Notes under the pieces: generated by a model
Told to the model about the DNA's origin: nothing
Database searches by the model: none
The model's input: only the letters and a program-made list of their open reading frames with translations
Part shown: in pieces, positions 1 through 64,000 of the stretch
Numbering within the stretch: position 1 is the first letter of the stretch
Layout of the letters: every line of letters begins with the position of its first letter
Source of the DNA: Planctomycetota bacterium
GTDB taxonomy: Bacteria; Planctomycetota; Planctomycetia; Gemmatales; Gemmataceae
Length of the DNA: 64,000 bases
Reading direction: 5' to 3'
Assembly (NCBI GenBank): GCA_016191165.1
Contig: JACPPF010000044.1
Location: forward strand, 1 to 64,000
Made by a program: the position numbers and the translations under genes

Positions 1-98
1 AAACACGCCGCCAGCAGCGATTCGGTCGAGCGTGGTTTGGCCGAGATCCCCAGCGTTTCAAACGCTTCCTCTACCCACTCCGCCCCTACCACCGCCAC
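1..98 (-). CDS. possible N-terminal fragment of a gene leaving the window
   Basis: Read on the minus strand from a GTG at 98, an open frame of about 32 codons runs off the left edge. Its translation begins V-A-V-V-G-A-E-W-V-E-E-A-F-E and then has a short amphipathic stretch. Third positions are mostly G or C, as in the real genes here. No clear ribosome-binding site precedes the GTG, and the plus-strand frames over the same bases are also open, so this is weak. I do not recognise the family. Confidence 0.25.
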   Translation of the reverse strand, partial: MAVVGAEWVEEAFETLGISAKPRSTESLLAAC

Positions 99-159
99 CC
101 GACGGACAACTGCTCAGGGACTTGTAAAATGGCCATCTAGCGAACACCCGTGCGGAGGG

Positions 160-224
160 AAAAAGTAAAAGGAAAAAAGGAAAAGGTCAGGGGGCGACTT
201 TTTCCTTTTTTCCTTTTACTTTTT
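160..224. repeat. perfect 25-bp purine/pyrimidine hairpin
   Basis: Bases 160-184 (AAAAAGTAAAAGG..., A and G with a single T) are the exact reverse complement of 200-224, separated by a 15-nt loop. The 3' arm runs into more T-rich sequence (225-231). It lies about 40 nt before the start of the catalase-like gene. The stem is AT-rich, unlike the other GC-rich palindromes in the window. It could act as a terminator for upstream transcription or be a mobile or repetitive element. Confidence 0.85.
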
Positions 225-264
225 ACTTTTTATTCTCTCACGCATCAAGAGAGGGAACCCTACC

Positions 265-1281
265 ATGCCGCCAAGCCAAAACTGGAAGGAAATCATCCCC
301 GCGGACGAGGAGGCCCGATTCGCCGAGCTTGCGAAACAACTGGTCGAGCTTCAGCGCATGCATGCCGTTGACGGTCGTCCAGCGCGTGCTTTGCACACGA
401 AGTTTAATGGCGGGTTTGAGGCTCGCCTGGAGATTTTCGGCGACTTGCCTGAACCTTGCCGGCACGGCTTGTTCGCCGTGCCCCGAGTTTACGATGCCCT
501 GGTGCGCTACTCGAACGGTTCGGGTGTGGTGCAGGACGACGCCAAGGCCGACGTGCGCGGCATGGCGGTCAAGGTGCTGGAAGTGGACGGCCCCAAGGCC
601 ATCGGGACCGCGCGAACCCAGGACTTCCTCGGCATCCTGCAATCCACGACGCCGTTTCGCGATGCGTATGAGTTCGTCGGCGTAATCTGGGCGTCGCGGA
701 ATCCGTGGCTCTCGTTGCCGCGTTTGCTTTTCACGGTCGGCTTGCGGGCGTTTTCGATTCTGCCGAAACTCATCCGCGCGGTCAAGGTGCCGGTTGATTC
801 GCTGGCGGAGAGTAGGTTTTTCAGTTCGCTGCCGATGTTGTGCGGCCCGTATGCCGTCCGGTTTGCCTGGTTGCCGCTCACCGCGCCGGCGGCCGACGGC
901 CCGCCCGCCGGTTCGACGAAATACGCCGACGATCTGGCGGACCGCCTGCGAAAAGGGCCGATCGAATACGCCCTGGAACTGCAATTCTTCGTGGACGAGG
1001 GCAGTACGCCGATCGAGGACGGTTCGGTCGATTGGCCTGTCGATATTGCGCCCTATGTTCGTGTTGGCAAGCTCGTCATCCCACAACAAGACGCGGTCAG
1101 CGAGCGCGGTAAACGTATCGCCGAGGTCGTCCAAAGCCTGTCGTTCGACCCCTGGCACGCCCTGGTGGAACACCGGCCCCTGGGTAACATGATGCGCGCG
1201 CGCAAACAGGCGTACTTCGCCTGCGGCAAGGGTCGCAACGCTGCCGCGGAACCTGACGGAAACATGGCCTGGCTCAAGTGA
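265..1281 (+). CDS. catalase-like heme protein
   Basis: A 338-residue protein of the small catalase-related family, the catalase core without the long C-terminal parts. Visible signatures are L-H-T-K-F-N-G-G-F at 43-51, matching the catalytic-His segment H-x-K of catalases (His44); the core RYSNGSG at 81-87; D-V-R-G-M-A-V-K at 96-103; and a C-terminal R-K-Q-A-Y (313-317) that fits the R-x3-Y proximal heme-ligand motif. A purine-rich GAGAGGGA lies 8 nt before the ATG. Members of this group show catalase, peroxidase or lipid-hydroperoxide activity, and the exact substrate cannot be read here. No signal peptide is visible, so it is probably cytoplasmic. It stands alone between a hairpin and an inverted repeat. 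Confidence 0.85.
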   Translation: MPPSQNWKEIIPADEEARFAELAKQLVELQRMHAVDGRPARALHTKFNGGFEARLEIFGDLPEPCRHGLFAVPRVYDALVRYSNGSGVVQDDAKADVRGMAVKVLEVDGPKAIGTARTQDFLGILQSTTPFRDAYEFVGVIWASRNPWLSLPRLLFTVGLRAFSILPKLIRAVKVPVDSLAESRFFSSLPMLCGPYAVRFAWLPLTAPAADGPPAGSTKYADDLADRLRKGPIEYALELQFFVDEGSTPIEDGSVDWPVDIAPYVRVGKLVIPQQDAVSERGKRIAEVVQSLSFDPWHALVEHRPLGNMMRARKQAYFACGKGRNAAAEPDGNMAWLK

Positions 1282-1290
1282 AGGTCCCAG

Positions 1291-1364
1291 CGAGCCGCCG
1301 GGCTTGCCCCGGCGGTGCATCCCGTTCCGCCGTGGTCCACCGCCGGGACAAGCCCGGCGGCTCG
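1291..1364. repeat. 27-bp inverted repeat, GCCGCCGGGCTTG family
   Basis: Arms 1291-1317 and 1338-1364 pair at 26 of 27 positions around a 20-nt loop. The arm begins CGAGCCGCCGGGCTTG. A related element is cut by the right edge of the window (63964-64000). It sits just downstream of the catalase-like gene and could terminate its transcript, although there is no T-tract. Confidence 0.85.
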
Positions 1365-1441
1365 CGGATTGTTTGTTACACTAAAATCGATGGATTTGCA
1401 CCAGGCCGAAAAAAATGCGTGACCTTTGCTACAATCACCTC

Positions 1442-2851
1442 ATGGCAAACCACCCTGGAACATCGTTGACCCGTCGACAATGGCTCGGAGCGACGGGACT
1501 GGGCGCACTGGGGTTAAACCTTGGGACGCTGCTCCACGCCCAGGCCTCGACCGAGCCGCGTTACAATCCGCCTCAGCGACTGCGCGCATGCATCCTGGTT
1601 TATCAATATGGCGGGCCGAGCCATCTCGACACGTTTGATCTCAAGCCGACCGCGCCCGCGGAGATTCGCGGGGAGTTTCGCCCGATCGCAACGTCGGTGC
1701 CTGGTCTACCAGTGTCCGAACATTTGCCTCGCCTGGCCGGGCACATGCATCAGGCTGCGGTGATCCGCAGTCTGCATCACGGCAACCGTTTGCACGATGC
1801 GGCCGGCATCGAGACGCTGACGGGCCGACCGCTGGCGGGCGGCGATCGGGAGTTATTTGCCCCGATCCCGCAGTTCTTTCCCAGTTATGGCAGCGCGCTG
1901 GCGTATCTTTGGCGTGGCCGGCGTCTGGACGTGCCGTGTGCCGCGTTGCCGTTTTTGTTTCACAACGTCGTTGATGTCCCTTGCCAGGGAGCTGGGTTTC
2001 TCGGAGCGGCATACAACCCGTTCTGGATCGAGGGCGATCCCGCGAACCGCACGTACCGCGCGAACATGCTCGCCCTCCCCGATGACCTGACGCGGGCACG
2101 TTTGCAACAACGGCGCACGCTGCTGGAAAACCTGGATCGCATTCAGGCAAGCAACCAGCCGGGCGGCCTGCAACTTCGCCGCTTTGCCAACCGGGCTTAT
2201 CAACTGCTCGAATCCGAGGCGATTCGCCGTGCCCTGGACCTGTCGCAAGAGAGCGAGCGAACGCGCGAACGCTATGGCTATTTCGACACGACGCGCGCTT
2301 ACCAGGGGGGAGGCGGCGGCCTGGGCCACGGTCGGCAGATTCGCGGCCAAAACCTGCTGCTCGCCCGCCGACTCGTCGAGGCGGGCGTCCCGTTCGTTAC
2401 CATCAACGATTACAAGCAACAGGGCCAAAACTGGGACGCTCACGCCAGCGGTTTCCAGGAGCATAAGCATTATCTCTTGCCTCCGTTCGATCAAAGCATG
2501 TCGGCACTAATCGAAGACCTCGACGCGCGCGGCCTATTGGACTCGACGCTGGTTATCGCCGTCGGGGAGTTTGGCCGGACGCCGCGCATTAACGGCAGCG
2601 CCGGGCGCGACCACTGGCCGGATTGTTATTCGGTCTTCCTTGCGGGCGGGGGCGTTCGCGGCGGCTACGTTCACGGCGCCAGCGACCGCATCGGCGCCTA
2701 CCCCGCCCTCGACCCGGTCACCCCCGCTGACTTCGCTGCCACCATCTTCTGGCGCTTCGGCATCGACCCGGCGACCGAAATCCATGACCTGACCGGCCGG
2801 CCCTACCGCCTCGCCGACGGCGATCCAATCGAACGTCTGTTTGACAGGTAG
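1442..2851 (+). CDS. DUF1501 family Tat-exported protein
   Basis: About 469 residues of the DUF1501 family, very abundant in planctomycetes and distantly related to alkaline-phosphatase/sulfatase-like folds; the catalytic role is not established. The N-terminus carries a twin-arginine signal (T-R-R-Q-W-L-G-A-T-G, then a hydrophobic stretch ending A-Q-A). Family landmarks include YQYGGPSHLDTFDLKP, LHHGNRLHDAA and the near-C-terminal VGEFGRTPRINGSAGRDHWP, which holds conserved His and Asp residues. I prefer ATG 1442 over ATG 1415 because it places the RR motif about ten residues in, as in other members. It is expected in the periplasm or at the cell surface. The family usually pairs with DUF1549/DUF1553 genes, but here the neighbour is an MlrC-type peptidase. 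Confidence 0.88.
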   Translation: MANHPGTSLTRRQWLGATGLGALGLNLGTLLHAQASTEPRYNPPQRLRACILVYQYGGPSHLDTFDLKPTAPAEIRGEFRPIATSVPGLPVSEHLPRLAGHMHQAAVIRSLHHGNRLHDAAGIETLTGRPLAGGDRELFAPIPQFFPSYGSALAYLWRGRRLDVPCAALPFLFHNVVDVPCQGAGFLGAAYNPFWIEGDPANRTYRANMLALPDDLTRARLQQRRTLLENLDRIQASNQPGGLQLRRFANRAYQLLESEAIRRALDLSQESERTRERYGYFDTTRAYQGGGGGLGHGRQIRGQNLLLARRLVEAGVPFVTINDYKQQGQNWDAHASGFQEHKHYLLPPFDQSMSALIEDLDARGLLDSTLVIAVGEFGRTPRINGSAGRDHWPDCYSVFLAGGGVRGGYVHGASDRIGAYPALDPVTPADFAATIFWRFGIDPATEIHDLTGRPYRLADGDPIERLFDR

Positions 2852-2886
2852 TCCTTTCCGCACGCCATGTGTTTAGGCGTAGGCGA

Positions 2887-2930
2887 AGGTCAGGCTTTCC
2901 AGCCCGACGTCAGGCTGGAAAGCCTGACCT
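2887..2930. repeat. 18-bp perfect inverted repeat, GTAGGTCAGGC family
   Basis: Arms 2887-2904 (AGGTCAGGCTTTCCAGCC) and 2913-2930 are perfect reverse complements around an 8-nt loop. The same word family recurs at 38358-38419. It lies in the leader of the mlrC-like gene, 26 nt before the ATG, so any transcript from upstream would carry it in the 5' UTR. Confidence 0.9.
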
Positions 2931-2956
2931 ACTTCTTTTTCACAAGTAGGCGTACC

Positions 2957-4432
2957 ATGCGAATCGCATTCGCCGAGATTGCCCAGGAAACCGATTCCTT
3001 CAGTCCCATCATCGCCGAACGCACGGACTTTGAAGCATACGGCCTCTACTTTGGCAATGAAATCCTGGAGAGGATGCGCGGCGTCGGCCCGATCGGCGGG
3101 TTTCTTGATGTCGCTGCCGATCAGGCCGATGGCGTTTCCCTCATGCCAATCGTACGCGCCTGGGGCGGCGCCGGCGGCACCATCGCGGCCGAAACGCTCG
3201 ATTTTCTCATCGCGCGTTTTGTCGACGGGTTGAAGCGGTCGCTCCCACTCGACGGCGTTTTTCTTTCCTTGCACGGCGCTGCCGCCTCTGCGAACGAAGA
3301 CGATGTTGAAGGCCACGTCCTTCGTGCGACCCGCGAGGTCGTTGGCAGCGCGGTGCCGATCGTGGTGGCGCTCGATCATCATGCCAATATCACCTTGCAA
3401 ATGGTGCGCTGCGCCGACGCGTTGGTTGGACACGAAACGCAGCCGCACGATCCGCCAGCGACCGGACGCAAGGCGGCACGCCTTCTTTTTCGAATGCTGC
3501 GCGGTGAAATCCGCCCGACGCTTCGCTGGCAGAAGATTCCCATGATTGCGCCGCAGGATCAATTCCTGACCTCGGCGGGGCCGATGAAAGAGTGGTTCGA
3601 CCTGGCCCGGGCGATGGAACTTCGCAAGGGTGTCCTGGATGTGTCGCCCTATCCGATGCAGCCGTGGCTGGATGTTGCCGAAGGGGGTTGGGCGGTGGTT
3701 GTTCACACCGACAACGATCCCGAACTGGCGCAGGCGGTTGCCGTCGAGATGGCGAACAAGGCGTGGAGTCTGCGCGAATACTTTTGGCGTTCCGAACGTG
3801 TGCCGCCGGCCGACGCGGTTCGGCAGGCCGTTGAAGCCAAAAGCGGGTTAATGATTCTGTCGGACACGGGCGATTCGGTATACGGGGGCGCTCCCGGCGA
3901 CAGCACCTGTATTCTTCGCGCGATGCTCGAGCAAAAGATATCGTGCAACGCCCTGGTGCCGATGATCGATCCGGGCGCCGTGCATGAAGCCAGCGCGGCG
4001 GGTGTTGGCGCAAAGATCACCATTGACCTTGGCGGGAAGTTTGACAACATCTTCAATCAGCCGGTGCGAGTCACGGGAACCGTGGCCGCGGTTTCCGACG
4101 GATTCACGGTTGATCTGCACGATCGCGGTGTGTGCGCTCTGCGCCGCACGGCTCTCTTGCAGGTCGGCTCGGTCTATATTGCCTTGCTTGATCACCGCAG
4201 TTTCGCCGTCAACCATCCGGTGCTTTACACCCACCTGGGGCTGGAAATGGCCGACGCCAAAATGGTGATCGTCAAGACGGCCAGCAATTTTCAATTCTTC
4301 GGCCGGTGGCGCAAGGGATTGATTCGAGTCGATTCCCCCGGTACGACGCAATCCGATCTGACCGCATTTGCATGGAAGCACCTGCCGCGACCGATCTACC
4401 CGCTTGATCCAATCAGCGACTGGCAAGCCTGA
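2957..4432 (+). CDS. M81 family metallopeptidase (MlrC/microcystinase C type)
   Basis: A 491-residue protein of the M81 family, whose type member MlrC finishes degradation of linear microcystin. Most members are of unknown substrate and probably hydrolyse small peptides or amides. Motifs seen: the N-terminal M-R-I-A-F-A-E-I-A-Q-E-T-D-S-F-S-P that typifies the family, L-H-G-A-A-A at 105-110, the putative metal-binding V-A-L-D-H-H-A-N at 137-144, G-H-E-T-Q-P-H-D at 158-165, and D-T-G-D-S-V-Y-G-G-A-P-G-D. The open frame extends 30 codons upstream, but those codons translate the palindromic repeat, so ATG 2957 is chosen. No signal peptide is seen, so it is cytoplasmic. The flanking DUF1501 genes suggest no shared pathway. 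Confidence 0.85.
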   Translation: MRIAFAEIAQETDSFSPIIAERTDFEAYGLYFGNEILERMRGVGPIGGFLDVAADQADGVSLMPIVRAWGGAGGTIAAETLDFLIARFVDGLKRSLPLDGVFLSLHGAAASANEDDVEGHVLRATREVVGSAVPIVVALDHHANITLQMVRCADALVGHETQPHDPPATGRKAARLLFRMLRGEIRPTLRWQKIPMIAPQDQFLTSAGPMKEWFDLARAMELRKGVLDVSPYPMQPWLDVAEGGWAVVVHTDNDPELAQAVAVEMANKAWSLREYFWRSERVPPADAVRQAVEAKSGLMILSDTGDSVYGGAPGDSTCILRAMLEQKISCNALVPMIDPGAVHEASAAGVGAKITIDLGGKFDNIFNQPVRVTGTVAAVSDGFTVDLHDRGVCALRRTALLQVGSVYIALLDHRSFAVNHPVLYTHLGLEMADAKMVIVKTASNFQFFGRWRKGLIRVDSPGTTQSDLTAFAWKHLPRPIYPLDPISDWQA

Positions 4433-4497
4433 CGTGGTACGCGGAACATTCGCGCGGGCAACCGTTCGACCGGGGCGTTTCGGCCATGTTCCCGCCA

Positions 4498-5856
4498 CTA
4501 TCCCAAATCCCGAAGCGGTTGGCCGGCAGAAAGGATCGGGATAGGCCGGCCGGTGAAGTCGAGAAACTCATGCCCTGGATCGATGCCGAGGTGCCGATAG
4601 ACGGTTGCGAGCAGATCCTGCGGCGTTAACGGGCGCTCACGTGGATACTCGCCGCGGCTGTTGGTGGCGCCAATGACCTGACCCATGCGGAAACCCCCGC
4701 CGCTGACCAGAGCGGACATGGCCTGCGGGTAATGGTCGCGGCCAAGCTTGCCGTTAAGCGTTGTCAAGCGCGGCGTACGGCCGAACTCGCCCAGAGCGAG
4801 GATGAGAATATCACGATCCAGGCCGCGGTCGTGGACATCCGCTATGAGGGCGGACAGCGCCTGATCCATGAACGGGGCGCGCCAGCGCATGCCTTCGGCC
4901 AGGTCCCAGCCGGGTTGCGCGTCGGCGTGATCGTCCCAGCTAAAGTAGATGCGCTGGTTTTGCACTGGCGCCAGGGCATCGACGGTGATGACGCCGGCGC
5001 CCGCCTCGGCAAGTCGGCGTGCCAGCAAACAGCTTTGGCCCCACAGGTGCCGGCCATAGCGATCACGTACTCGACCGTCCTCTCGGCCCAGATCAAAAGC
5101 ATGCGCGACCTGCGGATTGGACAAGAGCTGAAAGGCCGCCTCGCGCAACCGATCGGTCCCTTCAAGCCGGCCATGGGCGTCCATGTCGCGGCGAAGTTGA
5201 TCGAAGTTTGCCAGCAGGCGGCGGCGACTGGCGAATTGCTCGACCGTGACGCCGCCCGTCAAACCCAGATGCGGCGGACGGTACCCAGCGGCCGAGGGAT
5301 CGCCGGCCACGAAGGCCTGATGATTGAGGCCCAGATACGTTGGCCGGGTCATGAAGGGTTGCGTGGGAATGCCGACGTACTGAGGCAGCCCGTCTGGCCG
5401 GAGACCGCGCGACCGACTTGCAATCATGCCGAAATCGGGATGGTCGGACCGGGCAGTCGAGGTCGGATCGGGAACCGTTGGCGTTTTGCCGGTCAGCACC
5501 TCGATGGAGCCATCGTTGTGCGACGACATCGTGTGGTGCAACGAGCGAACCAGGGCCAATCGTTGACCTTGCTCGGCCAGGCGCGGAAAGAGCTCGCAGA
5601 CATCCATGCCCGGAACCGTCGTGCGGATGGGGCGAAACGGCCCGCGATATTCAACCGGAGCGTCCGGTTTGGGATCGAAAGTCTCGAACTGGCTCGGGCC
5701 GCCCCACATCCAGAACAGGATCACCGACGTCGGCCGCGAAGTTTGGCTCGCGCGCGCGGCCATGAACTGCGGCAAGGCGAGCCCGCCGAGCGCGAGAGTA
5801 CCCAGACGCAAGAACGCTCGCCGCGACATCGGACCGGGGCAGGACGCGTCACGCAT
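4498..5856 (-). CDS. DUF1501 family Tat-exported protein
   Basis: A 452-residue second DUF1501 protein, only distantly similar to the one at 1442. It begins with a Tat signal (S-R-R-A-F-L-R-L-G, then a hydrophobic stretch rich in Leu, Gly and Ala). Family motifs are FWMWGGPSQFETFDPKP, VRSLHHTMSSHNDGS and LGEFGRTPRLTTLNGKLGRDHYP. The start is supported by GGGAG placed 7 nt upstream. It converges with the mlrC-like gene, leaving 65 nt between stop codons. A 428-codon plus-strand frame over it is an antisense shadow. Function unknown; exported. Confidence 0.87.
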   Translation of the reverse strand: MRDASCPGPMSRRAFLRLGTLALGGLALPQFMAARASQTSRPTSVILFWMWGGPSQFETFDPKPDAPVEYRGPFRPIRTTVPGMDVCELFPRLAEQGQRLALVRSLHHTMSSHNDGSIEVLTGKTPTVPDPTSTARSDHPDFGMIASRSRGLRPDGLPQYVGIPTQPFMTRPTYLGLNHQAFVAGDPSAAGYRPPHLGLTGGVTVEQFASRRRLLANFDQLRRDMDAHGRLEGTDRLREAAFQLLSNPQVAHAFDLGREDGRVRDRYGRHLWGQSCLLARRLAEAGAGVITVDALAPVQNQRIYFSWDDHADAQPGWDLAEGMRWRAPFMDQALSALIADVHDRGLDRDILILALGEFGRTPRLTTLNGKLGRDHYPQAMSALVSGGGFRMGQVIGATNSRGEYPRERPLTPQDLLATVYRHLGIDPGHEFLDFTGRPIPILSAGQPLRDLG

Positions 5857-6023
5857 TGCATTGCTCCCGTTTTTTCACCCGGCTGTTCGCCCACGAAAGA
5901 CACGCCGGCCCACAGGCGGCAGTTTCATCCTACCGAATCCAATCGGAATTTCCCGTTTGAACCATCGGCAACCTGTTCCATGATTCGTCCGCTTGCTCAG
6001 ATTTTCCAAAAAACTTGACCAGC

Positions 6024-6041
6024 CCCCAGCGCAAGCTGGGG
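6024..6041. terminator. GNRA-loop hairpin downstream of the RND permease
   Basis: CCCCAGC (6024-6030) pairs with GCTGGGG (6035-6041) around a GCAA loop. Read on the minus strand it follows the end of the permease gene by about 95 nt and is followed by GCTGGTCAAG and a T-run. A weak-to-moderate terminator candidate. The whole 5857-6134 gap holds no other gene that I see. Confidence 0.5.
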
Positions 6042-6134
6042 TTTTGGGAGGCCGCGCCCCCCGCGCGTGCGCGTGGGGTTGGCATCGCTCCACTTGACGA
6101 ACGGTACCGCGTGCAGAATTGGCGAAGGTCGATA

Positions 6135-9100
6135 TTACTTCCGGCCGTCGAGGCCGCCGGTGAGTTTTTTGTGGACGCCCCGCACCGCGAGCGCCGCGAG
6201 AATGCCGGCGCTGGCGCCCACGAGAGGGGCCCAGAGCGTGTCCACGATTCCCAGCTGGCTCAGGAGAAAACCGAAGGCCGCACCGGAGATTCCGCCGAAG
6301 GCCGCCGACCCCAGACCCTGTCCGACCGCGCCGGCAAAGACGCGCGTCTCGCCGATCCCCTGAATAACATAGAAGAACACCGGCGTCAGAAAGATACCAA
6401 ACAGCGTGACGCCCAGCATGCCGCTGAAGACGGCGATTCCCAGCGACCGCCGCATCTCCGAACCAGCGCCCGAGGACAAGCACAACGGCAGCACGCCCAG
6501 AATGAACGCGAACGACGTCATCAGGATGGGGCGCAAGCGCAAACGCGACGCCTCGATCGTCGCGTCCCGCACGGATTTCCCCGCGCCGTGCAATTCCCGG
6601 GCGAACTCGACGACCAGGATCGCGTTCTTGCAGGCCAACCCGATCAGAACCACCAGCCCAATTTGCACGAAGATATTCACCGACGTATTCGCCAGCAACA
6701 CACCGACGATCGAGCATAACATGCACAGGGGCACCACGAGGATCACAGCCAGCGGCAACGCCCAACTCTCGTAAAGCGCCGCCAGCGCGAGGAAGACACA
6801 CACCACGGCCAGGCCGAACACGATGCTCGTGGTATTCCCCTCGCGAATCTGCAAGTACATCAACTCGGTCCATTCCGCGTTCATGGAACGCGGCAGCGCA
6901 TCGAGCGCGATGCGATCGACCTCCTCGATGATCTCGCCGGAGCTGGCGCCGGGCAATGGCGCGCCGGTAATCGGCGCGGCCGTGTAGAGATTGTAACGCC
7001 GCACGAAGATCGGCCCGGTCTGTTCCTTCACGCGCACCAGCGTGCCCAGCGGAACCATCTGGCCGCGGTTGTTGCGCACCTGAAGCTGATTGATGTCCTC
7101 GGCCCGGGCGCGAAACTCCCGGTCGGCCTGCAACGTCACCTGCCAGTAGCGGCCGAACTCGTTGAAGCGTGTCACGTTCAAGGAACCGAGATAGATCTGC
7201 AACGTCTGATTGACTTCGTCGAACGGGACCCCCATCGACGCTGCCTTGACGCGGTCAATGTCCATGTAGAGCTGCGGGGTGTTGGAGCGAAACTGCGTGA
7301 GGACGCCGGCGAGCATCGCGTGGCCCGGTTCGCCGGACTGGTTTGCCTCCTCCCCGATTTGTTGGCGGATTTTACGAATGAACTTGTCGGTCTGATCTTG
7401 GAGCGTTGGCAAGCCCAGGCCGCCGCGATCCTGCACCATGACCTTGAACCCGCCGGACGTGCTGACTCCCGGCACCGGCGAGGCGCCCGCCACCACCACC
7501 CGCGCCTGCTTGACCTTGGCCGAGAATTCCTGCCGCAGGCGCGCCATGATCGCCTCAGCGCGAAGGCTGCTATCCTGGCGCTCGGCAAAAGGATCGAGAA
7601 TCACGAAGAACGAGCCGAAGTTGGACCCGTTCGCCGATTCGACGAATGAGATCCCGCTCATGCCGATGGTGTGGGCAACGCCCGGAACCTTGCGAATAAT
7701 GCCATCGACTTCCTTGATGACTTCCTCGGTGCGGTCCTGGCTGGCGGAATCGGGAAGCTGCACGCTGACCATGACCCTGCCCATGTCCTGGCGTGGCACG
7801 AACCCGCGCGGCGAATCGCGGAAGACCACGTAGGTCAGCACGAGGAGACCGCCGTAGGCCAGCACCACGATCGCGCTCAGACGCAGGCATTTCCCAATGC
7901 CCCAGCCGTAGGCATCGGTGAGCCGATCGAAGGCGCGGTTGAAGTAGCCGAAAAAAAGCCCCATCACCTGGTTGACGGGCTGGATGACGAACCAGCCAAG
8001 CGTCAGGCCGACCAACAGGCCGGGCGCGAACAAAAGAGCCGTTGATCCCCAGCCATGCCAGGCGGACAACTCCTGGGGATCACGCGGATCAAACGCCCAA
8101 TCCGTTGGAAGGAGGAACCCAAGTCGTGGCAGCCATGAGAGCGTGACGAAGCCAAGAGCGCCAAAGATCCACCACGGGAGCGCTTCCCGGCGACGGAGTT
8201 CTCCGGTCGCTGACGCTCCCGGCTCGCTGGGATTCTTTTTGAAGATCAGCATGGCCCGCGATGGCGTCATCGTCAGTGCGTTGACGGCAGAGATCACCGT
8301 CGAGGCGGCGATGGTCACCGCGAACTGGCGAAAAAAGCGCCCCGTGATGCCGCTGATGAAGGCACAGGGAACGAAGACGGCACAAAGCACCACCGTGATG
8401 GCGATGATCGGCCCGCTGATCTCCGCCATGGCCTGGAGCGTCGCGCTGCGCGCGTCAAGCCCCTTCGCCATCTGCCTTTGGATGTTCTCAAGAACGACGA
8501 TGGCGTCATCCACGACGATGCCGATCGCCAGCACCAACCCGAAGAGAGAAATGTTGTTGAGGCTATAGCCCAGGGCGGCCATGACGGCGAACGTGCCAAT
8601 CAGCGAGACCGGCACGTCGATCATTGGCAAAATCATGGCCCGCCAATCCTGCAAGAACAGGAGCACGACCAGCGCGACCAGGATGACCGCGTCGCGCAGC
8701 GTGTGGAACACTTCAAAGATTGATTCGCGAATGAACGGCGTCGTGTCGTAGGCGATGTTGTAGTCCATGCCGTCGGGAAAGCGTTTTTTGAGCTCCTTCA
8801 TCTTGGCCTTGACGCGGTCGGCAACCTCAAGCGCGTTGGTCCCCGGCAACTGATAGACGCCCAGGGCGATGGACGGCGTGCCATCGAAGGTGCAAGAGAT
8901 GTTGTAACTCAGAGCGCCGAGTTCGACGCGGGCCACATCCTTGAGACGCACGATACTGACGGACGGCGCCAGCAAGGCGGCAGGCTGGATCAGTCCGCGA
9001 TTGGGCGCCCGGAGCCGGGCGCGGCGAGCGGTGGGCGTGTTGACGGCAAAACCCGCCAGGCCGGCGAGCGGACCGTCGTCGTCGCTGTTGGCGCCGCCGC

Positions 9101-10169
9101 CCGTGGTGCCCCCGCCACCCGCGTCGGCGCCGCCACCGACCCCGGCGCCGCCTACGACAGCGCTGGACAGGTTGCGCAGAAACATGGCATCGGTCGCCAC
9201 GCCGTCGTCGCTGCCCGAACCCGGCGATGCTGTCGGCGTCCCGCGCCGCGGCATCTGTGGGCCGGCGTGACCGACCTTGACGATGATTTCCCCGAATTGC
9301 TCAGGGGTGGACAATCGGCCCAGCGTATCGATGGGCAACTGAAACGGCTGGCCTGCCACCGCCGGGGGCCGCCCGATTTGTCCCGCGGCCGCCTGTAGGT
9401 TCTGGCTGCGCAGGGCCGCGGCCACGTCCCCCGCGGTCATGTGCCGTGACGCCAGTTTCTGCGGATCGAGCCAGGCACGAATACTATAATCCCGCTGACC
9501 GCGAATGCCCGCGTCGGAAACGCCATCCACGCGCTGGATTTCATCGCGCAGATTGATCAGCGCATAGTTGCTCATGAACACATCGTCGTAGATCGGTTTG
9601 CTGATGGACCGGAGGTCTTGCCGGGCCAGCGTGTATTTTTTCTTGTCGGCGTCCACGGCCACGATCGCTTCGTCGTCTTCACGTTCGATCCAGGCGCGCA
9701 AGGTCGTGCCATCGTGTCGCTCGATGTCCACGGCCGAGACGAAGTTGATCATGCAAAGCATGTCGGGGGTCTTCTTGCGGATGCTGATGCCCTGATTCTG
9801 AACAGGAGTAGGCAGCCGGGGCATGGCCAGGGTGACGCGATTCTGCACCATGACCAGGGCAGTATCGAGATCGACATCGACATCGAAGGTGACCGAAAGG
9901 GAATAGCTGCCGTCGTTGCCCATCTGCGAGGACATGTAGAGCATGCCGGGCACGCCGGTGACTTCCTGCTCAATCGGCGCCGCCACGGTGTCGGCCACGA
10001 CCTGGGCGCTAGCGCCGGGATAGTTGATCGAAACCTGTACGGAGGGTGGCGTGATGCGCGGGTACTGCGCGATGGGGAGAAACCAAAGCGCGATCGCCCC
10101 GGTCAAGGTGATGAGCACGGACAACACGGTCGCGAAGATCGGGCGATCAATGAAGAACCTGGACAACAT
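6135..10169 (-). CDS. RND efflux transporter permease (HAE1/AcrB type), enlarged
   Basis: A proton-driven inner-membrane pump subunit exporting hydrophobic or amphiphilic compounds with the adaptor and outer-membrane factor encoded next door. I take ATG 10169 because the protein then begins M-L-S-R-F-F-I-D-R-P-I-F-A, the canonical HAE1 start. At 1344 residues it is about 300 longer than AcrB. The proton-relay motif G-I-V-V-D-D-A-I-V-V-L-E-N in TM4 is intact. Extra segments are an insert of about 45 residues in the first porter region (around T-L-R-A-W-I-E-R-E-D-D), a Gly/Ala-rich insert of about 100 residues before S-I-V-R-L-K-D-V-A-R, an insert near residue 645 with two further hydrophobic stretches, and a hydrophobic Gly/Ala-rich C-terminal tail. 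Substrate unknown. Confidence 0.93.
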   Translation of the reverse strand: MLSRFFIDRPIFATVLSVLITLTGAIALWFLPIAQYPRITPPSVQVSINYPGASAQVVADTVAAPIEQEVTGVPGMLYMSSQMGNDGSYSLSVTFDVDVDLDTALVMVQNRVTLAMPRLPTPVQNQGISIRKKTPDMLCMINFVSAVDIERHDGTTLRAWIEREDDEAIVAVDADKKKYTLARQDLRSISKPIYDDVFMSNYALINLRDEIQRVDGVSDAGIRGQRDYSIRAWLDPQKLASRHMTAGDVAAALRSQNLQAAAGQIGRPPAVAGQPFQLPIDTLGRLSTPEQFGEIIVKVGHAGPQMPRRGTPTASPGSGSDDGVATDAMFLRNLSSAVVGGAGVGGGADAGGGGTTGGGANSDDDGPLAGLAGFAVNTPTARRARLRAPNRGLIQPAALLAPSVSIVRLKDVARVELGALSYNISCTFDGTPSIALGVYQLPGTNALEVADRVKAKMKELKKRFPDGMDYNIAYDTTPFIRESIFEVFHTLRDAVILVALVVLLFLQDWRAMILPMIDVPVSLIGTFAVMAALGYSLNNISLFGLVLAIGIVVDDAIVVLENIQRQMAKGLDARSATLQAMAEISGPIIAITVVLCAVFVPCAFISGITGRFFRQFAVTIAASTVISAVNALTMTPSRAMLIFKKNPSEPGASATGELRRREALPWWIFGALGFVTLSWLPRLGFLLPTDWAFDPRDPQELSAWHGWGSTALLFAPGLLVGLTLGWFVIQPVNQVMGLFFGYFNRAFDRLTDAYGWGIGKCLRLSAIVVLAYGGLLVLTYVVFRDSPRGFVPRQDMGRVMVSVQLPDSASQDRTEEVIKEVDGIIRKVPGVAHTIGMSGISFVESANGSNFGSFFVILDPFAERQDSSLRAEAIMARLRQEFSAKVKQARVVVAGASPVPGVSTSGGFKVMVQDRGGLGLPTLQDQTDKFIRKIRQQIGEEANQSGEPGHAMLAGVLTQFRSNTPQLYMDIDRVKAASMGVPFDEVNQTLQIYLGSLNVTRFNEFGRYWQVTLQADREFRARAEDINQLQVRNNRGQMVPLGTLVRVKEQTGPIFVRRYNLYTAAPITGAPLPGASSGEIIEEVDRIALDALPRSMNAEWTELMYLQIREGNTTSIVFGLAVVCVFLALAALYESWALPLAVILVVPLCMLCSIVGVLLANTSVNIFVQIGLVVLIGLACKNAILVVEFARELHGAGKSVRDATIEASRLRLRPILMTSFAFILGVLPLCLSSGAGSEMRRSLGIAVFSGMLGVTLFGIFLTPVFFYVIQGIGETRVFAGAVGQGLGSAAFGGISGAAFGFLLSQLGIVDTLWAPLVGASAGILAALAVRGVHKKLTGGLDGRK
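8201..8232. repeat. palindromic-word insert inside the RND permease gene
   Basis: The bases CTCCGGTCGCTGACGCTCCC followed by GGCTCGCTGG match the word family seen in intergenic inverted repeats (GCGACCGT.AGGGAGCG at 23008 and 38530). They are in frame and encode N-P-S-E-P-G-A-S-A-T-G-E-L in a cytoplasm-facing linker absent from ordinary HAE1 pumps. That this is an inserted element is inference. Confidence 0.5.
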
Positions 10170-10188
10170 GGAGCGTTCCGATCCCTGT

Positions 10189-10244
10189 GCCGCTTGCGGC
10201 TTAGCGTCCAAGCGGCGCCGCGCAAAAGCTAAGCCGCAAGCGGC
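10189..10244. repeat. 17-bp perfect inverted repeat, GCCGCTTGCGGC family
   Basis: Arms 10189-10205 (GCCGCTTGCGGCTTAGC) and 10228-10244 pair perfectly around a 22-nt loop. It fills the 79-nt gap between the adaptor stop and the permease start, so it lies inside the presumed minus-strand mRNA. The arm word recurs at 39771-39826. Confidence 0.9.
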
Positions 10245-10248
10245 AAAC

Positions 10249-11448
10249 TCAACCCTTCTTCGCCTTGGGCAACGCGGGCTCCGAAAGCGAAGGCATGTTT
10301 TGCAGGTAATCCGGCTGGACCGTCATGCGCGGGCGCACCTGTTGCAGGCCGCCGATGAGGACCCAGTCATCCTTCTTCAGCCCCTGCGTCACCACGCGCA
10401 TACCGTCGTCCTGAAGCGAGCCGAGGGTGACCCGGCGTTCCTCGACTTTCTTGTCCTTGTCCAGCACGTAGACGTATTTGAGCCCCTGGTTGGAAGTGAT
10501 GGCGCGGTCGATCACGAGCAGTTCGTCCTTGGGCTGGCCGATCGGCAAGCGAACGCGCACGAACATGCCGGGCACGATGAGATGCGTGCCGTTCTTGGGC
10601 TTCGGATTGCTGAGGACGCCGCGCACGGAAATGCTGCCGGTTCCTGGGTTGATCTGGTTGTCCACGAAGTTGATTGTGCCAGCGTTGGGGTATCCGTCCT
10701 CGCCCGGCAGGCTGATCTGGATTGGGACTTCGGACCCCTCCTTGGCACGCTTGATGCGCCCCTCATTGATGGCGCGCTTGATGCGCAGGAGCGTCGGCTC
10801 GTCCATGTCGAAATAGACGTACATCGGGTCCATCGACACCAGCGTGGTCAGCTGAGTCGTGTCCTGGTTGACCAGATTGCCGACCGTGAGGAAATAGCGG
10901 CTGATGTGCCCGTCGATCGGCGCCTTGATGACGGTCCAGTCGAGATTGAGCTTGGCGGAGGCGAGATTGGCCTTGGCCAGGTTCAGATTGGCGATGGCCT
11001 GGTCCTCCTGGGCCTGATATTGGTCCAGTTCGCGCTCGCTGACGGCGCCTTTTTGTTTCTTGTCCAACTCCTTGAAACGAAGGTTTGTCGCCTTGGCGTA
11101 GCGCACGTTGGCTTCATTCTGGGCAACCGCCGCCTTGGCCGCGTCGAGCTGGGCGGCGTAGGGCCGGGGGTCGATTTCAAAGAGGACGTCGTCCTTCTTC
11201 ACGTCGGCGCCTTCCTTGAAGGGCATCTTCATCAGGTAACCCGTGACGCGCGGCTGAATCGTGACAGCGTGCTTGGCGTTGGCGCGTCCGGTGTAATAGA
11301 CGTAGTCCTTGACCGCGCGCTGGGCCGGATGGCTGACCGGCACGATCGGCGTTTCCGGGGCGGCAATTCGCGGCGCGCCCCGCTCGCAACCTGCATTGAG
11401 CGTCATGAACAAAGCGGAGATTCCCAGCGAGCGGACGTAACGTGGCAT
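10249..11448 (-). CDS. RND efflux periplasmic adaptor lipoprotein (membrane fusion protein)
   Basis: A 399-residue adaptor linking the RND permease to the outer-membrane channel. A lipobox-like L-N-A-G-C near residue 20 predicts lipid anchoring. The order is the usual one: a barrel-sandwich half (A-V-T-I-Q-P-R-V-T-G-Y-L), a coiled-coil hairpin rich in Ala/Lys/Glu/Gln, the second lipoyl half (V-I-K-A-P-I-D-G-H-I-S-R), a beta-barrel with the Y-V-Y-F-D-M-D-E segment, and a membrane-proximal domain ending P-D-Y-L-Q-N-M-P. A GGAAGG site sits 7 nt before the ATG. It is the first gene of the minus-strand pair with the permease. Confidence 0.93.
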   Translation of the reverse strand: MPRYVRSLGISALFMTLNAGCERGAPRIAAPETPIVPVSHPAQRAVKDYVYYTGRANAKHAVTIQPRVTGYLMKMPFKEGADVKKDDVLFEIDPRPYAAQLDAAKAAVAQNEANVRYAKATNLRFKELDKKQKGAVSERELDQYQAQEDQAIANLNLAKANLASAKLNLDWTVIKAPIDGHISRYFLTVGNLVNQDTTQLTTLVSMDPMYVYFDMDEPTLLRIKRAINEGRIKRAKEGSEVPIQISLPGEDGYPNAGTINFVDNQINPGTGSISVRGVLSNPKPKNGTHLIVPGMFVRVRLPIGQPKDELLVIDRAITSNQGLKYVYVLDKDKKVEERRVTLGSLQDDGMRVVTQGLKKDDWVLIGGLQQVRPRMTVQPDYLQNMPSLSEPALPKAKKG

Positions 11449-11478
11449 GACAGCCTTCCCAACGTTTCTTTGCGCGGG

Positions 11479-11493
11479 TTCACTCAGGGTGAA
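11479..11493. promoter_or_regulatory. TTCAC-N5-GTGAA inverted repeat in the divergent efflux promoter region
   Basis: The 5+5 bp dyad TTCAC TCAGG GTGAA lies in the 167-nt gap between the divergently read adaptor and outer-membrane factor genes, a position typical of an operator for a TetR- or MarR-like repressor. No regulator gene is adjacent. A TATTAT at 11515-11520 could be a -10 box for the outer-membrane factor. Confidence 0.35.
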
Positions 11494-11615
11494 TACCTGG
11501 GCAAAATATGCCGATATTATCTACAGTGCCGATTGCGCGGCTGCCTGGCAAGGACTTGGGCGGAGATTTCCTGTCCCACCTGACCGTGTGCGCGCTGATG
11601 TCGACGGGGTCTTGC

Positions 11616-13163
11616 ATGGTGCGTGCCTTGATCCGCTGTGCGTGCTGGACCGTTTTCGCCTTGAGCGCATCGGGTTGCGCCGTGCTGCCGCCCTATTTTC
11701 GCAACGGCTTCAAGGTCGGTCCTAACTTCGAGACGCCGCCCGCCACGGTGGCTGAATCGTGGATCGACGCCGATGACAAACGTATTCACCCGAATGCCGA
11801 GGTTCCCGATACCTGGTGGACCGCTTTCCAGGATCCGGTTCTCGACCAACTGATCGCTGACGCCTCCCGTCAAAACCTGACGCTGCGGGAAGCCGGCTTT
11901 CGCATTCTCCAGGCGCGGGCGGAGCTGGCTCTTACCGTCGGCGGATTGTTTCCGCAGGCGCAATTCGCGCAGGGCAGCTATCAGCGCAGCAAGACCAGTT
12001 CCGCCACCGCCAGTAGCCAGTTTTTGAGAACGAAGTACTTCAGCCAGTGGAACCAGGGATTCACGCTCGCCTGGGAACTCGACTTCTGGGGCCGCTTCCG
12101 CCGAGCAGTCGAATCGTCCAGCGCGGTGCTTGACGCATCGGTCCACGATTACGACGACGTGCTGGTCACGCTCCTGGGGGATGTCGCGTCGAATTACGCT
12201 CAGGTCCGCGTGGCCCAGCAGCGGATACGCTACGCGCGCATCAATGCGTCGTTGCAGCGCGACACGGTCGGGATCGTCGAGAACCGCGAAAAGGTCGGCC
12301 TCGCCAAGCAACTCGACGTCGATCAGGCCAAGAGCGTTCTCTTTCAAACCGAGGCCGCCATCCCGGAACTGGAGATCGGCCTGCGCCAGGCGACCAACCG
12401 ACTTTGCACGCTGCTGGGCAAGGCCCCGGAAGATTTGCGCGCCCGACTCGGGATTCCCAATACGCCCGAGGAAGCCACCGCGGGGATGCTCGCCAACCTC
12501 GTGCACCGCGAAATCCCCAGTGCGGATGCGAATATCCTGGTCGGCATCCCGGCCGACCTCCTGCGGCGCCGACCCGATGTGCGCCGCGCCGAACGCCTGG
12601 TCGCCGCCCAGTCCGCCCAGATCGGCATCGCCAAGGCCGAGTACCTTCCCCATATTCTCATCAACGGCACCCTCGGCGGCTCGGCCGCGGATTTCACGAC
12701 GCTGTTCAAGGCGCCAGCTTTCACCGGCAACGTCGGGCCCGCGTTCACGTGGAACATTTTCAACTACGGCCGAATTCATAGCAACGTGCGACTCCAGCGC
12801 AGCCGCTTCCAGGGCCTGATCACCCGATACCAGGGCACCGTGTTAACCGCCCAGCAAGAAGTAGAGAACGGCCTGGTGACGTTTCTGAAATCCCAGCAGC
12901 GCGCGAAGTTACAGGGCCAAAGCGTGGACCACGCCCAGCGAAGCGCCAGCATTGTCCTCGCTCAATACGAGGCAGGCACGGTGTCGATTTCCCAGTTGAT
13001 CCTGATCTTGCAAAACCTGGTACTCCAGCAAGACACGCTGGCGCGCGCCAAGGGGGACATCGCGCTGGGGCTGATCCAGACCTATCGCGCCCTCGGCGGC
13101 GGCTGGGAGATCGGCGAGGCTCAGCGCCCGCCGCCGCGCCCTCATTTCGGGCGACCATTCTGA
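11616..13163 (+). CDS. outer-membrane efflux lipoprotein (TolC/NodT family)
   Basis: A protein of about 515 residues forming the outer-membrane and periplasmic channel of the RND pump. I take ATG 11616 because it gives a compact signal with lipobox L-S-A-S-G-C; in-frame ATGs at 11508 and 11598 would add an unlikely leader. Family marks include the early segment P-D-T-W-W-T-A-F-Q-D-P-V-L-D-Q-L, the repeated coiled-coil halves, G-I-P-A-D-L-L-R-R-R-P-D-V-R-R-A-E (diagnostic for NodT-type factors) and a C-terminal Y-E-A-G-T-V-S-I-S-Q-L. It diverges from the adaptor-permease pair, whereas the three genes usually form one operon. Confidence 0.92.
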   Translation: MVRALIRCACWTVFALSASGCAVLPPYFRNGFKVGPNFETPPATVAESWIDADDKRIHPNAEVPDTWWTAFQDPVLDQLIADASRQNLTLREAGFRILQARAELALTVGGLFPQAQFAQGSYQRSKTSSATASSQFLRTKYFSQWNQGFTLAWELDFWGRFRRAVESSSAVLDASVHDYDDVLVTLLGDVASNYAQVRVAQQRIRYARINASLQRDTVGIVENREKVGLAKQLDVDQAKSVLFQTEAAIPELEIGLRQATNRLCTLLGKAPEDLRARLGIPNTPEEATAGMLANLVHREIPSADANILVGIPADLLRRRPDVRRAERLVAAQSAQIGIAKAEYLPHILINGTLGGSAADFTTLFKAPAFTGNVGPAFTWNIFNYGRIHSNVRLQRSRFQGLITRYQGTVLTAQQEVENGLVTFLKSQQRAKLQGQSVDHAQRSASIVLAQYEAGTVSISQLILILQNLVLQQDTLARAKGDIALGLIQTYRALGGGWEIGEAQRPPPRPHFGRPF

Positions 13164-13600
13164 TGGAGCGTTTGCTGGAACCTACAAAGCGTCGGGAGCT
13201 CCCGGTCCCATTTCTGCCCTGTTGCCACTGCCGACCACGCGGACGCCGGAATCGTGGACGATGCGTTGCCCGCCGGTCCGGGTCAGCGTTGTGTCGCAGG
13301 CCAAGTTCCATTTGCAATGTCAGTTGCTGCAATCTCGCCAAACCTGCTCTGGTGAGTTCCGATCACCCCCGCCGGTGGCGACCCTGACAGTTTTGCAGGG
13401 GCACATGGCGGCGGCGCCCGCCGAATCGCAATGTCAGTTGTGCCACCACCCCCGTCCCGTGAGAAGTCCTCGAAAAAAACGTGGCAAACAATCTATCTGC
13501 AAGGACTTGCGACGCGATTACGACTATTCACTTACTCGCCGCCCAGCTCATGGCCGAGGTTCCGGCGGCCCTGAACCTGCCGCGCGGACCAAAGTCGCGG
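13164..13600. other. gene-free gap with a 13-bp direct repeat
   Basis: No credible gene was found between the efflux factor and lpxK; the open frames here have atypical composition. The word GCAATGTCAGTTG occurs at 13314-13326 and again at 13428-13440, 114 nt apart. A related reversed word (TGACAG) appears at 13385. The repeats could be binding sites or remnants. Confidence 0.5.
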
Positions 13601-13630
13601 TTGACAGCAAAATCCTTTTCCGACTATAAC
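13601..13630 (+). promoter_or_regulatory. sigma-70-type promoter for the lpxK/LPS-core run
   Basis: A consensus -35 TTGACA (13601-13606), an 18-nt spacer and a -10 TATAAC (13625-13630). Transcription would begin near 13637, leaving only about 10-25 nt of leader before the lpxK start. This is the best promoter match upstream of the LPS genes. Confidence 0.75.
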
Positions 13631-13646
13631 TGCGTTCCTTGAAAGT

Positions 13647-14714
13647 GTGGATGAATGCGCTTTGAATGACGCCTATCACGCACTGATTCGCGGGCAACGC
13701 TCTGGGGTGCTTGCAGCCCTAAAGCGAGCCGGCTTGCGGACGCTGAGTCTCGGGTATCGCCTCGGCGTTTCCTTGCGAAACCTGGCGTTCGAGCGCGGGT
13801 GGAGGAAGACTTTCCGGGCGCCGGTTCCCGTGGTGAGCGTAGGCAACCTGACCACGGGAGGCACGGGCAAGACGCCCTGTGTGGAATACGTCGCGCGATT
13901 CTATCGCCAGCTTGGTTTGCAAGTCGCGCTGCTGAGCCGAGGCTATGGCAGCGAAGCGGGCCGGAACGATGAGGCGCTGGTGTTGGAAGAGAATCTGCCC
14001 GACGTGCCGCACCTGCAAGGAGGCGACCGGGTGAGTCTGGCGCAAACGGCGGTCGAAGAATTGGAAACCGAAATCCTCGTGTTGGATGACGGGTTCCAGC
14101 ACCGCCGTTTGCAGCGCGATCTCGACATCGTCCTGATCGACGCGACCTGCCCGTGGGGGTATGGCTACCTGCTTCCGCGCGGCCTGTTGCGCGAGCCGAT
14201 CGGCAGCCTGAAGCGGGCGGACGTCGCGATGTTGACCCGATGCGATTTGGTCAGGCCGGAGGTGCTGCGGGAGATTCGTGTCGCCATCGCACGAGTCACG
14301 CCGGGACTGCCGATCATCGAGTCGGTTCATCGCCCCGCTGCCTGGCGCAACGCGGCCGGGATGGAATCGGCCCTGGACGATCTTCGAGATCGGCCGATCG
14401 CGGCGTTTTGCGGCATTGGGAATCCCGAGGGTTTTCGGCAAACGCTGGCAGGACTTGGGATCAACGTGGTCGCGTGGCGAACGTTTTCCGATCATCATGC
14501 GTATACCCGCGCGGACATCGAGGAACTTCAGTCCTGGGCGAGGCAGTTGCCTGCTGATGCCGTGCTGGCCACGACGCAAAAGGACCTCGTCAAGATTCGC
14601 GTGGACCAACTGGGCGAGCGCGCTTTATGGGCGCTCGCGATTCGGCTCGAAGTGACTTCCGGGCAAGACGCCCTGGAGTTCTTGCTCAGGAAAACAGCAA
14701 AAATCCAGGGGTAA
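13647..14714 (+). CDS. lpxK: tetraacyldisaccharide 4'-kinase
   Basis: Phosphorylates the 4' position of the lipid A disaccharide precursor at the inner-membrane cytosolic face. The P-loop V-S-V-G-N-L-T-T-G-G-T-G-K-T-P sits at 63-77. Other LpxK landmarks are L-L-S-R-G-Y-G, the Walker-B-like L-V-L-D-D-G-F-Q-H-R-R-L-Q-R-D-L-D-I-V-L-I-D, L-P-R-G-L-L-R-E-P and a C-terminal F-S-D-H-H-A-Y. Length (355) is normal. The first possible start is GTG 13647. A TTG at 13662 giving M-N-D-A-Y-H fits the family's N-terminus and is a real alternative. A short inverted repeat overlaps its stop codon. Confidence 0.95.
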   Translation: MDECALNDAYHALIRGQRSGVLAALKRAGLRTLSLGYRLGVSLRNLAFERGWRKTFRAPVPVVSVGNLTTGGTGKTPCVEYVARFYRQLGLQVALLSRGYGSEAGRNDEALVLEENLPDVPHLQGGDRVSLAQTAVEELETEILVLDDGFQHRRLQRDLDIVLIDATCPWGYGYLLPRGLLREPIGSLKRADVAMLTRCDLVRPEVLREIRVAIARVTPGLPIIESVHRPAAWRNAAGMESALDDLRDRPIAAFCGIGNPEGFRQTLAGLGINVVAWRTFSDHHAYTRADIEELQSWARQLPADAVLATTQKDLVKIRVDQLGERALWALAIRLEVTSGQDALEFLLRKTAKIQG

Positions 14715-14731
14715 GCGCAGCATACCCCTGG
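14705..14731. repeat. 9-bp inverted repeat overlapping the lpxK stop codon
   Basis: CCAGGGGTA (14705-14713) pairs perfectly with TACCCCTGG (14723-14731). The TAA stop of lpxK lies in and just beyond the left arm. The CCCCTGGG word recurs in the larger element at 15807-15862. Confidence 0.65.
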
Positions 14732-14760
14732 GCGCGCTGAACACTCATGGAGGAGAAGGC

Positions 14761-15783
14761 ATGTCCGATTGTGCAAACAATAGCCACACCGCGACCAACC
14801 CGCCGCACTGGTCGGCGTTCACGCAAGTCAAGCCCTACGATCTGGCCGCGCTGAAAACATATGACCTCAGCTCGCGTCCCTCCAAGGTGTTCTACGACGA
14901 CCTGGGTCAGCCCGTGGACGCCGACGCGAGTGCGGAGGACTGGCTGTTGAGCCTGCCGCGGCAGTTGGCGGCCAACGACATCCGCCGCGTGGCAAATCAC
15001 CTGTGCCGGGCCTATCGCGAGGAACGCACCGTTGCCGTCGCCTTGGGCGGACACGTCATCAAGACCGGCTGCGCACCGTACTTGATTGACTGGATCAAGC
15101 GCGGCGTCATCAAAGCGGTCGCGATGAACGGCTCCGCGGCAATCCACGACTTCGAGCTGGCCTTCGCGGGCAAGACCAGCGAGAATGTCGCCAACCAGTT
15201 GCCCAAGGGCGAATTTGGCATGGCGCGCGACACCGCCGACGCCTTTGCCGTGGCTGCTCACAACGGCGCGGAAAACGACGTCGGCCTGGGCTGGGCGCTT
15301 GGCAAACACCTCGACGACATGAACTGCCCGCACGAGGAATCGAGCCTGGTCCTGGCCGCGTATCGCGCGGGTATCCCGTGCACGATTCACGTCGCGCTCG
15401 GCACCGACATCGTCCACATGCACCCGCACGTCTCCGGCGCCGCCATCGGCGCCGCCTCGCTTACCGACTTCCGCCGGCTCTGCACCGTCGTCGCCGGCAT
15501 GGCGTATGGGGTCTGGATGAATCTCGGCAGCGCCGTCATCATGCCGGAGGTCTTCGTCAAGGCCGTCTCCGTCGCCAACAACTTCGAGCACAACCTCGAC
15601 GGCCTGGTCACGGTGAACCTCGACAAGCAAGCCCAGTATCGCTCGCGCGTCAATGTCCTGGAACGGCCCAGTTCGGAAGGCATCGAGCTGATCGGCCACC
15701 ACGAGATCATGCTGCCGCTCTTGCACCTGGCGGTGACCTGCCAGATGGCGAAACGGGTGGCGCTGGAAACCGCGGCGGCGTAA
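14761..15783 (+). CDS. deoxyhypusine synthase-like protein
   Basis: A 340-residue protein resembling the NAD-binding fold of deoxyhypusine synthase. Family-type segments are A-L-G-G-H-V-I-K-T-G-C-A-P-Y-L-I-D, A-M-N-G-S-A-A-I-H-D-F-E-L-A, and the Ala/Gly-rich stretch with H-V-A-L-G-T-D-I-V-H-M-H-P. Bacteria have no eIF5A hypusine pathway, and I do not see the usual S-G-x-x-x-x catalytic-lysine context, so spermidine transfer to a protein lysine is not implied. Its place between lpxK and hldE, with a strong GGAGGAGAAGG site, suggests a role tied to heptose/LPS-core metabolism. That is inference from context; the reaction is unknown. Confidence 0.75.
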   Translation: MSDCANNSHTATNPPHWSAFTQVKPYDLAALKTYDLSSRPSKVFYDDLGQPVDADASAEDWLLSLPRQLAANDIRRVANHLCRAYREERTVAVALGGHVIKTGCAPYLIDWIKRGVIKAVAMNGSAAIHDFELAFAGKTSENVANQLPKGEFGMARDTADAFAVAAHNGAENDVGLGWALGKHLDDMNCPHEESSLVLAAYRAGIPCTIHVALGTDIVHMHPHVSGAAIGAASLTDFRRLCTVVAGMAYGVWMNLGSAVIMPEVFVKAVSVANNFEHNLDGLVTVNLDKQAQYRSRVNVLERPSSEGIELIGHHEIMLPLLHLAVTCQMAKRVALETAAA

Positions 15784-15806
15784 AGAAAACCCAGAACGCC
15801 GAGGGA

Positions 15807-15862
15807 TGAGCGCCGCGAACCCCTGGGTTGGGATGGCTCATCCCAGGGGTTCGCGGCGCTCA
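15807..15862. repeat. 21-bp perfect inverted repeat, CCCAGGGGTTCGCGG family
   Basis: Arms 15807-15827 (TGAGCGCCGCGAACCCCTGG plus G) and 15842-15862 pair perfectly around a 14-nt loop. A third half-word, CCCCTGGG, follows at 15863-15870. It fills most of the gap between the deoxyhypusine-synthase-like gene and hldE, inside the presumed LPS operon. Confidence 0.92.
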
Positions 15863-15899
15863 CCCCTGGGCTTGACGTTTGCTTCATGGAGGGATGGTA

Positions 15900-17384
15900 A
15901 TGTCCAAGGACCTGGTCGATCTGGTGCAAAACCTCGGCGCCCCGCGCGTGCTGGTCGTCGGCGATGTGATGATGGACCGCTACGTCTGGGGCGATGCCGA
16001 GCGCATCAGCCAGGAGGCGCCAGTCATTCTCTTGCGGGCAGACCGACGCGAGGAACGACTCGGCGGCGCCTCCAGCGTGGCCACCATGCTACGCGCCCTC
16101 GGCGCCAAGGTGCAACTCGCCGGCATCGTCGGCAACGATCACGACGCGGGACGCATTCGCCAGATGCTCACCGATCTCTCGATCGACCATGAAGCGGTCA
16201 TCACCGACGTCGACCGGCCCAGCACGGTCAAGGAACGCTACGTCGGCCGGGCGCAGCATCGCCATCCGCAGCAGATGATCCGTGTCGATTACGAAGACCG
16301 CCGGGCGATCAGTGATGCCATGCGCCGTCAGATCTTGCTGGCGATCCAAGGTCATCTCAAAAAAACCGATATCGTGCTCATCAGCGATTACGACAAGGGC
16401 GTCTGCACGCCCGGGCTTCTCAGTGCGGTTATCACGGCCGCGCGCGGGCTGGGCGTTCGCGTTGTTGCCGATCCCATTCGCGGACACGATTACCGCAAGT
16501 ATCACGGCTGTTCGGCGATCACGCCCAACCGCCTCGAGGCCGGTCTGGCCTCGGCCCGAACGTTGAACGACATGAACGCGGTTTGGGAGGCTGCCGCCCA
16601 TTTGCAAGAAACACTCGATCTCGAGGCGGCCGTCATCACCCTGGACAAGGACGGCATGGCGCTGAAGCACCGCGACGGGCGCGCCAAGCACTTCCCCACT
16701 CGCCCGCGGCAGGTTTACGACATCACCGGCGCCGGCGACATGGTCATGTGCGTGCTGGGCATGGCTCTGGCGGCGGGCGCGGATTACGAGCAAGCGATTC
16801 AGCTCGCCAACATCGCCGGCGGCCTGGAAGTCGCCAAGATCGGCGTCGCCACGGTGAGCCGCGACGAGATTCTCCATGACCTGTTGACCCCGGGCCAAAC
16901 CGGCGCGGGCTCGTTCAACAAAACCTTGCCCCTGGAAGCAACCGTGCAGGAACTGGATTATCGCCGGCGTCTGGGGCAGCGCGTCGTGTTCACGAACGGT
17001 TGTTTCGATGTGCTTCACGCCGGGCATGTGCAGTACCTGCAAGAGGCCCGGGCTCAAGGCGATCTACTGGTCGTCGGACTCAACAGCGACGCCTCGGTGC
17101 GGGCACTCAAGGGCAAGTCGCGCCCGGTACAAGCGCTGGCCGCCCGGGCTTTGGTGCTGGCTGCCCTGCAAGCGGTCGATTTCGTCACCGTCTTCGAGGA
17201 ATCGACGCCGATGCACCTCATCCAGGCCATCCGCCCCGACGTGCTCGTCAAGGGCGCCGACTACAGCAAGGAAGAAGTCGTCGGCTCCCAGTTCGTCGAA
17301 TCCTACGGCGGCCGGGTGCATCTGGCCACGCTGCACCACGGGCATTCGACGACGAATCTGATCGATCGCATGCGGGCGGCATAG
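15900..17384 (+). CDS. hldE: bifunctional heptose-7-phosphate kinase / heptose-1-phosphate adenylyltransferase
   Basis: A 494-residue fusion making ADP-heptose for LPS core. The N-terminal PfkB/ribokinase domain has V-V-G-D-V-M-M-D-R-Y-V-W-G (about 19-31), R-L-G-G-A-S-S-V-A and the D-I-T-G-A-G-D-M-V anion-hole/catalytic-base motif. The C-terminal nucleotidyltransferase domain starts near 361 with V-F-T-N-G-C-F-D-V-L-H-A-G-H, where H-A-G-H (373-376) is the HxGH signature. Length equals that of E. coli HldE. ATG 15900 is preceded by GGAGGGATGGTA, which settles the start over an upstream TTG. It works with the waaF gene that follows. Confidence 0.95.
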   Translation: MSKDLVDLVQNLGAPRVLVVGDVMMDRYVWGDAERISQEAPVILLRADRREERLGGASSVATMLRALGAKVQLAGIVGNDHDAGRIRQMLTDLSIDHEAVITDVDRPSTVKERYVGRAQHRHPQQMIRVDYEDRRAISDAMRRQILLAIQGHLKKTDIVLISDYDKGVCTPGLLSAVITAARGLGVRVVADPIRGHDYRKYHGCSAITPNRLEAGLASARTLNDMNAVWEAAAHLQETLDLEAAVITLDKDGMALKHRDGRAKHFPTRPRQVYDITGAGDMVMCVLGMALAAGADYEQAIQLANIAGGLEVAKIGVATVSRDEILHDLLTPGQTGAGSFNKTLPLEATVQELDYRRRLGQRVVFTNGCFDVLHAGHVQYLQEARAQGDLLVVGLNSDASVRALKGKSRPVQALAARALVLAALQAVDFVTVFEESTPMHLIQAIRPDVLVKGADYSKEEVVGSQFVESYGGRVHLATLHHGHSTTNLIDRMRAA

Positions 17385-17436
17385 CGGGTTTCCCTATCTC
17401 TCAAAGGGAAAGCGGAAATTGGCCGAAAGCAGGAAC

Positions 17437-18483
17437 ATGAACGTCGCAATCTTCCTACCCAACTGGATCGGTGACGTCGTGATGGCGACCCCGGCGCTGC
17501 GCGCGCTGCGCCAGCGGTTCGCGGGGGCGCGCCTGATCGCGGTGGGCCGGCCCTATGTTGCCGACGTGCTGGCGGGTTTACCCTGGTTTGACGCACACTT
17601 GTACCTCGATCGCACTGGTCCCTGGGCTCATCGCTGGCCCACCACTGCCTGGCAACTTCGCCGCCAGGGCATTGATCTGGCCGTGCTCATGCCCAACTCG
17701 TTTCGCTCCAGCCTCGTGGCCTGGCTCAGTGGCGCGAAACGCCGGATTGGCTTTCAGCGCGACCGTCGCGGCTGGATGCTCAGCGAACGGCTTCAACCCA
17801 TTCGTGACGATCACGGCGCGTTCAAACCCAGCCCGATCATCGATGACTACAACCGCATCGCTCAGGCCGCCGGGTGTCCCGATCCAGGATATCGCATGGA
17901 GTTGGCGACGACGCCGAGTGACGAGTCGGCGGCGGACGCCGTCTACGCCAAGTTCGGCCTCACCCAGCAGGACGACGTGATCTGCCTGAACCCCGGCGCC
18001 GCATTCGGCGCGGCGAAGTTTTGGCCCACGGATTCCTTTGCCCGGCTGGCGCAAGACCTCGTCGCGATGGCCGGCGTCAAGGTGCTCGTCCTGTGTGGCC
18101 CGAGCGAGCGCGAGCAGGCGCGTTCCATCGCCCGGCTCGCGAATCGCGCAAAAGTTTACACGCTGGCGGATGAACCTCTGTCGCTGGGGTTGACCAAGGC
18201 GTTGATCCGGCGCACTCGGTTGTTGGTCACCACGGACAGCGGCCCGCGCCACTTCGCGGCGGCATTTGATCGGCCTGTCGTGTCCCTCTTCGGCCCCACC
18301 TTCATTGACTGGACACGCACCTATTTCGCCAAGGAAATCATGCTGCAAAAGCCGGTTCCGTGCGGCCCGTGTCAACAGCGCGTCTGCCCGACCGATCATG
18401 CGTGCATGAGGCTGCTGACCCCGCGCGAGGTGCTGGCAGCCGCCCAGCGCGCTCTCGAAGGCTCCCTGCAAAAGGCGTGTTGA
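17437..18483 (+). CDS. waaF: ADP-heptose:LPS heptosyltransferase II
   Basis: A 348-residue GT9 family enzyme adding heptose to the LPS inner core, using ADP-heptose made by the preceding HldE. The N-terminal F-L-P-N-W-I-G-D-V-V-M-A-T-P-A-L-R-A-L is the WaaF signature. Later marks include V-I-C-L-N-P-G-A-A-F-G-A-A-K and V-T-T-D-S-G-P-R-H-F-A-A-A (ADP-binding). ATG 17437 is preferred over a TTG six codons upstream. The stop lies one base before the start of the next gene, indicating translational coupling. Confidence 0.92.
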   Translation: MNVAIFLPNWIGDVVMATPALRALRQRFAGARLIAVGRPYVADVLAGLPWFDAHLYLDRTGPWAHRWPTTAWQLRRQGIDLAVLMPNSFRSSLVAWLSGAKRRIGFQRDRRGWMLSERLQPIRDDHGAFKPSPIIDDYNRIAQAAGCPDPGYRMELATTPSDESAADAVYAKFGLTQQDDVICLNPGAAFGAAKFWPTDSFARLAQDLVAMAGVKVLVLCGPSEREQARSIARLANRAKVYTLADEPLSLGLTKALIRRTRLLVTTDSGPRHFAAAFDRPVVSLFGPTFIDWTRTYFAKEIMLQKPVPCGPCQQRVCPTDHACMRLLTPREVLAAAQRALEGSLQKAC

Positions 18484-18484
18484 C

Positions 18485-20071
18485 ATGGCCTGGGTCGAAA
18501 TTCTGCCGCGCTACGCATCACTCTTCCGCCGAGTCGGCCGGGACTCGGCGGCGTCGTTTCTGGCCTGGACCGGCGTGCTCGTCAATCAGCACCGCCATCG
18601 CCAAGTGGAGCAGGTGGGGCTTGCGAATGAACTCCCCTCACTCCTGGCCCCTCGTCCCGGGGAGGAGGGGCGGACCGATCGGTTTTTCATCAAGAAGGAA
18701 TACGCGGTAACCTGGCGGGATCGACTGCGAAACGCCTGGCACGGATTCGGGTGGTGCGCGACATCGGTGCGCGAGGGAGCGATCTTGCAGGCGCTGCGCG
18801 AGGCGGGCATTGGTTGCCCGGACGTCGCCGCGCTGGGGGAACAGGGTCGGGCCGCGTTCGTCGTGCTGAGCGATGAGTCGGCCAGGGCGGAATTGCGCGC
18901 GATCTTGCCGACGCTGTCCCCGCTGGACCAGGGTCGCCTCGCTGAAGCGCTGGGCCGGGAACTGGCGCGGATGCATGATGCGGGATTCGAGCATCCGGAT
19001 TTGTTCGCAAAGCATATTCTCGTATCACCCGATCCACATTCCCTTCGTTTTTGCATCCTGGACTGGCAGCGCGGCCGGCGCCGGCGCGTGGTCCGCTGGT
19101 CCGTGCGCTGCCGTGATCTGGCGCTGCTTGACGCGACCTTGCATGTGGCCCTGGCAAGCGATCTGCTGCGCCTGCGATGCCTGCGCGCCTATTGCAGGGC
19201 GACGAAATCCGAGGCGCCGCCGCTGGCGCGCCTGGCCTTGGAAATTCGCCGACGGTCCGAGCATTTGGGACGCAGTCGCAGTATCCGCGAGGTCGGCGGG
19301 CTGGCGATTCCAAAAAAGGATCAGCAATTCGTGCCGCTGTGCGAGGGGCGATTGCTGGTTGTGCGTTCGTTTCTTGACCGGGCGGTTGAAGAGAAGGTGG
19401 CCTGGCTATCGCGCCTCATGGAAACCAATCCTGTCACCGGTGCGTGTTGCCTGAACCTCGGTGAGCAAATTCTAGAAGTGGAAATTCATGGCGTCAGCCA
19501 GCCACCAATGCCGCGCTCGATGCCTGTCCTGGCGCATACGCTCTTTCGCCTTCAGCGCTTTGGTGTGCCGGCCCCGCGTTTGCTGGCGGTCGGCTATCCC
19601 GCCGGCGGCGCCTTCGTGCTGGTCGAGTCGCGGCGCACCATGCCGCTGGAACAGGCTCTCGCCAAGGCGGGGCTCGGCCGGCGCAGGCGCATGATGCGCC
19701 AAGCAGGCCGGCTTGTGCGGCTCATCCATGACGCGGGGTATCGCCTCCCACCTGGCGACGCCTGGGAGCGCCGCCTTGGCGTCGTGTCGTCCAGTGACGA
19801 GGTCGTCCTCGTCAGGGTGGAACCGTTGCTGCGTGATTCGGCGACTTGGCGGGAAAAGGCGCCCCTCGAATTCGCGCGTCCGAACTTGCGCCTGTCGCGC
19901 GGCGAACAAGTGCGGTTTCTGCTGGGTTACCTTGGACAGAAGCGCTTGCAGCACCACGATCGCGCCTGGATTTTCGCGTTCTCCGTGGGCCGAGACTCCG
20001 ATCGGGTTGGTCACTCCCAACCGGATCGATCCTCGCAACCGCGAACAGGGGAAAGGCAGTCGGCGTCATGA
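18485..20071 (+). CDS. tandem LPS-kinase-like protein (active plus degenerate kinase domain)
   Basis: 528 residues with two halves resembling the KdkA/RfaP/InaA lipopolysaccharide kinase fold. In the first (about 60-220) a lysine pair F-F-I-K-K-E-Y, the catalytic loop H-P-D-L-F-A-K-H-I-L and the metal-binding C-I-L-D-W-Q-R-G are present. The second (about 290-500) keeps R-L-I-H-D-A-G-Y-R and the nucleotide-fold scaffold but lacks an H-x-D-L loop and a clear D-F/W-x-R metal site, so it looks like a pseudokinase. It is packed between waaF (1-nt gap) and the next kinase (4-nt ATGA overlap). It probably phosphorylates a core sugar; the acceptor is unknown. A proline/glycine segment at residues 50-62 is repeat-encoded. 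Confidence 0.8.
   Translation: MAWVEILPRYASLFRRVGRDSAASFLAWTGVLVNQHRHRQVEQVGLANELPSLLAPRPGEEGRTDRFFIKKEYAVTWRDRLRNAWHGFGWCATSVREGAILQALREAGIGCPDVAALGEQGRAAFVVLSDESARAELRAILPTLSPLDQGRLAEALGRELARMHDAGFEHPDLFAKHILVSPDPHSLRFCILDWQRGRRRRVVRWSVRCRDLALLDATLHVALASDLLRLRCLRAYCRATKSEAPPLARLALEIRRRSEHLGRSRSIREVGGLAIPKKDQQFVPLCEGRLLVVRSFLDRAVEEKVAWLSRLMETNPVTGACCLNLGEQILEVEIHGVSQPPMPRSMPVLAHTLFRLQRFGVPAPRLLAVGYPAGGAFVLVESRRTMPLEQALAKAGLGRRRRMMRQAGRLVRLIHDAGYRLPPGDAWERRLGVVSSSDEVVLVRVEPLLRDSATWREKAPLEFARPNLRLSRGEQVRFLLGYLGQKRLQHHDRAWIFAFSVGRDSDRVGHSQPDRSSQPRTGERQSAS
18632..18670. repeat. CCCCTCACTCC...GGGGAGGAGGGG word inside the LPS-kinase gene
   Basis: The DNA CTCCCCTCACTCCTGGCCCC then CTCGTCCCGGGGAGGAGGGG encodes L-P-S-L-L-A-P-R-P-G-E-E-G in frame. 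It resembles the recC insert at 47040-47115 and the helicase insert at 59176-59203. It falls in a loop just before the ATP-lysine strand. Confidence 0.5.
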
Positions 20072-20988
20072 ATCCACTCCTGGAACAACCGGTCCGCCCG
20101 GGCTGGTGGCAACGGCTGTGCGCCGGTGCGCGCCGCCTCTTCGCGCGCGCCGACTGGCCTGACTTCGCCGGCACCGACTGGGCCGAGCGCATCATGGCTG
20201 TCGAGGTCACCGACGATTTTCACGCCAAGCAAGGCCGATCCACCGGTCGGTGGCTCTTGCAGGCCGCCGGCAAACAACTCGGCGTCTATTTGAAACGACA
20301 CTATCAACTCCCACGCTGGCACGGTTTGCTGGCCGCACTTTGGCCCGGCGGCGACTGGTCCCCCGCCATGCAGGAATGCCGCAACTTGCAATGGGCCGCG
20401 GGGCACGGCCTTCCCGTGCCGAAGGTGGTGGCAGCTGGCGAATTTCTGGATCCCTGGGGAAAGCTGCAAAGCTTTCTCGCCATCGAAGAGTTGACCGACA
20501 TGCTGCCGTTGCACCAGGCCATTCCCCTTGCCGCGCGGGAGCTTGACCCGCTCACGTTTCGCATCTGGAAGGCGGGGTTAATTAGGGAGATTGCGCGCTT
20601 GACCCGCTTCCTCCATCAACAAAAACGATTCCATAAAGATTTATATCTGTGCCATTTTTTCATCGCCCGTGCCGATATTAAAAACGTTTCCTGCTGGAAC
20701 GGGCGCGTCTTCATGATCGACTTCCACCGCCTGGCGCACCATCGTGTGACCTGGGGGGTCTGGGAATCCAAGGACCTGGGCCAGCTTCTGTATTCGTCCG
20801 AAGTCGCAGGAATTGACGTCCGCGATCGGTTGCGGTTCTGGCATGCCTACCTCGGCGATACTCGACGCACCGCCTGGGGTCGCTGGCTGCGGCGCGCCGT
20901 CGTGATGCGCGGCGGAAATTATCGCAAACACAACGTCAAGAGCGCGGTCAAGCGCGCCGCCGAGGCGAAAACGAAACAGGCCGCTTGA
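20068..20988 (+). CDS. LPS heptose kinase (RfaP/WaaP-like)
   Basis: A 306-residue member of the lipopolysaccharide kinase family that phosphorylates inner-core heptose. Kinase marks are G-V-Y-L-K-R-H-Y (ATP lysine), the catalytic loop F-H-K-D-L-Y-L-C-H-F-F-I and the metal-binding V-F-M-I-D-F-H-R-L. The ATG overlaps the upstream TGA (ATGA), so it is translationally coupled to the tandem kinase. The much longer frame open upstream is overlap with that gene. This catalytic pattern matches RfaP better than KdkA, but the assignment to heptose I is by similarity only. Confidence 0.88.
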   Translation: MNPLLEQPVRPGWWQRLCAGARRLFARADWPDFAGTDWAERIMAVEVTDDFHAKQGRSTGRWLLQAAGKQLGVYLKRHYQLPRWHGLLAALWPGGDWSPAMQECRNLQWAAGHGLPVPKVVAAGEFLDPWGKLQSFLAIEELTDMLPLHQAIPLAARELDPLTFRIWKAGLIREIARLTRFLHQQKRFHKDLYLCHFFIARADIKNVSCWNGRVFMIDFHRLAHHRVTWGVWESKDLGQLLYSSEVAGIDVRDRLRFWHAYLGDTRRTAWGRWLRRAVVMRGGNYRKHNVKSAVKRAAEAKTKQAA

Positions 20989-20998
20989 GGGGTTTTTG

Positions 20999-21063
20999 TT
21001 TGCCCGCTCGCCTTCGGCGCGCGGGCGCGGCAGGTGAACGCTCGCCCAAGGCGAGCGGCAAAA
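20999..21063. repeat. 16-bp inverted repeat, GGCGAGCGGC family
   Basis: TTTGCCCGCTCGCCTT (20999-21014) pairs with AAGGCGAGCGG... (21048-21063), with one bulged C. The GGCGAGCGG word also forms the outer stem of the element at 50154-50267. It lies between the heptose kinase and the glycosyltransferase, within the LPS operon. Confidence 0.8.
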
Positions 21064-21076
21064 CCGGGTACCGAGA

Positions 21077-22285
21077 ATGCGTGGAATGAATATCGCATTT
21101 TGCTACGAGAGCGTGCTGCCGGCGCGTGGCGGATGCGAAACCTACATCGCTGACCTGGCTCGACGACTTCTGGCCGATCGCCACGAGGTCCACCTTTACG
21201 CATGCCGCTGGGACGAACAGGCGCTTCCCGCCGGGATTCATTATCACCAGATTCCCACCAGCTGGGCGCCGCGTTTTCTCAAGCCGTGGCGCTTCGGCAA
21301 ACGCTGTCTCGAGGCCATATCGCAAGGCAACCACGACGCCACGATTGGCTTCGACAAGACCTGGGGCCAGGATGTGCTTTACCCGCAGGGGGGCCTGCAT
21401 GTCGCCAGTGCCGAACACAATCTCCGCAAGCATTACAACCCGTTGGTCCGCCGCCTGGCTGGCGTCATCAAGTGGTTCGATGCCGCTCACTGGTCGTATT
21501 CGCTGCTCGAACGCAAGCAATACTTCGGCCAGCACGCGCCGCTGATCGTGGTCAACAGTTTCATGGTGCGGGATCATTTCCTCAGGCACTATCACACGCC
21601 GCCGGGCCAGATTCACGTGGTGCGCAGCTCCATCGATCCGCAGCGGTTCCCGGAACAGGACCGCCTGAAATGCCGGCTGCATTGCCGGGAGCAATACGGC
21701 ATCGCCGCGCACGAGGTCGTCGGCCTATTCGCGGCCATGAATTACCATTTGAAGGGTCTCGAACCGCTGCTGTATGCGACGCAGCGGCTCCTGCAACGGC
21801 CGGAGTTCGCGGGCGTCACCCCAGCGTTTCGGCTCCTCGTCGTTGGCAAGCCGGAGGCGCGCGCCTATGAACGCCTGGCGAACCGGCTCGGCATCCGCGA
21901 TTTCGTGCGTTTCGTGGGCTACTGCCCCGAGATGCGCAACGCTTATTTCGCCTCCGATTTTCTGGCTCACCCGACCTTTTACGATCCCTGTTCCCTGGTC
22001 GTGCTGGAAGCCCTGGCGTGCGGATTGCCGATCATCACGACCCGGTTCAACGGCGCCAGCGAATTGATGCACGCCGCCAGCCCGCAGCAAGAAGGGTACG
22101 TCTTGAGCGACCCGCACGATCATCACGAACTTGGCTGGTGCCTGGCCCAAATGCTCGATCCCGCGCGCCGCCACGCTTTTGCTCTGGCCGCCCGACGCAC
22201 CGCTATGCAATGGACCTTCGAGCAACACTATCGGCAACTCCTGGGCGTTCTGTCCGAAGCCGCGCAGCGCAAGCAGGCGGCATGA
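21077..22285 (+). CDS. GT4 family glycosyltransferase (WaaG-like)
   Basis: A 402-residue GT-B retaining glycosyltransferase, likely adding a hexose to the LPS core, as WaaG does next to WaaP in enterobacteria. The N-terminal A-F-C-Y-E-S-V-L-P-A-R-G-G-C-E-T-Y acceptor-domain loop and the C-terminal nucleotide-sugar site D-P-C-S-L-V-V-L-E-A-L-A-C-G-L-P (E-x7-E type) are seen. No membrane segment is visible, so it is a peripheral cytosolic enzyme. ATG 21086 (M-N-I-A-F) is an alternative start. Last gene of the LPS run. Confidence 0.88.
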   Translation: MRGMNIAFCYESVLPARGGCETYIADLARRLLADRHEVHLYACRWDEQALPAGIHYHQIPTSWAPRFLKPWRFGKRCLEAISQGNHDATIGFDKTWGQDVLYPQGGLHVASAEHNLRKHYNPLVRRLAGVIKWFDAAHWSYSLLERKQYFGQHAPLIVVNSFMVRDHFLRHYHTPPGQIHVVRSSIDPQRFPEQDRLKCRLHCREQYGIAAHEVVGLFAAMNYHLKGLEPLLYATQRLLQRPEFAGVTPAFRLLVVGKPEARAYERLANRLGIRDFVRFVGYCPEMRNAYFASDFLAHPTFYDPCSLVVLEALACGLPIITTRFNGASELMHAASPQQEGYVLSDPHDHHELGWCLAQMLDPARRHAFALAARRTAMQWTFEQHYRQLLGVLSEAAQRKQAA

Positions 22286-22301
22286 TCTTCTTTGTTCAAA
22301 C

Positions 22302-22362
22302 GTCCGAGCCTGAGCGCCAGCGAAGGACCGAGCGCGCCCTTCGCTGGCGCTCAGGCTCGGAC
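22302..22362. repeat. 25-bp perfect inverted repeat
   Basis: Arms 22302-22326 (GTCCGAGCCTGAGCGCCAGC plus GAAGG) and 22338-22362 pair perfectly with an 11-nt loop, among the most stable hairpins in the window. It begins 16 nt after the stop of the glycosyltransferase, so it may also terminate or protect that mRNA's 3' end. Confidence 0.93.
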
Positions 22363-22376
22363 AATTTCGATGAACC

Positions 22377-22423
22377 AAAAAAAACACCGCCGCGCGCGAC
22401 CGGGGGCAGGTCGCGCGCGGCGG
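22377..22423 (-). terminator. strong intrinsic terminator of a minus-strand transcript
   Basis: A 15-bp perfect GC stem (22387-22401 with 22409-22423, 7-nt loop) is followed on the minus strand by TG and eight T residues (22384-22377). It cannot serve the plus-strand genes. It therefore marks the 3' end of a transcript coming from about 22900. Confidence 0.85.
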
Positions 22424-22870
22424 CGCTTCGAGCGCGAGCTTCCCGGGCTCACGCCATCGGTCGGCCAGGCACAAGTTTCTCCAAGCGTTCACTCTTGCTT
22501 CCGGCACTCCGGAAGTAAATCGCTCCTTGCCGTGCCAACCGAATCTGGAGGGCCGAAGCCCCCATGGAAGCCGACCCCGAGTAGAGGGCCGATCGGGTAA
22601 CGTCCTGCGGGCGCCCCGTGTCGCCCGATCCCGGCTTCGCGAACTGCGACAGCGTTCTTCACCGCCTTTCCATGCGGACCGATGAAATGGCGCCAGACCT
22701 CCCGGCGAGCCCTGGCCAGTCCGACTCAAATTAGGATCGGACCCGGCCGCACACCACTGTTCAAAAGGGCAATCACGACTCATTCGGATGACCAAAGTTA
22801 CACTGCGAGAAAACCCGGTTATCCGCCCAATGGCCGCTTTTTCAGGGCCGCGTCCAGACTCTAGAGGCGC
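22385..22870 (-). ncRNA. candidate structured non-coding RNA of about 450-490 nt
   Basis: Between the minus-strand terminator and about 22870 no frame has protein-like composition, yet the minus strand ends in a consensus terminator. Local hairpin-forming words are plentiful, for example GGGGGCTTCGGCCCTCC, CTTCCGGAGTGCCGGAAG, and GCCAGGG.../...GCGCC segments. I searched by eye for RNase P RNA (GAGGAAAGTCC), tmRNA (T-arm GGTTCGA), SRP RNA (GGAAGCAGCC) and 6S motifs and found none convincing. The 5' end is not defined. Confidence 0.45.
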
Positions 22871-22878
22871 CCGGGTTA

Positions 22879-22971
22879 GCGTGAAGTCTCAGAAAATATT
22901 TTTCATGCGTGAACGAGATTAGCTCTCACGTTTTCAGCTGACCGGGTTTGGCCACGTTTTGGAAGCGTGAG
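22879..22971. promoter_or_regulatory. three spaced GCGTGA[A/G] boxes
   Basis: GCGTGAA at 22879-22885 and 22907-22913 and GCGTGAG at 22965-22971, with a reversed CTCACG at 22925-22930. The 28- and 58-nt spacings and the AT-rich stretch between boxes (AGAAAATATTTTTCAT) fit a regulatory region upstream of the candidate minus-strand RNA. Confidence 0.35.
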
Positions 22972-23007
22972 CGAAAGTTTTTCGGTTCGGATCAACGTTT
23001 ATCGGCT

Positions 23008-23068
23008 ACGAGCCGCGACGGTAAAGGAGCGGAAGCGAGTCCAACGCTCCCTTACGGTCGCGGCTCGT
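23008..23068. repeat. 24-bp inverted repeat, GCGACCGTAAGGGAGCG family
   Basis: Arms 23008-23031 and 23045-23068 pair at 22 of 24 positions around a 13-nt loop. The right-arm word (GCGACCGTAAGGGAGCG when reversed) differs by one base from the element at 38530-38585. It ends about 35 nt before the tgt -10 box. Confidence 0.88.
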
Positions 23069-23102
23069 TAGTGAGGACAGGTCATTTCGTGGCGCGTGCG
23101 GT

Positions 23103-23108
23103 ATACTA
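23103..23108 (+). promoter_or_regulatory. TATACT -10 box, almost abutting the tgt start
   Basis: TATACT ends only 5 nt before the ATG of tgt. If used, transcription would start at or within the first codons, giving a leaderless or near-leaderless mRNA. No good -35 box or Shine-Dalgarno is visible. Confidence 0.4.
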
Positions 23109-23113
23109 TCGAG

Positions 23114-24226
23114 ATGCCATTTCGTTTTGAGTTGCTGCAAACCGAGAAAAAAGCCCGGCGTGGCCGCTTCCATACGGCACACGGCGTGGTGGAAACGCCG
23201 GTGTTCATGGCGGTCGGCACGCAGGCGACCGTGAAAGGCTTGACCCCCGATCAGCTCGATGCCGCCGGCGTGCAAATGCTGCTGGGCAACACCTATCACC
23301 TGACGCTACGTCCCGGGGACGAGGTGATCGCCCAGCTGGGGGGCCTGCATCGGTTCATGGGATGGCGGCGTCCCATCCTCACCGATAGCGGCGGATTTCA
23401 GATCTACAGCCTGGCCGCCAATCTCAAGATCGACGATCACGCCGCCGTCTTCCGCTCTCACCTCGATGGCGATCTGCTTGAGCTTACGCCGGAGAAAGCG
23501 ATTCGAATCCAGGAGAACCTGGGCTCGGACATCGCGATGTGTCTGGACGAATGCCCGCCCTTCGACACCCCGGCCGAGTATCGAGCCGTTGCCGTGAACC
23601 GCACATTGCTCTGGGCCGAGCGCTGCCAGGCGGCTCATCGTGCTGCGGATCAAGCTCTCTTCGCCATCGTGCAGGGTGGAACCGACATCGCATTGCGGAC
23701 GCGTTGTGCCGAGGCGCTCGCAAAACTCAACTTCCCCGGCTACGCACTGGGCGGCTTCAGTGTGGGCGAAACCCCCCAGCAGATGGCGGCCGCCCTCGAG
23801 CCGTCCGCGGATGCCCTCCCTGCCGACAAGCCCCGCTATCTGATGGGGGTCGGAAAGCCGCTGGATCTGTTGCTGGCGGTGGCGCGCGGCATCGACATGT
23901 TCGACTGCGTGATGCCGACGCGCAACGGTCGCAATGCGACCGCGTTTACCGGGACCGGGCAGGTGAAACTTCGCAACGCCTGCCACAAGCGAGATTCGGG
24001 ACCCCTGGAGTCCGATTGCCCTTGCCCGACCTGCACCCAGTTCAGTCGGGCCTATTTGCACCATCTTTTTTTGGCCGAGGAGATGCTGGGCCCAACGCTG
24101 GTGTCGTTACACAACCTGGCTTTTTACAACCGCCTGATGGCCGATATCCGCCGGGCGATCGAGGAACAACGGTTCGGCCAGTTTTACGCGGATCGGCTTG
24201 CCCGCTGGGGGGGCGAATTTCTATGA
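23114..24226 (+). CDS. tgt: queuine/preQ1 tRNA-guanine transglycosylase
   Basis: Exchanges guanine-34 for preQ1 in tRNAs with a GUN anticodon. The 370-residue length is normal. Key parts are L-T-D-S-G-G-F-Q-I (Asp91, substrate recognition/general acid), I-V-Q-G-G for base binding, F-D-C-V-M-P-T-R-N-G with the nucleophile Asp, and the zinc site C-P-C-P-T-C...H. The start M-P-F-R-F-E-L-L is chosen over an upstream ATG-like codon because it matches the family. It heads the tgt-yajC-secDF cluster. Confidence 0.95.
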   Translation: MPFRFELLQTEKKARRGRFHTAHGVVETPVFMAVGTQATVKGLTPDQLDAAGVQMLLGNTYHLTLRPGDEVIAQLGGLHRFMGWRRPILTDSGGFQIYSLAANLKIDDHAAVFRSHLDGDLLELTPEKAIRIQENLGSDIAMCLDECPPFDTPAEYRAVAVNRTLLWAERCQAAHRAADQALFAIVQGGTDIALRTRCAEALAKLNFPGYALGGFSVGETPQQMAAALEPSADALPADKPRYLMGVGKPLDLLLAVARGIDMFDCVMPTRNGRNATAFTGTGQVKLRNACHKRDSGPLESDCPCPTCTQFSRAYLHHLFLAEEMLGPTLVSLHNLAFYNRLMADIRRAIEEQRFGQFYADRLARWGGEFL

Positions 24227-24323
24227 TACCCGTTGAACTTGCGGCTGAACGGTTACCCGCGCGGCGCGAACCGCAGCCGGGTTGCCCTCGCCCCGACCAG
24301 AAGAACCAAGGAAAGAAACGAAC

Positions 24324-24734
24324 ATGCTGAGCGCACTGATCCTTTTTGCGCAAGACGAAGCCAAGAAAGGCCAACCGGAAGGAATCGGCGGATTCCTGGG
24401 CAGCAACGGAATCATCCTCCTGCCGATTCTGTTCATGCTATTCTACTTCGTTGTAATTCTGCCCCAACAGCGCAAGCAACGGAAGGAACAGGAATCGCTG
24501 ATGTCGGGCATGAAGAAGAACGACGAGGTCGTGACCGCGGCCGGCATCATCGGCGTCATCGCGAATATCAAGGAGGGGGGCGACGAAGTGGTTCTGAAAA
24601 TCGACGACAACGCCCGCATGCGCGTCTTGAAAAGCAGCATCGTTCGTATCGTGAAGAAGGAAGAACCCAAGGAAGGCTCGACGCCCGCGGCCGGCGCGCC
24701 GCCAGCCAATACGAATGTCAAGCCAGCGAGCTGA
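24324..24734 (+). CDS. yajC: preprotein translocase subunit YajC
   Basis: 136 residues with a short N-terminal tail, one transmembrane helix (I-I-L-L-P-I-L-F-M-L-F-Y-F-V-V-I-L), then the family signature P-Q-Q-R-K-Q-R-K-E and a small beta-rich cytosolic domain (V-V-T-A-A-G-I-I-G-V-I). It assists SecDF at the SecYEG translocon. ATG 24324 follows a purine-rich AAGGAAAG. The C-terminus has an Ala/Pro-rich tail. Confidence 0.93.
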   Translation: MLSALILFAQDEAKKGQPEGIGGFLGSNGIILLPILFMLFYFVVILPQQRKQRKEQESLMSGMKKNDEVVTAAGIIGVIANIKEGGDEVVLKIDDNARMRVLKSSIVRIVKKEEPKEGSTPAAGAPPANTNVKPAS

Positions 24735-24852
24735 ATGCGAAAACTCGTGATGCACGCGGCCCGGCTGCACGCGATTGCGAAGAATCCTCACGAAAAAGCC
24801 CCAGCCACGAAGGCCGGCGTCTTTTCGTTTTTCTTTTTGGTGCCATTGCGTC

Positions 24853-27800
24853 ATGAAACAATTCATCTGGAAGTTCTTGCTGTGCTTCACCCCCTGCCTT
24901 CTCGCAATCTGGGTGACGGAGGACGCCACGGTCAAGTTTTATCGCGGCGATTCGGGCGGGTTCAAGCTCGGCGTCGATCTCGTGGGCGGGACCATCCTCG
25001 TCTACGAAATCGATCTGCGCAAGAACCTGGCGGATGCCGACAACAAGTTCGATCCGGTCCGTGACATTAACGTCCTCGCCGAATCGCTCAAGCGACGCAT
25101 CGACCCCAACGACCTTTTCAACATCACCATCCGCCCCGCGGGCGGCGAAGGCCGCATCGAGATCATCCTCCCCACCGGCGGCATCCATCGCGCCAAGAAG
25201 GCGGACGCCGACTGGAGCGAACTCCTCGCCAAGATGCAGGCGGAGTTCAAAGTTGACAAGAAGCTGGAAATCGGCCGCGGCAAGGTGCTCGAACTTGCGG
25301 ATCAAATTCAGACGTTCAAATCGCAGTCGCTGTGGAAAGGGAAGTTGTTTGAAAACAAGGACGCCTGGAAACGTCTGCAACTCAAAGCCCTGGACGATTG
25401 GGCGTACATCGATCGCAAGCCGGCCTACAGAAAAGAACTGATGGCCGTCCCGGTCGGGGACCTGTCAGGGTTCACGACTTTCTTGTTGACCAGGCTTCAG
25501 AATACCCCTTATGCAACCTCCCGAAAGGCGATCCAGGCGTTTGTCAAAAGGCAGGCCTGGGACGAAACGATGACCCAGGTCCGGGCCAAATGGCCCTACC
25601 TCGAACCATTCAAAGAGGATATGGAGCGGATTCTCCCCGACAGCATCGACCAGTTGACTTCATTCGTACTGGCCAGGGGCTCGGTCATTGGGCAATCGGC
25701 GCTTTCGCTCCTGGATCCGCTGGTCGGCGAAAACCTGGGCCCGGTTTTCGCCGACACCAACGCCCCGACGTCGAAGGAGGTCAAGGAATTCATCGACGAC
25801 CACTATGGCCCTCCCACCCAGAAGATTCTCGAGCAAATCAACGCCCAGATGGGCGGCCTTTCCAAGGACGCCAGTGTGGAGGACGTGCAGCGAATCAAGG
25901 ACCTGGTCTCGAAGGTCGGCAGCCTCGAATTCCGCATCCTGGCCAACAACGTGGACGACAAGGCTGTCATCGACGACCTGATCAAGCTGATCAACAACGA
26001 TCGCCCGGCGAACCTGCAGAACGAGCTCAAGGAATCCCGCGAGAAGGGCCTGCCCCCGCCAACCATGCGCGATGGGAAAGAGCTGCGCCAGTACAAGATC
26101 GTCACCGCCCACAACATGGCAAGCACGGTTACCTATAGCTGGGTCGAACTGGGTCCGCAGGAGCGGCGTTCGTTGGACCTCGACAATGCAGCCCGCACCG
26201 ACTCGACCCGCAGCGCCGCCTGGCTCAAGGCCGCGGGCGCGCGCGATCGTGTCACCCAGCTGCCGCAACGGGGCGGGCGCGGCGAAGGCTTGCTCCTGCA
26301 GGGTGCTCTTTTTTTCAGCCGCAAATGCGAGGACCGCAATCTGCCCGACGAGGAACGCCGCCGCAAGGAATTTGAATATTTCGTCCTGACCCGCGATCCG
26401 GAGTTCGATCCGAAGAACCCGAAAGTTCGTACGCCCAAGATCGACGGCAGCTACTTGACCAACGCCCAGGGCGGACAGGGAAACGATTTTCGCCCGGTGG
26501 TCAATTTTGCCTTCAATAACGCGGGCGCCGAGTTGTTTGGCAACATTACGCAAAAGAACGTCTCCGAAGGCACCGGGGGCCCCGAGGAAACCCAGAAACG
26601 CCGGCACCTCGCGATTATTCTCGACGGCATGGTCATGTCCGCGCCGACCATTAACTCGCGAATTTCCTCCAGCGGGCAGATCAGCGGAAACTTCACGCAA
26701 AAAGAAGTCGATTCGCTCGTCAACATCCTGCGCGCGGGCCGATTGCCCGCGACCCTGAAGCCGTTGCCCGTCAGCGAAAGCACCATCGCCGCCACGCTTG
26801 GCGAGGACACGATTGCCGCCGGTGTGAAAGCGATCCTTTTCGCCTTCGTGGCCATCCTGGCGTTCATGTGCGTTTATTACCGCTTCGCGGGGCTGGTCGC
26901 CAGCATAGCGTTGACGGCCAATCTGTTGTTGACTGTCGGTTTCATGGTCGCGGTGCAGGCCACGTTTACTCTGTCGGGTCTGGCGGGGCTGGTCTTGACA
27001 CTCGGCATGGCGGTGGACGCCAACGTGCTGATTTACGAACGCCTTCGCGAGGAGCGCGAACGCGGCGCCAGCCTCATCCAGGCCATTCGCAACGGCTATG
27101 ATCGCGCCTTGCCGACGATCATCGATACGCACTTATCCAGCATTTTCACCGCCATCGTCCTCTATGTCGTGGGTAACGACAACCTCAAGGGCTTCGCGGT
27201 CAGTTTGTCCGTCGGCCTGATCATTAGCCTTTTCACCTCGTTGTACATGACCCGTGCCCTGTTCGATTTCTGGCAATTCAAGGGGTGGTTGACGAAGCTG
27301 TCGATGCTGCGTTTCTTCTCGAAACCCGACATCGACTTCATGAGCATTCGCTATGTCATGTTCGCCATTACGCTGGGCCTTTCGATCCTGGGAGGCGCCT
27401 TGTTTATTGGACGCTTGCCCAATGACCTCAATATCGACTTTGTCGGCGGAACCGCCTACGGCGGCAAACTGACTCAGGGCGTTTTTATCGGCGAACTCCG
27501 TGACCTCGTGGACGAAAAGAATCAAAAGAAAGTGCTCAGTAGCGTCGTCGTCAAGGAAATCGAGGGAAGCGAGGGACGCCGTTTCGATCTGACCTTCCCC
27601 AATGGCGACAACAAACCCTACACCGTGGCGTTCAACAACATTCCCGATTTCGCCACAACGGAGGAACGAGAAAAGAATGTTGCCAAACGCGCTGGGCTTC
27701 TTCCCGAACCGTCTGTGGATCTACTTTATAACACCACCAACGACGAGGAGATCAAGAAGGAGATGAAGGAAGGCAAGAGCCGCAGCTTTGTCATCCGCAC

Positions 27801-28875
27801 CACGGAAAAGGAACCGGAACTGGTCCAAACCTGCCTGGATCAGCTGTTGCGAAAAAAAAATGAATCCGGAGTCAACGAGGCGTTGCTGGCGAAGGTCTTC
27901 CTTTCTGCCAGTCCGCTGGATGAAAACCGAGAAACACGATTGCAATTCTATGGGAACGAAAAAGACGTCGGCGGCAAGGAGCCGACGGCCTGGGCTGCCC
28001 CAAGTTTCGTCAAGTCGCAGTTAAACCGAGAACTGCGCCGCGAATTTTTGTCAGTGCTCAAGGACGAAAAGGAGCCGCTCCCGTTTGTTTTTGAGATCAA
28101 TGCCGAGGGCGCCAGCGATTCCGAAGGCAAATTCATGTCGATGAAAGTCTCCTTCTCGGAATACTCGGCCGAAGACCGCGTCAAGATTCAAAAAGCTCTC
28201 GACGCAACCGTGACCGCGTTCTCCGCCCGGCCATTGCCTGATCGGCTGGAAAACTTCGACAGTGCCCTGGCCAATGAGACCCGCTTGCGCGCCATGTGGG
28301 CGATCCTTGCCAGTTGGGGGGCGATTCTCATGTACCTTTGGTTCCGGTTCGGCAACTGGACGTTCGGCTTGGCCGCCGTCATCTGCCTGATCCATGATTT
28401 GTTCTTTACCCTTGGCGCAATCGCCTTTTGTTATTTCATTCACGGCACTTTCCTGGGCGATATTTTACTGCTCGATGACTTCAAGTTGGACCTGGCCTCG
28501 GTGGCGGCCTTGCTCACCCTGGTCGGGTATTCGGTTAGCGACACCATTGTGGTTTTCGATCGCATACGCGAGGTCCGTGGCAAGAACCCGGACCTTACGC
28601 CAAAGATGATCAACGACAGCATCAACCAGACCTTGAGCCGAACCGTGCTGGCTTCGTTCACGACCTTCCTCGTTGTGTTCGTTCTTTACATCTGGGGCGG
28701 TCCCGGCGTTCACCTGTTCGCGTTCGTCATGGTGGTGGGCGTAGTCGTCGGCACTTATAGCTCGATCTACATCGCGAGCCCACTGTTGCTGATCTTCGGC
28801 GAAGGCAAACACGAGGATGCGCCCCCGCAGGGAGCCAAACTCCCCGCGCCCAGCCCGGAAGGGGCGGCCGTCTAG
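24853..28875 (+). CDS. secDF: fused protein translocase SecDF with a large periplasmic insert
   Basis: A 1340-residue SecD-SecF fusion, a proton-driven motor that pulls exported proteins from SecYEG. SecD and SecF of E. coli together have about 940 residues. The SecD part starts with a transmembrane helix (residues 4-20) and F-K-L-G-V-D-L-V-G-G-T. Residues about 111-342 are a hydrophilic insert, after which the normal V-G-S-L-E-F-R-I-L-A resumes. The SecD membrane block has G-M-A-V-D-A-N-V-L-I-Y-E-R. The SecF block has V-G-Y-S-V-S-D-T-I-V-V-F-D-R-I-R-E, preceded by another long periplasmic domain. Start ATG 24853 (M-K-Q-F-I-W) has only a weak ribosome site. Confidence 0.93.
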   Translation: MKQFIWKFLLCFTPCLLAIWVTEDATVKFYRGDSGGFKLGVDLVGGTILVYEIDLRKNLADADNKFDPVRDINVLAESLKRRIDPNDLFNITIRPAGGEGRIEIILPTGGIHRAKKADADWSELLAKMQAEFKVDKKLEIGRGKVLELADQIQTFKSQSLWKGKLFENKDAWKRLQLKALDDWAYIDRKPAYRKELMAVPVGDLSGFTTFLLTRLQNTPYATSRKAIQAFVKRQAWDETMTQVRAKWPYLEPFKEDMERILPDSIDQLTSFVLARGSVIGQSALSLLDPLVGENLGPVFADTNAPTSKEVKEFIDDHYGPPTQKILEQINAQMGGLSKDASVEDVQRIKDLVSKVGSLEFRILANNVDDKAVIDDLIKLINNDRPANLQNELKESREKGLPPPTMRDGKELRQYKIVTAHNMASTVTYSWVELGPQERRSLDLDNAARTDSTRSAAWLKAAGARDRVTQLPQRGGRGEGLLLQGALFFSRKCEDRNLPDEERRRKEFEYFVLTRDPEFDPKNPKVRTPKIDGSYLTNAQGGQGNDFRPVVNFAFNNAGAELFGNITQKNVSEGTGGPEETQKRRHLAIILDGMVMSAPTINSRISSSGQISGNFTQKEVDSLVNILRAGRLPATLKPLPVSESTIAATLGEDTIAAGVKAILFAFVAILAFMCVYYRFAGLVASIALTANLLLTVGFMVAVQATFTLSGLAGLVLTLGMAVDANVLIYERLREERERGASLIQAIRNGYDRALPTIIDTHLSSIFTAIVLYVVGNDNLKGFAVSLSVGLIISLFTSLYMTRALFDFWQFKGWLTKLSMLRFFSKPDIDFMSIRYVMFAITLGLSILGGALFIGRLPNDLNIDFVGGTAYGGKLTQGVFIGELRDLVDEKNQKKVLSSVVVKEIEGSEGRRFDLTFPNGDNKPYTVAFNNIPDFATTEEREKNVAKRAGLLPEPSVDLLYNTTNDEEIKKEMKEGKSRSFVIRTTEKEPELVQTCLDQLLRKKNESGVNEALLAKVFLSASPLDENRETRLQFYGNEKDVGGKEPTAWAAPSFVKSQLNRELRREFLSVLKDEKEPLPFVFEINAEGASDSEGKFMSMKVSFSEYSAEDRVKIQKALDATVTAFSARPLPDRLENFDSALANETRLRAMWAILASWGAILMYLWFRFGNWTFGLAAVICLIHDLFFTLGAIAFCYFIHGTFLGDILLLDDFKLDLASVAALLTLVGYSVSDTIVVFDRIREVRGKNPDLTPKMINDSINQTLSRTVLASFTTFLVVFVLYIWGGPGVHLFAFVMVVGVVVGTYSSIYIASPLLLIFGEGKHEDAPPQGAKLPAPSPEGAAV

Positions 28876-28906
28876 GTTTTCCTGGACCAACAATCGTGTA
28901 CTCTTC

Positions 28907-28954
28907 GGAAGAGTAAGCGACGGGGTGTCAGGTAGGGCCGTCGCCTACTCTTCG
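28907..28954. repeat. 17-bp inverted repeat between convergent secDF and rlmI
   Basis: Arms 28907-28923 (GGAAGAGTAAGCGACGG) and 28938-28954 match at 15 of 17 positions. A smaller hairpin ACTCTTC/GAAGAGT overlaps its left end (28900-28914). The site suits a bidirectional terminator, though no T-run follows. Confidence 0.75.
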
Positions 28955-28995
28955 TGGTCATTTTTCAACCTCACCGTTGTCTGCAGGTTACCCGC

Positions 28996-30168
28996 CTAGT
29001 CCACGCGGCAAAAAACGGCCTTCAGATAACGGCTTTCCGGGACATGAACCAGAAACGGATGGTCCGCCCCAGCTCCGGCGATTCGCAACACTTGCAGCGT
29101 ACGCCCGGCCTGCCAGGCGGAACGGCGCAGGGTTTCCAGAAACATCTCCTCGCTGACCAGGCCCGTACACGAACAGGTCAGGAAAATCCCACCCGGCGCC
29201 ACGGCCTGCAACGCGAGCTTGTTCATATCGAAGTAGCGTTTGAGCGCGAAGTCAATCTCCTCGCGGTCTCGGGTTTGCTTGGACGGGTCGAGGATCACGA
29301 CGTCAAATCGTTGCCCTGAAGGAAGGATGTCGCGCAGCCAGCTGAACAAATCCCCCTGCACGAAGCGGATCTTGGCCTGATTGAGATTGGCGTTCTGCTT
29401 CGCCAGCGCGATGGCCTGTTCATCCAGGTCGACGCCGGTTACCTCCTCGGCCTGGCCCAGTGCTTTTGCATACACCGCGAAGCCGCCCGTGTTGCAGCAC
29501 AGGTCGAGGACGCGCCTGCCCGCGCAGAAACTCGCCAGCAACCGTCGGCTTTCGCGCTGATCGGTGAAGAAGCCCGTCTTGTGCTTGCTGCCCGGAGTCA
29601 CGCGAAAACGGACGCCGTGTTCCGTGATGATGTTGGCAGATGGCGGTTCGGGGGAACGGCAGTCGATCGATTCCTGCTTCTGCACGTGTTCCTCGGCAAA
29701 CCAGTAAAACTGACTGTCCGGGAAATGCCCGCCCAAAATCGAAATCAATGCCTCCCGGAACCGGTACATGCCCGCGGAGAAAAACTCCAGCACGATGGTT
29801 GATGCGAACCGATCGACAATCAGCCCACTCAGCCCGTCTCCCTCGGAGTGAACCAGGCGATAGGCATCGGTGACCGCGTCAAGTTTGAGCCATTGGCTGC
29901 GCAGCTCGATCGCGCGCGTGAGCCGTCGCGCGAAGAAATCGGCGTCTATCGCCTCGTCCGGGTTGACGGTCAGAAGACGCAACGCGATCCGGGAATGCCA
30001 GTTGAAAAATCCGCGTCCAACCCACTGGCTGTCACGATCGACGATGTCCACCACTGTCCCGCCCGGAAGGCGATCGGCGGGTTTCTCGACCATCTTCTGG
30101 AAAATCCACGGATGCGATGATCGGCGGACCACTTTGAGTTTGACCTGCGGCAAGCCGGATGGGATCAT
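28996..30168 (-). CDS. rlmI: 23S rRNA m5C methyltransferase RlmI-like
   Basis: A 390-residue class I SAM-dependent methyltransferase with an N-terminal PUA domain (about 9-85; L-P-G-G-T-V-V-D-I-V-D). Then comes the family-specific G-S-K-H-K-T-G-F-F-T-D-Q-R (193-205), the SAM motif V-L-D-L-C-C-N-T-G-G-F-A-V-Y-A (220-234), motif IV V-V-I-L-D-P-S-K and the catalytic-region T-C-S-C-T-G. RlmI methylates C1962 of 23S rRNA; related paralogues act on other RNAs, so the site is inferred. It converges with secDF. Confidence 0.88.
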   Translation of the reverse strand: MIPSGLPQVKLKVVRRSSHPWIFQKMVEKPADRLPGGTVVDIVDRDSQWVGRGFFNWHSRIALRLLTVNPDEAIDADFFARRLTRAIELRSQWLKLDAVTDAYRLVHSEGDGLSGLIVDRFASTIVLEFFSAGMYRFREALISILGGHFPDSQFYWFAEEHVQKQESIDCRSPEPPSANIITEHGVRFRVTPGSKHKTGFFTDQRESRRLLASFCAGRRVLDLCCNTGGFAVYAKALGQAEEVTGVDLDEQAIALAKQNANLNQAKIRFVQGDLFSWLRDILPSGQRFDVVILDPSKQTRDREEIDFALKRYFDMNKLALQAVAPGGIFLTCSCTGLVSEEMFLETLRRSAWQAGRTLQVLRIAGAGADHPFLVHVPESRYLKAVFCRVD

Positions 30169-30373
30169 GGATTGCCTCGAAATGGGCTTTTTCTCTGGAT
30201 GGGAATTCCTATACTATGGGTGGCGAGGTCGGTCTCATATTGACAGATCGCCCGGGGCAAGCCCAGCGGCTGAGTGCGCCAAATCCCAGAAATTCCGAAT
30301 TCAGGCAATCTCTCGGTCAACGAGGATCGTCTTAGTGAATAAAAGGTCGTTTCCAAGTTCCAAGGAGCCTCTC

Positions 30374-31636
30374 ATGCGTAAGTGGTTTGTGTGTCTCGGT
30401 TTGGCGTGCGGATTGTCCGCGGCGCTCGTCCAGATTAGTGCCGCCCAGGTGAAAATCCAGGTTCAGGCCCAGCAAGGGATCCAAATCCAGGCCCAGCCGG
30501 CGGTTCAGATTCAGGTGCAGCCCGGAAATGTCGGCCAACTCGCTCTGCGCGTGGCGATGCCCGGCCCCGGTTTCGGCGGCGGCGCTCGCATGATGGACGC
30601 CGACGCGATTTTCGCGGGCCGTGTTGTTGCCTTTGAACCGATGGACGTGAAAGCGTCGCAGACCCCAGGCGGCCCGAAGGTGAACTATCGCGTGGCGGTC
30701 GTGCAGGTAAGCGAGGCGATCCATGGGCTGAAAAAGGGCACGCAGACCGTTCGCGTTGCATTTGTCACCCAGGGGAATAACGGCATCGGCGGCGTTCCGG
30801 GCAACGTTCAAATCCTGCCCGCCGTTCAGCCGGCCATCCAGCCGATTCGCCCAGGGTTTGGTCGGCGGCCTTATATTGGCAACGCCCAGATCACCCTGCA
30901 AATGGACCAGGATGGGCTCTTCACGGTCAGCAAACATCCCCAAGAAAAATTCTTCCTCTCCCCCGCCTACAACGGCTTCGTGGGGCGCCAAAACAACGCC
31001 AACTTCGACACCGAAGTCAAGAATGCCAAGCAACTGGCCAAGGTCCTCGGCGACCCGGTCGCCGCGCTCAAGGCGCAGGACAAGCAAGACCGCTATGTCG
31101 CGGCCGCGGTCCTCTTGACACGCTATCGCACTCCGTCGAATCCGACGGGTCGTGCCATGAAAGAAGAACCCATCAACGCGGCCGAGAGCCAGTTGATCCT
31201 CAAGGCCCTGACCGACGGCGACTGGACCGCCGGCCGCTTCAATGCCGCGGTGCCTAACCCCTATGAATTGTTCAATCGGCTGGGTGTTTCGCAGCGCGAT
31301 GGCTACAACCCGATCAACATTCGCACTCAGCAGGATATTGCCAAGGCGATGCAGAAGTGGATCGAGGACAACAACGGCAAGTTCGTCATCAAGAAACTCG
31401 TGGTTGACCCGAATGCCAAGGTTCAGCCTGGCATCATTGATCGCCCGGAAATCCGCCCTGGCGTAATTCGTCCTGGCATTCGCCCGCTTCCCCCGGTCAG
31501 GATTCAGCCTGGCAAGATTCAGATTCAGCCGCTGCCCGCGCCCGTCCCGGATCAGGCCCCGCCAGGTCAGGCCGATCGTGACGACGCGCCGCAGCAAGCC
31601 CCCGCCCAGAGGGCGCAGCCGAAACGTCGTCAATAG
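30374..31636 (+). CDS. secreted protein of unknown function with Gln-Val/Gln-Ile repeats
   Basis: 420 residues with a clear Sec signal peptide (M-R-K-W-F-V-C-L-G-L-A-C-G-L, cleavage after I-S-A-A). The mature N-terminus is a low-complexity I-Q-V-Q-A-Q/I-Q-A-Q-P series. The middle has A-D-A-I-F-A-G-R-V-V-A-F-E-P, resembling small beta-barrel domains in other planctomycete secreted proteins. The C-terminus repeats P-G-I-I/P-G-V-I-R-P-G-I and ends in a Pro/Gln/Arg-rich tail. AAGGAG sits 7 nt before the ATG. An intrinsic terminator follows. I do not recognise a named family. Confidence 0.8.
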   Translation: MRKWFVCLGLACGLSAALVQISAAQVKIQVQAQQGIQIQAQPAVQIQVQPGNVGQLALRVAMPGPGFGGGARMMDADAIFAGRVVAFEPMDVKASQTPGGPKVNYRVAVVQVSEAIHGLKKGTQTVRVAFVTQGNNGIGGVPGNVQILPAVQPAIQPIRPGFGRRPYIGNAQITLQMDQDGLFTVSKHPQEKFFLSPAYNGFVGRQNNANFDTEVKNAKQLAKVLGDPVAALKAQDKQDRYVAAAVLLTRYRTPSNPTGRAMKEEPINAAESQLILKALTDGDWTAGRFNAAVPNPYELFNRLGVSQRDGYNPINIRTQQDIAKAMQKWIEDNNGKFVIKKLVVDPNAKVQPGIIDRPEIRPGVIRPGIRPLPPVRIQPGKIQIQPLPAPVPDQAPPGQADRDDAPQQAPAQRAQPKRRQ

Positions 31637-31716
31637 GGGTGTCAAAACGCAAAATCCAAGGGGGCTGGGCCGTCCGAGCTCCTCGGAACGATGGCCTGGC
31701 AACCGCAGTGCACCAG

Positions 31717-31747
31717 GGCTCAGCGACAATTGTCGCTGAGCTTTTTT
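31717..31747 (+). terminator. intrinsic terminator after the secreted-protein gene
   Basis: GCTCAGCGACAA and TTGTCGCTGAGC (31717-31740) form a perfect 24-nt palindrome, followed by seven T residues. It lies about 80 nt after the stop codon. Confidence 0.9.
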
Positions 31748-31813
31748 TATTCCTGAAAATCATTTAACAGCTGTAAAATACTGTTGCCTTGGGAAAGTGA
31801 AGATGGTAGAAAT

Positions 31814-31861
31814 AAAAAAACTCTTCATGCAGGCAAGCGGAACGGTTGCCCGAGGAAGAGT
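31814..31861 (-). terminator. intrinsic terminator of csrA
   Basis: On the minus strand ACTCTTC pairs with GAAGAGT, enclosing a second stem GGCAA/TTGCC, and is followed directly by a T7 run (31820-31814). It lies 25 nt past the csrA stop codon. Confidence 0.8.
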
Positions 31862-31885
31862 CAAAGAGGTCGATCTAAAAGGGTT

Positions 31886-32098
31886 TCAGTCGATCGGTTT
31901 CGCCACCGCGTTGGAATTGGGTTCGGTGTCGGCAGGTTTTCCATGAATGGCCTCATAGACTTCCTGGCGATGCACCGGCACCTCTTTTGGCGCGACAATG
32001 CCGAGACGAACTTTGTCGCCGCGAATTTCAACGACGGTGACGGTGATGTCATTGTTGATTACAATGCTCTCATTCTTTTTTCTGGAAAGTACTAACAT
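31886..32098 (-). CDS. csrA: carbon storage regulator CsrA
   Basis: A 70-residue RNA-binding translational regulator. The core M-L-V-L-S-R-K-K-N-E-S-I-V-I-N and the C-terminal-strand P-K-E-V-P-V-H-R-Q-E-V-Y are canonical; Leu4 and Arg44-type residues of the RNA-binding faces are present. ATG 32098 with AAGAAGGA 9 nt upstream is chosen over an in-frame TTG three codons earlier. Unlike in many bacteria, no flagellar genes or fliW adjoin it. It has its own terminator, so it is probably monocistronic. Confidence 0.95.
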   Translation of the reverse strand: MLVLSRKKNESIVINNDITVTVVEIRGDKVRLGIVAPKEVPVHRQEVYEAIHGKPADTEPNSNAVAKPID

Positions 32099-32218
32099 CG
32101 CCGTCAATCCTTCTTGGTGACAGGGCTACGGTTCCAGTATCTGATTCCCACGCACGAGGTTTCGAGTGGGGGACCGAAAGGTCCGCGCGCCGGTGAAGAT
32201 CCACTTCGCCTGTCGGAA

Positions 32219-32338
32219 TCAGTCGCAAGTCTCGAGAATGGGACCGGCCCCTGAATGCTGCTGCCGGGTGGATTCCGATCCCTTCGCGGGGCTCAACGTA
32301 CCTTTATCGTACCCGTCTGTTTTGCCCAGGTCAAGCAT
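32219..32338 (-). CDS. possible small open frame upstream of csrA
   Basis: A 39-codon frame from ATG 32338 (M-L-D-L-G-K-T-D-G-Y-D-K-G...) to TGA at 32219, with AGGAGG 14 nt before the ATG. The same frame is open for about 40 further codons upstream to a TAG near 32460, with protein-like content (N-F-A-D-F-F-G-L-S-E-E-N-R) but no ATG or GTG. It could be a small basic protein, a truncated gene, or chance. The rest of the 32099-32587 gap holds nothing else that I can support. Confidence 0.25.
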   Translation of the reverse strand: MLDLGKTDGYDKGTLSPAKGSESTRQQHSGAGPILETCD

Positions 32339-32587
32339 GGCGGCGTGCAATTCCTCCTGGTTTTGCGAAGATTTGGCACGCTTCTTGGAATCAGCTGCAT
32401 TCCTGTTTTCTTCGCTGAGACCGAAAAAATCGGCAAAATTGCGTGCTGATTTGACACTCTAAGGCGTTTAGCATAGAGCAGTTGCGGCCATTACTGATTG
32501 AGTGAAAACTCGCGAAATCAGCGGATGGGGCTTGCCTGCGCTCCCAAGTGTCCTAGTAAGGGGAGATGCGCGGCAAGCCGATTTTTT

Positions 32588-33568
32588 TCAATTTCTTCGC
32601 GAAAAGATTTGCCGTCCACACGCAGCTGCGCCGATGAAGCCGGCATCGTTCCCCAGCTGCGCGTAGCAAATGATGGTCTTTTCAGCGGGCACGGGAAACG
32701 CCAACTCCTTGACGTGTTTGCGAATGCGTTCCAGGAAGGCGTCGCCGGCCGCCATCATTCCGCCGCCGAACACGATCATGTCCGGGTCAATCGTGTGCAT
32801 CATATTCGTCGCGCCCACCGCCAGGTAGAAGGCGGTGTCCTCGACGATTTTCTCCGCCAGTTTGTCTCCCTCCGCAGCCACGTCAAAAATGTCTCGCGAA
32901 GTCAGGCCGCCTTCCTTGTTTTGATACGCTCGCAACTTGGATTTGACGCCCTTTGGAGACAGGGCCTCGTTGGCGCGATTGACGACCGAAGTGGCACTGG
33001 CGTAGGCTTCCAGACATCCCCAACGCCCGCAGCCGCATTGGCGTGGGTTGGAGATTTCGATTTTCATGTGTCCAACCTCGGCGCCGTGACTGTGCTGACC
33101 TTGCACGACGAGGTCGCCGATGATAATGCCGCAGCCCACGCCAGTTCCCAGGGTGAACAGAACCAGCGAGTTTACGTCTCGGCCCGCGCCGGCCCAGAAC
33201 TCGCCAAACGCGGCGGCATTGGCGTCGTTCTGAAAGGCAGTCGGGAGTTTGAATACCTTGTGGATGTGGTCGCGCACCGGGACATTGCGCCAGGGTTTGA
33301 GATTAGGGGGATCGAGAATCAGACCGGCGGGGATGTCCATGGTGCCGGGGGTCGCGACGCCAATGGCGCTGATTTGTTTCAAGTTCAGCCCGGCCGAGGC
33401 GATGGCCTGGCGGATGGCCTCGCACATGCGTTCCAGTCCAAACTCTTGTCCGCGATGGGCTTCCGTCGGGAGCGTTACCGAGGCCAGGGGCTGGCCTTGA
33501 TCGTCCACGATGCCCGCCTTCATGGTGGTGCCACCGACGTCCAGGCCGACAAAATACGGCGTCTTCAT
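32588..33568 (-). CDS. glk: ROK family glucokinase
   Basis: A 326-residue sugar kinase of the ROK family, ATP-dependent and probably acting on glucose. The phosphate-binding F-V-G-L-D-V-G-G-T-T-M-K-A-G is at residues 7-20, the substrate/catalytic stretch F-Q-N-D-A-N-A-A-A-F-G-E is mid-protein, followed by G-T-G-V-G-C-G-I-I-I, and the zinc motif C-G-C-G-R-W-G-C-L-E-A-Y-A-S is intact. It lacks the N-terminal helix-turn-helix of ROK repressors. It is divergent from the membrane glycosyltransferase downstream. Confidence 0.9.
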   Translation of the reverse strand: MKTPYFVGLDVGGTTMKAGIVDDQGQPLASVTLPTEAHRGQEFGLERMCEAIRQAIASAGLNLKQISAIGVATPGTMDIPAGLILDPPNLKPWRNVPVRDHIHKVFKLPTAFQNDANAAAFGEFWAGAGRDVNSLVLFTLGTGVGCGIIIGDLVVQGQHSHGAEVGHMKIEISNPRQCGCGRWGCLEAYASATSVVNRANEALSPKGVKSKLRAYQNKEGGLTSRDIFDVAAEGDKLAEKIVEDTAFYLAVGATNMMHTIDPDMIVFGGGMMAAGDAFLERIRKHVKELAFPVPAEKTIICYAQLGNDAGFIGAAACGRQIFSRRN

Positions 33569-33643
33569 GGTTGAATCAAAGCACCGGAACCAAACTCAAA
33601 GGCTGCCGGGGCAACTTGGCCTCGCTAGGAATTGGATTTGTTT

Positions 33644-33649
33644 TATAAT
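33644..33649 (+). promoter_or_regulatory. consensus TATAAT -10 box for the GT39 gene
   Basis: TATAAT lies 49 nt before the ATG of the membrane glycosyltransferase. No good -35 is at 16-18 nt. Its position rules out the upstream in-frame TTG (33632) as the start. Confidence 0.5.
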
Positions 33650-33697
33650 CAGCAAACGAATTTGCCCACCACGCCTGGCGGTCGAGGGGTCAACGGA

Positions 33698-35407
33698 ATG
33701 ATCGAGCGTTTTCACAATCGCGGCGGGCATTACGCCTTGTTGCTGGCCATGGCCGGCCTTGTGTTCTTCGTCAACCTCGGCGCCGCAACGCTCTGGGACA
33801 TGGACGAAGGCAAGAACACCACGTGCGCCTACGAGATGCTGATGTCGGGCAACTGGATCGTGCCGACCTTCAACGGCAACTTGCGTGTCGACAAACCCGT
33901 CCTTCTCTACTGGCTACAGATTTTTTCTTATTTGACGTTCGGCGTCAACGAGTTCGCGGGCCGCTTTCCGTCGGCGGTCGCGGCTTTGTGCACCGTGCTT
34001 TTGGCCTACGAGCTGGCGCGGTCGATGTTTTCGCGTACCACGGGCCTGCTGGCCGGGGTGATTGCCGCGACGTCGCCGATGCTGTGCGGGGCGGCGCGAT
34101 TTGCCAATCCGGACGCCCTGTTGAATTGCTTCACCGTCCTGACATTCACGCTTTTCTGGCTGGGTTTGGCGCGCCGGTCCGCCGGCTGGTTCGCCTTGCT
34201 GGGCATTTCGATGGGCCTGGCCATGCTCGCCAAGGGCCCGGTCGGCATCGTCCTGCCGATGGCCGTGATCGCGCTGTTTCTCATCTGGGAGCGCCGTTGG
34301 GCCGTCCTTTTCGACTGGCGCTGGTGCATCACCTATGGCGTCTTCATTCTCACGGGTTTGCCCTGGTACATCCTGGTGGCCGTCGAGACCAAGGGCGAAT
34401 TCTTGCGTGGCTTTTTCTTGAAGCACAACCTCGAGCGTGGCATGTCAGCCCTGGAAAACCATCATGGGTTTCCAGGCTACTACGTCGTGGTGCTGTTCGT
34501 GGGCATGTTGCCCTGGTCGGTTTTTCAGTTGGCGGCATGGTGGTTCGGATTCTGGTCGGCGATTCGCTCGCCCTGGGAGCGCGCGCGCGGGCTGTGGGCA
34601 AGCGTCGCGGATCAGAATCCGCAAGGCGATGCGGCTGACGCTCCGGCAGCGTATCGATTGCTGGCGTGCTGGATCGCCGTGTACCTGATTTTCTTCAGCG
34701 TGGCAGCCACCAAGTTGCCGAACTACGCCTTGCCCGCGGTGATCCCCTGTTGTGTCCTCATGGGACGTTTCTTGCAGCGCTGGCGAGCGGGGTCACTGCC
34801 TATTCCTGCCTGGTACACGTATGCGTGTGCAGCCTGCTTTCTTTTGATCGGCGTCGGATTGACGGTCGGCTTGCTTGTGGCGGATGGTGTCTGGGAATGG
34901 CCGATGCTGCGGGGCCGACATTTTCCTGGCCTGGCAGCCTGGGCGTTTCTCGGCGCGGTACCGGTGTTGGCCGGGCTGGCGTGCTGGCACTTCGGGCGCA
35001 TGCGCCAGCCGACGCGCCTGGTCACGACCGTCGCCGCGGCCGCTCTGGTGTTGCTGGCGCCCGTGGTGGGATTTGGCAGCGGCGTGTTCAACCAGCGCAA
35101 GGCCCCGCAACCGCTCGTCGAGGAAACCGGCTCGCTCCGCCTTGACGCCGATATCCGCGTCGGCTGCTGGCAGATGGAGCATTTGCCCAGCCTCAATTTC
35201 TATCTCAAACGAAGCGTCGAACACCTGCACGACGAACCGGCGCTGGCCAGTCTGCTGCAATCCCGTCTGCCGGTCTACGTGTTTATTCCTATGCGAGACT
35301 GGCAAAACCTCGAAACCTCACGCCGTAGGTACGGCCGCATCATCGGCAGGCACTACGATATGTTCCATCACACCGAGATCGTCGTCGTGACCAATCAGAT
35401 GCCCTGA
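33698..35407 (+). CDS. GT39/ArnT-like membrane glycosyltransferase
   Basis: A 569-residue polytopic enzyme of the dolichyl-phosphate-mannose/ArnT superfamily, which transfers a sugar from a polyprenyl-phosphate donor outside the inner membrane to lipid A or a protein. The first periplasmic loop has L-W-D-M-D-E-G-K-N, the D-E catalytic/metal motif, then N-G-N-L-R-V-D-K-P-V-L-L-Y-W. About 11-12 hydrophobic segments follow and the C-terminus is a soluble domain. GAGGGG precedes the ATG. Given the LPS genes elsewhere in the window, lipid A modification is possible; the acceptor is not determined. Confidence 0.85.
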   Translation: MIERFHNRGGHYALLLAMAGLVFFVNLGAATLWDMDEGKNTTCAYEMLMSGNWIVPTFNGNLRVDKPVLLYWLQIFSYLTFGVNEFAGRFPSAVAALCTVLLAYELARSMFSRTTGLLAGVIAATSPMLCGAARFANPDALLNCFTVLTFTLFWLGLARRSAGWFALLGISMGLAMLAKGPVGIVLPMAVIALFLIWERRWAVLFDWRWCITYGVFILTGLPWYILVAVETKGEFLRGFFLKHNLERGMSALENHHGFPGYYVVVLFVGMLPWSVFQLAAWWFGFWSAIRSPWERARGLWASVADQNPQGDAADAPAAYRLLACWIAVYLIFFSVAATKLPNYALPAVIPCCVLMGRFLQRWRAGSLPIPAWYTYACAACFLLIGVGLTVGLLVADGVWEWPMLRGRHFPGLAAWAFLGAVPVLAGLACWHFGRMRQPTRLVTTVAAAALVLLAPVVGFGSGVFNQRKAPQPLVEETGSLRLDADIRVGCWQMEHLPSLNFYLKRSVEHLHDEPALASLLQSRLPVYVFIPMRDWQNLETSRRRYGRIIGRHYDMFHHTEIVVVTNQMP

Positions 35408-35535
35408 AAGCCCGGGCGACGGCGGTCGGGGGGGCCCTGCGGATTTTTTTCGCTCCATTTGCCCCTTTTCGGGTCGGCCTCCATTTGCTAAGAAAGCACT
35501 TCCTGAAAATATGCCCATCGACCGAGGTGATTGAC

Positions 35536-35772
35536 ATGGGAATGCGCCGCATTCGCCGGATGCAACGGCAATTGGACATGAAGACGTCTCGCCGCAAAAA
35601 CGGCGTGGTCAAAAAGAAGGAGATCGCGCGCCGCCAAGTCCGCATGACGGCCCTTCTCAAGGCAGGCAAGGTTCCGTACATCCCTTCCGTGATGAGCTGG
35701 CTGAGCCAACAACTCGGCAAGAAAAGCACCCGCATCACTCAGGCCGATGTGGACGCCCTGCTGGGGAGCTAA
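35536..35772 (+). CDS. small basic protein of planctomycete type
   Basis: 78 residues, highly basic (M-G-M-R-R-I-R-R-M-Q-R-Q...K-T-S-R-R-K-N-G-V-V-K-K-K), with a second half predicted helical (V-P-Y-I-P-S-V-M-S-W-L-S, then I-T-Q-A-D-V-D-A-L-L). GAGGTGA lies 7 nt before ATG 35536. The charge pattern suggests nucleic-acid or ribosome binding, but I know no characterised family. It stands alone between the GT39 gene and a convergent Cys-rich gene. Confidence 0.7.
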   Translation: MGMRRIRRMQRQLDMKTSRRKNGVVKKKEIARRQVRMTALLKAGKVPYIPSVMSWLSQQLGKKSTRITQADVDALLGS

Positions 35773-35790
35773 TCCGCCTGGCCTCGTCAG

Positions 35791-36147
35791 CTATTTGGCC
35801 GCAGCAGGCACTGTCGGCCTGTGGATTTCGCAAAAGCACGTCCAGCGCGGGAAAAGCGGAATGATCCACAACAAACGATGCCAGGCCCAGGTCTCGCACA
35901 CGGCCGGTTTTCGGCATTGGGAACACATCTTGGCCGTGCCATCCGGATAGAAGACGCAATCTCGCTCGCATTTCGCCTGGTGGTCCGCGATCTGGTTTGC
36001 CGTCACGCTCCGGCGTCGCAGCTCGGTCTCGATCATGTCAATCGCTTCAGCCTCCAGGCCGGCGCGAAAGGCGGTAATGCGGTCCAACAGGTCGTCAGTA
36101 TTTGCCTGACGAATGTTCAGCAACATTTTCTGTTCGGTGGTTTCCAT
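35791..36147 (-). CDS. Cys-rich small protein of unknown function
   Basis: 118 residues. The N-terminal half is helical and acidic (M-L-L-N-I-R-Q-A-N-T-D-D-L-L-D-R-I). The C-terminal half has a cysteine series C-E-R-D-C...C-S-Q-C-R-K-P-A-V-C and C-F-C-E-I-H that could bind a metal, interrupted by a hydrophobic W-H-R-L-L-W-I-I-P-L-F stretch. Cysteine spacing and overall composition argue for a real gene. Family not recognised. Confidence 0.65.
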   Translation of the reverse strand: METTEQKMLLNIRQANTDDLLDRITAFRAGLEAEAIDMIETELRRRSVTANQIADHQAKCERDCVFYPDGTAKMCSQCRKPAVCETWAWHRLLWIIPLFPRWTCFCEIHRPTVPAAAK

Positions 36148-36261
36148 GGCATTCCGATTTTCATCAACCAGTTCGGGAACTATCCGCGGCCGACTCGCGT
36201 CTCACCGTCACCGACTTGTGGCACGGCGGGTCAGGGTGCGCTTTTTTCGTCGCGAATCCAT

Positions 36262-36291
36262 TTGACACGGCAGCCGCAAGCATTCTATGAT
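36262..36291 (+). promoter_or_regulatory. sigma-70-type promoter for the DUF1549/DUF1553 gene
   Basis: TTGACA (36262-36267), an 18-nt spacer and TATGAT (36286-36291), giving a leader of about 70 nt before ATG 36367. Confidence 0.75.
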
Positions 36292-36366
36292 GACAGCAAC
36301 ACCATTGCCAAGAACCGCCTCGACGAGGCGAGCCGGGGTTTTGATTTTCCCAAGGGAGTGCATGAG

Positions 36367-38232
36367 ATGACAGCCAATCGAATCAGCCGTCCCTGGTTGT
36401 TGTGCGTGTTGGGGGGCTTCGTGCTGGCGGGTTTTATTTTCATGACCACGCAGCCGGGAACCGCCCAGACCAAGAAGAAAGGCAAGACCGACAAGTCGGC
36501 CAAAAAGAAAGACCAAAAAGGCGATCCCCCCCCGGCCGAATTCCCGAAACGTTCCGATTCCATTGACCTCGGCGCGGGCGGCGCCGAGTATATCCATTTG
36601 ATCGACGAACACCTTTCCAAGGGCTGGAAGGATAACTCCACCTACCCGTCGGAACGCTGCACCGACTACGAATTCCTTCGCCGGGCCTCGCTCGACATTA
36701 TCGGTCGAATCCCGACGATCAAGGAGATTGCCCAGTTCATGAAACAGCCGACGGAGAAACGCCGGTCCTGGCTCATCAACGCGATGCTGGACGGGAAGGA
36801 ATACGGCTCCGGCGCCCAATATGCGCAGAATTTCGCCAACCTCTGGACCGTTCACCTGCTGACCCGCACGGGCTCGAAGAAGCATCATCAGGCCCAGATG
36901 AACGATTGGCTTTACAACCAGCTCAAGGGCGAAGGGGAACAGGCCAATCCCGACTGGTCCAAGACCGTCACGGAGCTCATCGCCGGCGCCGGCGAAACCA
37001 ATCGCAATGGCGCGGTCAACTATCTCCTGCACAATCTCGGCGAGGAAATCAAAGGCGACCGCACCAAAGACGGACATTGGGACATGGTGCCGGCCACCTC
37101 GCGAACCACTCGGCTATTCCTCGGCATACGCACCCAGTGCGTCCAGTGCCATGATCATCCGTTCGAGGGCGAATGGGGGCAGCACCACTTCTGGGGCATC
37201 AACGCTTTTCTGCGCCAGGTTGATTCCAACGGTCGCCCCAATCCCGAAGGCGGGAAGAAAAAGAAAGGCGTCATGGGCAACCAGGAATTTGAACTCAAGG
37301 ATGTGAAGAGCTTCAACTCCAGCGGTCTGATCGGCTATGAACGCCGCAACACGGTTTTCCTTTTCACCGATGCATCCTTCCTCAACGGCAAAAAGATTCC
37401 CAAGCGTTATGCGGGCACGCGCCGCGATGCGCTTGCCAAATTCGTCATCGCCAGTCCCTGGTTCTCCAAGGCCTTCGTCAATCGCACCTGGGGTCATTTC
37501 TTCGGCAAGAGTTTCACCAAGGACGCCGTGGACGATTTCGGCGACCACAACCCGGTCTCGCACCCGGAACTCCTCGATAAACTGTCCGAAGACTGGGCCA
37601 AGAAGTACAGCCACAACCCCAAAGTGCTGATCCGCTGGATTTGCAACAGCCAGGCGTACGGTCTGTCGAGCCGGGCCAACAAATGGAATGACAAGGTCGA
37701 GGATGAAACGTTGTTCGCCCGCATGCTTTTGAAACCGATGACGCCCGAACAGATGTTCGAATCGATGATGACCGCCACCGACGCCAAGCTGGGCCAGGAC
37801 AAGGGAACGCGTCTGGCAGCGAAGGAGAAATGGTTTGATAAACTGATCGTCAACTTCGGAAATGATGAGGGGGAGGAAGGATCGTTCTCTGGAACGGTCA
37901 TTCAGGCACTCCTTTTGATGAACGGAGACGACATCAACAAGGCGATCAGCGATCCCAAGGATGGAGCGGTTGCCGCCATCGTCCGCAAACGCGGTGCGTC
38001 GTTCGCCGCGGCGCGCTTTGCCATTCACGACCTGTACATGCATACGCTAAATCGCCCGCCCACCGACAAGGAGTTGCTCGACATGGTCAGCGCCAAGACG
38101 AGGATGTGGGCCTTCCGCAAGAACATGAGTCCGTTCACGCCCATTCCCAACACACCGCAGTTCTGGACCAACTACTATCAGGACGTGATGTGGGCCTTGC
38201 TTAACTGCAACGAGTTTATTCTGAACCACTGA
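36367..38232 (+). CDS. DUF1549/DUF1553 domain protein
   Basis: A 621-residue planctomycete surface-type protein. An N-terminal hydrophobic anchor/signal (P-W-L-L-C-V-L-G-G-F-V-L-A-G-F-I-F) is followed by a Lys-rich linker. The DUF1549 part has C-T-D-Y-E-F-L-R-R-A-S-L-D-I-I-G-R-I-P-T and T-Q-C-V-Q-C-H-D-H-P-F-E, a heme-c-like C-x-x-C-H. The DUF1553 part begins R-R-D-A-L-A-K-F-V-I-A-S-P-W-F-S-K-A-F-V-N-R-T-W and ends L-L-N-C-N-E-F-I-L-N-H. Unlike many relatives it lacks a separate N-terminal cytochrome-c or concanavalin domain and has no adjacent DUF1501 partner. AAGGGAG precedes the ATG. Confidence 0.87.
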   Translation: MTANRISRPWLLCVLGGFVLAGFIFMTTQPGTAQTKKKGKTDKSAKKKDQKGDPPPAEFPKRSDSIDLGAGGAEYIHLIDEHLSKGWKDNSTYPSERCTDYEFLRRASLDIIGRIPTIKEIAQFMKQPTEKRRSWLINAMLDGKEYGSGAQYAQNFANLWTVHLLTRTGSKKHHQAQMNDWLYNQLKGEGEQANPDWSKTVTELIAGAGETNRNGAVNYLLHNLGEEIKGDRTKDGHWDMVPATSRTTRLFLGIRTQCVQCHDHPFEGEWGQHHFWGINAFLRQVDSNGRPNPEGGKKKKGVMGNQEFELKDVKSFNSSGLIGYERRNTVFLFTDASFLNGKKIPKRYAGTRRDALAKFVIASPWFSKAFVNRTWGHFFGKSFTKDAVDDFGDHNPVSHPELLDKLSEDWAKKYSHNPKVLIRWICNSQAYGLSSRANKWNDKVEDETLFARMLLKPMTPEQMFESMMTATDAKLGQDKGTRLAAKEKWFDKLIVNFGNDEGEEGSFSGTVIQALLLMNGDDINKAISDPKDGAVAAIVRKRGASFAAARFAIHDLYMHTLNRPPTDKELLDMVSAKTRMWAFRKNMSPFTPIPNTPQFWTNYYQDVMWALLNCNEFILNH

Positions 38233-38270
38233 GATATTCCCCAGGCGTTGGCAAATGGCCCATTCGTTCA

Positions 38271-38340
38271 GCCGCGACCCGATAGGGAGCGCGGGCGCGC
38301 CCGTGCGTTATCCTGCTCGCGCTCCCCTTCGGGTCGCGCG
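38271..38340. repeat. 26-bp inverted repeat, GCCGCGACCCG...GGGAGCGCGG family
   Basis: Arms 38271-38296 and 38315-38340 pair at 21 of 26 positions. It is the same family as 57137-57216, with the same arm order. It lies 38 nt past the stop of the DUF1549 gene, at the start of a 594-nt gene-free stretch rich in hairpins. Confidence 0.85.
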
Positions 38341-38357
38341 TAGTCGTAAAGTTTGCC

Positions 38358-38419
38358 GTAGGTCAGGCTTTCAAGCCTGACATTTCGTGGCTGTAGTCAG
38401 GCAAGAATGCCTGACCTAC
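38358..38419. repeat. three-stem inverted repeat, GTAGGTCAGGC family
   Basis: An outer 11-bp stem (38358-38368 with 38409-38419, GTAGGTCAGGC) encloses competing inner hairpins: TCAGGCTT/AAGCCTGA (38363-38380) and TCAGGCA/TGCCTGA (38397-38414). It is the same word family as 2887-2930 but with a split centre. Confidence 0.85.
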
Positions 38420-38473
38420 TTCAGACTGTACCACTACCGGGTGGCGGCTAGACGTGTCACACCCTCCCGCGAG

Positions 38474-38482
38474 TGGTATAAT
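38474..38482 (+). promoter_or_regulatory. extended -10 box TGGTATAAT
   Basis: The TGn-TATAAT arrangement is a consensus extended -10. Transcription from here would pass through the inverted repeat at 38530 and further hairpins before reaching the GNAT gene, giving a structured leader of about 340 nt. Confidence 0.45.
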
Positions 38483-38529
38483 CTTCGCGCAGCCTCGCGT
38501 AAATCAACGCTCGATTTGAGAATCGATAC

Positions 38530-38585
38530 GAACCGCGAGCGTCAGGGAGCGGTCTGGACAAGACGCTCCCTGACGGTCGCAGTTC
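38530..38585. repeat. 22-bp inverted repeat, GCGACCGTCAGGGAGCG family
   Basis: Arms 38530-38551 and 38564-38585 pair at 20 of 22 positions; the inner 12 bp (CGTCAGGGAGCG) are perfect. The word differs by one base from the element at 23008-23068 and resembles the in-gene insert at 8201-8232. Confidence 0.88.
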
Positions 38586-38721
38586 GCGAGCGGTAATTGA
38601 CGTGCAGCGCCCAAGCGGCTTCCACGGCCGCTTGCTCCGTGCGTTGCTCCTTCGTCCCAACCATCGCTTCTAGCAAACCCACACAGGCTCGGCGCCGGGC
38701 AACCGGAGCCGAGACTTCGCC

Positions 38722-38742
38722 TAACGCCGTATGCCGGCGTTA
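38722..38742. repeat. 8-bp hairpin TAACGCCG/CGGCGTTA
   Basis: A perfect short stem with a 5-nt loop just upstream of the GNAT promoter. Further small hairpins (AAGCGGC/GCCGCTT near 38608-38628 and CTCGGC/GCCGAG near 38689-38713) fill the same gap. No gene is seen in 38233-38826. Confidence 0.55.
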
Positions 38743-38772
38743 AGCAATCTGTGCGGTAACGCACCAACCGTC

Positions 38773-38778
38773 TATAAT
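38773..38778 (+). promoter_or_regulatory. consensus TATAAT -10 box for the GNAT gene
   Basis: TATAAT 48 nt before the GTG start. No strong -35 at the usual distance. It rules out the longer upstream open frame as coding. Confidence 0.5.
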
Positions 38779-38826
38779 GACGAAAATTTTCACGCGGCGG
38801 CGACGAGCCGCGCCGAGGGAGGCATC

Positions 38827-39771
38827 GTGGTCGAGTACCGCACGTTTCGCAACACCGATACGCCTCATCTGGTTGCGGTCTGGAATGAGACGTTCACGCA
38901 GCGCGGCGCCGCCCGGCTTGCCAACAACACGACCTTCGAACGCTACGTGCTCTGCAAGCCGATCTTTGATCCCAAGGGGTTATTCGTCGCTGTCCAGGAC
39001 GGCGAGGTCGCCGGCTGGGCCCACGCGGCCATGTCGCTCAACCCCTTCAATTCGCAATCCGTCGGCGTGACGTGCCTGATCGGCGTCCGGCCAGCGCTGC
39101 GCGGCCAGGGTATCGGCGGCGAGTTGCTGAATCGGTGCGAGGGATACCTGCGCGAAAAGGGGGCCGGGATCCTGCAGACCGGCGGGCATTGGCCCAATAA
39201 CCCGTTCTACATGGGGCTTTATGGCGGCTGTGAGTCGCCAGGGATTCTGCAAAGCGACGGGCTGGCCGAACCCTTTCTCGTCAAGCGCGGGTACCGGGTC
39301 GAGCAAAAAATTACCGTCCTTCACCGCAAGCTCGATCAGCCCATGAAAATGTTCGACCCGCGTTTCGTGCCGATGCGTTCGCGCTACGACTTACAGTTCG
39401 GCTCGCCACGCCGACTCCTGAGCAGCTGGCATGAACTGGTGCATGGCAATGTCGATCCGCTGCAGTTCGTACTCCTCGACAAACAAACGCGCACCTGGGT
39501 CGCGCATACGCTCGTCTGGGAAATGGATGCCTTCTCGCACACCTGGCAACGGCCGACCGTTGGCATCTTCGACTTCGAGGTCAACACGCCGGCGCGCGGA
39601 ACGGGCGTGGGCCGCTATTTCCTGTCGCTCATTATGAAATACATCCAGGAACAATTCTTCACTCTGGTGGAGATCCAACTGGAAGAAACGAATGTCGCCG
39701 GGCTCGATTTTTTGAAGAGCCTGGATTTTGAAAATGTGGATACGGGACAGGTTTTCGTGCGCAACGTTTAG
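38827..39771 (+). CDS. double-GNAT N-acetyltransferase
   Basis: 314 residues with two GNAT folds in tandem. The first (about 1-160) has the acetyl-CoA loop V-R-P-A-L-R-G-Q-G-I-G-G-E-L-L. The second (about 185-314) has N-T-P-A-R-G-T-G-V-G-R-Y-F-L and ends L-K-S-L-D-F-E-N-V-D-T-G. I start at GTG 38827 (V-E-Y-R-T-F-R) because GGGAGG lies 4-9 nt upstream and a -10 box lies inside the longer frame. It probably acetylates a small amine or protein; substrate unknown. The oxidoreductase follows after an inverted repeat. Confidence 0.82.
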   Translation: MVEYRTFRNTDTPHLVAVWNETFTQRGAARLANNTTFERYVLCKPIFDPKGLFVAVQDGEVAGWAHAAMSLNPFNSQSVGVTCLIGVRPALRGQGIGGELLNRCEGYLREKGAGILQTGGHWPNNPFYMGLYGGCESPGILQSDGLAEPFLVKRGYRVEQKITVLHRKLDQPMKMFDPRFVPMRSRYDLQFGSPRRLLSSWHELVHGNVDPLQFVLLDKQTRTWVAHTLVWEMDAFSHTWQRPTVGIFDFEVNTPARGTGVGRYFLSLIMKYIQEQFFTLVEIQLEETNVAGLDFLKSLDFENVDTGQVFVRNV

Positions 39772-39826
39772 CCGCTTGCGGCCTGGCGTTCGCGCGGCGT
39801 CTTGTGAACGCCAGGCCGCAAGTGGC
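39771..39826. repeat. 21-bp inverted repeat starting at the GNAT stop codon
   Basis: Arms 39771-39791 (GCCGCTTGCGGCCTGGCGTT plus C) and 39806-39826 pair at 20 of 21 positions. The last base of the TAG stop is the first base of the left arm. The element ends 20 nt before the next ATG, filling the intergenic gap almost exactly. The word is shared with 10189-10244. Confidence 0.9.
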
Positions 39827-39845
39827 CAAACCATTGAGGACTCGC

Positions 39846-41435
39846 ATGGCAGCAAAATACGACGCAATCATTATCGGCGGCGGACATAACGGCCTCGTCA
39901 CGGCGTGCTATCTTGCGCGCGCCAAGTGGAAGGTCCTTGTCCTCGAACGCCGTTATCTCGTCGGCGGCGCCTGCGTGACGGAAGAAAATATCTTTCCAGG
40001 CTACAAGGTTTCGACCTGCGCCTATGTCAATAGCCTCTTCAATCCGCAGATCATCAAGGACCTGAGAATGGCCGACTACGGCTTCGCCCTTCTAGAGCGC
40101 AATCCGTCGTCGTTCACGCCGTTCCTTGACGGCCGGCATTTGTTCATGGGGCCGGATGCGAAGATGAACCTGGAGCAGATCGCCAAGTTCTCGAAGAAGG
40201 ACGCGGAGAATTACCCCAAGTATGAAAAGATGCTCGAGCGCGTTGCCTCCGTCGTCGAGCCGACGCTGCATGTCACGCCGCCGAACATCATCAACCCGGG
40301 CATCACCGGGGCCTGGTCGCTGCTTCAACTTGGCAACTCGTTCCGCAAGCTCGGCACCGAGTTGAGCGAGGCGATCGAAGTGCTCACAGGCCCCGCACGC
40401 ACGATCCTCGATCGCTGGTTTGAATCGGAAGAACTCAAGGGCACGCTTGCCACCGACGCCATCATCGGCGCCTTCGCGGCGCCTTCCATGCCCGGCACCG
40501 CCTATGTGCTATTTCACCACGTCATGGGCGAGACCAACGGCAAGAAAGGCGTCTGGGCCTACGTGCGCGGCGGTATGGGCGGTATCTCCAACGCCCTCGC
40601 CGCGGCGGCCAAGGACATGGGCGTTGAGATCCGCTGCGATGCCGAGGTCGCCAAGATCAAGGTGCAAGGCGGCGCCGCCACCGGCGTCGTCCTGTCTTCG
40701 GGAGAAGAATTCGACGCCGCCAAGGTCGCCAGCGGCGTCGATCCACGCTGGACGTTTGAGCGGTTCCTCGAGCCCAAGGATCTGCCGGCCGATTTCCTCA
40801 CCGCGGTCCAGCGCATCGGCTACGAAAGCGCATCGATGAAGATCAACGTCGCACTTGCCGCTCCGCCCAACTTCACCGCGCTGCCCGGCGCAGGCATCGG
40901 ACCGCAGCATCACGGGACCATGCACTTTTGCCCCGATCAGGATTTCATCGAGCGCGGCTACGACGACGCCAAGTACGGCATGCCGTCCAGGGACCCGATC
41001 GTGGAGATGACCCTGCCCTCCGCGCTCGATCCGACCGTTGCACCGGAAGGAAAGTACCTGGCATCGATGTTCGTGCAATACGCGCCTTACAAGCTGAAAA
41101 CCGGCACCTGGGACGACGCCAACAAGAACGCCTTTGCCGACCGCTGTTTCGATATCGTCGAGCAATACGCCCCGGGCTTCAAGGCTTCCGTCATCGACCG
41201 CCAGATGGTGTCCCCGCTCGATCTCGAAAAGACCTTCGGGCTGACCGGCGGCAATATCTTTCAAGGCGCGATGAACCTCAACCAGCTCTTCCTGTTTCGG
41301 CCGGTAGTCGGCTACGCGAATTATCGTACCCCGATCAAGAACCTCTACCTGTGCGGCAGCGCCGCCCACCCCGGCGGCGGCGTCATGGGCATCGCCGGGT
41401 ACAACGCGGCGCGCGAGATGCTGAAGTGGTTGTGA
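39846..41435 (+). CDS. FAD-dependent oxidoreductase, phytoene desaturase/PYROXD2-like
   Basis: 529 residues of the CrtI/PYROXD2 superfamily. The dinucleotide-binding I-I-I-G-G-G-H-N-G-L-V-T-A is at residues 8-20, followed by L-E-R-R-Y-L-V-G-G-A. The C-terminal FAD motif is L-Y-L-C-G-S-A-A-H-P-G-G-G-V-M-G-I-A-G. GAGGA precedes ATG 39846. No carotenoid genes are nearby, so a carotenoid substrate is not supported; PYROXD2-type members have poorly defined functions. Confidence 0.85.
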   Translation: MAAKYDAIIIGGGHNGLVTACYLARAKWKVLVLERRYLVGGACVTEENIFPGYKVSTCAYVNSLFNPQIIKDLRMADYGFALLERNPSSFTPFLDGRHLFMGPDAKMNLEQIAKFSKKDAENYPKYEKMLERVASVVEPTLHVTPPNIINPGITGAWSLLQLGNSFRKLGTELSEAIEVLTGPARTILDRWFESEELKGTLATDAIIGAFAAPSMPGTAYVLFHHVMGETNGKKGVWAYVRGGMGGISNALAAAAKDMGVEIRCDAEVAKIKVQGGAATGVVLSSGEEFDAAKVASGVDPRWTFERFLEPKDLPADFLTAVQRIGYESASMKINVALAAPPNFTALPGAGIGPQHHGTMHFCPDQDFIERGYDDAKYGMPSRDPIVEMTLPSALDPTVAPEGKYLASMFVQYAPYKLKTGTWDDANKNAFADRCFDIVEQYAPGFKASVIDRQMVSPLDLEKTFGLTGGNIFQGAMNLNQLFLFRPVVGYANYRTPIKNLYLCGSAAHPGGGVMGIAGYNAAREMLKWL

Positions 41436-41441
41436 GCGGTT

Positions 41442-41846
41442 TTATTTCAGAAGGGCAACGAAACCGGCCTGCTCGAAATGACGATCGCCCGTCAAAGCGT
41501 TGGTGATGCCTTCCCGTGTCATCACGACAAACGAGATGCAGTCGGTTAGGGACCATTCCTTGTCGGGGCGTCGGACGTAAAGGTCCACGCCGTCCTGAAA
41601 CAGGGCATCATCACAGGGGATGACTTGGATGTTTGGATCAGCCTTGAGTTTCTCCAGCGTGCGGGCAAATTGATTCCGCCCGGTTTGGGTCCATGCCAGC
41701 GCATCGGCCAGTTCCGTCAATACCCAGCCGGTGGTCGTCATGCGGCCGACGTGCCGGTTGGTCAAATCAACGGCCTTTTGATGGCCCTGGTCGGTATTGT
41801 TTAGCAAGGCCAAGAAATAGAATGTATCGGCGAAAACGGCTCTCAT
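41442..41846 (-). CDS. PIN-domain ribonuclease toxin (VapC-like)
   Basis: 134 residues with the four acidic PIN residues in order: Asp7 (V-F-A-D-T-F), Glu45 (L-T-E-L-A-D), Asp102 (L-T-D-C-I-S-F) and Asp121 (L-T-G-D-R-H-F). It cleaves RNA in family members. It overlaps the upstream antitoxin by 4 nt (ATGA), the usual arrangement. Confidence 0.88.
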   Translation of the reverse strand: MRAVFADTFYFLALLNNTDQGHQKAVDLTNRHVGRMTTTGWVLTELADALAWTQTGRNQFARTLEKLKADPNIQVIPCDDALFQDGVDLYVRRPDKEWSLTDCISFVVMTREGITNALTGDRHFEQAGFVALLK

Positions 41847-42058
41847 TTCTTCGGATGCCCGTGAAGATAGTGATCGTGGTTCAACGCCATATCACTTGGC
41901 AAGTCATTTACCGTCCCGGCGAGTTCGAGAAGCCCGCGCAGCGTTGGCGCTCCCACGGGACGCTCGGGCAGGATCACGGTCACGCGCGTTCCGTCCGCAA
42001 CCTGGATCGCGCGATCAAGGACAATCGTGCCATTTTGAAAGGTTCCTTCAACGGTCAT
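41843..42058 (-). CDS. antitoxin of the PIN-domain pair
   Basis: 71 residues with a beta-rich N-terminus, G-T-F-Q-N-G-T-I-V-L-D-R-A, like the small AF2212/DUF104-type and AbrB-like antitoxins, and a C-terminus L-P-S-D-M-A-L-N-H-D-H-Y-L-H-G that probably wraps the toxin. Start ATG 42058 follows AAGGAA. It likely represses its own promoter in the 244-nt gap to the WD40 gene. Confidence 0.75.
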   Translation of the reverse strand: MTVEGTFQNGTIVLDRAIQVADGTRVTVILPERPVGAPTLRGLLELAGTVNDLPSDMALNHDHYLHGHPKK

Positions 42059-42302
42059 CGTGAGTTCCTTTGTTCGTCGGGGTTCCGTGAATGTTGTGAT
42101 CGCGTTGCGCCGCAAAACCCCTCGGCCGTTCGGCGTGCAAAGGAACCACCTCCCGCATTCTATCACGAAACCTCGCCAAACTCAAAACAACGTCTACCTC
42201 CGGTGTTTCTTTTCGGCCTCCTGGATAAAATGTTTGGCACGCCGCGAAGATGCAAGAAATTTAGAAACCGGAACAACCTCTCCGTCAACCGAAAGGGCCG
42301 TC

Positions 42303-44186
42303 ATGCATCGCTGGGCTATCGCAATTGCACCGCTGCTGGTCGTCTGCACGTTTAGCGCGGGCCAGGAAGCCAAGAAACGGCCCATCCCGAGCAAGGAAGC
42401 CCAGGCCAAGATCGAGAAATTGCTGGATGAACTCTACAAGGACGATTTCGCCAAGTCGGAAAAAGACCCCGTCCTGCGGGCTCGACTGGCGCAGACTTTG
42501 CTCTTCGAGGGGAAGGAAACCAAGGACGATGCCGCGGGTCGCTATGTCCTCTTTAGCAAGGCGCATCTGCTTGCCGCCCAGGCGGGAGACGTCAACACCG
42601 CGCTCCAGGCGGCCGATGAGCTGGCGAACGATTTCGTTATCGCATCCAGCGTGATCTTTCAAATGAAGATCAAGATGCTACAGCAAGCCAGCAAGGTCAA
42701 GGGCGCGCCACCCGATGCCTATCAGTCGGTGATCGATCGCGCGCTTCTCACGCTCGATGATACGCTCGACAGCGACGACTACCCGTCGAGCCTGGCCCTC
42801 ATCGAGTCGGCCGAGCAGGCCGCCCGCAAGCTCAGGAGCCTGCCGCTCGTGGTGACGATTCGCAAAAGGCAGGACGAGATCCTGCGGCTGCAAAAGGCAT
42901 TCGGGCGCTGGAAGCCCTTTGCCGACAAGCTGGTCAAGAACCCGAAAGACGCCGAGGCGAATTTCGAGATGGGCAAGTACCACGCCCTGATCAAGGGCAA
43001 CTGGGATCGCGGCCTGCCGCTCCTGGCCAATGGCAGCAAGGGGCCGTTGCAAAGCCTCGCGCGATCCGATCGCGCCAACCCCGCCACGGAAAAGGACCGC
43101 CGCGTGCTGGCGCTGGGTTGGTACCTGTTCGGCACCGGTGCAAACACCGATGCCGCGCTGAAGACGCAGGCGCTCTTGCGTGCCTACCACTGGTATCAAG
43201 AAAACCTGGCCGGCGCCGACGACAAGGACCGGATGCTGATCGAATCGAAATTGATCGAAATCTCCAATTTGCTGCCGGCCGAATATCGCATTGGCGAGAT
43301 CACGACCGAGCTGAAGAAGATCGTCGTGCCGACCGGGCCTGTCTACGGTTGCGCGTTCGGTCCGGACGGCCGGCGTTTCATCATCACGGGCTACGACGGC
43401 AATCTGCACCTGTTCAACACGAAGACCTACAAGGAACTAAAGCAGTACGACGGCCACGCCGGCAAGGTCTGGACGGTTGCCTATTCCGCCGACGGCAAGC
43501 GCGTCGCGTCCGGCGGTTTCGACAACACGGTCCGCCTCTGGGACCTGGCCGCCGGCAAGGCCATCAAAACCTTCACGGGCCACAAGGACTACGTCCGCTC
43601 CGTGGTCATCTCCAACGACGGCAAGTGGATTCTCTCCGGCGGCGACGATCGCACCATGCGGCTCTGGAATGTCGCCGACGGCACGGAGCAGCGGGCCTTC
43701 GTTGGGCACGATCATACGGTCTGGTGCGTCGCCCTGTCGCGCGACGGCAAGCAAGCGCTGTCCGCCAGCCTCGACCGGACGGCACGCCTCTGGGAAACCG
43801 GAACCGGAGCGCTCCTCAAGAAGCTCGAAGGACACAAGGATACCGTGCTGTGCGTCGCATTCTTCCCGGACGGCCGACATGCCGTGACCGGTAGTTCCGA
43901 CAAGACCTTGCGGCTCTGGGATTTGGCGACCGGAAAGACGCTCCAACTTTTCGAGGGGAGCAACGGCTACATCCAGAGTGTCGCCGTTTCGCCCGATGGC
44001 CGGCGCATTCTGTCCGCCGGTTCAGACAACGTGGTGCGCCTGTGGGACGCCCACACGGGCAAGGAGATCCGCAAACTGGAAGGCCACCGCGACTCGGTCT
44101 GGCACGTCGCCTTCTCCCCCGACGGCCGGCTGGCGATCTCCAGCGGACAGGACAACACGGTGCGGATTTGGAGCGGGGCGCGCTAA
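42303..44186 (+). CDS. secreted seven-bladed WD40 repeat protein
   Basis: 627 residues: a signal peptide (M-H-R-W-A-I-A-I-A-P-L-L-V-V-C-T-F-S-A-G), a helical region rich in Lys/Asp (about 25-330, with TPR-like spacing) and a C-terminal beta-propeller. Seven WD40 blades can be counted, from V-Y-G-C-A-F-G-P-D-G-R to V-W-H-V-A-F-S-P-D-G-R, most ending in V-R-L-W or similar. It is a protein-interaction scaffold exported to the periplasm, and planctomycetes are rich in such proteins. The partner is unknown. Confidence 0.87.
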   Translation: MHRWAIAIAPLLVVCTFSAGQEAKKRPIPSKEAQAKIEKLLDELYKDDFAKSEKDPVLRARLAQTLLFEGKETKDDAAGRYVLFSKAHLLAAQAGDVNTALQAADELANDFVIASSVIFQMKIKMLQQASKVKGAPPDAYQSVIDRALLTLDDTLDSDDYPSSLALIESAEQAARKLRSLPLVVTIRKRQDEILRLQKAFGRWKPFADKLVKNPKDAEANFEMGKYHALIKGNWDRGLPLLANGSKGPLQSLARSDRANPATEKDRRVLALGWYLFGTGANTDAALKTQALLRAYHWYQENLAGADDKDRMLIESKLIEISNLLPAEYRIGEITTELKKIVVPTGPVYGCAFGPDGRRFIITGYDGNLHLFNTKTYKELKQYDGHAGKVWTVAYSADGKRVASGGFDNTVRLWDLAAGKAIKTFTGHKDYVRSVVISNDGKWILSGGDDRTMRLWNVADGTEQRAFVGHDHTVWCVALSRDGKQALSASLDRTARLWETGTGALLKKLEGHKDTVLCVAFFPDGRHAVTGSSDKTLRLWDLATGKTLQLFEGSNGYIQSVAVSPDGRRILSAGSDNVVRLWDAHTGKEIRKLEGHRDSVWHVAFSPDGRLAISSGQDNTVRIWSGAR

Positions 44187-44221
44187 CCTCGGTGTTTGAA
44201 GTAAAATGAAAACTAATGAGC

Positions 44222-44249
44222 TTGAAAACATAATGTACATGCGTATCCT
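44222..44249 (+). promoter_or_regulatory. promoter of the restriction-modification genes with an internal ATGTACAT palindrome
   Basis: TTGAAA (44222-44227), a 16-nt spacer and TATCCT (44244-44249). The spacer contains the palindrome ATGTACAT (44233-44240), a possible operator for autoregulation. The surrounding DNA is AT-rich compared with the rest of the window. Confidence 0.5.
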
Positions 44250-44298
44250 TTGATTGGTGCTCGTAGCATTTGGACGCCAGGAAAAACGGGGATTCCCA

Positions 44299-45213
44299 AT
44301 GAAGGATCGTTTTCTGTTCGAGATTGAGCCGGACGAAGAAATCGCGCCGGAAAAAAATTTCCGGCGAACACCGTCGCCGGTTTTTTTGAACGACGGCCCG
44401 CGCCCCGGCTCCGGCAAAAAAAAGCGAATCGCGTTCGGATGGTACGGCGGAAAATTCAGTCACCTTGAATGGCTGCTTCCTTTATTGCCCGCCTGCCATC
44501 ATTATTGTGAACCTTTCAGCGGTTCTGCGGCGGTGTTGCTCAATCGATCACCTTCCCCAGTTGAGACCTACAACGATATCGACGGTGAGTTGACAAATTT
44601 CTTCCGTATCTTGCGCGATAACAAAGAAGCCTTTGTCGAAGCGGTCGGCTTGACACCGTTTTCACGGGAGGAGTTTTTCCGTGCCGTCAACGGCTGCGAT
44701 GAAGATACCTCCGACCTTGAGAGGGCTCGGCGTTTTTTCGTTTGCGCACGACAAGTCCGGACCGGACTCGCTCAAACCGCTTCCCTTGGTCGGTGGGCCA
44801 ACTGTAAAAACACGAGCCGCGCAGGCATGTCCGGCGTAATTTCTCGCTGGCTCGGGAGCATTGAAATGCTCCCAGAAATAGCGGAACGTCTGTTACGGGT
44901 TCAAATCGAAAATCGACCCGCATTGGAAGTGATTCGGCTTTACGATGATCAGGGAACCCTTTTCTATTGCGATCCGCCGTACCCTCATGAGTCACGGGGC
45001 GATTCTAAAGCCTATCGATTCGAGATGAGTGATACCGAGCATCGAGAACTCGCGCGCCATCTCGGAAAAATTAAGGGGAAGGCCGCAGTGTCCGGTTACC
45101 GCTGCGATTTGATGAATTCGATTTACAAGGGCTGGCGTTTGGTCGAGGCGCCGTCAAAGAAATGTCATTCCGTCAAAAAAGCCCGGCGAGAATCATTGTG
45201 GTTGAATTTTTAG
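44299..45213 (+). CDS. D12-class DNA adenine methyltransferase
   Basis: A 304-residue Dam/DpnM-type N6-adenine methylase. The SAM-binding F-G-W-Y-G-G-K-F (W-x-G-G-K motif) comes after a Lys-rich N-terminal tail, with E-P-F-S-G-S-A-A-V-L-L next. The catalytic motif L-F-Y-C-D-P-P-Y-P-H-E is intact. It ends 12 nt before the SacI-family endonuclease gene, so it is probably the protecting methylase of a type II system. Codon use is more A/T-rich than in flanking genes, consistent with horizontal gain. Start ATG 44299 lies in frame after a longer leader. Confidence 0.9.
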   Translation: MKDRFLFEIEPDEEIAPEKNFRRTPSPVFLNDGPRPGSGKKKRIAFGWYGGKFSHLEWLLPLLPACHHYCEPFSGSAAVLLNRSPSPVETYNDIDGELTNFFRILRDNKEAFVEAVGLTPFSREEFFRAVNGCDEDTSDLERARRFFVCARQVRTGLAQTASLGRWANCKNTSRAGMSGVISRWLGSIEMLPEIAERLLRVQIENRPALEVIRLYDDQGTLFYCDPPYPHESRGDSKAYRFEMSDTEHRELARHLGKIKGKAAVSGYRCDLMNSIYKGWRLVEAPSKKCHSVKKARRESLWLNF

Positions 45214-45225
45214 CAAACCTCCCTT

Positions 45226-46341
45226 ATGGCCAGGAAAAGCAAGAAATCCCTGATTGCCGACGCTCAGGAACGACTTGAAAAAAAATGGGCGGCCGTGTGT
45301 GAACGTGCGTCCAACGGCTGTCTGACTGACGAATTGGTGGATACCGACCTAGTCGAAACCATCAAGTCGTCGGTGAACTGCAAAACGAAGACCTACCGCT
45401 ACGTGCTCCCCACGCAGGTGCTCGCCAAGCTAACGGATCATTCTCTCGATTGCCGGAGCCTGCAAGCAGGCGAGGGAAAAGCAGGTTCTTTTGATGCGCG
45501 GACCATTGCGCATTCCGTGATAGTCCCTTTTGATGGCGGAAATCAAAACGTTCTTGGCGGGTCAGAAGAACCTTATGTAAGCAATCCGTTGCGTGTGCCT
45601 AGTGTTAGTGTTCAATACCAGGGGGCCCAAAAAGATGGCGCTGGGTGGGGGCTCTTGTGCAAAGTGCTAGACCGTGTTGAAGAAGAAAGCAACCCAATTT
45701 TTACCGAGTCGGTCCTGACTCAGATCCTTGTTGAGATTCACCGCCGTTTGGCCGAAGTCCACATAGTCTACCCAGCCCCTCTACGAATTAGTTTGGGGCG
45801 TACAATTGATTTGGTCGAGCGGTTCCTCGTGGATCATTCGGGCGGTGATCGGGCGCAGGCGGTTGCATGTGCGGCTTTTCAATTGATCGGCAAGAAATTC
45901 GGCCTGTTCGCGACCGTCCGTAGGGAAGTAATTAACGCTGCCGATGCATCCACTGGTTTGGCCGCCGATATTGAATGCCTTGCGGATAATGGAGAGGTGG
46001 TTCTTGCCGTTGAAGTGAAAGACAAAGAACTTACAGTGGCTCAGATTGAGAACAAAATCCAAAACGCCCGCTCCAAGAAGATCGCCAATCTACTCTTTGT
46101 TGCCCAAAAAGGCGTGCTTGCAAACGAACATCCAGGGCTTCCGCAATTGCTTGAAGCCAAGTTCGCTGTTGGCCAGAATGCGTATGTCTTCGACCTCAAA
46201 CAACTGCTTGGTGTGGTGCTGGCATTGATGCCAGAAGGTGCGCGCCCCGAATTCCTGCAGATGGTTGGTCACCAACTAGATGAATATCGTTCCGACCTTC
46301 GTCATCGGCGGGCATGGCGTGAATTGCTAGGGGCAATATGA
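45226..46341 (+). CDS. type II restriction endonuclease, SacI family
   Basis: 371 residues resembling the SacI family, with a basic start (M-A-R-K-S-K-K-S-L), a region L-P-T-Q-V-L-A-K-L-T-D-H and later F-D-A-R-T-I-A-H-S-V-I-V-P-F, V-L-G-G-S-E-E-P-Y-V-S-N-P-L. The likely PD-(D/E)xK centre is A-D-I-E-C...V-V-L-A-V-E-V-K-D-K-E-L. SacI itself cuts GAGCTC; specificity here is unknown. Composition is A/T-richer than its neighbours. It is co-directional with the adenine methylase. Confidence 0.72.
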   Translation: MARKSKKSLIADAQERLEKKWAAVCERASNGCLTDELVDTDLVETIKSSVNCKTKTYRYVLPTQVLAKLTDHSLDCRSLQAGEGKAGSFDARTIAHSVIVPFDGGNQNVLGGSEEPYVSNPLRVPSVSVQYQGAQKDGAGWGLLCKVLDRVEEESNPIFTESVLTQILVEIHRRLAEVHIVYPAPLRISLGRTIDLVERFLVDHSGGDRAQAVACAAFQLIGKKFGLFATVRREVINAADASTGLAADIECLADNGEVVLAVEVKDKELTVAQIENKIQNARSKKIANLLFVAQKGVLANEHPGLPQLLEAKFAVGQNAYVFDLKQLLGVVLALMPEGARPEFLQMVGHQLDEYRSDLRHRRAWRELLGAI

Positions 46342-46377
46342 TTGTTTTTAATTTCTGCCCTTGCACGATTGATTCCC

Positions 46378-49300
46378 ATGAGCACCCTCTACCTCGCCCC
46401 TGACCTGCCCACGCTGGCCGATCGGCTTGCCGATGAAATCGAGCATGCCGCCCACTCCGGCGATTGCTTCGTGCCCACCTCCATCGTCGTGGCGAACCGC
46501 TACGTCCGAAAATGGCTGCGCTTTCATCTCGCTCGCAAGCATGGCGTGGCCATCAATCTAAACTTTCTTTCCCTCGATGACGCACTCTGGCATTACTTGC
46601 AACAGACCGATCCCGCGGTGCCGACCACGCCGCCGGAGGCGATCGATGATAATACGTATCGGCTCATGGTCCTGTCGGTGCTTTTGGAAGAAAGCGACCC
46701 GCACCTGCAACCGTTGCGGCGCTACGTGCAAATGGATGACCAGGCGCTCAGTCGGTTGACGTGCCGGCGGGCCTGGTACCTGGCCGACCGACTCGGGCTG
46801 TTGGTTCGCGCTTACGAATACGATCGCCAGGACACATTGATTCAACCCTGGCTGCGCGGCGAGTTCGGCCTGAACAAGGCGAGCGAATTTCACACGATGA
46901 TGGAGCGTGCTCAGCGCGCCTTGTTCTTGCACATCACGCGCGAGCCGGACGGACGACGTGCGCTGCTTAACCGGCTGGGCGAGCGCACGTTCAAGACGTT
47001 GCCTCAGTACGCGATGGAGCTGATGACAGCGAACGAAACGCCCCCCTCACCCCCTGCCCCTCTCCCAGAGGGAGAGGGGAGACCGGGCCCGCTCCCAGGG
47101 GGAGAGGGGAGCAGGGTTCATTTCTTTGGTTTCACGCATCTGTGCGACCTGCACGCGCGCACCATCGGCTGGCTGGGGCGCGTCCTGGATGTGCGTCTCT
47201 ATTGCCCGAGCGTTCACGCGAGCCGGTTGGGCGCGGGGGCGAACAACGACAAACTGCCGGAGATTGCCCAGTCGCTCGTCAACGCGAGCGGCGAGTCGGC
47301 GGGCGAGCTCGCGCGTTTGTGGGGCAAGGCCGGCGCCGGGTCTCTGGCGCTCCTGGCGCCGTGTGCGTTTGACATCGACGTGTTGTCCGCGTCCACGTCA
47401 TCCCGGCGACGAGGCTCAAAATCCGCGCCAGCAACCGTCCTGGCGCGTTTGCAGAATCTTCTCCGCGGCGGGGCCGTTGGCAAGGCCCGGCTCGCGCAGG
47501 ACACCTCGGTGCAAATCGTCGGGTGCCCCGGTCTGATGCGCGAGGTCGAGACCGTTCACGACAGCATCGTCAACAATCTTCAGAACGATTCATCGCTTCG
47601 GCAAACCGACATCGTGGTGCTGACCACCGATATGCCCCGGTATCGAGCCGCGCTGCAATCGGTCTTCGAACGGCCGCCGCGCCGGCTTCAGTACAACCTC
47701 GTCGATTTCAACGCCGCCAGCGTGAGCACCTATGGCCAGGCCCTGCTGGGAATGTTCGACCTGGCGCTTGAATCTTTTTCCCGGTCGCGCGTCTTTCAGG
47801 TCATCTTGAATCCCTGCTTTCTGGCGAGAATGGGGGTTGAACGCCAACAGGCGACGGCCTGGCTGGAATGGGCGGAGAGTCTCGGTATTCATCAGGGTTG
47901 GGACGCCCAGGAAAAGCAACAGCAGGGCTATCCGAATTCGCCGCTCTACACGTGGCGGCACGGCTTGCAACGCTTGCGGCTCGGGCGCTTCATGGACGTG
48001 GCAAGCGAGAATGGCAGCGGGCCGACGGCGCGTTTTGGGCAGGTAATCCCGTTCGCCGACCTGGCCAGCACCGAGCGGGAACAGCTCGACGCGTTCTGTC
48101 GGGCGGTGGAAGGTTTGCTGCCAACGCTGACCCGATTGCGTTCGTCGTCTTTACCCGGAGCACGCTGGGCCAGCACGCTACACCGATTGGCTCAGGAATT
48201 TCTGGACGTGCCAGTGGATCGCCCCGAAGAAACGCAGGTTCGCGATCAACTCGTTGCGGGTTTCGAGACCCTGGCGGCCTGGGATTCGTTTCAGGAAAGC
48301 AAGCACCAATCGCCCGGCCTGCCGCTGGCGCTGGTGCGCGAATTTGTGCGCAGTCAACTTGAGGTCCTCGAAGGCAGCCGGGGAGACTATCTCATCGGCG
48401 GCGTCACGGTCGCGGCCCTTGAGCCCATGCGTGCCCTGCCGTTCGAGATCGTCTACCTGGTCGGGCTTGGCGAGAACACCTTCCCCGGCAGCAACGCCCT
48501 TTCGTCGTTCGACCTGCGCGACGCCGCTCGCCTGGCAGGCGACATTCGCCCGGCCGAGCAACGGCTTCATGATTTCCTGGCGACGATCCTGTCGGCACGG
48601 AAAAAGCTCTACCTCTTCTTCGACAACCATGACGTACAAAAGGACCAGGCCATACTCCCCTCGGTGCCGCTTCAGCAGTTGCAGCGCCATCTGGGCCAGT
48701 ACGTGGTCAACGCGGATTTTGAAGAAATCAAGGTGCCCAATCAAGTCGATGATGCTTGCTTGCTTGACCTGGCAAAGCAGCCTTCCCATCAGGATGTGCT
48801 GGTGCAAACCCGCGACGTGGATCGGCTGCTCGCCCTGGCGTCGGCCGAGCGCGAAAACCGTCTCGCGCTGGACAAGAAGCAGCGGGCGGAATGGGACACG
48901 AAAAGCCGGGCATTCCAGACCGATTTCTCGATCGCGCCACAACCCAGGGAGACGCAGGCCACCGGTCCCACGATTCCGCTGGTCTCGCTCAAGCGATTCC
49001 TGCAATTGCCCGCGCAGGAGGCGCTGCGCCGGCATCTTGGGATCGATGACGACGATGAAAAAGACATGGACGACGACGAGCCGCTCGTCGCGCCCGATTT
49101 TGACAGGCGTTCGCTGGTTCGCCAGACGATTCAGGGGTTGATCCTGTCCGCGGTGGCCAACGGAGTGGACCAGGCGCTGGCAGGTTGGCAGCAGGGTTTT
49201 GACGCGTTGTACGCCGACGCCAACCTGCGTTGCCGCGTGCCGGAGGCGGCGTTTGGCGACCTCGATCGCGCCGCCCTGCGCGCCGATTTGCAAGAACGCA

Positions 49301-50103
49301 TTCACGGGCAGGGGCGACTGGAATCGTTTCTGCGCGAACGGGCAGGCCTCACCTTCTGCGGCCCCGTGTTGCTGGGCGAGAGCCTGACGCCGATGGGCGC
49401 GCGGCTGCGATTCCCGGCGCTTGGCCTTCCGCGCGAAAACGACACGCCGATCCGCCTGGTCGGCTGGACGGAGTTCGCGTGGCATGACCCGGGCCGATTC
49501 GAGATCCTCGTCATTACCACGGCGAAGATTGACGACGGCCGAGAGATTCACACGACTTTGCTCGAGCCGGCACTGCTGCATCTGGCCTTTCTGGCGAACG
49601 CGGCGGCGAATGCGGAGGGTGTGTCGCCGCAGGCCTGGCTCGCCGACCGCGAGGTCGTGCTGCATGTCGCCCACACCGGCGGAATCGTGAGCTGGCAGTA
49701 TCCGCCGGGGAGCATCACTCCCGCGGAAGCGACGGCGCACCTCTTCGAATTGTCGCGCGACTTGCTCGACCCAGGCCAGTTCGATTTGCTGCCGCTTGAT
49801 GCGTTGACCCAGCAAACATTGCGGTTCGTCCTTCATGGCGATCAGCCGATGCGCCGCGATCCGGGAGAGTTCCGCGCAGCGTTGGAGGAAATGATCGCCG
49901 AGGAACTGGAGAAGGGTTCATTCGCCACCGTACGCATCCCTGGGCTCGTCCAGATGATCGGCGCCCGCGTGCCCGCCGATGCCCTGGCCAAGGTGGAACG
50001 CCGATTTCATCTGCTCGATCGCGGTCCGGCCCGGCAGCGGCGGCAGCCGGTCGTGATCAAGCCAAAGCGCGCGAAGGCGTCGGCCTCGAAGCGCATCGAT
50101 TAG
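46378..50103 (+). CDS. recC: exodeoxyribonuclease V gamma chain RecC
   Basis: A 1241-residue RecC-like subunit of the RecBCD helicase-nuclease, which scans for Chi-like sites and organises the complex. The start region L-Y-L-A-P-D-L-P-T-L-A, the helicase-like remnant with V-V-A-N-R-Y-V-R-K-W-L, and mid-protein V-Y-L-V-G-L-G-E-N-T-F-P-G-S are typical. Residues about 219-243 are a repeat-encoded Pro/Gly/Glu insert. Order recC-recB-recD on one strand supports the call. It begins 36 nt after the endonuclease stop and could be co-transcribed with the R-M genes. A 552-codon antisense frame over it is a shadow. Confidence 0.9.
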   Translation: MSTLYLAPDLPTLADRLADEIEHAAHSGDCFVPTSIVVANRYVRKWLRFHLARKHGVAINLNFLSLDDALWHYLQQTDPAVPTTPPEAIDDNTYRLMVLSVLLEESDPHLQPLRRYVQMDDQALSRLTCRRAWYLADRLGLLVRAYEYDRQDTLIQPWLRGEFGLNKASEFHTMMERAQRALFLHITREPDGRRALLNRLGERTFKTLPQYAMELMTANETPPSPPAPLPEGEGRPGPLPGGEGSRVHFFGFTHLCDLHARTIGWLGRVLDVRLYCPSVHASRLGAGANNDKLPEIAQSLVNASGESAGELARLWGKAGAGSLALLAPCAFDIDVLSASTSSRRRGSKSAPATVLARLQNLLRGGAVGKARLAQDTSVQIVGCPGLMREVETVHDSIVNNLQNDSSLRQTDIVVLTTDMPRYRAALQSVFERPPRRLQYNLVDFNAASVSTYGQALLGMFDLALESFSRSRVFQVILNPCFLARMGVERQQATAWLEWAESLGIHQGWDAQEKQQQGYPNSPLYTWRHGLQRLRLGRFMDVASENGSGPTARFGQVIPFADLASTEREQLDAFCRAVEGLLPTLTRLRSSSLPGARWASTLHRLAQEFLDVPVDRPEETQVRDQLVAGFETLAAWDSFQESKHQSPGLPLALVREFVRSQLEVLEGSRGDYLIGGVTVAALEPMRALPFEIVYLVGLGENTFPGSNALSSFDLRDAARLAGDIRPAEQRLHDFLATILSARKKLYLFFDNHDVQKDQAILPSVPLQQLQRHLGQYVVNADFEEIKVPNQVDDACLLDLAKQPSHQDVLVQTRDVDRLLALASAERENRLALDKKQRAEWDTKSRAFQTDFSIAPQPRETQATGPTIPLVSLKRFLQLPAQEALRRHLGIDDDDEKDMDDDEPLVAPDFDRRSLVRQTIQGLILSAVANGVDQALAGWQQGFDALYADANLRCRVPEAAFGDLDRAALRADLQERIHGQGRLESFLRERAGLTFCGPVLLGESLTPMGARLRFPALGLPRENDTPIRLVGWTEFAWHDPGRFEILVITTAKIDDGREIHTTLLEPALLHLAFLANAAANAEGVSPQAWLADREVVLHVAHTGGIVSWQYPPGSITPAEATAHLFELSRDLLDPGQFDLLPLDALTQQTLRFVLHGDQPMRRDPGEFRAALEEMIAEELEKGSFATVRIPGLVQMIGARVPADALAKVERRFHLLDRGPARQRRQPVVIKPKRAKASASKRID
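47040..47115. repeat. repeat insert in recC encoding P-P-S-P-P-A-P-L-P-E-G-E-G
   Basis: The DNA (CCCCCTCACCCCCTGCCCCT, then two near-copies of CTCCCAG.GGGAGAGGGGAG) is in frame and encodes P-P-S-P-P-A-P-L-P-E-G-E-G-R-P-G-P-L-P-G-G-E-G. The strand-complementary CTCCC/GGGAG halves can form small hairpins. The same word type is in the gene at 18632 and in the helicase at 59176. It interrupts an otherwise normal RecC stretch between A-M-E-L-M and V-H-F-F-G-F. Confidence 0.75.
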
Positions 50104-50153
50104 CGACGCTTCGTAAAAGGATTGCTTTCGACGCTTCCGCGAGGCGTCGCCAA

Positions 50154-50267
50154 GGCGAGCGGTCGGAATTAACTTGCCAGCCCGGAGCGCAAGCGACGGG
50201 GCAGATGTCCGCTGGACCCGGCGCTTGCGCTCCGGACTGGCGGGGATTTTTTTTCCTGCCGCTCGCC
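50154..50267. repeat. nested inverted repeat and T8 tract between recC and recB
   Basis: The inner arms 50176-50195 (GCCAGCCCGGAGCGCAAGCG) and 50222-50241 pair at 19 of 20, and an outer 9-bp stem GGCGAGCGG (50154-50162) pairs with 50259-50267. Eight T residues (50247-50254) follow the inner stem, so it could terminate or attenuate transcription within the recC-recB-recD operon. Confidence 0.85.
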
Positions 50268-50284
50268 TAACCAGTTGGAAAACC

Positions 50285-53200
50285 ATGAACGAAACTCGCG
50301 CAAGCGTGGAGGACTTCGATCTCGGCCGACATGCCGTCGTGGAGGCATCGGCCGGCACGGGGAAGACCTACACCATCGAAAACCTGGTGCTCCGGCTATT
50401 GACCGAGCAGGATGTCGAGCTCCATCAGATCCTCGTCGTAACTTTTACCGAAAAGGCGACGGGCGAATTGAAGGTGCGGTTACGCCAGACCCTGGAGCGC
50501 GCCCTGCGGAAAAACGACGAGTACGCGCCGCGCTTGAAGGAGTCGCTGGATCATTTCGATCAGGCGCCGATCTTCACCATCCACGGCTTCTGCCATCGCC
50601 TGATGCAGGAATTCGCCCTGGAGCAAGGGCACGATTTCGCCGCCGAGCAGACCGATGACGGCAACTTGTTGCAAACCCTGTTGCGCGAGATTCAACGCAA
50701 GGACTGGCGCCGCGAGTTCGGCCCGGCGCTGCGCGCCCTTCTCGAACAGGGCGGCTTTCCCGGAACACCCAGAAACCCTTGGGGCCGCCGCGTCCTGGAG
50801 ATTGCCAGACGTTACAAACCCCAGTGCGGCCATCTGCTCCACCCCGCGCTCAAGCCCAACTGGTGGCGAACGCTCGATGCGCCGGACGCTGATGTCGCCG
50901 GGCAACTGGAAGTCTTCACCATCGAGCGCCTGCGCGAACGCCTGGGCGAGGTCAAGCGCGAGCGGGGCCTGGTCAGTTTCGACGACATGATCTCCGTCGT
51001 CGAGGAGAGCCTGGACCCGCAAAAAAACACGGCCGCCGAGAGTCTCGTGTCCCGGTTGCGCCAGCGCTTCCAGTACGGCATCGTGGACGAGTTTCAGGAC
51101 ACCGACCCACTGCAATGGCGCATCTTTCGCCGCATCTTTCTCGACAAAGGAGACTCCAGGCTGTTCATTGTCGGCGATCCCAAGCAGGCGATCTTCGGCT
51201 TCCGGGGCGCCGACCTGCCCACCTACCTTGCCGCGGCGAAGCAGATGATCGCCGAGCATGGCGCATCGGTTTACGCCCTGCCGGTCAACTGGCGTTCCGA
51301 GGTCAATCTCCTGGAGGGTCTCAACTGCATCTTCGGCGATGGGGAATGGTTTTCAGCCGAGAGCGGCATCTCGTATCTGCACGTGAAAGCGCCGGATGGC
51401 GATTGCCCGCAGGTCGCCATTGAGACGGATCGCAGCGACCGGGCCGCCGTTTCGCTCGTCGATCTGACCCATTGCGAGAAGATCAAGGGGGCGCAAAAGC
51501 AGTTCGCCAGGTTCATCGCCTACGAGATCGACCGCATGGTGCGCGGGCCGGACGGGCCGCTGATGTCCATCTCCTTGAAGGGCTCCCCCGCCCGCGCGAT
51601 TCACGCCGGTGATTTTTGCGTCCTGGTTACAAAACGCGCCGATGCGCTACCGATCATCGAGGCCCTTGACGCCGCCGACATTACCTACAGTTTCTATAAA
51701 CAGACGGGGCTGTGGGCGTCGGATGAAGCCAATCATCTGGAGGTCTTGTTGCAGACGCTGGCCCGGCCCGACGAACGTGCGTCGTTTCGCAAGGCGCTGC
51801 TGACCTGTTTTTTCCGGGTCTCCGCCGAGGAACTGGCGCTAGCGCCGGACGTGCCCATGCAGCATCCGGCGCGCCGGCTTTACCAGGCCTGGCTAGGATA
51901 CGCCGTCAATCGAGAATGGTCCTCCCTGTTTCGCTCGCTACTGGAGGACACCGGGGTGCTGGGTGGGAACGCGGGGATCAACGTCGATCGCCTTCGGCAA
52001 TTGCTCACGACGCTGGAGCAGGTTGGCCATGCCTTCAACTTCGATCTGCTCGGCCTGCTCGACTGGGTTCGCGAGCGCCGGCAGCAGCCGGGAACGGGTG
52101 AAGCCGAGATGCAGCCCGACGAAACCGGTGTGCCCAAAGTCAAGATCATGACGATGCACGCCTGCAAGGGCCTGGAGTTCCCGTTCGTGTTCCTGGCCGG
52201 CGGGTTCACGAAGGGCCAAAACAGCAACGCCTTCGCGATTTATCACGACGACGATGACCGCCTGGTGTTTGACCTGCGCGTGGACGAGGAGGCCAAGGAA
52301 CGGGTTAAGAGTGAATACCTATCCGAACAGAGTCGGCTGTTTTATGTCGCGCTGACCCGGCCCATCTTCAAACTGTATTTGCCGAAGGTCACCATTCCAC
52401 CAAAGTCGGCCAACTACCTCGGCCCGGTGGGGACGATTCTCCACCCGGCGCTGGAGCGCTCGTGCCCGGAGAAGCTTGGCCCGCTGGTCGCCGACGTCGT
52501 CGCGATGCCCCTCGCGGCCACGGTGGCGCCGCGGCCCGAAGAGGCGCCCGCCAAGAAGGAGCGATCGGTTCTGAAACTCAAGGGCCCGTTGTTTCCCAGG
52601 ATCGACGCTGACCTTGGTAAACGCCGAATTGTCGTGCGTTCGTTTTCGAGTCTGGCGAAGCATCACCTGGCACAGGCGGGCGAGGGAGCGAGCTTCGGCG
52701 ACGAGCCGAAGCCGAGCGACGACGAGGCGCCGGCGCCCCCCGATCGCGACGATCCGCTGCGTGGGCCGGTGTTCGGCGACATGGTCCACAACGTCATTGA
52801 GCGGATCGACTTCGCCGAGGTCGCCCGCGCCGCCACGTCCGCCGACCTCTGCCGCGCCGGCGCCCATGCCCGAAAGCTCATGGATCGGGAAATCCGCGCC
52901 AACATCGCCGGGCTGCGCTCGCGCGCACCGATTGAAAACCTTGAACAGACCTGCCGAGAGCAAATCGCCAGCCTCATCTGGCACACGTTGCGCACGCCGC
53001 TCGCGGACCTCGGGGCCAGGCTCTGCGACATTCCGCGCGGCGATCGGATTCACGAGATCGACTTCCTTTTCCCCGAGATTCCCGACGACGAAACAAACGC
53101 CGGTTTTGTCAGTGGCTTCATGGACCTGCTGCTACGCAAGGGGAATAAATACTATCTCCTGGACTGGAAAACCAACCTGCTGCCAGGCTACACCCGGGAG

Positions 53201-53434
53201 CAGATCGAACGCAGCATGACCGACTCGGATTATCATCGCCAGCATCGGCTGTACCTGAACGCGGCGCGGCGCTGGCTGGAGCGTGTGCATGGCGCCAAGT
53301 TCTCCTTCCTCGAACGGCTGGGCGGCGTGTATTACCTTTACGTGCGCGGCATGAATGGGCGCGACGACTCGTCCGGTGTCTACTTCCACCAGCCCACGGC
53401 AGATGAACTGGACTTGAAGGCGTTGTTGAAATGA
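50285..53434 (+). CDS. recB: exodeoxyribonuclease V beta chain RecB
   Basis: A 1049-residue 3'-5' SF1 helicase-nuclease of RecBCD. The P-loop V-E-A-S-A-G-T-G-K-T-Y-T is at 19-30; motifs V-D-E-F-Q-D-T-D-P-L-Q-W, V-G-D-P-K-Q-A-I-F-G-F-R-G and M-T-M-H-A-C-K-G-L-E-F follow. The C-terminal nuclease has G-F-M-D-L-L (Asp about 947) and Y-L-L-D-W-K-T-N (about 958-964). Start ATG 50285 is chosen; codons in the longer upstream frame translate the inverted repeat. Length is shorter than E. coli RecB (1180). Confidence 0.92.
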   Translation: MNETRASVEDFDLGRHAVVEASAGTGKTYTIENLVLRLLTEQDVELHQILVVTFTEKATGELKVRLRQTLERALRKNDEYAPRLKESLDHFDQAPIFTIHGFCHRLMQEFALEQGHDFAAEQTDDGNLLQTLLREIQRKDWRREFGPALRALLEQGGFPGTPRNPWGRRVLEIARRYKPQCGHLLHPALKPNWWRTLDAPDADVAGQLEVFTIERLRERLGEVKRERGLVSFDDMISVVEESLDPQKNTAAESLVSRLRQRFQYGIVDEFQDTDPLQWRIFRRIFLDKGDSRLFIVGDPKQAIFGFRGADLPTYLAAAKQMIAEHGASVYALPVNWRSEVNLLEGLNCIFGDGEWFSAESGISYLHVKAPDGDCPQVAIETDRSDRAAVSLVDLTHCEKIKGAQKQFARFIAYEIDRMVRGPDGPLMSISLKGSPARAIHAGDFCVLVTKRADALPIIEALDAADITYSFYKQTGLWASDEANHLEVLLQTLARPDERASFRKALLTCFFRVSAEELALAPDVPMQHPARRLYQAWLGYAVNREWSSLFRSLLEDTGVLGGNAGINVDRLRQLLTTLEQVGHAFNFDLLGLLDWVRERRQQPGTGEAEMQPDETGVPKVKIMTMHACKGLEFPFVFLAGGFTKGQNSNAFAIYHDDDDRLVFDLRVDEEAKERVKSEYLSEQSRLFYVALTRPIFKLYLPKVTIPPKSANYLGPVGTILHPALERSCPEKLGPLVADVVAMPLAATVAPRPEEAPAKKERSVLKLKGPLFPRIDADLGKRRIVVRSFSSLAKHHLAQAGEGASFGDEPKPSDDEAPAPPDRDDPLRGPVFGDMVHNVIERIDFAEVARAATSADLCRAGAHARKLMDREIRANIAGLRSRAPIENLEQTCREQIASLIWHTLRTPLADLGARLCDIPRGDRIHEIDFLFPEIPDDETNAGFVSGFMDLLLRKGNKYYLLDWKTNLLPGYTREQIERSMTDSDYHRQHRLYLNAARRWLERVHGAKFSFLERLGGVYYLYVRGMNGRDDSSGVYFHQPTADELDLKALLK

Positions 53435-53471
53435 TCGCGAACAGGCCAGCGGCCACACAAGAAAAGACATC

Positions 53472-55370
53472 ATGATATTCGGCGATTACTTCCCGTTTTT
53501 GAAAGAGATATTCCCGACCGCCGGGCCCGGGTTGCAGCGCCTTTTGCAAGGTGGCTTCGAGAACGCCAACTTGTTGCGCAGCGACTTCTACACAATGCGC
53601 GACTGGCTGGAAATCGCCGCGTATGGCGATGTGGAAGAAGCGCACGCGCTCCTGTTGCTGCTCTTGATGTCTCTGGAAGAAGGGAGCCTGTGCATCGAAT
53701 TGAATGAAACCGCATTGCAGCGGCGGCTGGCCGATCTGGTCACGCCGGAGGAAGCCGCGGACTGGGCGCGGCGCATCGTGGCGGCGCCGGCATTCCCGGA
53801 ACTCATCGGCCTGTCGCCCGACGATCATCGGCCCGTCATCTTGCACGTGGTCGACAACCGTCGCTATCTGTATTTCCAAAAATACCTTCGCGCCGAGATC
53901 GAATTCCAGCGTGAGTTGAAGAATCGCCTCAATTCATCCGTGCAAGCCGCGGGTTCCTGGCAGCAGATGATTGACGAGGTGCTGACCAGTCAACCGTTGC
54001 AACTGGATCGCGATCAGCAGGCGGCGCTTGCCGTGGCGCTGGGCAACAACTTTGCGATCATCTCGGGCGGCCCAGGGACCGGCAAGACCTCGATCGTGCT
54101 GACACTCTTGCGCTGTCTGATCCGTGGCGGGATCGCCCCGGAGCGCATCGCCCTGGCGGCGCCGACCGGTCGTGCCGCCCAGCGTTTGACCGACGCCCTG
54201 CGCGCCGGCCTGGAACGTCTTGCCGCCGGTGAAGCCGACGCCAGGTTGCGCGACCTGTCGGCGACCACGCTACACGCACTGCTCGGCTATCGTCCCTCGC
54301 GCCACCTGTTCACACGCCATGTGGAGAATCCGATCCCCGCGGATGTCGTCATCGTCGATGAAGTCTCGATGGTCGGGCTCGTCCTGATGTCCCGCTTGAT
54401 GGAAGCACTTGCGCCGACGACGAAGCTGATCCTGCTCGGCGACAAGGATCAGCTTCCGTCGGTCGAGGCTGGCGCCGTGCTCGCGCATCTGGCGCCGGAC
54501 GCCACGGAGGTTCAGTCGCCGCTACGGGATCGTGTCGTGCTGCTCAAAACGAACCATCGCTCCGAACAACGGATTCGCGAAGCCGCCCAGGCGATCAACC
54601 GCCAGGACATCACTCTGATCGATCGTCTGCCAATCGTCAGCCCCCATGCGTTCGATACTCTGGAAGCCGATGGTGGCTGCTGGTTGCTCGAACAGACGCA
54701 GGCCACGGCCGCGGAGCTGCGTGGCTTTCTCCAGCACTGGGCAGAGCAGGCTTTTTTCCGCAGCCGGCTGGAAGACGCCACGCTCGGCGCGTTGATCGAA
54801 GCCGCGGTTCTCGACGAGCGCGACGAGGACGCCGGACGTTTGCACCCGCTTTTCGCGCTCATGGATCGTTTTCGTCTGTTGACGCTGGTGCGCGACGGCG
54901 CCTGGGGCTGCGACGAGATCAACGCCTTCTTCGACTCCCACCTGCGCCCGCGCCTGGGCGGAGCGGCACGCGGCGGGTTGTTCGCCGGGGCGCCGGTCCT
55001 TATCACGCGCAACGACGCTTCGCGCGGCCTCTTCAACGGTGACGTCGGCATCACGCTTCGCGATCAGGCCGGGCGATTGCGCGTCGCATTTCAGCGGCAG
55101 GAAGGCGTGGTATCTTTTCCAGCGGAATCGCTGCCGGCGCACGAACTCGGTTTCGCGCTGACCGTCCACAAAAGTCAGGGCTCCGAATACGCCAACGTCC
55201 TGGTGGTCGTGCCGCCGCGCGCAGGCAAACGGCTTTTGACCAAAGAGTTGGTGTACACGGCGATCACGCGGGCGAAGACGTCGGCGATCCTGTGCGGGAC
55301 CAAGGACGTGCTGAAGTTCGCGATCGGGCGGAAGATCGTGCGCGAATCCGCGCTGGACTGGGGCGTCTAG
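53472..55370 (+). CDS. recD: exodeoxyribonuclease V alpha chain RecD
   Basis: A 632-residue 5'-3' SF1B helicase of RecBCD. The P-loop I-S-G-G-P-G-T-G-K-T-S is at 197-207, followed by A-A-P-T-G-R-A-A-Q-R, V-I-V-D-E-V-S-M-V-G, L-G-D-K-D-Q-L-P-S-V-E-A-G-A-V and the C-terminal V-H-K-S-Q-G-S-E-Y. It follows recB after 37 nt. The convergent amidohydrolase lies beyond an inverted repeat. Confidence 0.93.
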   Translation: MIFGDYFPFLKEIFPTAGPGLQRLLQGGFENANLLRSDFYTMRDWLEIAAYGDVEEAHALLLLLLMSLEEGSLCIELNETALQRRLADLVTPEEAADWARRIVAAPAFPELIGLSPDDHRPVILHVVDNRRYLYFQKYLRAEIEFQRELKNRLNSSVQAAGSWQQMIDEVLTSQPLQLDRDQQAALAVALGNNFAIISGGPGTGKTSIVLTLLRCLIRGGIAPERIALAAPTGRAAQRLTDALRAGLERLAAGEADARLRDLSATTLHALLGYRPSRHLFTRHVENPIPADVVIVDEVSMVGLVLMSRLMEALAPTTKLILLGDKDQLPSVEAGAVLAHLAPDATEVQSPLRDRVVLLKTNHRSEQRIREAAQAINRQDITLIDRLPIVSPHAFDTLEADGGCWLLEQTQATAAELRGFLQHWAEQAFFRSRLEDATLGALIEAAVLDERDEDAGRLHPLFALMDRFRLLTLVRDGAWGCDEINAFFDSHLRPRLGGAARGGLFAGAPVLITRNDASRGLFNGDVGITLRDQAGRLRVAFQRQEGVVSFPAESLPAHELGFALTVHKSQGSEYANVLVVVPPRAGKRLLTKELVYTAITRAKTSAILCGTKDVLKFAIGRKIVRESALDWGV

Positions 55371-55415
55371 GTTCCTTGATCCGAGAATCTCATGGCGCAT
55401 AAGTCAAGTTTCGAT

Positions 55416-55479
55416 ACAAGCCCGAAGCGTTAGCAAGGGAGGAAGTGGAAGATTTCCCTCGCTAACGCTTCGGGCTTGT
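55416..55479. repeat. 25-bp inverted repeat between convergent recD and amidohydrolase
   Basis: Arms 55416-55440 (ACAAGCCCGAAGCGTTAGCA plus AGGGA) and 55455-55479 pair at 24 of 25 around a 14-nt loop. Position suggests a bidirectional terminator or 3'-end barrier. Confidence 0.92.
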
Positions 55480-55521
55480 GTCGCGGCCGTTTTTGGTCTG
55501 CGGTTCACCAAAGGCGAAAGG

Positions 55522-56547
55522 TTAAACGATCGGCAAGTTCAACAATCGCTTGGCATTGCGATAATACACCAGCGCCGTCACCTCGTCGGGCAGGTTCACT
55601 CCGCGCAAGGTTGGCGTCGGCGTTTCGCCGTGGTAATCCGCGTCGGCGATTGGACTGGCGCCGACCCAGGCGCTCTCCCACAGAGTTCGCTGGCACCAGT
55701 ATCGGCTCACGTAGTGCTCGCGCGTCAGGTGATGGCGCGTGACAAGATCCGTGCCGAACAGGAATCGCTCCGGGTATTTCGTCAACAACGCCCGATGCGC
55801 GTCGGCGCGGGGCGACACCTCGCGCACTTGCCATTTCGTCGCGCTCGTGTCGATGTAGAACTGCGGATACTCCTCCAGGAGCGCCTGCAAATGATCGGGA
55901 TGCTCGGCATCGCCGGCCATGTGGGCGCCGATCCAGACGAGGTCCGGAAAAAGCTGCATCATCTTTTCCAGGCCAACGTACTGCTCCGCCTTGGTGCCGA
56001 ACTTGGCCGCGTCGGCGTAGACGGTGCGAAACCAGGCATCCGGGTCGGCGACGTGTACCATGACCAGGCGCACGCCCGCCGAGCGCGCGCGTTTGACCGC
56101 CTCGATCCGCCAGGGGGCGTCGATGAACAGCCCGCGTTCCCGGCCGCGCGGCGCGGACCAGAGCTTGACGCAGTGGATTCCCTGTTCCAGGAAGCGCTCA
56201 AGGTTGCGATAAGCTTCGCCATCGGATTCGTCGGCGGTCTTCTTGTTAATCATCGCGTTGAAGGCGAGGAGTTCACCGAAGCGCTCCCGCAATGGCGCGA
56301 TGTCGTCAGCCGGACACATGGTGAGCGTTTGCATGACGCCGAAGTCGGCGCCAACGTCGAGCATAATCTCGGCCTGCGCCAAACTTGCGCCGGGGCCGGA
56401 CCCGACGGGCGGACCGGTCGGCGGATCGCCCGGGCGCGTCCTCATCACGTGGGCATGAAAGTCGATGATCGGCCCATCATGCCGAAAATGGTCGCGCTCG
56501 GCGTAGTCGATGCCGGTAACGTTGTATTGGGGCGGTGAGGATGCCAC
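55522..56547 (-). CDS. amidohydrolase family (TIM-barrel) protein
   Basis: 341 residues of the amidohydrolase-2 type. The metal-binding I-I-D-F-H-A-H-V-M is at 27-35; later residues include V-K-L-W-S-A-P, M-V-H-V-A-D, W-I-G-A-H-M-A-G and R-F-L-F-G-T-D-L. Some members are decarboxylases or lactonases on aromatic or sugar acids, so the substrate is not assignable. No signal peptide. The gene upstream on the same strand is the DinB protein. Confidence 0.83.
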   Translation of the reverse strand: MASSPPQYNVTGIDYAERDHFRHDGPIIDFHAHVMRTRPGDPPTGPPVGSGPGASLAQAEIMLDVGADFGVMQTLTMCPADDIAPLRERFGELLAFNAMINKKTADESDGEAYRNLERFLEQGIHCVKLWSAPRGRERGLFIDAPWRIEAVKRARSAGVRLVMVHVADPDAWFRTVYADAAKFGTKAEQYVGLEKMMQLFPDLVWIGAHMAGDAEHPDHLQALLEEYPQFYIDTSATKWQVREVSPRADAHRALLTKYPERFLFGTDLVTRHHLTREHYVSRYWCQRTLWESAWVGASPIADADYHGETPTPTLRGVNLPDEVTALVYYRNAKRLLNLPIV

Positions 56548-56567
56548 GGGGTCGCCTCCTTGGTTTA

Positions 56568-56605
56568 CGTCTAGCGCTCGCCTGGCGCCCGGCGAGCGCT
56601 AAACG
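56568..56605. repeat. 15-bp inverted repeat, TAGCGCTCGCC family
   Basis: TAGCGCTCGCC (56572-56582) and GGCGAGCGCTA (56591-56601) are perfect, and with the flanking CGT/ACG the stem reaches 14 of 15. It lies between the amidohydrolase start and the DinB stop. Confidence 0.75.
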
Positions 56606-56615
56606 AAAACGGACG

Positions 56616-57110
56616 CTAGAACACCACGGGCTTGTTGAGCGCGCGGCGCACGACCGTGAACTGCCCGCCGTGCATGAGCGTGTGGTTCGCGGTCAGAACA
56701 AGCAAATCCCCCAGCGTCGGCGCGAACTTCGCCATCGAGTTCTTGTTCGGCCTGTCGAGGTCGGCATCGGACAACTTCTCCACGGCAGCAATCGTGGCGG
56801 CGCGCATTTGCGCGAAACACTCCAGGTACTGCGCTTTGGGCAGATAACCCTCCGGCGGATCGACCTTGCCCGTGCGTTCGCTGCCCAGGCTCGCGATGGC
56901 CGGTGGAATCGCGGGGTATTGCACGCCAGGCAATTCGCCGTCGAGCAGAAACTTTTCGGCCGTGATGAGATGCGCGAGCTGCCAGGCGATGTGATTGGCG
57001 CCCGGCACGGGGCGGAAGACGATGTCGGCATCGGTCAGGTCGCCGAGGAACATCAACAGGGTCTCGTGGGTGGAAGCGAGGACTTTCTTCACGACGTCTT
57101 TGGCTTGCAT
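56616..57110 (-). CDS. DinB family (four-helix bundle) protein
   Basis: A 164-residue DinB/YfiT-type metalloprotein. The metal triad is visible as N-H-I-A-W-Q-L-A-H (His40/His47) and N-H-T-L-M-H-G-G-Q (His143/His147). Such proteins include thiol-dependent transferases; the actual reaction is unknown. ATG 57110 follows GGAAAGGAA and excludes an upstream extension. It may be read with the amidohydrolase. Confidence 0.85.
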   Translation of the reverse strand: MQAKDVVKKVLASTHETLLMFLGDLTDADIVFRPVPGANHIAWQLAHLITAEKFLLDGELPGVQYPAIPPAIASLGSERTGKVDPPEGYLPKAQYLECFAQMRAATIAAVEKLSDADLDRPNKNSMAKFAPTLGDLLVLTANHTLMHGGQFTVVRRALNKPVVF

Positions 57111-57136
57111 CAACAATTCCTTTCCTGAAAAACTTG

Positions 57137-57216
57137 GCCGCGACCCGAAGGGGAGCGCGGACTGTGCATTTCGCAACCGCAAGGGATATCGTCCGCGCTC
57201 CCCTGCGGGTCGCGGC
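57137..57216. repeat. 26-bp inverted repeat, GCCGCGACCCG family
   Basis: Arms 57137-57162 (GCCGCGACCCGAAGGGGAGC plus GCGGAC) and 57191-57216 pair at 25 of 26 around a 28-nt loop. It is the second copy of the family at 38271. It lies 26 nt from the end of the helicase gene and just upstream of the DinB start. Confidence 0.92.
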
Positions 57217-57242
57217 TGAGCGCTGTTGTTACATTATTGCCT

Positions 57243-60200
57243 TCATGAGGGGTGTTCGGAAAGGGCGGCACGCAATCGAGCGATTTCTTCTTCCTTGCGA
57301 AAGATCCAGTCGGCCGCGCCGATGCGGTGCAGCTTCCAGCCCAGGCGGGTGAGCACCTCGGCGCGCAGGCGTTCGCGATCGCGAGCGGTTGGGCCTTGCG
57401 CGTGCATGGGGCCGTCGAATTCGACGCCCAGCGCGAAACGATCCGCGCGTTTGGGATCGCGCACGCCGATGTCGAGCCGGCACTGCCCGCAACCGACGAG
57501 GGGGACGCCCTCAAAGCCCAGCTTCTTCAGCTCGGCAATCACGTCGCCATGCAGCCCGGTGACGGCGGTTGGCGGCGGATCCGTGACGTCCGCGATGGCC
57601 GCCATGCCGCGCTCGGCAAAGTCGAGATAGCGCTGGAGATGAGCGATTCCCTTCGCCTGGCTGTTACCCAGCTTGAGGTCGCTAGCGCGAATCGAACTGA
57701 CGACGATCAGCTTTTGCCGGGCCCGGGTGACAGCGACGTTCAACCGCCGCTCGCCGCCGGGGCGATTGAGCGGGCCAAAGTTCAGGGCGATCTTGCCCTC
57801 GGCATCCCGGCCATATCCGACGCTCAAAAGGATCACGTCACGCTCGTCGCCTTGCACGGTTTCCAGATTCTTGACGAAGAAGCCTTCGAGTCGATCGCTT
57901 TTGAAAAACGCTTCGAGTTCGGGTTTCTCTCTGAGTTGGCGTTCGATCTCGTCCTCGATGGCATCCATCTGGGCGTAGCTGAAGGCGATGACGCCGAGCG
58001 TTTTTTCCGGGGTTTGCCGAAAATGTTCGAGCACCAGGCGGGCGACCGCCTCGGCCTCCCTGGGGTTGTCGCGTCGCCCGCCACGGTCATAGACGGCGTC
58101 CGGCACGTGATGAAAACGCACGCCCAGAGCCGGGTCGTCCAGAGTCGCCGAGGGAAACGTGAACAACCGGCCATCGTAGTAGGTCTCGTTGGAAAACGCG
58201 ATCAGGTGCTCGTGCTGGCTGCGATAGTGCCAGCGCAGCATCTGTTGCGACACACCGGCGCCAAGACAGGCGTCGAGGATGCTCTCAAACAGCGGCGTGT
58301 CGTCGTCCTCGCCGCCATCGTCGGCGCCCTGCTGGAAAAACGTGGTCGGCGGCAACTGCTGGTTGTCCCCCGTGATGACGAGTTGCTGACCGCGATAGAT
58401 GGCGCCCACGGCGTCCTCCGGCAATATCTGCGACGCCTCATCGAACACGATCAGGTCGAAGCGCAGTTTCTCCAGGTTCGCCGGCAGGAACTGGCTGACC
58501 GACAACGGACTCATCAACATGCACGGCTTGAGCTGAATGAGCAGCGACGGAATGGCGTCGAAAAGTTGCCGTAGCGGCATGTGCTTGGTCTTCTTGTGCG
58601 CCTCCTTCATGAGAAGGGCGACTTCCGGATCAGCGCCGGTGCGCGTCGATTGCATTGGGTCCAGGATGGCAATGATGCGCGCCGCCCCTTGATGGAGGAT
58701 TCGGCGATCCAGCTCGCGAAATTCCTTCAGCAACTGCTCATGATCGTTGCGGCGATACTGGGCCAGAACGGGGTCCGCCTGGAACATCGCGTCGATCCAG
58801 CCGCTCCAGAAGCTTTTCGAGAAGAGATCAACGACCTGTTCGCGCACGATATTGTGTTGTTGCAGGTGATCCCAGAACGGTTTCAGACCCAAATGGGCAA
58901 AGCGTTCGGGCAAATAGCGCCAGTCAACCCAGTCGGCCAGTTCACCGACGCGCTCGCGCCATTTGGTCAATAAATCGAGCACCGTTTCCGGCGCATGTTC
59001 GCGCAGGGGCTTCCCATCAAGTTGCGGCCCCGGTGCGTCGTAGCGCAGCTCCAGACTGTGCAGCGCCTGGACGTATTGTTCGAGACCCTGTCGCAGTTCG
59101 CGCGATGACGGCGGCGTGCCGGCGGCGGCTTGCAACAAGAGTTCACTGGTGATCGCCGCCCCCTTTTGGGCATTTCCCTCCGAGCTCGGGGTTGGGGGTG
59201 AGGAAAGGCCTCCCTGCATCGCCGCCACACATTCGCGGATGGAGCGGGCCCAGCCGAGCGCCTTGCGCAAACCATCCCAGTCGGTCTCGACTCCCCGATA
59301 GGCGGGGCCGAACGCCTTCGCCCAGCGCTCGGCGTCGGTCGCCTGAGCGGCTTCAAACGCCAGCAACTCTTCCGCCTGCTTGATATCCGCCACGAGGGCA
59401 GGCATGTCAGCGGGCGGCGCGGCGCCAAGAATGGAATCGCTCAGGCCCGCGAATTGATTCAACGCCGATTGCAAATCCCTGGCATATTGGCCAAGCGCCG
59501 ACAAGGAGCATTCCTCGAAACGCGCGCTAACGGTGGGCATGCGATCGGCCGGCAGCACCGACATTACCTCGTCGGTCAGATGCGACCAGGCCACGAACGA
59601 CTCGGTCAAGCGCTTGACACTCGCCCGGATCTTGTCCGAAGCCGATTCCGATGTTAACGCCTCAATCGCCTTGGCCGGGAATCGCTCACATTCGAGCGTC
59701 GCGGCCAACTCGTGCGCCTCGACGGCATGACGGGCGGCCTTCTCCGCGGTGTCGATGTCGGTGTCGAGGCCCTTCTCGTACCGTCCGAGCAGGGGCGCCC
59801 GGCGCGGTTGATCCGCCTCGATCTGGGCGCGGTCGCTCAGCATCTGGGCGCCCAGTTGCATGTCCTGCGCCACCGTGGGGGGAAGATCCTCCATCGGCCG
59901 GCACTTCGCAATGGCGCGGCGATCCTTGCGGTACTGCCAGCTGAAAAAGGACCACCAGCTCTGGTAGGGCCCAGCATAAGCCTGCCCGATGCGAATCAAG
60001 TCGAGGTCGAACAGTTTGGCATCATAGAGCTTGAGCAGGGATACGCGAGTTTGCCTATGTCGCAGAATTACAGGCTTGGCGGCCACGATGCACGCCAGCG
60101 CGTCCTTCGCGGCTTGACGATTGTCCAGCCAGGTCTTATCCGGCGGTTCGTTGCTTGCGGCGACCGCGCTCAAACGCACGAAGGCACGGAGCCCTTCGAT

Positions 60201-62261
60201 CGACGGATCGAGCTTGATCTCCCCCGCGCTGACCGTCGCGCTGGACCCGGCGCCGATCGGCATCGGCATGGCCAGCCATTTTTCCAGCGCGCGCACCTCG
60301 GTCAGCCAACCCGGAATACGTTTTTGCGTGTCGGCCACCCAGGCGCGCAGTTTTTGTTGAAGCTTCAGAAAGTCGGCGCCGCGCTCATCGCTCGGCGCCA
60401 GCAGCACCGCGGCGTTCTTCCACGCCAGCTCAATGCGACTCGCCGAACCAGCGGGCAACTTCCACACGGCGCCGCTGTACCGATCCGTGAGTGGCTTGCG
60501 GGCCTGAGCGAAGCGCTGCGTTTGCTCGGCACACTTCTCGAATTCGGCTGCCAGCGCCATCAGGTCGGGCGTCGTAAGCCACGCCGGCAGCGCGTGGGGC
60601 GGACGCTTTTCCAGCAAATCGCCCAGCCTGAGCAACTCGGACGACTTGCCCACAACGCCAAGCTGATTGGCGTATTGCTCGGCAGCCGCTCGCAGCTTGT
60701 CGTCGCGGGCGCGGACCTTGTCGATCAAGCCGACAATCTCATCGCGCAGTTGCAGAGAATAACGGTCGGCCTTGAAGCCTCGCCAGGGATAGTTGCCCTC
60801 GGTGCGGATATGCCAGTGCTGCTGCAAGCGCTGCAATAGCTGCGTCAATTCGTCGAGATGCCCGGCCGTGAAATCAGCGAGCGCGAGCTTGGTTGTCGTG
60901 TCACCGGCGGGGCGCGTCGGCGGCACGCCGAGCGGGACCATTGGCAACGCCTGCCAGCGCGGAAGTTCCGCGAGCGCGTCCCACACGCTTTTTTTCATCG
61001 GCTCCCGTTTCTGGTGCAACGCCAGGACAAATCGGTTCAGCCGGTCGCGCCGATCCTTGAGGCGAACGAAGTCCTCCTCGCTCGGCGTTGGCTGCGGCGC
61101 CAGCGTTTCCTGATAGCAACGGGCCAGCTCCTTGATCGCCTCACGCTTGTTCGCCTTGTGGCTATGCAACTCCAGGCAGAATTCACCCAGGCCGACCGCG
61201 GTCAGACGCTTGAACACCACCTCGAGCGCGGCCATCTTTTCGCTGACGAAGAGCACCTTCTTTCCCGCGGCAATGCGGTCAGCAATCAAGTTGGCGATGG
61301 TCTGACTCTTGCCCGTCCCCGGCGGCCCGATCAAGACGAAGCTCTCCCCCCGCGCCGCCGCTTCAAGGCACAGACGCTGACTGGCGTCGGCGTCGAGGAT
61401 GTGATGCAGCCGGCGCGGGTCGATCTTTTCGTCAAGGTCGGCTTCCGTGAGCGGGGAAGCCGCGCTCATCAAGCCAGGCACGCCCGCCAGCGTTTGGACG
61501 ATCGGATGGTTTTGCAAGCGCTCGGCATGTTCTTGCAAATCCTGAAAGATCACTCCCTTGAAAAACGAGAAGAGCGTCAGAATCACGCTCGGTTTGACTT
61601 CCCAGCCCGGCAGGCCCGTGATGGCGGCCGTCACCTCGGCGAGGTATTGATCGGGCTTCTTCATTTCCCAATCTTCCGGCGCCTCGGGCAACCGAAACTC
61701 AAAGTCCTGCTTCAACCGCGCCGCCAGCGCGGGATTCACGATCGGGTCTTCGTCCAGCGCGGCAAGTTGAAACGGCTCCTTGAGTGAATGGCGCTTCAAC
61801 TCCACCGGCAGCAAAAGGAGCGGCGAGCGAAAAACCTCCTCGTCCTCGCCACGCCATTCCAGCGTGCCCAGCGCCAGGTGCAGGATGTGCAACCCGCGCT
61901 CGCGATAATCGGTCACCATCCGGCGATAAAGATTCGTGAGGATCTTCAGCAAAACCGGACGCTCCGTTTCGGCACCCAACAGCTCATTGGCCTTGGGCGC
62001 AGGCGGCTCCTTCGCGGGACCGTTCTTTTTGGCTGCCTTGGTGCTTTCGGGCGGCATGTAGAACGACCAGTTTTTACCATCCACGAAAAGGTGCTGGTAA
62101 ACCTTCATCAGGTCAGGCTGTGCAATCTCAAGATACGTCGTATGGTTGGGCTTCAGGCTCAGCAGCGGGTTGCGGCGGGTCAAGTCGATGAGGTTGTTGC
62201 GCCAGCGCACCAGGGCCGAGGCAACCTTGTCAGCGGGGGTAATCATGGAAATTCGCACCAT
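57243..62261 (-). CDS. DUF4011 / superfamily I helicase / Vsr-like nuclease protein
   Basis: A 1672-residue single-gene DNA-defence candidate. The N-terminal DUF4011 segment is about 18-150 (W-R-N-N-L-I-D-L-T-R-R-N-P-L-L). The P-loop L-I-G-P-P-G-T-G-K-S-Q-T is at 310-321, the Walker B region L-I-V-F-D-E-A-S-Q-I-L-P near 1270, and the late motif N-V-A-V-T-R-A-R-Q-K-L. The C-terminus (about 1575-1660) has the Vsr-like nuclease signature G-V-E-F-D-G...R-D-R-E-R-L-R...L-G-W-K-L-H-R-I. This domain order is reported among phage-defence proteins. A repeat-encoded segment sits near 1020-1030. ATG at 62246 is an alternative start. Confidence 0.88.
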   Translation of the reverse strand: MVRISMITPADKVASALVRWRNNLIDLTRRNPLLSLKPNHTTYLEIAQPDLMKVYQHLFVDGKNWSFYMPPESTKAAKKNGPAKEPPAPKANELLGAETERPVLLKILTNLYRRMVTDYRERGLHILHLALGTLEWRGEDEEVFRSPLLLLPVELKRHSLKEPFQLAALDEDPIVNPALAARLKQDFEFRLPEAPEDWEMKKPDQYLAEVTAAITGLPGWEVKPSVILTLFSFFKGVIFQDLQEHAERLQNHPIVQTLAGVPGLMSAASPLTEADLDEKIDPRRLHHILDADASQRLCLEAAARGESFVLIGPPGTGKSQTIANLIADRIAAGKKVLFVSEKMAALEVVFKRLTAVGLGEFCLELHSHKANKREAIKELARCYQETLAPQPTPSEEDFVRLKDRRDRLNRFVLALHQKREPMKKSVWDALAELPRWQALPMVPLGVPPTRPAGDTTTKLALADFTAGHLDELTQLLQRLQQHWHIRTEGNYPWRGFKADRYSLQLRDEIVGLIDKVRARDDKLRAAAEQYANQLGVVGKSSELLRLGDLLEKRPPHALPAWLTTPDLMALAAEFEKCAEQTQRFAQARKPLTDRYSGAVWKLPAGSASRIELAWKNAAVLLAPSDERGADFLKLQQKLRAWVADTQKRIPGWLTEVRALEKWLAMPMPIGAGSSATVSAGEIKLDPSIEGLRAFVRLSAVAASNEPPDKTWLDNRQAAKDALACIVAAKPVILRHRQTRVSLLKLYDAKLFDLDLIRIGQAYAGPYQSWWSFFSWQYRKDRRAIAKCRPMEDLPPTVAQDMQLGAQMLSDRAQIEADQPRRAPLLGRYEKGLDTDIDTAEKAARHAVEAHELAATLECERFPAKAIEALTSESASDKIRASVKRLTESFVAWSHLTDEVMSVLPADRMPTVSARFEECSLSALGQYARDLQSALNQFAGLSDSILGAAPPADMPALVADIKQAEELLAFEAAQATDAERWAKAFGPAYRGVETDWDGLRKALGWARSIRECVAAMQGGLSSPPTPSSEGNAQKGAAITSELLLQAAAGTPPSSRELRQGLEQYVQALHSLELRYDAPGPQLDGKPLREHAPETVLDLLTKWRERVGELADWVDWRYLPERFAHLGLKPFWDHLQQHNIVREQVVDLFSKSFWSGWIDAMFQADPVLAQYRRNDHEQLLKEFRELDRRILHQGAARIIAILDPMQSTRTGADPEVALLMKEAHKKTKHMPLRQLFDAIPSLLIQLKPCMLMSPLSVSQFLPANLEKLRFDLIVFDEASQILPEDAVGAIYRGQQLVITGDNQQLPPTTFFQQGADDGGEDDDTPLFESILDACLGAGVSQQMLRWHYRSQHEHLIAFSNETYYDGRLFTFPSATLDDPALGVRFHHVPDAVYDRGGRRDNPREAEAVARLVLEHFRQTPEKTLGVIAFSYAQMDAIEDEIERQLREKPELEAFFKSDRLEGFFVKNLETVQGDERDVILLSVGYGRDAEGKIALNFGPLNRPGGERRLNVAVTRARQKLIVVSSIRASDLKLGNSQAKGIAHLQRYLDFAERGMAAIADVTDPPPTAVTGLHGDVIAELKKLGFEGVPLVGCGQCRLDIGVRDPKRADRFALGVEFDGPMHAQGPTARDRERLRAEVLTRLGWKLHRIGAADWIFRKEEEIARLRAALSEHPS
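59176..59203. repeat. repeat word inside the DUF4011 helicase gene
   Basis: On the coding strand CCTCACCCCCAACCCCGAGC precedes TCGGAGGG and encodes S-S-P-P-T-P-S-S-E-G. It is the same CCTCACCCCC word as in recC (47040), in a linker between two helical domains. Confidence 0.55.
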
Positions 62262-62287
62262 GTCGTTTTGATTGGAGAAGGATACAG

Positions 62288-62293
62288 TATAAT
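62288..62293 (+). promoter_or_regulatory. TATAAT -10 box for the FGGY kinase
   Basis: TATAAT lies 88 nt before the ATG. A weak TTTTGA-like -35 precedes it. It reads away from the helicase gene, so the two are divergent from the 119-nt gap. Confidence 0.45.
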
Positions 62294-62380
62294 CGCCGCT
62301 CGGGTGAAGGGTAGGAAAAACCGGTTGTCGTTTTCCTCACGGGACTCCGTACGGCGCCAGAATGAGGCAGGTGATTTCAA

Positions 62381-63949
62381 ATGGCCAATCCTCTCAAGTA
62401 TGTTCCGTCAGATGCCTTGATCGTCGGCTGGGATTTCGGCACGACCGGCGTGAAGTGCATTGCGTTTTCGGTCGATGGCAAAACGGTCGCCGAGGTCCGA
62501 TTGCCCAATGACCTATGGACGGCGGGGCGAGTCGTCGAGCTGAACCTGATGCAACTCGAAGGCCAGGTCCGCGCCAGCGTGCGCGCCATCGCTCAAAAGT
62601 TGCGCGACCTGGGCCGGCTCAAGGACTGGATCGCCGGCGGCATCTCCGCCACGCACCACTCCGCGGGCCGGATCGATGCTCAGCACAACCAGGTCCGCCG
62701 GGCCATCTTCTGGAACGATCCCAGTCTCGCCAAGTATCACGCCCTCGGCATCAAACGCCTCGGCGGCGAGGACCGGGCCACGGAATTGCTCGGCGGGCCC
62801 TGGGCGATTCGTTACAGCCTCTCCCATCTCGTCAAGGACGAGGCCAAGCTCAGCGAAGCCGACTGGCAACGCACCGCCAAGATCCTCACCCATGGCGCCC
62901 TGGCCGCCGGGTATCTCACCGGAAACTTCGATGTCATCAGCGTCTCGTCCGCGGCCTCCACCGGCCTCATGAACCTGAAGGACAAGACGTGGTGCATGGC
63001 CATGCTCGATGCCTTGAAGGTGGACACGCATCGTCAACTGGTCGAAAGGCAACTGCCGCGCATCATCGATCAGTTTCAGCCGATCGGCCCGTTGCACCCG
63101 TCGCTTGTTCAAGAGGCCGGCCTGGACCCGCGCCGACCGCCGCTAATTTTCCCAACGTCGGACGATCAGCAGGCCGGTCTGGTCGGCGGCGGCGCGTTCG
63201 AGACCGGCCGGCTCGCGGTGATCCTGGGCACAAGCGCCGTGGTGAACTCGTCGTCCATGGAGTTGCCGACGACCAAGCACCTCGATGTCATGCGCCTGAA
63301 TTGGGATCCGTACCTGTGGATGCGCTGTTACAACAATGGGGCCCAGTTCGTGGACAAGATCGTCGAGCGTGAGCCAGGGTGGGGCGACGAAGAATGGCGG
63401 GAACTCGACGAACTGGCGAGCGAGGCGCCGCCGGGGTGCAACGGGACGAGTGTTGTCCCATTCCTTTTCGCGGAGCCATCGCTGGGCATCAAGAAGCCGC
63501 GGTTCAAATGGAAGAAAAAGCCACGCGACCGGGGAACACGCTTCCGCGCCGCGCTCGAAGCGCTGGCGTACCTGATCGCCCTGGGCGTGAAGGCGCACCG
63601 GAAAGGCGGACAAGAGATTTCTCGTATCACGGTATCCGGCGGTCTCGCGCGCAGTCCGTTGATGGGCCGAATCCTTGCCAGCGTGCTGCAACTGCCGATT
63701 CATCCCCTGGTGTCAGACGAAGGTCCCGCCCTCGGCGCGGCAGCGACGGCTCTGGCGGCCATCGAAAATCATTTCAGGCAACAGCAAGGCGAGCCGGGAA
63801 CGTGTACCGTCGCCGAGGCCGCCGGAGTGATGGTGGAATTTCGCCCGGCGATAGCGCCCGACCCGGAGTGGGAGGCGTTCTATCAGAAGGGGCTGAAGAA
63901 ATTTGAGAAGCTGGCGGGGATCAAGAAGGAACGGCTGGAAACCACGTAG
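62381..63949 (+). CDS. FGGY family carbohydrate kinase (xylulokinase-like)
   Basis: A 522-residue sugar kinase with the N-terminal phosphate loop G-W-D-F-G-T-T-G-V-K-C-I-A-F (16-29), a central D-D-Q-Q-A-G-L-V-G-G-G-A-F with the Asp base, and C-terminal V-S-G-G-L-A-R-S-P-L. It resembles xylulokinase but the sugar cannot be fixed from sequence. AGGTGA precedes the ATG. Probably monocistronic. A large inverted repeat follows. Confidence 0.87.
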   Translation: MANPLKYVPSDALIVGWDFGTTGVKCIAFSVDGKTVAEVRLPNDLWTAGRVVELNLMQLEGQVRASVRAIAQKLRDLGRLKDWIAGGISATHHSAGRIDAQHNQVRRAIFWNDPSLAKYHALGIKRLGGEDRATELLGGPWAIRYSLSHLVKDEAKLSEADWQRTAKILTHGALAAGYLTGNFDVISVSSAASTGLMNLKDKTWCMAMLDALKVDTHRQLVERQLPRIIDQFQPIGPLHPSLVQEAGLDPRRPPLIFPTSDDQQAGLVGGGAFETGRLAVILGTSAVVNSSSMELPTTKHLDVMRLNWDPYLWMRCYNNGAQFVDKIVEREPGWGDEEWRELDELASEAPPGCNGTSVVPFLFAEPSLGIKKPRFKWKKKPRDRGTRFRAALEALAYLIALGVKAHRKGGQEISRITVSGGLARSPLMGRILASVLQLPIHPLVSDEGPALGAAATALAAIENHFRQQQGEPGTCTVAEAAGVMVEFRPAIAPDPEWEAFYQKGLKKFEKLAGIKKERLETT

Positions 63950-63963
63950 AACCAGCCGCCGGC

Positions 63964-64000
63964 GCAAGCCGGGGGGTGAACCGCCTCACGCCCGGCTTGC
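63964..64000. repeat. inverted repeat cut by the window edge, GCCGCCGG family
   Basis: GCAAGCCGGGGGGTGA (63964-63979) faces TCACGCCCGGCTTGC (63986-64000), and the left side continues as CCAGCCGCCGGC. It resembles the element at 1291-1364. The right arm is incomplete here. Confidence 0.75.

Follow-up and report, generated by a model that had tools for sequence, protein, structure and literature searches.

The 800-nt gap between the end of a GT4 glycosyltransferase gene at 22285 and the start of tgt near 23114, in the 64,000-nt stretch of Gemmataceae DNA analysed here (the window), probably encodes a free-standing, trans-acting structured noncoding RNA, whose transcript we predict and whose function we infer from sequence. 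The case for a real gene comes from its relatives rather than from the window alone. These relatives occur in 20 of 95 family genomes and in 8 of 39 genera, and the letters of their stems vary while the pairing is retained; the existence of the RNA family is well supported.

A sequence-only reading had proposed a minus-strand structured RNA at 22385-22971. Comparison with relatives supports the RNA and its strand, but makes it shorter, at about 22723-22377. In agreement with the reading, no convincing gene was found between 22285 and about 23114. The minus-strand terminator that it described, with a run of eight T, is also present, as a strong terminator-like hairpin with 20 counted pairs (15 G-C) and a loop of 7. 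In contrast, the density of hairpin-forming words, which had been offered as evidence, did not stand up. The folding energy of a 607-nt stretch had z = -1.63, with 1 of 20 shuffles equally good, and that of a 471-nt stretch z = -0.31, with 31 of 100 shuffles equally good; neither is significant, and single-sequence folding energy was dropped as evidence for an RNA.

Two further elements of the gap lie outside the RNA. The three GCGTGA[A/G] boxes of the sequence-only reading are real (plus strand, at 22879, 22907 and 22965, within 93 nt; the whole window has 11 on this strand), but they lie 150-250 nt upstream of the RNA and are possibly control sites for tgt. In addition, two long inverted repeats flank the RNA gene, at 22302-22362 and 23008-23068 (25 bp perfect; 24 bp at 92%). 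A pair related to the second recurs in the window at 38530-38585, and these repeats are probably a repeated hairpin element.

The features of the locus, together with the csrA gene of the window, are as follows. The 5' end of the RNA at about 22723 is placed from the -10-like box, and the 3' end from the T run.

22756-22765, minus strand: upstream element TTTGAACAGT; related AACAGT, AACACT or GTYCASTGG in 9 of the 12 sequences examined
22730-22735, minus strand: -10-like box CCTAAT, register chosen by eye; CATAAT in 8 of the 12 sequences examined
22377-22723, minus strand: candidate structured RNA gene, predicted transcript of about 347 nt; homologs in 7/7 genus genomes and in 7 further genera
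22692-22716, minus strand: P1, 5' hairpin GCCAGGGCTC .. GTCTGGC, read from the sequence; variable among relatives
22665-22671, minus strand: GGAAAGG, conserved single-stranded segment, from sequence comparison
22567-22638, minus strand: P3 domain, three-way (P3/P3a/P3b), outer helix GAAGCC/GGCTTC
22591-22630, minus strand: P3a hairpin GATCGGG/CCCGATC, loop GGGG at 22617-22614
22575-22588, minus strand: P3b hairpin CCCT/GGGG, CTACT in the loop; CURCU in most relatives
22459-22540, minus strand: P4 domain, basal helix GGTTGGC/GCCGACC and GAGCG/CGCTT; from structure counts, model R1 and base-pair probabilities
22515-22498, minus strand: P4 inner hairpin CTTCCGG/CCGGAAG
22433-22454, minus strand: P5 hairpin, loop CCGGGAA; YGGGAA in 20/20 sequences
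22377-22428, minus strand: intrinsic terminator, GC-rich stem 22428-22382, T8 at 22384-22377
31946-32098, minus strand: csrA gene

The loops GGGG, CURCU and YGGGAA recur among relatives, and the P4 domain also carries conserved CAAGAG and CGGAGAA-type segments. The P3 outer helix is 100% paired in six genus sequences; unrelated complementary arms take its place in other genera, and P3 is almost lost in G001 and G009. Base-pair probabilities computed from single sequences back most helices in most sequences: they reach at least 0.78 for P4c in 11/11 sequences, at least 0.75 for P4b in 10/11 and at least 0.85 for P5 in 9/13, whereas only 6/13 sequences give the P3 outer helix a probability above 0.9.

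Compensatory base-pair change was found in the alignments of the 3' domain and of P5. In the 3' domain, 89.7% of cells pair; both sides have changed in 9 pairs, where shuffled versions average 3.9 and slid ones give 2-6. The P5 alignment, which comprises 15 of the 20 sequences (near-identical rows of genus g19 and of G003 were omitted), contains 23 doubly changed cells, where shuffles give 10.1; when slid by +1 it scores about equally, because the loop length varies. The YGGGAA loop is closed by at least five contiguous pairs in 17 of the 20 sequences, compared with 4.2% of 644 unrelated YGGGAA sites. The middle-domain alignment is weak when taken alone, its covariation being modest (3 doubly changed pairs against 1.9). 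Across genera, P3, P3a, P4b and P5 have arms that are unrelated yet complementary. Note that these arms were picked by hand and pair almost fully by construction, so that only the contrast with swapped arms, which pair at 45-78%, is informative. A MAFFT alignment across genera misaligns the P3 domain and was left out of the counts.

Within the genus of the window, all six other members were matched in a DNA search covering 59 genomes; a single 31-nt match in a different genus was set aside. Model R1, built from the 3' domain of the seven genus sequences, identified a single copy per genome in 7/7 genus genomes and none in a whole-genome search of the other 88 family genomes, in which the first look passes only top candidates. 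The RNA adjoins tgt in G001, G004 and G006, as in the window, and tgt is absent from the fetched stretches of G002, G003 and G005; the RNA therefore persists when this neighbour changes.

The copies in other genera were found by testing places upstream of a hydrolase gene, except that of G009, which came from a pattern scan. For this purpose R1 was joined by R2, a model from a non-overlapping part of the RNA built without G018. Five further genera have covariance-model support, and the two models match in the correct order and strand in other genera. The E-values given here are approximate and hold for the small sets that were searched. G018 gave R1 at 16.8 bits (E 0.14) and R2 at 24.7 bits (E 5e-5), next to each other and in order; G082 gave R2 at E 1e-4 and R1 at E 0.0027; G084, R2 at E 2.8e-7 and R1 at E 0.0021; G023, R2 at E 0.0015 and R1 at E 8.9e-5; and G009, after the pattern match, R1 at E 2.5e-4 and R2 at E 0.024, the two matches overlapping slightly. 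In genus g19, R1 matched weakly at one consistent place (E 0.19 to 2 in G106, G107, G108 and G109; 0.2 in G110), and the same elements were recognised in all seven genomes by reading the sequences and with a structural descriptor. This descriptor was designed after the sequences had been seen and missed G000 (the genome of the window) and others; it had one match outside RNA loci in 1.42 Mb (L159). Only reading by eye revealed the copy in G034 (genus g29), which neither R1, R2 nor the descriptor reported.

Whole-genome model searches outside the genus, whose first look forwards only top candidates, gave nothing convincing. They missed true copies (G018, G001), and absence elsewhere is therefore weak evidence. 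The 14 best extra R2 matches with loci (L091-L104, in G045, G010, G021, G041, G052 and others) were rejected, having no R1 match in place. A pattern scan of 102 order genomes matched nine; apart from the genus members, G018 alone was upheld, and the additional matches in G002, G003, G011, G091 and G101 were dropped. Among the matches listed from a pattern scan of GTDB contigs, 80 loci were tested with R1 and two were true, both of them genus members. The same kind of scan matched 9 of 327 class genomes; G116, G307 and G283 were dropped after model tests. Weak single matches in G087 and G063 were also dropped, as the second model did not match at the site and the DNA, read by eye, resembles coding sequence. 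Separately, L285 (G017), upstream of the hydrolase gene, shows weak R1 (9.9 bits) and R2 (6.9 bits) matches and a terminator-like hairpin, and is possibly a strongly diverged copy of the RNA.

According to our best explanation, the minus strand would be transcribed from the RNA's own putative promoter just upstream of 22723, and the transcript would stop at its own terminator, at 22377. A consensus scan of the window's gap found no sigma-70 consensus promoter pair. The promoter comparison covers 12 sequences, eight sequences of g19 and g29 being without an assigned box; in it, the upstream element lies 19-22 nt before the -10-like box and is missing in G001, G004 and G082. The transcript would fold into a 5' hairpin, the three-way P3/P3a/P3b domain, a long, internally looped P4 arm and P5. 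It would then act in trans, the likeliest roles being those of a protein-bound regulatory RNA or of an RNP-type RNA; we propose them because the stems drift while specific loops stay fixed, a pattern that suggests protein or tertiary contacts. Several observations count against this explanation: the folding energy is ordinary, the scan found no sigma-70 consensus promoter here and the -10-like box was assigned by eye, the linkage to a hydrolase gene described below would fit a cis role too, the covariation of the middle-domain alignment alone is modest, G034 is known by eye only, and G000 and G002 have at least one sense frame without a stop. Regarding the last point, a protein-coding gene was rejected, as stops close all three sense frames in seven of the nine sequences counted.

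A secreted alpha/beta-hydrolase gene directly follows the RNA, in the same orientation, in 17 of the 20 genomes. Within the genus, this gene is downstream of the RNA in five of the six other genomes; the protein has a signal-peptide-like start and a match to Pfam Abhydrolase_1 just at the cut-off. The arrangement, together with the terminator at the end of the RNA, would suit a cis-acting leader or attenuator, in which the RNA senses a signal and the terminator decides on read-through into the hydrolase gene. We nevertheless consider such a leader unlikely, since the RNA is not always upstream of the hydrolase. In G000 the RNA is on contig C21, with a convergent glycosyltransferase gene as its downstream neighbour, and the hydrolase is on C178; in G009 the two are on C368 and C186, again unlinked. 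G003, where the RNA is at a contig end and no hydrolase gene was found in the assembly, counts neither way. Moreover, the hydrolase keeps a promoter-like sequence of the TTGACC..TTAAGATC type between the terminator and its own start, and this sequence is also found in genera where the RNA was not found at that place. At the G003 contig end (L015, 1-205), a transposase-like start is seen by eye past the RNA terminator, in the place of the hydrolase.

Linkage to the RNA is scattered over the hydrolase tree, with four label changes, at least three of them forced, among 32 proteins (32 of 38 rows; those without a recognised motif fell out). The linkage in 17 of 20 genomes suggests an old association and does not imply a functional tie; the hydrolase may be functionally linked to the RNA, which is nevertheless independent of it. 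In G000 and G009 the RNA stands away from a fixed downstream gene, and this independence together with the terminator argues for the trans-acting RNA that we prefer.

A more specific form of the trans-acting reading is possible, although we hold it only tentatively. The RNA may be the ancient, Gemmataceae-specific core of a ribozyme or ribonucleoprotein, in which the loops GGGG, CURCU and YGGGAA would serve as fixed contacts to protein or within the tertiary structure. Its promoter would be its own and under the control of an activator, and the secreted hydrolase, next to which it usually lies, would tie it functionally to processes of the cell envelope.

A CsrB-like sponge, which would titrate CsrA through GGA motifs in its loops, is quite improbable. 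All 95 family genomes have csrA, at least one copy each, including the gene inside the window, and a GGA lies within the invariant YGGGAA loop. However, the presence of CsrA in 95/95 genomes does not track the RNA and is uninformative, and nine sequences have only 1.8-3.5 GGA motifs per 100 nt, a density presumably far below that of CsrB; we rejected the sponge on these few motifs. Besides, the complex conserved P3/P4 structure would be unnecessary for a sponge.

That the RNA is catalytic is very doubtful. A multi-domain fold with conserved loops and internal loops would befit a ribozyme, but no known ribozyme family matches, a self-cleavage site is not apparent, and P3 is the domain nearly lost in G001 and G009.

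It is highly improbable that the RNA is a strongly diverged member of a known family, even though RNase P RNA and tmRNA are similar to it in size. Rfam 15 has no match at the gathering score in the whole window or in eight relative loci, and a permissive scan of the gap gave only sub-threshold matches. The sequence-only reading had recognised no RNase P, tmRNA, 6S or SRP motif, and these identities are ruled out by the copies elsewhere in G000, at C161, C129, C158 and C15, respectively, the SRP RNA copy being 0.7 bits below the curated score. As a side observation, about 900 nt beyond its main RNase P RNA copy, G007 has a second, weaker match (G007:C1:4869928-4870109), whose 33.5 bits fall short of the curated score. 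Finally, that the gap holds no gene but drifting intergenic DNA carrying a terminator and repeat hairpins, as the repeat-like flanking inverted repeats and the ordinary folding energy might suggest, has practically no probability, being contradicted by conservation across genera with compensatory change.

The earlier suggestion of a possible new class is borne out by the comparison, and on sequence grounds we regard the RNA as a candidate new class, claiming no new kind of mechanism. To our knowledge, few noncoding RNAs have been described in planctomycetes, whose cell biology is unusual. The retention of a multi-domain RNA in eight genera, with its stems rewritten, strongly suggests that it has an important and specific function. 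A search of open-licence papers, which was not exhaustive, found no report of such an RNA, nor did passages of PMC2864571 show one.

Among known systems, cis-regulatory leaders share with the RNA of the gap a terminator and the usual position upstream of one gene; it differs from them in being unlinked in G000 and G009 and in having a neighbour with its own promoter-like sequence. Like the sponges CsrB and RsmZ, it is a terminated RNA of similar size with a GGA in a loop, in a genome that has CsrA, but it has few GGA motifs and a highly constrained multi-domain fold. 6S RNA (RF00013) acts in trans, has its own transcription unit and is bound by protein. We propose a likeness in these three respects, although the RNA of the gap lacks the long single-hairpin architecture and the true 6S RNA is at G000:C158. 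OLE, GOLLD, ROOL and raiA are large, structured RNAs of bacteria whose roles are unknown or only partly known. Although the RNA described here differs from them in having no Rfam match, another architecture and an occurrence seen only in Gemmataceae, it is like them in being several hundred nucleotides long and free-standing, with a complex conserved structure and a restricted lineage.

What the first reader, a model, noticed from the sequence alone, without database searches (positions are those of the whole stretch)
47040..47115. Repeat element inserted in frame in recC
A low-complexity block (CCCTCACCCCCTGCCCC then two CTCCC...GGGAGAGGGGAG units) lies in frame in recC and adds about 25 Pro/Gly/Glu residues between normal RecC segments. 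The DNA has the inverted-repeat character of a mobile palindromic element. It resembles the in-protein palindromic elements known in Rickettsia, but I know of no such description for this lineage.
Basis: partly seen in the sequence, partly recalled or inferred. Interest (0 to 1): 0.65.

Follow-up and report, generated by a model that had tools for sequence, protein, structure and literature searches.

The report
Palindromic DNA repeat inserted into proteins
A 36-base palindromic DNA repeat has spread through the genome of a freshwater planctomycete (Gemmataceae) and sits in frame inside RecC and at least 36 other genes in the part examined, including essential enzymes, so these proteins are predicted to carry an extra stretch of about 11-25 amino acids.

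Summary
At 47041-47113, inside a RecC gene, lies one complete 36-nt unit (CCCTCACCCCC-NN-CCCCTCTCCC-NNN-GGGAGAGGGG, 47044-47079) plus a second hairpin, adding about 22 aa. The genome carries 105 exact copies of the core palindrome against 0 for the control. RecC of seven relatives has no such block. In 1.06 Mb of this genome there are 83 element loci; 37 lie inside genes, in frame and open, close to the share expected for random positions. Hosts include PurH, GatA, TyrRS, ValRS, TrpA and SelA. Alignments with congeners show empty sites for PurH, GatA and an RND pump. All five stop-free frames are used, never the sixth. Three other species of the genus show the same habit; two outside it do not. 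The unit matches, in a 10-nt-stem form, the intrastrand-triplex repeat (PIT/TM_ECO) known from E. coli and Enterobacter, described in E. coli as always intergenic. It works like the Rickettsia palindromic elements but is a different sequence. What moves it is not shown: no target-site duplication, and Y1 (RAYT-type) transposases are not flanked by it. New variant of a known kind.

The parts
46342..50103 (+). recC-like gene (exonuclease V gamma chain) that hosts the insert; true start probably ATG at 46378
47041..47113 (+). whole inserted block, reads PPSPPAPLPEGEGRPGPLPGGEGS in RecC
47044..47079 (+). complete 36-nt unit: tag CCCTCACCCC, CTG, hairpin CCCCTCTCCC-AGA-GGGAGAGGGG; matches the consensus exactly
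47058..47078 (.). perfect palindrome CCCTCTCCC-AGA-GGGAGAGGG
47083..47111 (+). second hairpin without tag, a 30-nt-spaced partial duplication of the first (86% identical)

Best explanation
The block is one copy, with a partial tandem duplication of its hairpin, of a dispersed non-autonomous palindromic repeat. The unit (36 nt core, about 38-40 nt with the AG/AGAA tail) inserts as a short DNA segment in either orientation, into genes about as often as into any other place. Copies that keep the reading frame and put no stop into it, and that fall in tolerant loops, survive as extra peptides. In RecC the insert fell into a linker of variable length, just before the beta-strand that corresponds to RVFICGI of E. 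coli RecC, and is most likely tolerated rather than useful. Shown here: dispersal, absence from relatives' RecC, in-frame insertion into many genes, empty sites in congeners, lack of target duplication. Inferred: that the unit moves (rather than spreading by gene conversion), and that it moves as a hairpin of single-stranded DNA, perhaps by a Y1/HUH transposase acting in trans.
For: Dispersed copies: 57 DNA matches to the block, 105 exact palindromes against 0 control, aligned units. RecC empty site: seven relatives from the genus and beyond have a short, variable, unrelated linker, mapped to E. coli RecC about residues 202-209. Genome-wide habit: 37 of 83 loci in frame inside genes; 29 of 31 single-hairpin loci flanked by coding DNA on one strand keep the frame (1/3 expected, p 3e-12); random positions give 48%. 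Five stop-free frames used, the TGA-bearing sixth never. Sixteen inserts lie within a matched Pfam domain. PDB alignments show inserts of 12-15 aa in PurH, GatA and TyrRS. Congeners: PurH +11 aa with four empty orthologues, and G001 PurH hit at another site; GatA insert shared with G002, reduced in G001 and absent in G003/G005/G006; RND +46 aa with five empty homologues. Same habit in G001, G002, G006 (23 of 51 loci). No target duplication.
Against: No donor enzyme identified: Y1_Tnp genes are not flanked by units. Insertion itself was not seen between strains of one species; the nearest RecC is 63% identical, so exact junctions in RecC cannot be read. The in-gene call rests on codon usage for most of the 37 and was checked against homologues for only five of them (RecC, PurH, GatA, TyrRS, RND).
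Confidence: 0.9

Rival explanations
1. The mobiliser is a RAYT-type (Y1/HUH) transposase, so that the unit is a REP in the mechanistic sense, moved as single-stranded hairpin DNA. (A reading of the moving step, compatible with the best explanation.)
For: No target duplication, hairpin with an unpaired tag, divergent doublets at near-fixed spacing. Y1_Tnp genes in the genome (11); two of 11 have units about 1 kb away. Weak positive correlation between unit matches and Y1_Tnp counts over 59 genomes (rho 0.38-0.44).
Against: No Y1_Tnp gene is flanked by units at close range; nearly all genes examined have none within 1.5 kb. G033 has 16 scored matches and no Y1_Tnp hit. The tag is CCCTCACCCC, not GTAG or CGTC. 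The correlation ignores relatedness and genome size.
Confidence: 0.35
2. The block is a low-complexity expansion that arose in place by slippage inside recC.
For: The second hairpin is a 30-nt tandem copy of the first, so local duplication did add to the block.
Against: The first unit matches exactly a 36-nt consensus found at dozens of other places in the genome and in other phyla.
Confidence: 0.03
3. A conserved Pro/Gly linker that belongs to RecC and serves its function.
For: The site is a natural linker, and some relatives have Pro or Ser in it.
Against: Length and sequence of the linker vary freely among relatives and none shows the unit.
Confidence: 0.03
4. The insert was recruited: it changes the activity of RecC (or of other repair proteins) and is kept for that.
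For: Di Nocera et al. 2013 (PMC3733652) found REPs in recBCD, uvr and DNA polymerase genes of several species and proposed a mutator role.
Against: Here the hosts are of all kinds, in-gene frequency is what random positions would give, and in-gene copies are as close to the consensus as the others (0.62 vs 0.71 mismatches per 30 nt).
Confidence: 0.06

Closest known systems
PIT / TM_ECO intrastrand-triplex motif (Hoyne et al. as cited there; Holder et al. 2015, PMC4666352) and the CCCTCTCCC-N2-3-GGGAGAGGG repeats of Enterobacter sp. 638 (PMC2869309)
   Same: Same three-part plan and nearly the same letters: C-rich arm, loop, G-rich arm, 3-nt loop, GGGGTGAGGG third strand; many dispersed copies; inverted pairs; patchy distribution.
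   Different: 10-nt rather than 9-nt stems in register; found in Planctomycetota; here about half of the copies lie in frame inside genes, whereas in E. coli K-12 all 23 are intergenic.
Rickettsia palindromic elements (RPE; reviewed in PMC10969869)
   Same: Palindromic repeats inserted in frame in dozens of unrelated, often essential proteins; read without a stop.
   Different: RPEs are about 150 bp and of other sequence; here the unit is 36-40 nt and is read in five of its six frames.
REP sequences inside genes, recBCD genes included (Di Nocera et al. 2013, PMC3733652)
   Same: 20-40 nt palindromes, single, paired or clustered, some within coding regions, DNA-repair genes among them.
   Different: Those carry GTAG or CGTC tags and are mostly intergenic; the present unit has neither tag.

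Membership tests
PIT/TM intrastrand-triplex motifs (general ITxF definition) | Three consecutive stem blocks of 6-15 nt, loops 1-6 nt, third strand able to form class II triads | tested here: met
   Window unit: 10-nt stems, 3-nt loops, no mismatch, hence 10 of 10 triads; 104 other units average 9.37 of 10 antiparallel triads, 5.68 if read parallel
TM_ECO strict pattern CCCTCNCCCN3-6GGGNGAGGGN3GGGNGAGGG | Exactly 3 nt between the 9-nt G blocks | tested here: not met
   The window unit has 5 nt between 9-nt blocks, that is, 3 nt between 10-nt blocks; so it is a 10-nt-stem variant, not TM_ECO in the strict sense
TM_ECO as described in E. coli K-12 | Always intergenic | tested here: not met
   37 of 83 loci in frame inside genes
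REP (GTAG/CGTC super-families) | GTAG or CGTC tetranucleotide at one end of the palindrome | tested here: not met
   Aligned units show the tag CCCTCACCCC and the tail AGAA
REP (RAYT-associated) | RAYT / Y1 transposase gene flanked by the repeats | tested here: inconclusive
   11 Y1_Tnp genes in the genome, none closely flanked; two have units about 1 kb away
Rickettsia palindromic elements | In-frame insertion into many unrelated protein genes | tested here: met
Rickettsia palindromic elements | RPE consensus sequence and length of about 150 bp | tested here: not met
   Length only: unit 35-42 nt; RPE sequences were not compared
MITE | Target-site duplication | tested here: not met
   No duplication clearly above shuffled expectation in 85 units

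The most novel reading that the evidence does not exclude
In one genus of freshwater Gemmataceae, a triplex-forming palindrome that elsewhere is kept between genes inserts into genes as freely as anywhere else and has given dozens of proteins, essential enzymes included, new loops. Some loops have been hit more than once, in different frames and orientations, so the element acts as a continuing natural source of in-frame peptide insertions.
Probability: 0.6. Interest if true: 0.75.

Novelty: new variant of a known kind. Interest (0 to 1): 0.66.

Why it matters
Only a few bacterial groups are known in which small repeats are regularly inserted into proteins. This case is far from Rickettsia, involves the widespread PIT/TM repeat whose function and mobility have been open since it was described, and hits essential enzymes with solved structures (PurH, GatA, TyrRS). 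It makes two questions testable: what moves this repeat, and which loops of conserved enzymes accept a foreign peptide of about 12 residues. It also explains a recurrent Pro/Gly/Glu-rich peptide (PSPSGRGAGGEG, SPPAPLPEGEG, LTPNPSPRGRGE) in predicted proteins that could be mistaken for a domain or for a frameshift.

Tried and rejected
RAYT flanking test: negative or inconclusive. Search for paralogous empty sites inside the genome at DNA level: none. Target-duplication search: none. Rfam: no family at gathering score. Spacers of divergent doublets compared: unique to each locus. Papers holding the encoded peptides: none. First triplex count was wrong because of greedy loop matching and was redone; both calls missed the window itself because an alignment row shadowed its name, and the window unit was checked apart. 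Structure prediction was not submitted: the relatives' proteins came from the genome search, which is not in the tool's list of allowed sources. Two alignment requests failed at stop codons in the ranges given, cause not pursued. Rejected: low-complexity slippage, conserved RecC linker.

Full report
What was checked. It holds two hairpin units in direct repeat, 30 nt apart. The core palindrome is never produced by shuffling the window.

It is a dispersed repeat. The block has 57 DNA matches in its own genome. The exact palindrome CCCTCTCCC-N2-8-GGGAGAGGG occurs 105 times against 0 for the same pattern read backwards. Aligned copies show a unit CCCTCACCCCC-NN-CCCCTCTCCC-NNN-GGGAGAGGGG-AG(AA): a C-rich tag, then a hairpin, then a short conserved tail. 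Units occur singly, as divergent doublets (18 found, most with 21-30 bp of locus-specific sequence between the tags), and as tandem hairpins without tag at 30-36 nt, which is the form seen in recC. The unit core is 36 nt in two thirds of the copies.

RecC relatives lack it. Relatives' RecC genes were found in the genus and family. Between PQYAMEL and VHFFGF, where this genome has the block, L020-L026, L033 and L037 have linkers of unrelated sequence and varying length. A profile of these relatives places the site at about residues 202-209 of E. coli RecC, just before the strand RVFICGI. The insert is therefore in a natural loop.

It is a habit of this genome, not a single event. About 1.06 Mb around known copies was fetched and the DNA on both sides of each of 83 element loci was scored with a codon model trained on this genome. 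At 37 loci both flanks are coding in the same frame and the element is open; the proteins and peptides are listed. Random positions give the same class in 48% of cases, so genes are hit about as often as anywhere else; of single-hairpin loci flanked by coding DNA on one strand, 29 of 31 keep frame and have no stop, against one third expected. The element is read in all five stop-free frames and never in the one that contains TGA. Hosts include PurH, GatA, TyrRS, ValRS, TrpA, homoserine dehydrogenase, SelA, PrmC, fructose-bisphosphatase and a TPP enzyme with four hairpins in a row; in 16 cases the insert lies within the matched range of a Pfam domain. Comparison with solved structures shows insertions of about 12-15 aa in PurH, GatA and TyrRS.

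Empty sites in congeners. PurH here has 11 extra residues, four congeners have none there, and PurH of G001 has its own 11-residue insert at another site. The GatA insert is shared with G002, reduced to a remnant-like stretch in G001 and absent in G003, G005 and G006, so it looks like an older insertion that is decaying. An RND pump carries 46 extra residues here, none in five close homologues, while paralogues in G002 and G006 carry single units in the very same loop in other frames. So some loops are hit repeatedly. Whether by tolerance of the protein or by preference for the DNA is open.

Who else. The congeners G001, G002 and G006 have 23 of 51 sampled loci in genes; G026 (same family) and G046 (another family) have 0 of 35 (Fisher p 4e-8 with this genome included). 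That sample was chosen by similarity to the two-hairpin query, so it is biased to clustered copies in G026 and G046. Contig lengths and names link G001, G002 and G006 to planctomycete metagenome bins, one of them Gemmataceae from deep Lake Baikal. The exact 40-nt unit occurs in at least eight phyla, but in only 6 of 294 genomes drawn from this phylum at up to one mismatch in the 36-nt form, while this genome has 73.

What it is like. Read on its G-rich strand the unit is CCCCTCTCCC-TCT-GGGAGAGGGG-CAG-GGGGTGAGGG. This is the plan of the intrastrand-triplex repeat (PIT, TM_ECO; PMC4666352) with stems one base longer. All ten third-strand positions of the window unit can form the triads of a purine-motif triplex, and other copies average 9.4 of 10. 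The strict TM_ECO pattern is not met, since the spacing between 9-nt blocks is five, not three. In E. coli K-12 all 23 copies are intergenic, and in Enterobacter sp. 638 about a hundred copies were taken for terminators (PMC2869309). REPs within genes, recBCD included, are known (PMC3733652), as are Rickettsia palindromic elements in proteins (PMC10969869). No paper in the library holds the encoded peptides.

How it works. Shown: dispersal, in-frame insertion, absence in relatives, apparent later decay of one copy, no target duplication. Inferred: movement of a short hairpin DNA. A Y1/HUH transposase in trans would fit the lack of target duplication, but such genes are not flanked by units, and the correlation of their number with unit number is weak and uncorrected for relatedness. 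Replication-linked hairpin copying is not excluded. In coding DNA, selection removes copies that shift the frame or bring a stop. The RecC insert is most likely neutral.

Limits. The in-gene class is a codon-usage call for most of the 37 genes; five were checked against homologues. The genome is a draft. Insertion was not observed between strains.

Noticed in passing
L089:752-986: Four hairpin units in a row inside a thiamine-pyrophosphate enzyme gene (TPP_enzyme_C/M, acetolactate-synthase-like), about 70 extra residues within the TPP-binding region.
   Followed up: partly
L096:18739-18902; L337; L342: The same loop of RND-type pumps (DVENI.RRL) carries independent inserts in three genomes, in different frames and orientations.
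   Followed up: yes
L066:11997-12053; L090:8961-9020; L155:3299; L115:9114; L155:1446; L184:3129: Two loops of the planctomycete PSCyt2/PSD1 proteins (HLAGDLL..FNESI and HPELLDWLA..) carry inserts in several paralogues or species.
   Followed up: no
L048:1501-1788 and 2835-2932; L047:1501-1716 and 2615: Two Y1_Tnp genes have element copies about 1 kb downstream.
   Followed up: partly
L105:14617: An element copy directly abuts what looks like a tRNA gene end (TAGCCAACTGAGCTATGCA).
   Followed up: no
L323:3439: The exact unit lies in frame in a 787-aa ORF that looks like leucyl-tRNA synthetase on a Thiobacillus contig: the in-protein habit may exist outside Planctomycetota.
   Followed up: partly
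window 46342-46378: The likely recC start is ATG 46378; the longer ORF start TTG 46342 is not shared by relatives.
   Followed up: partly
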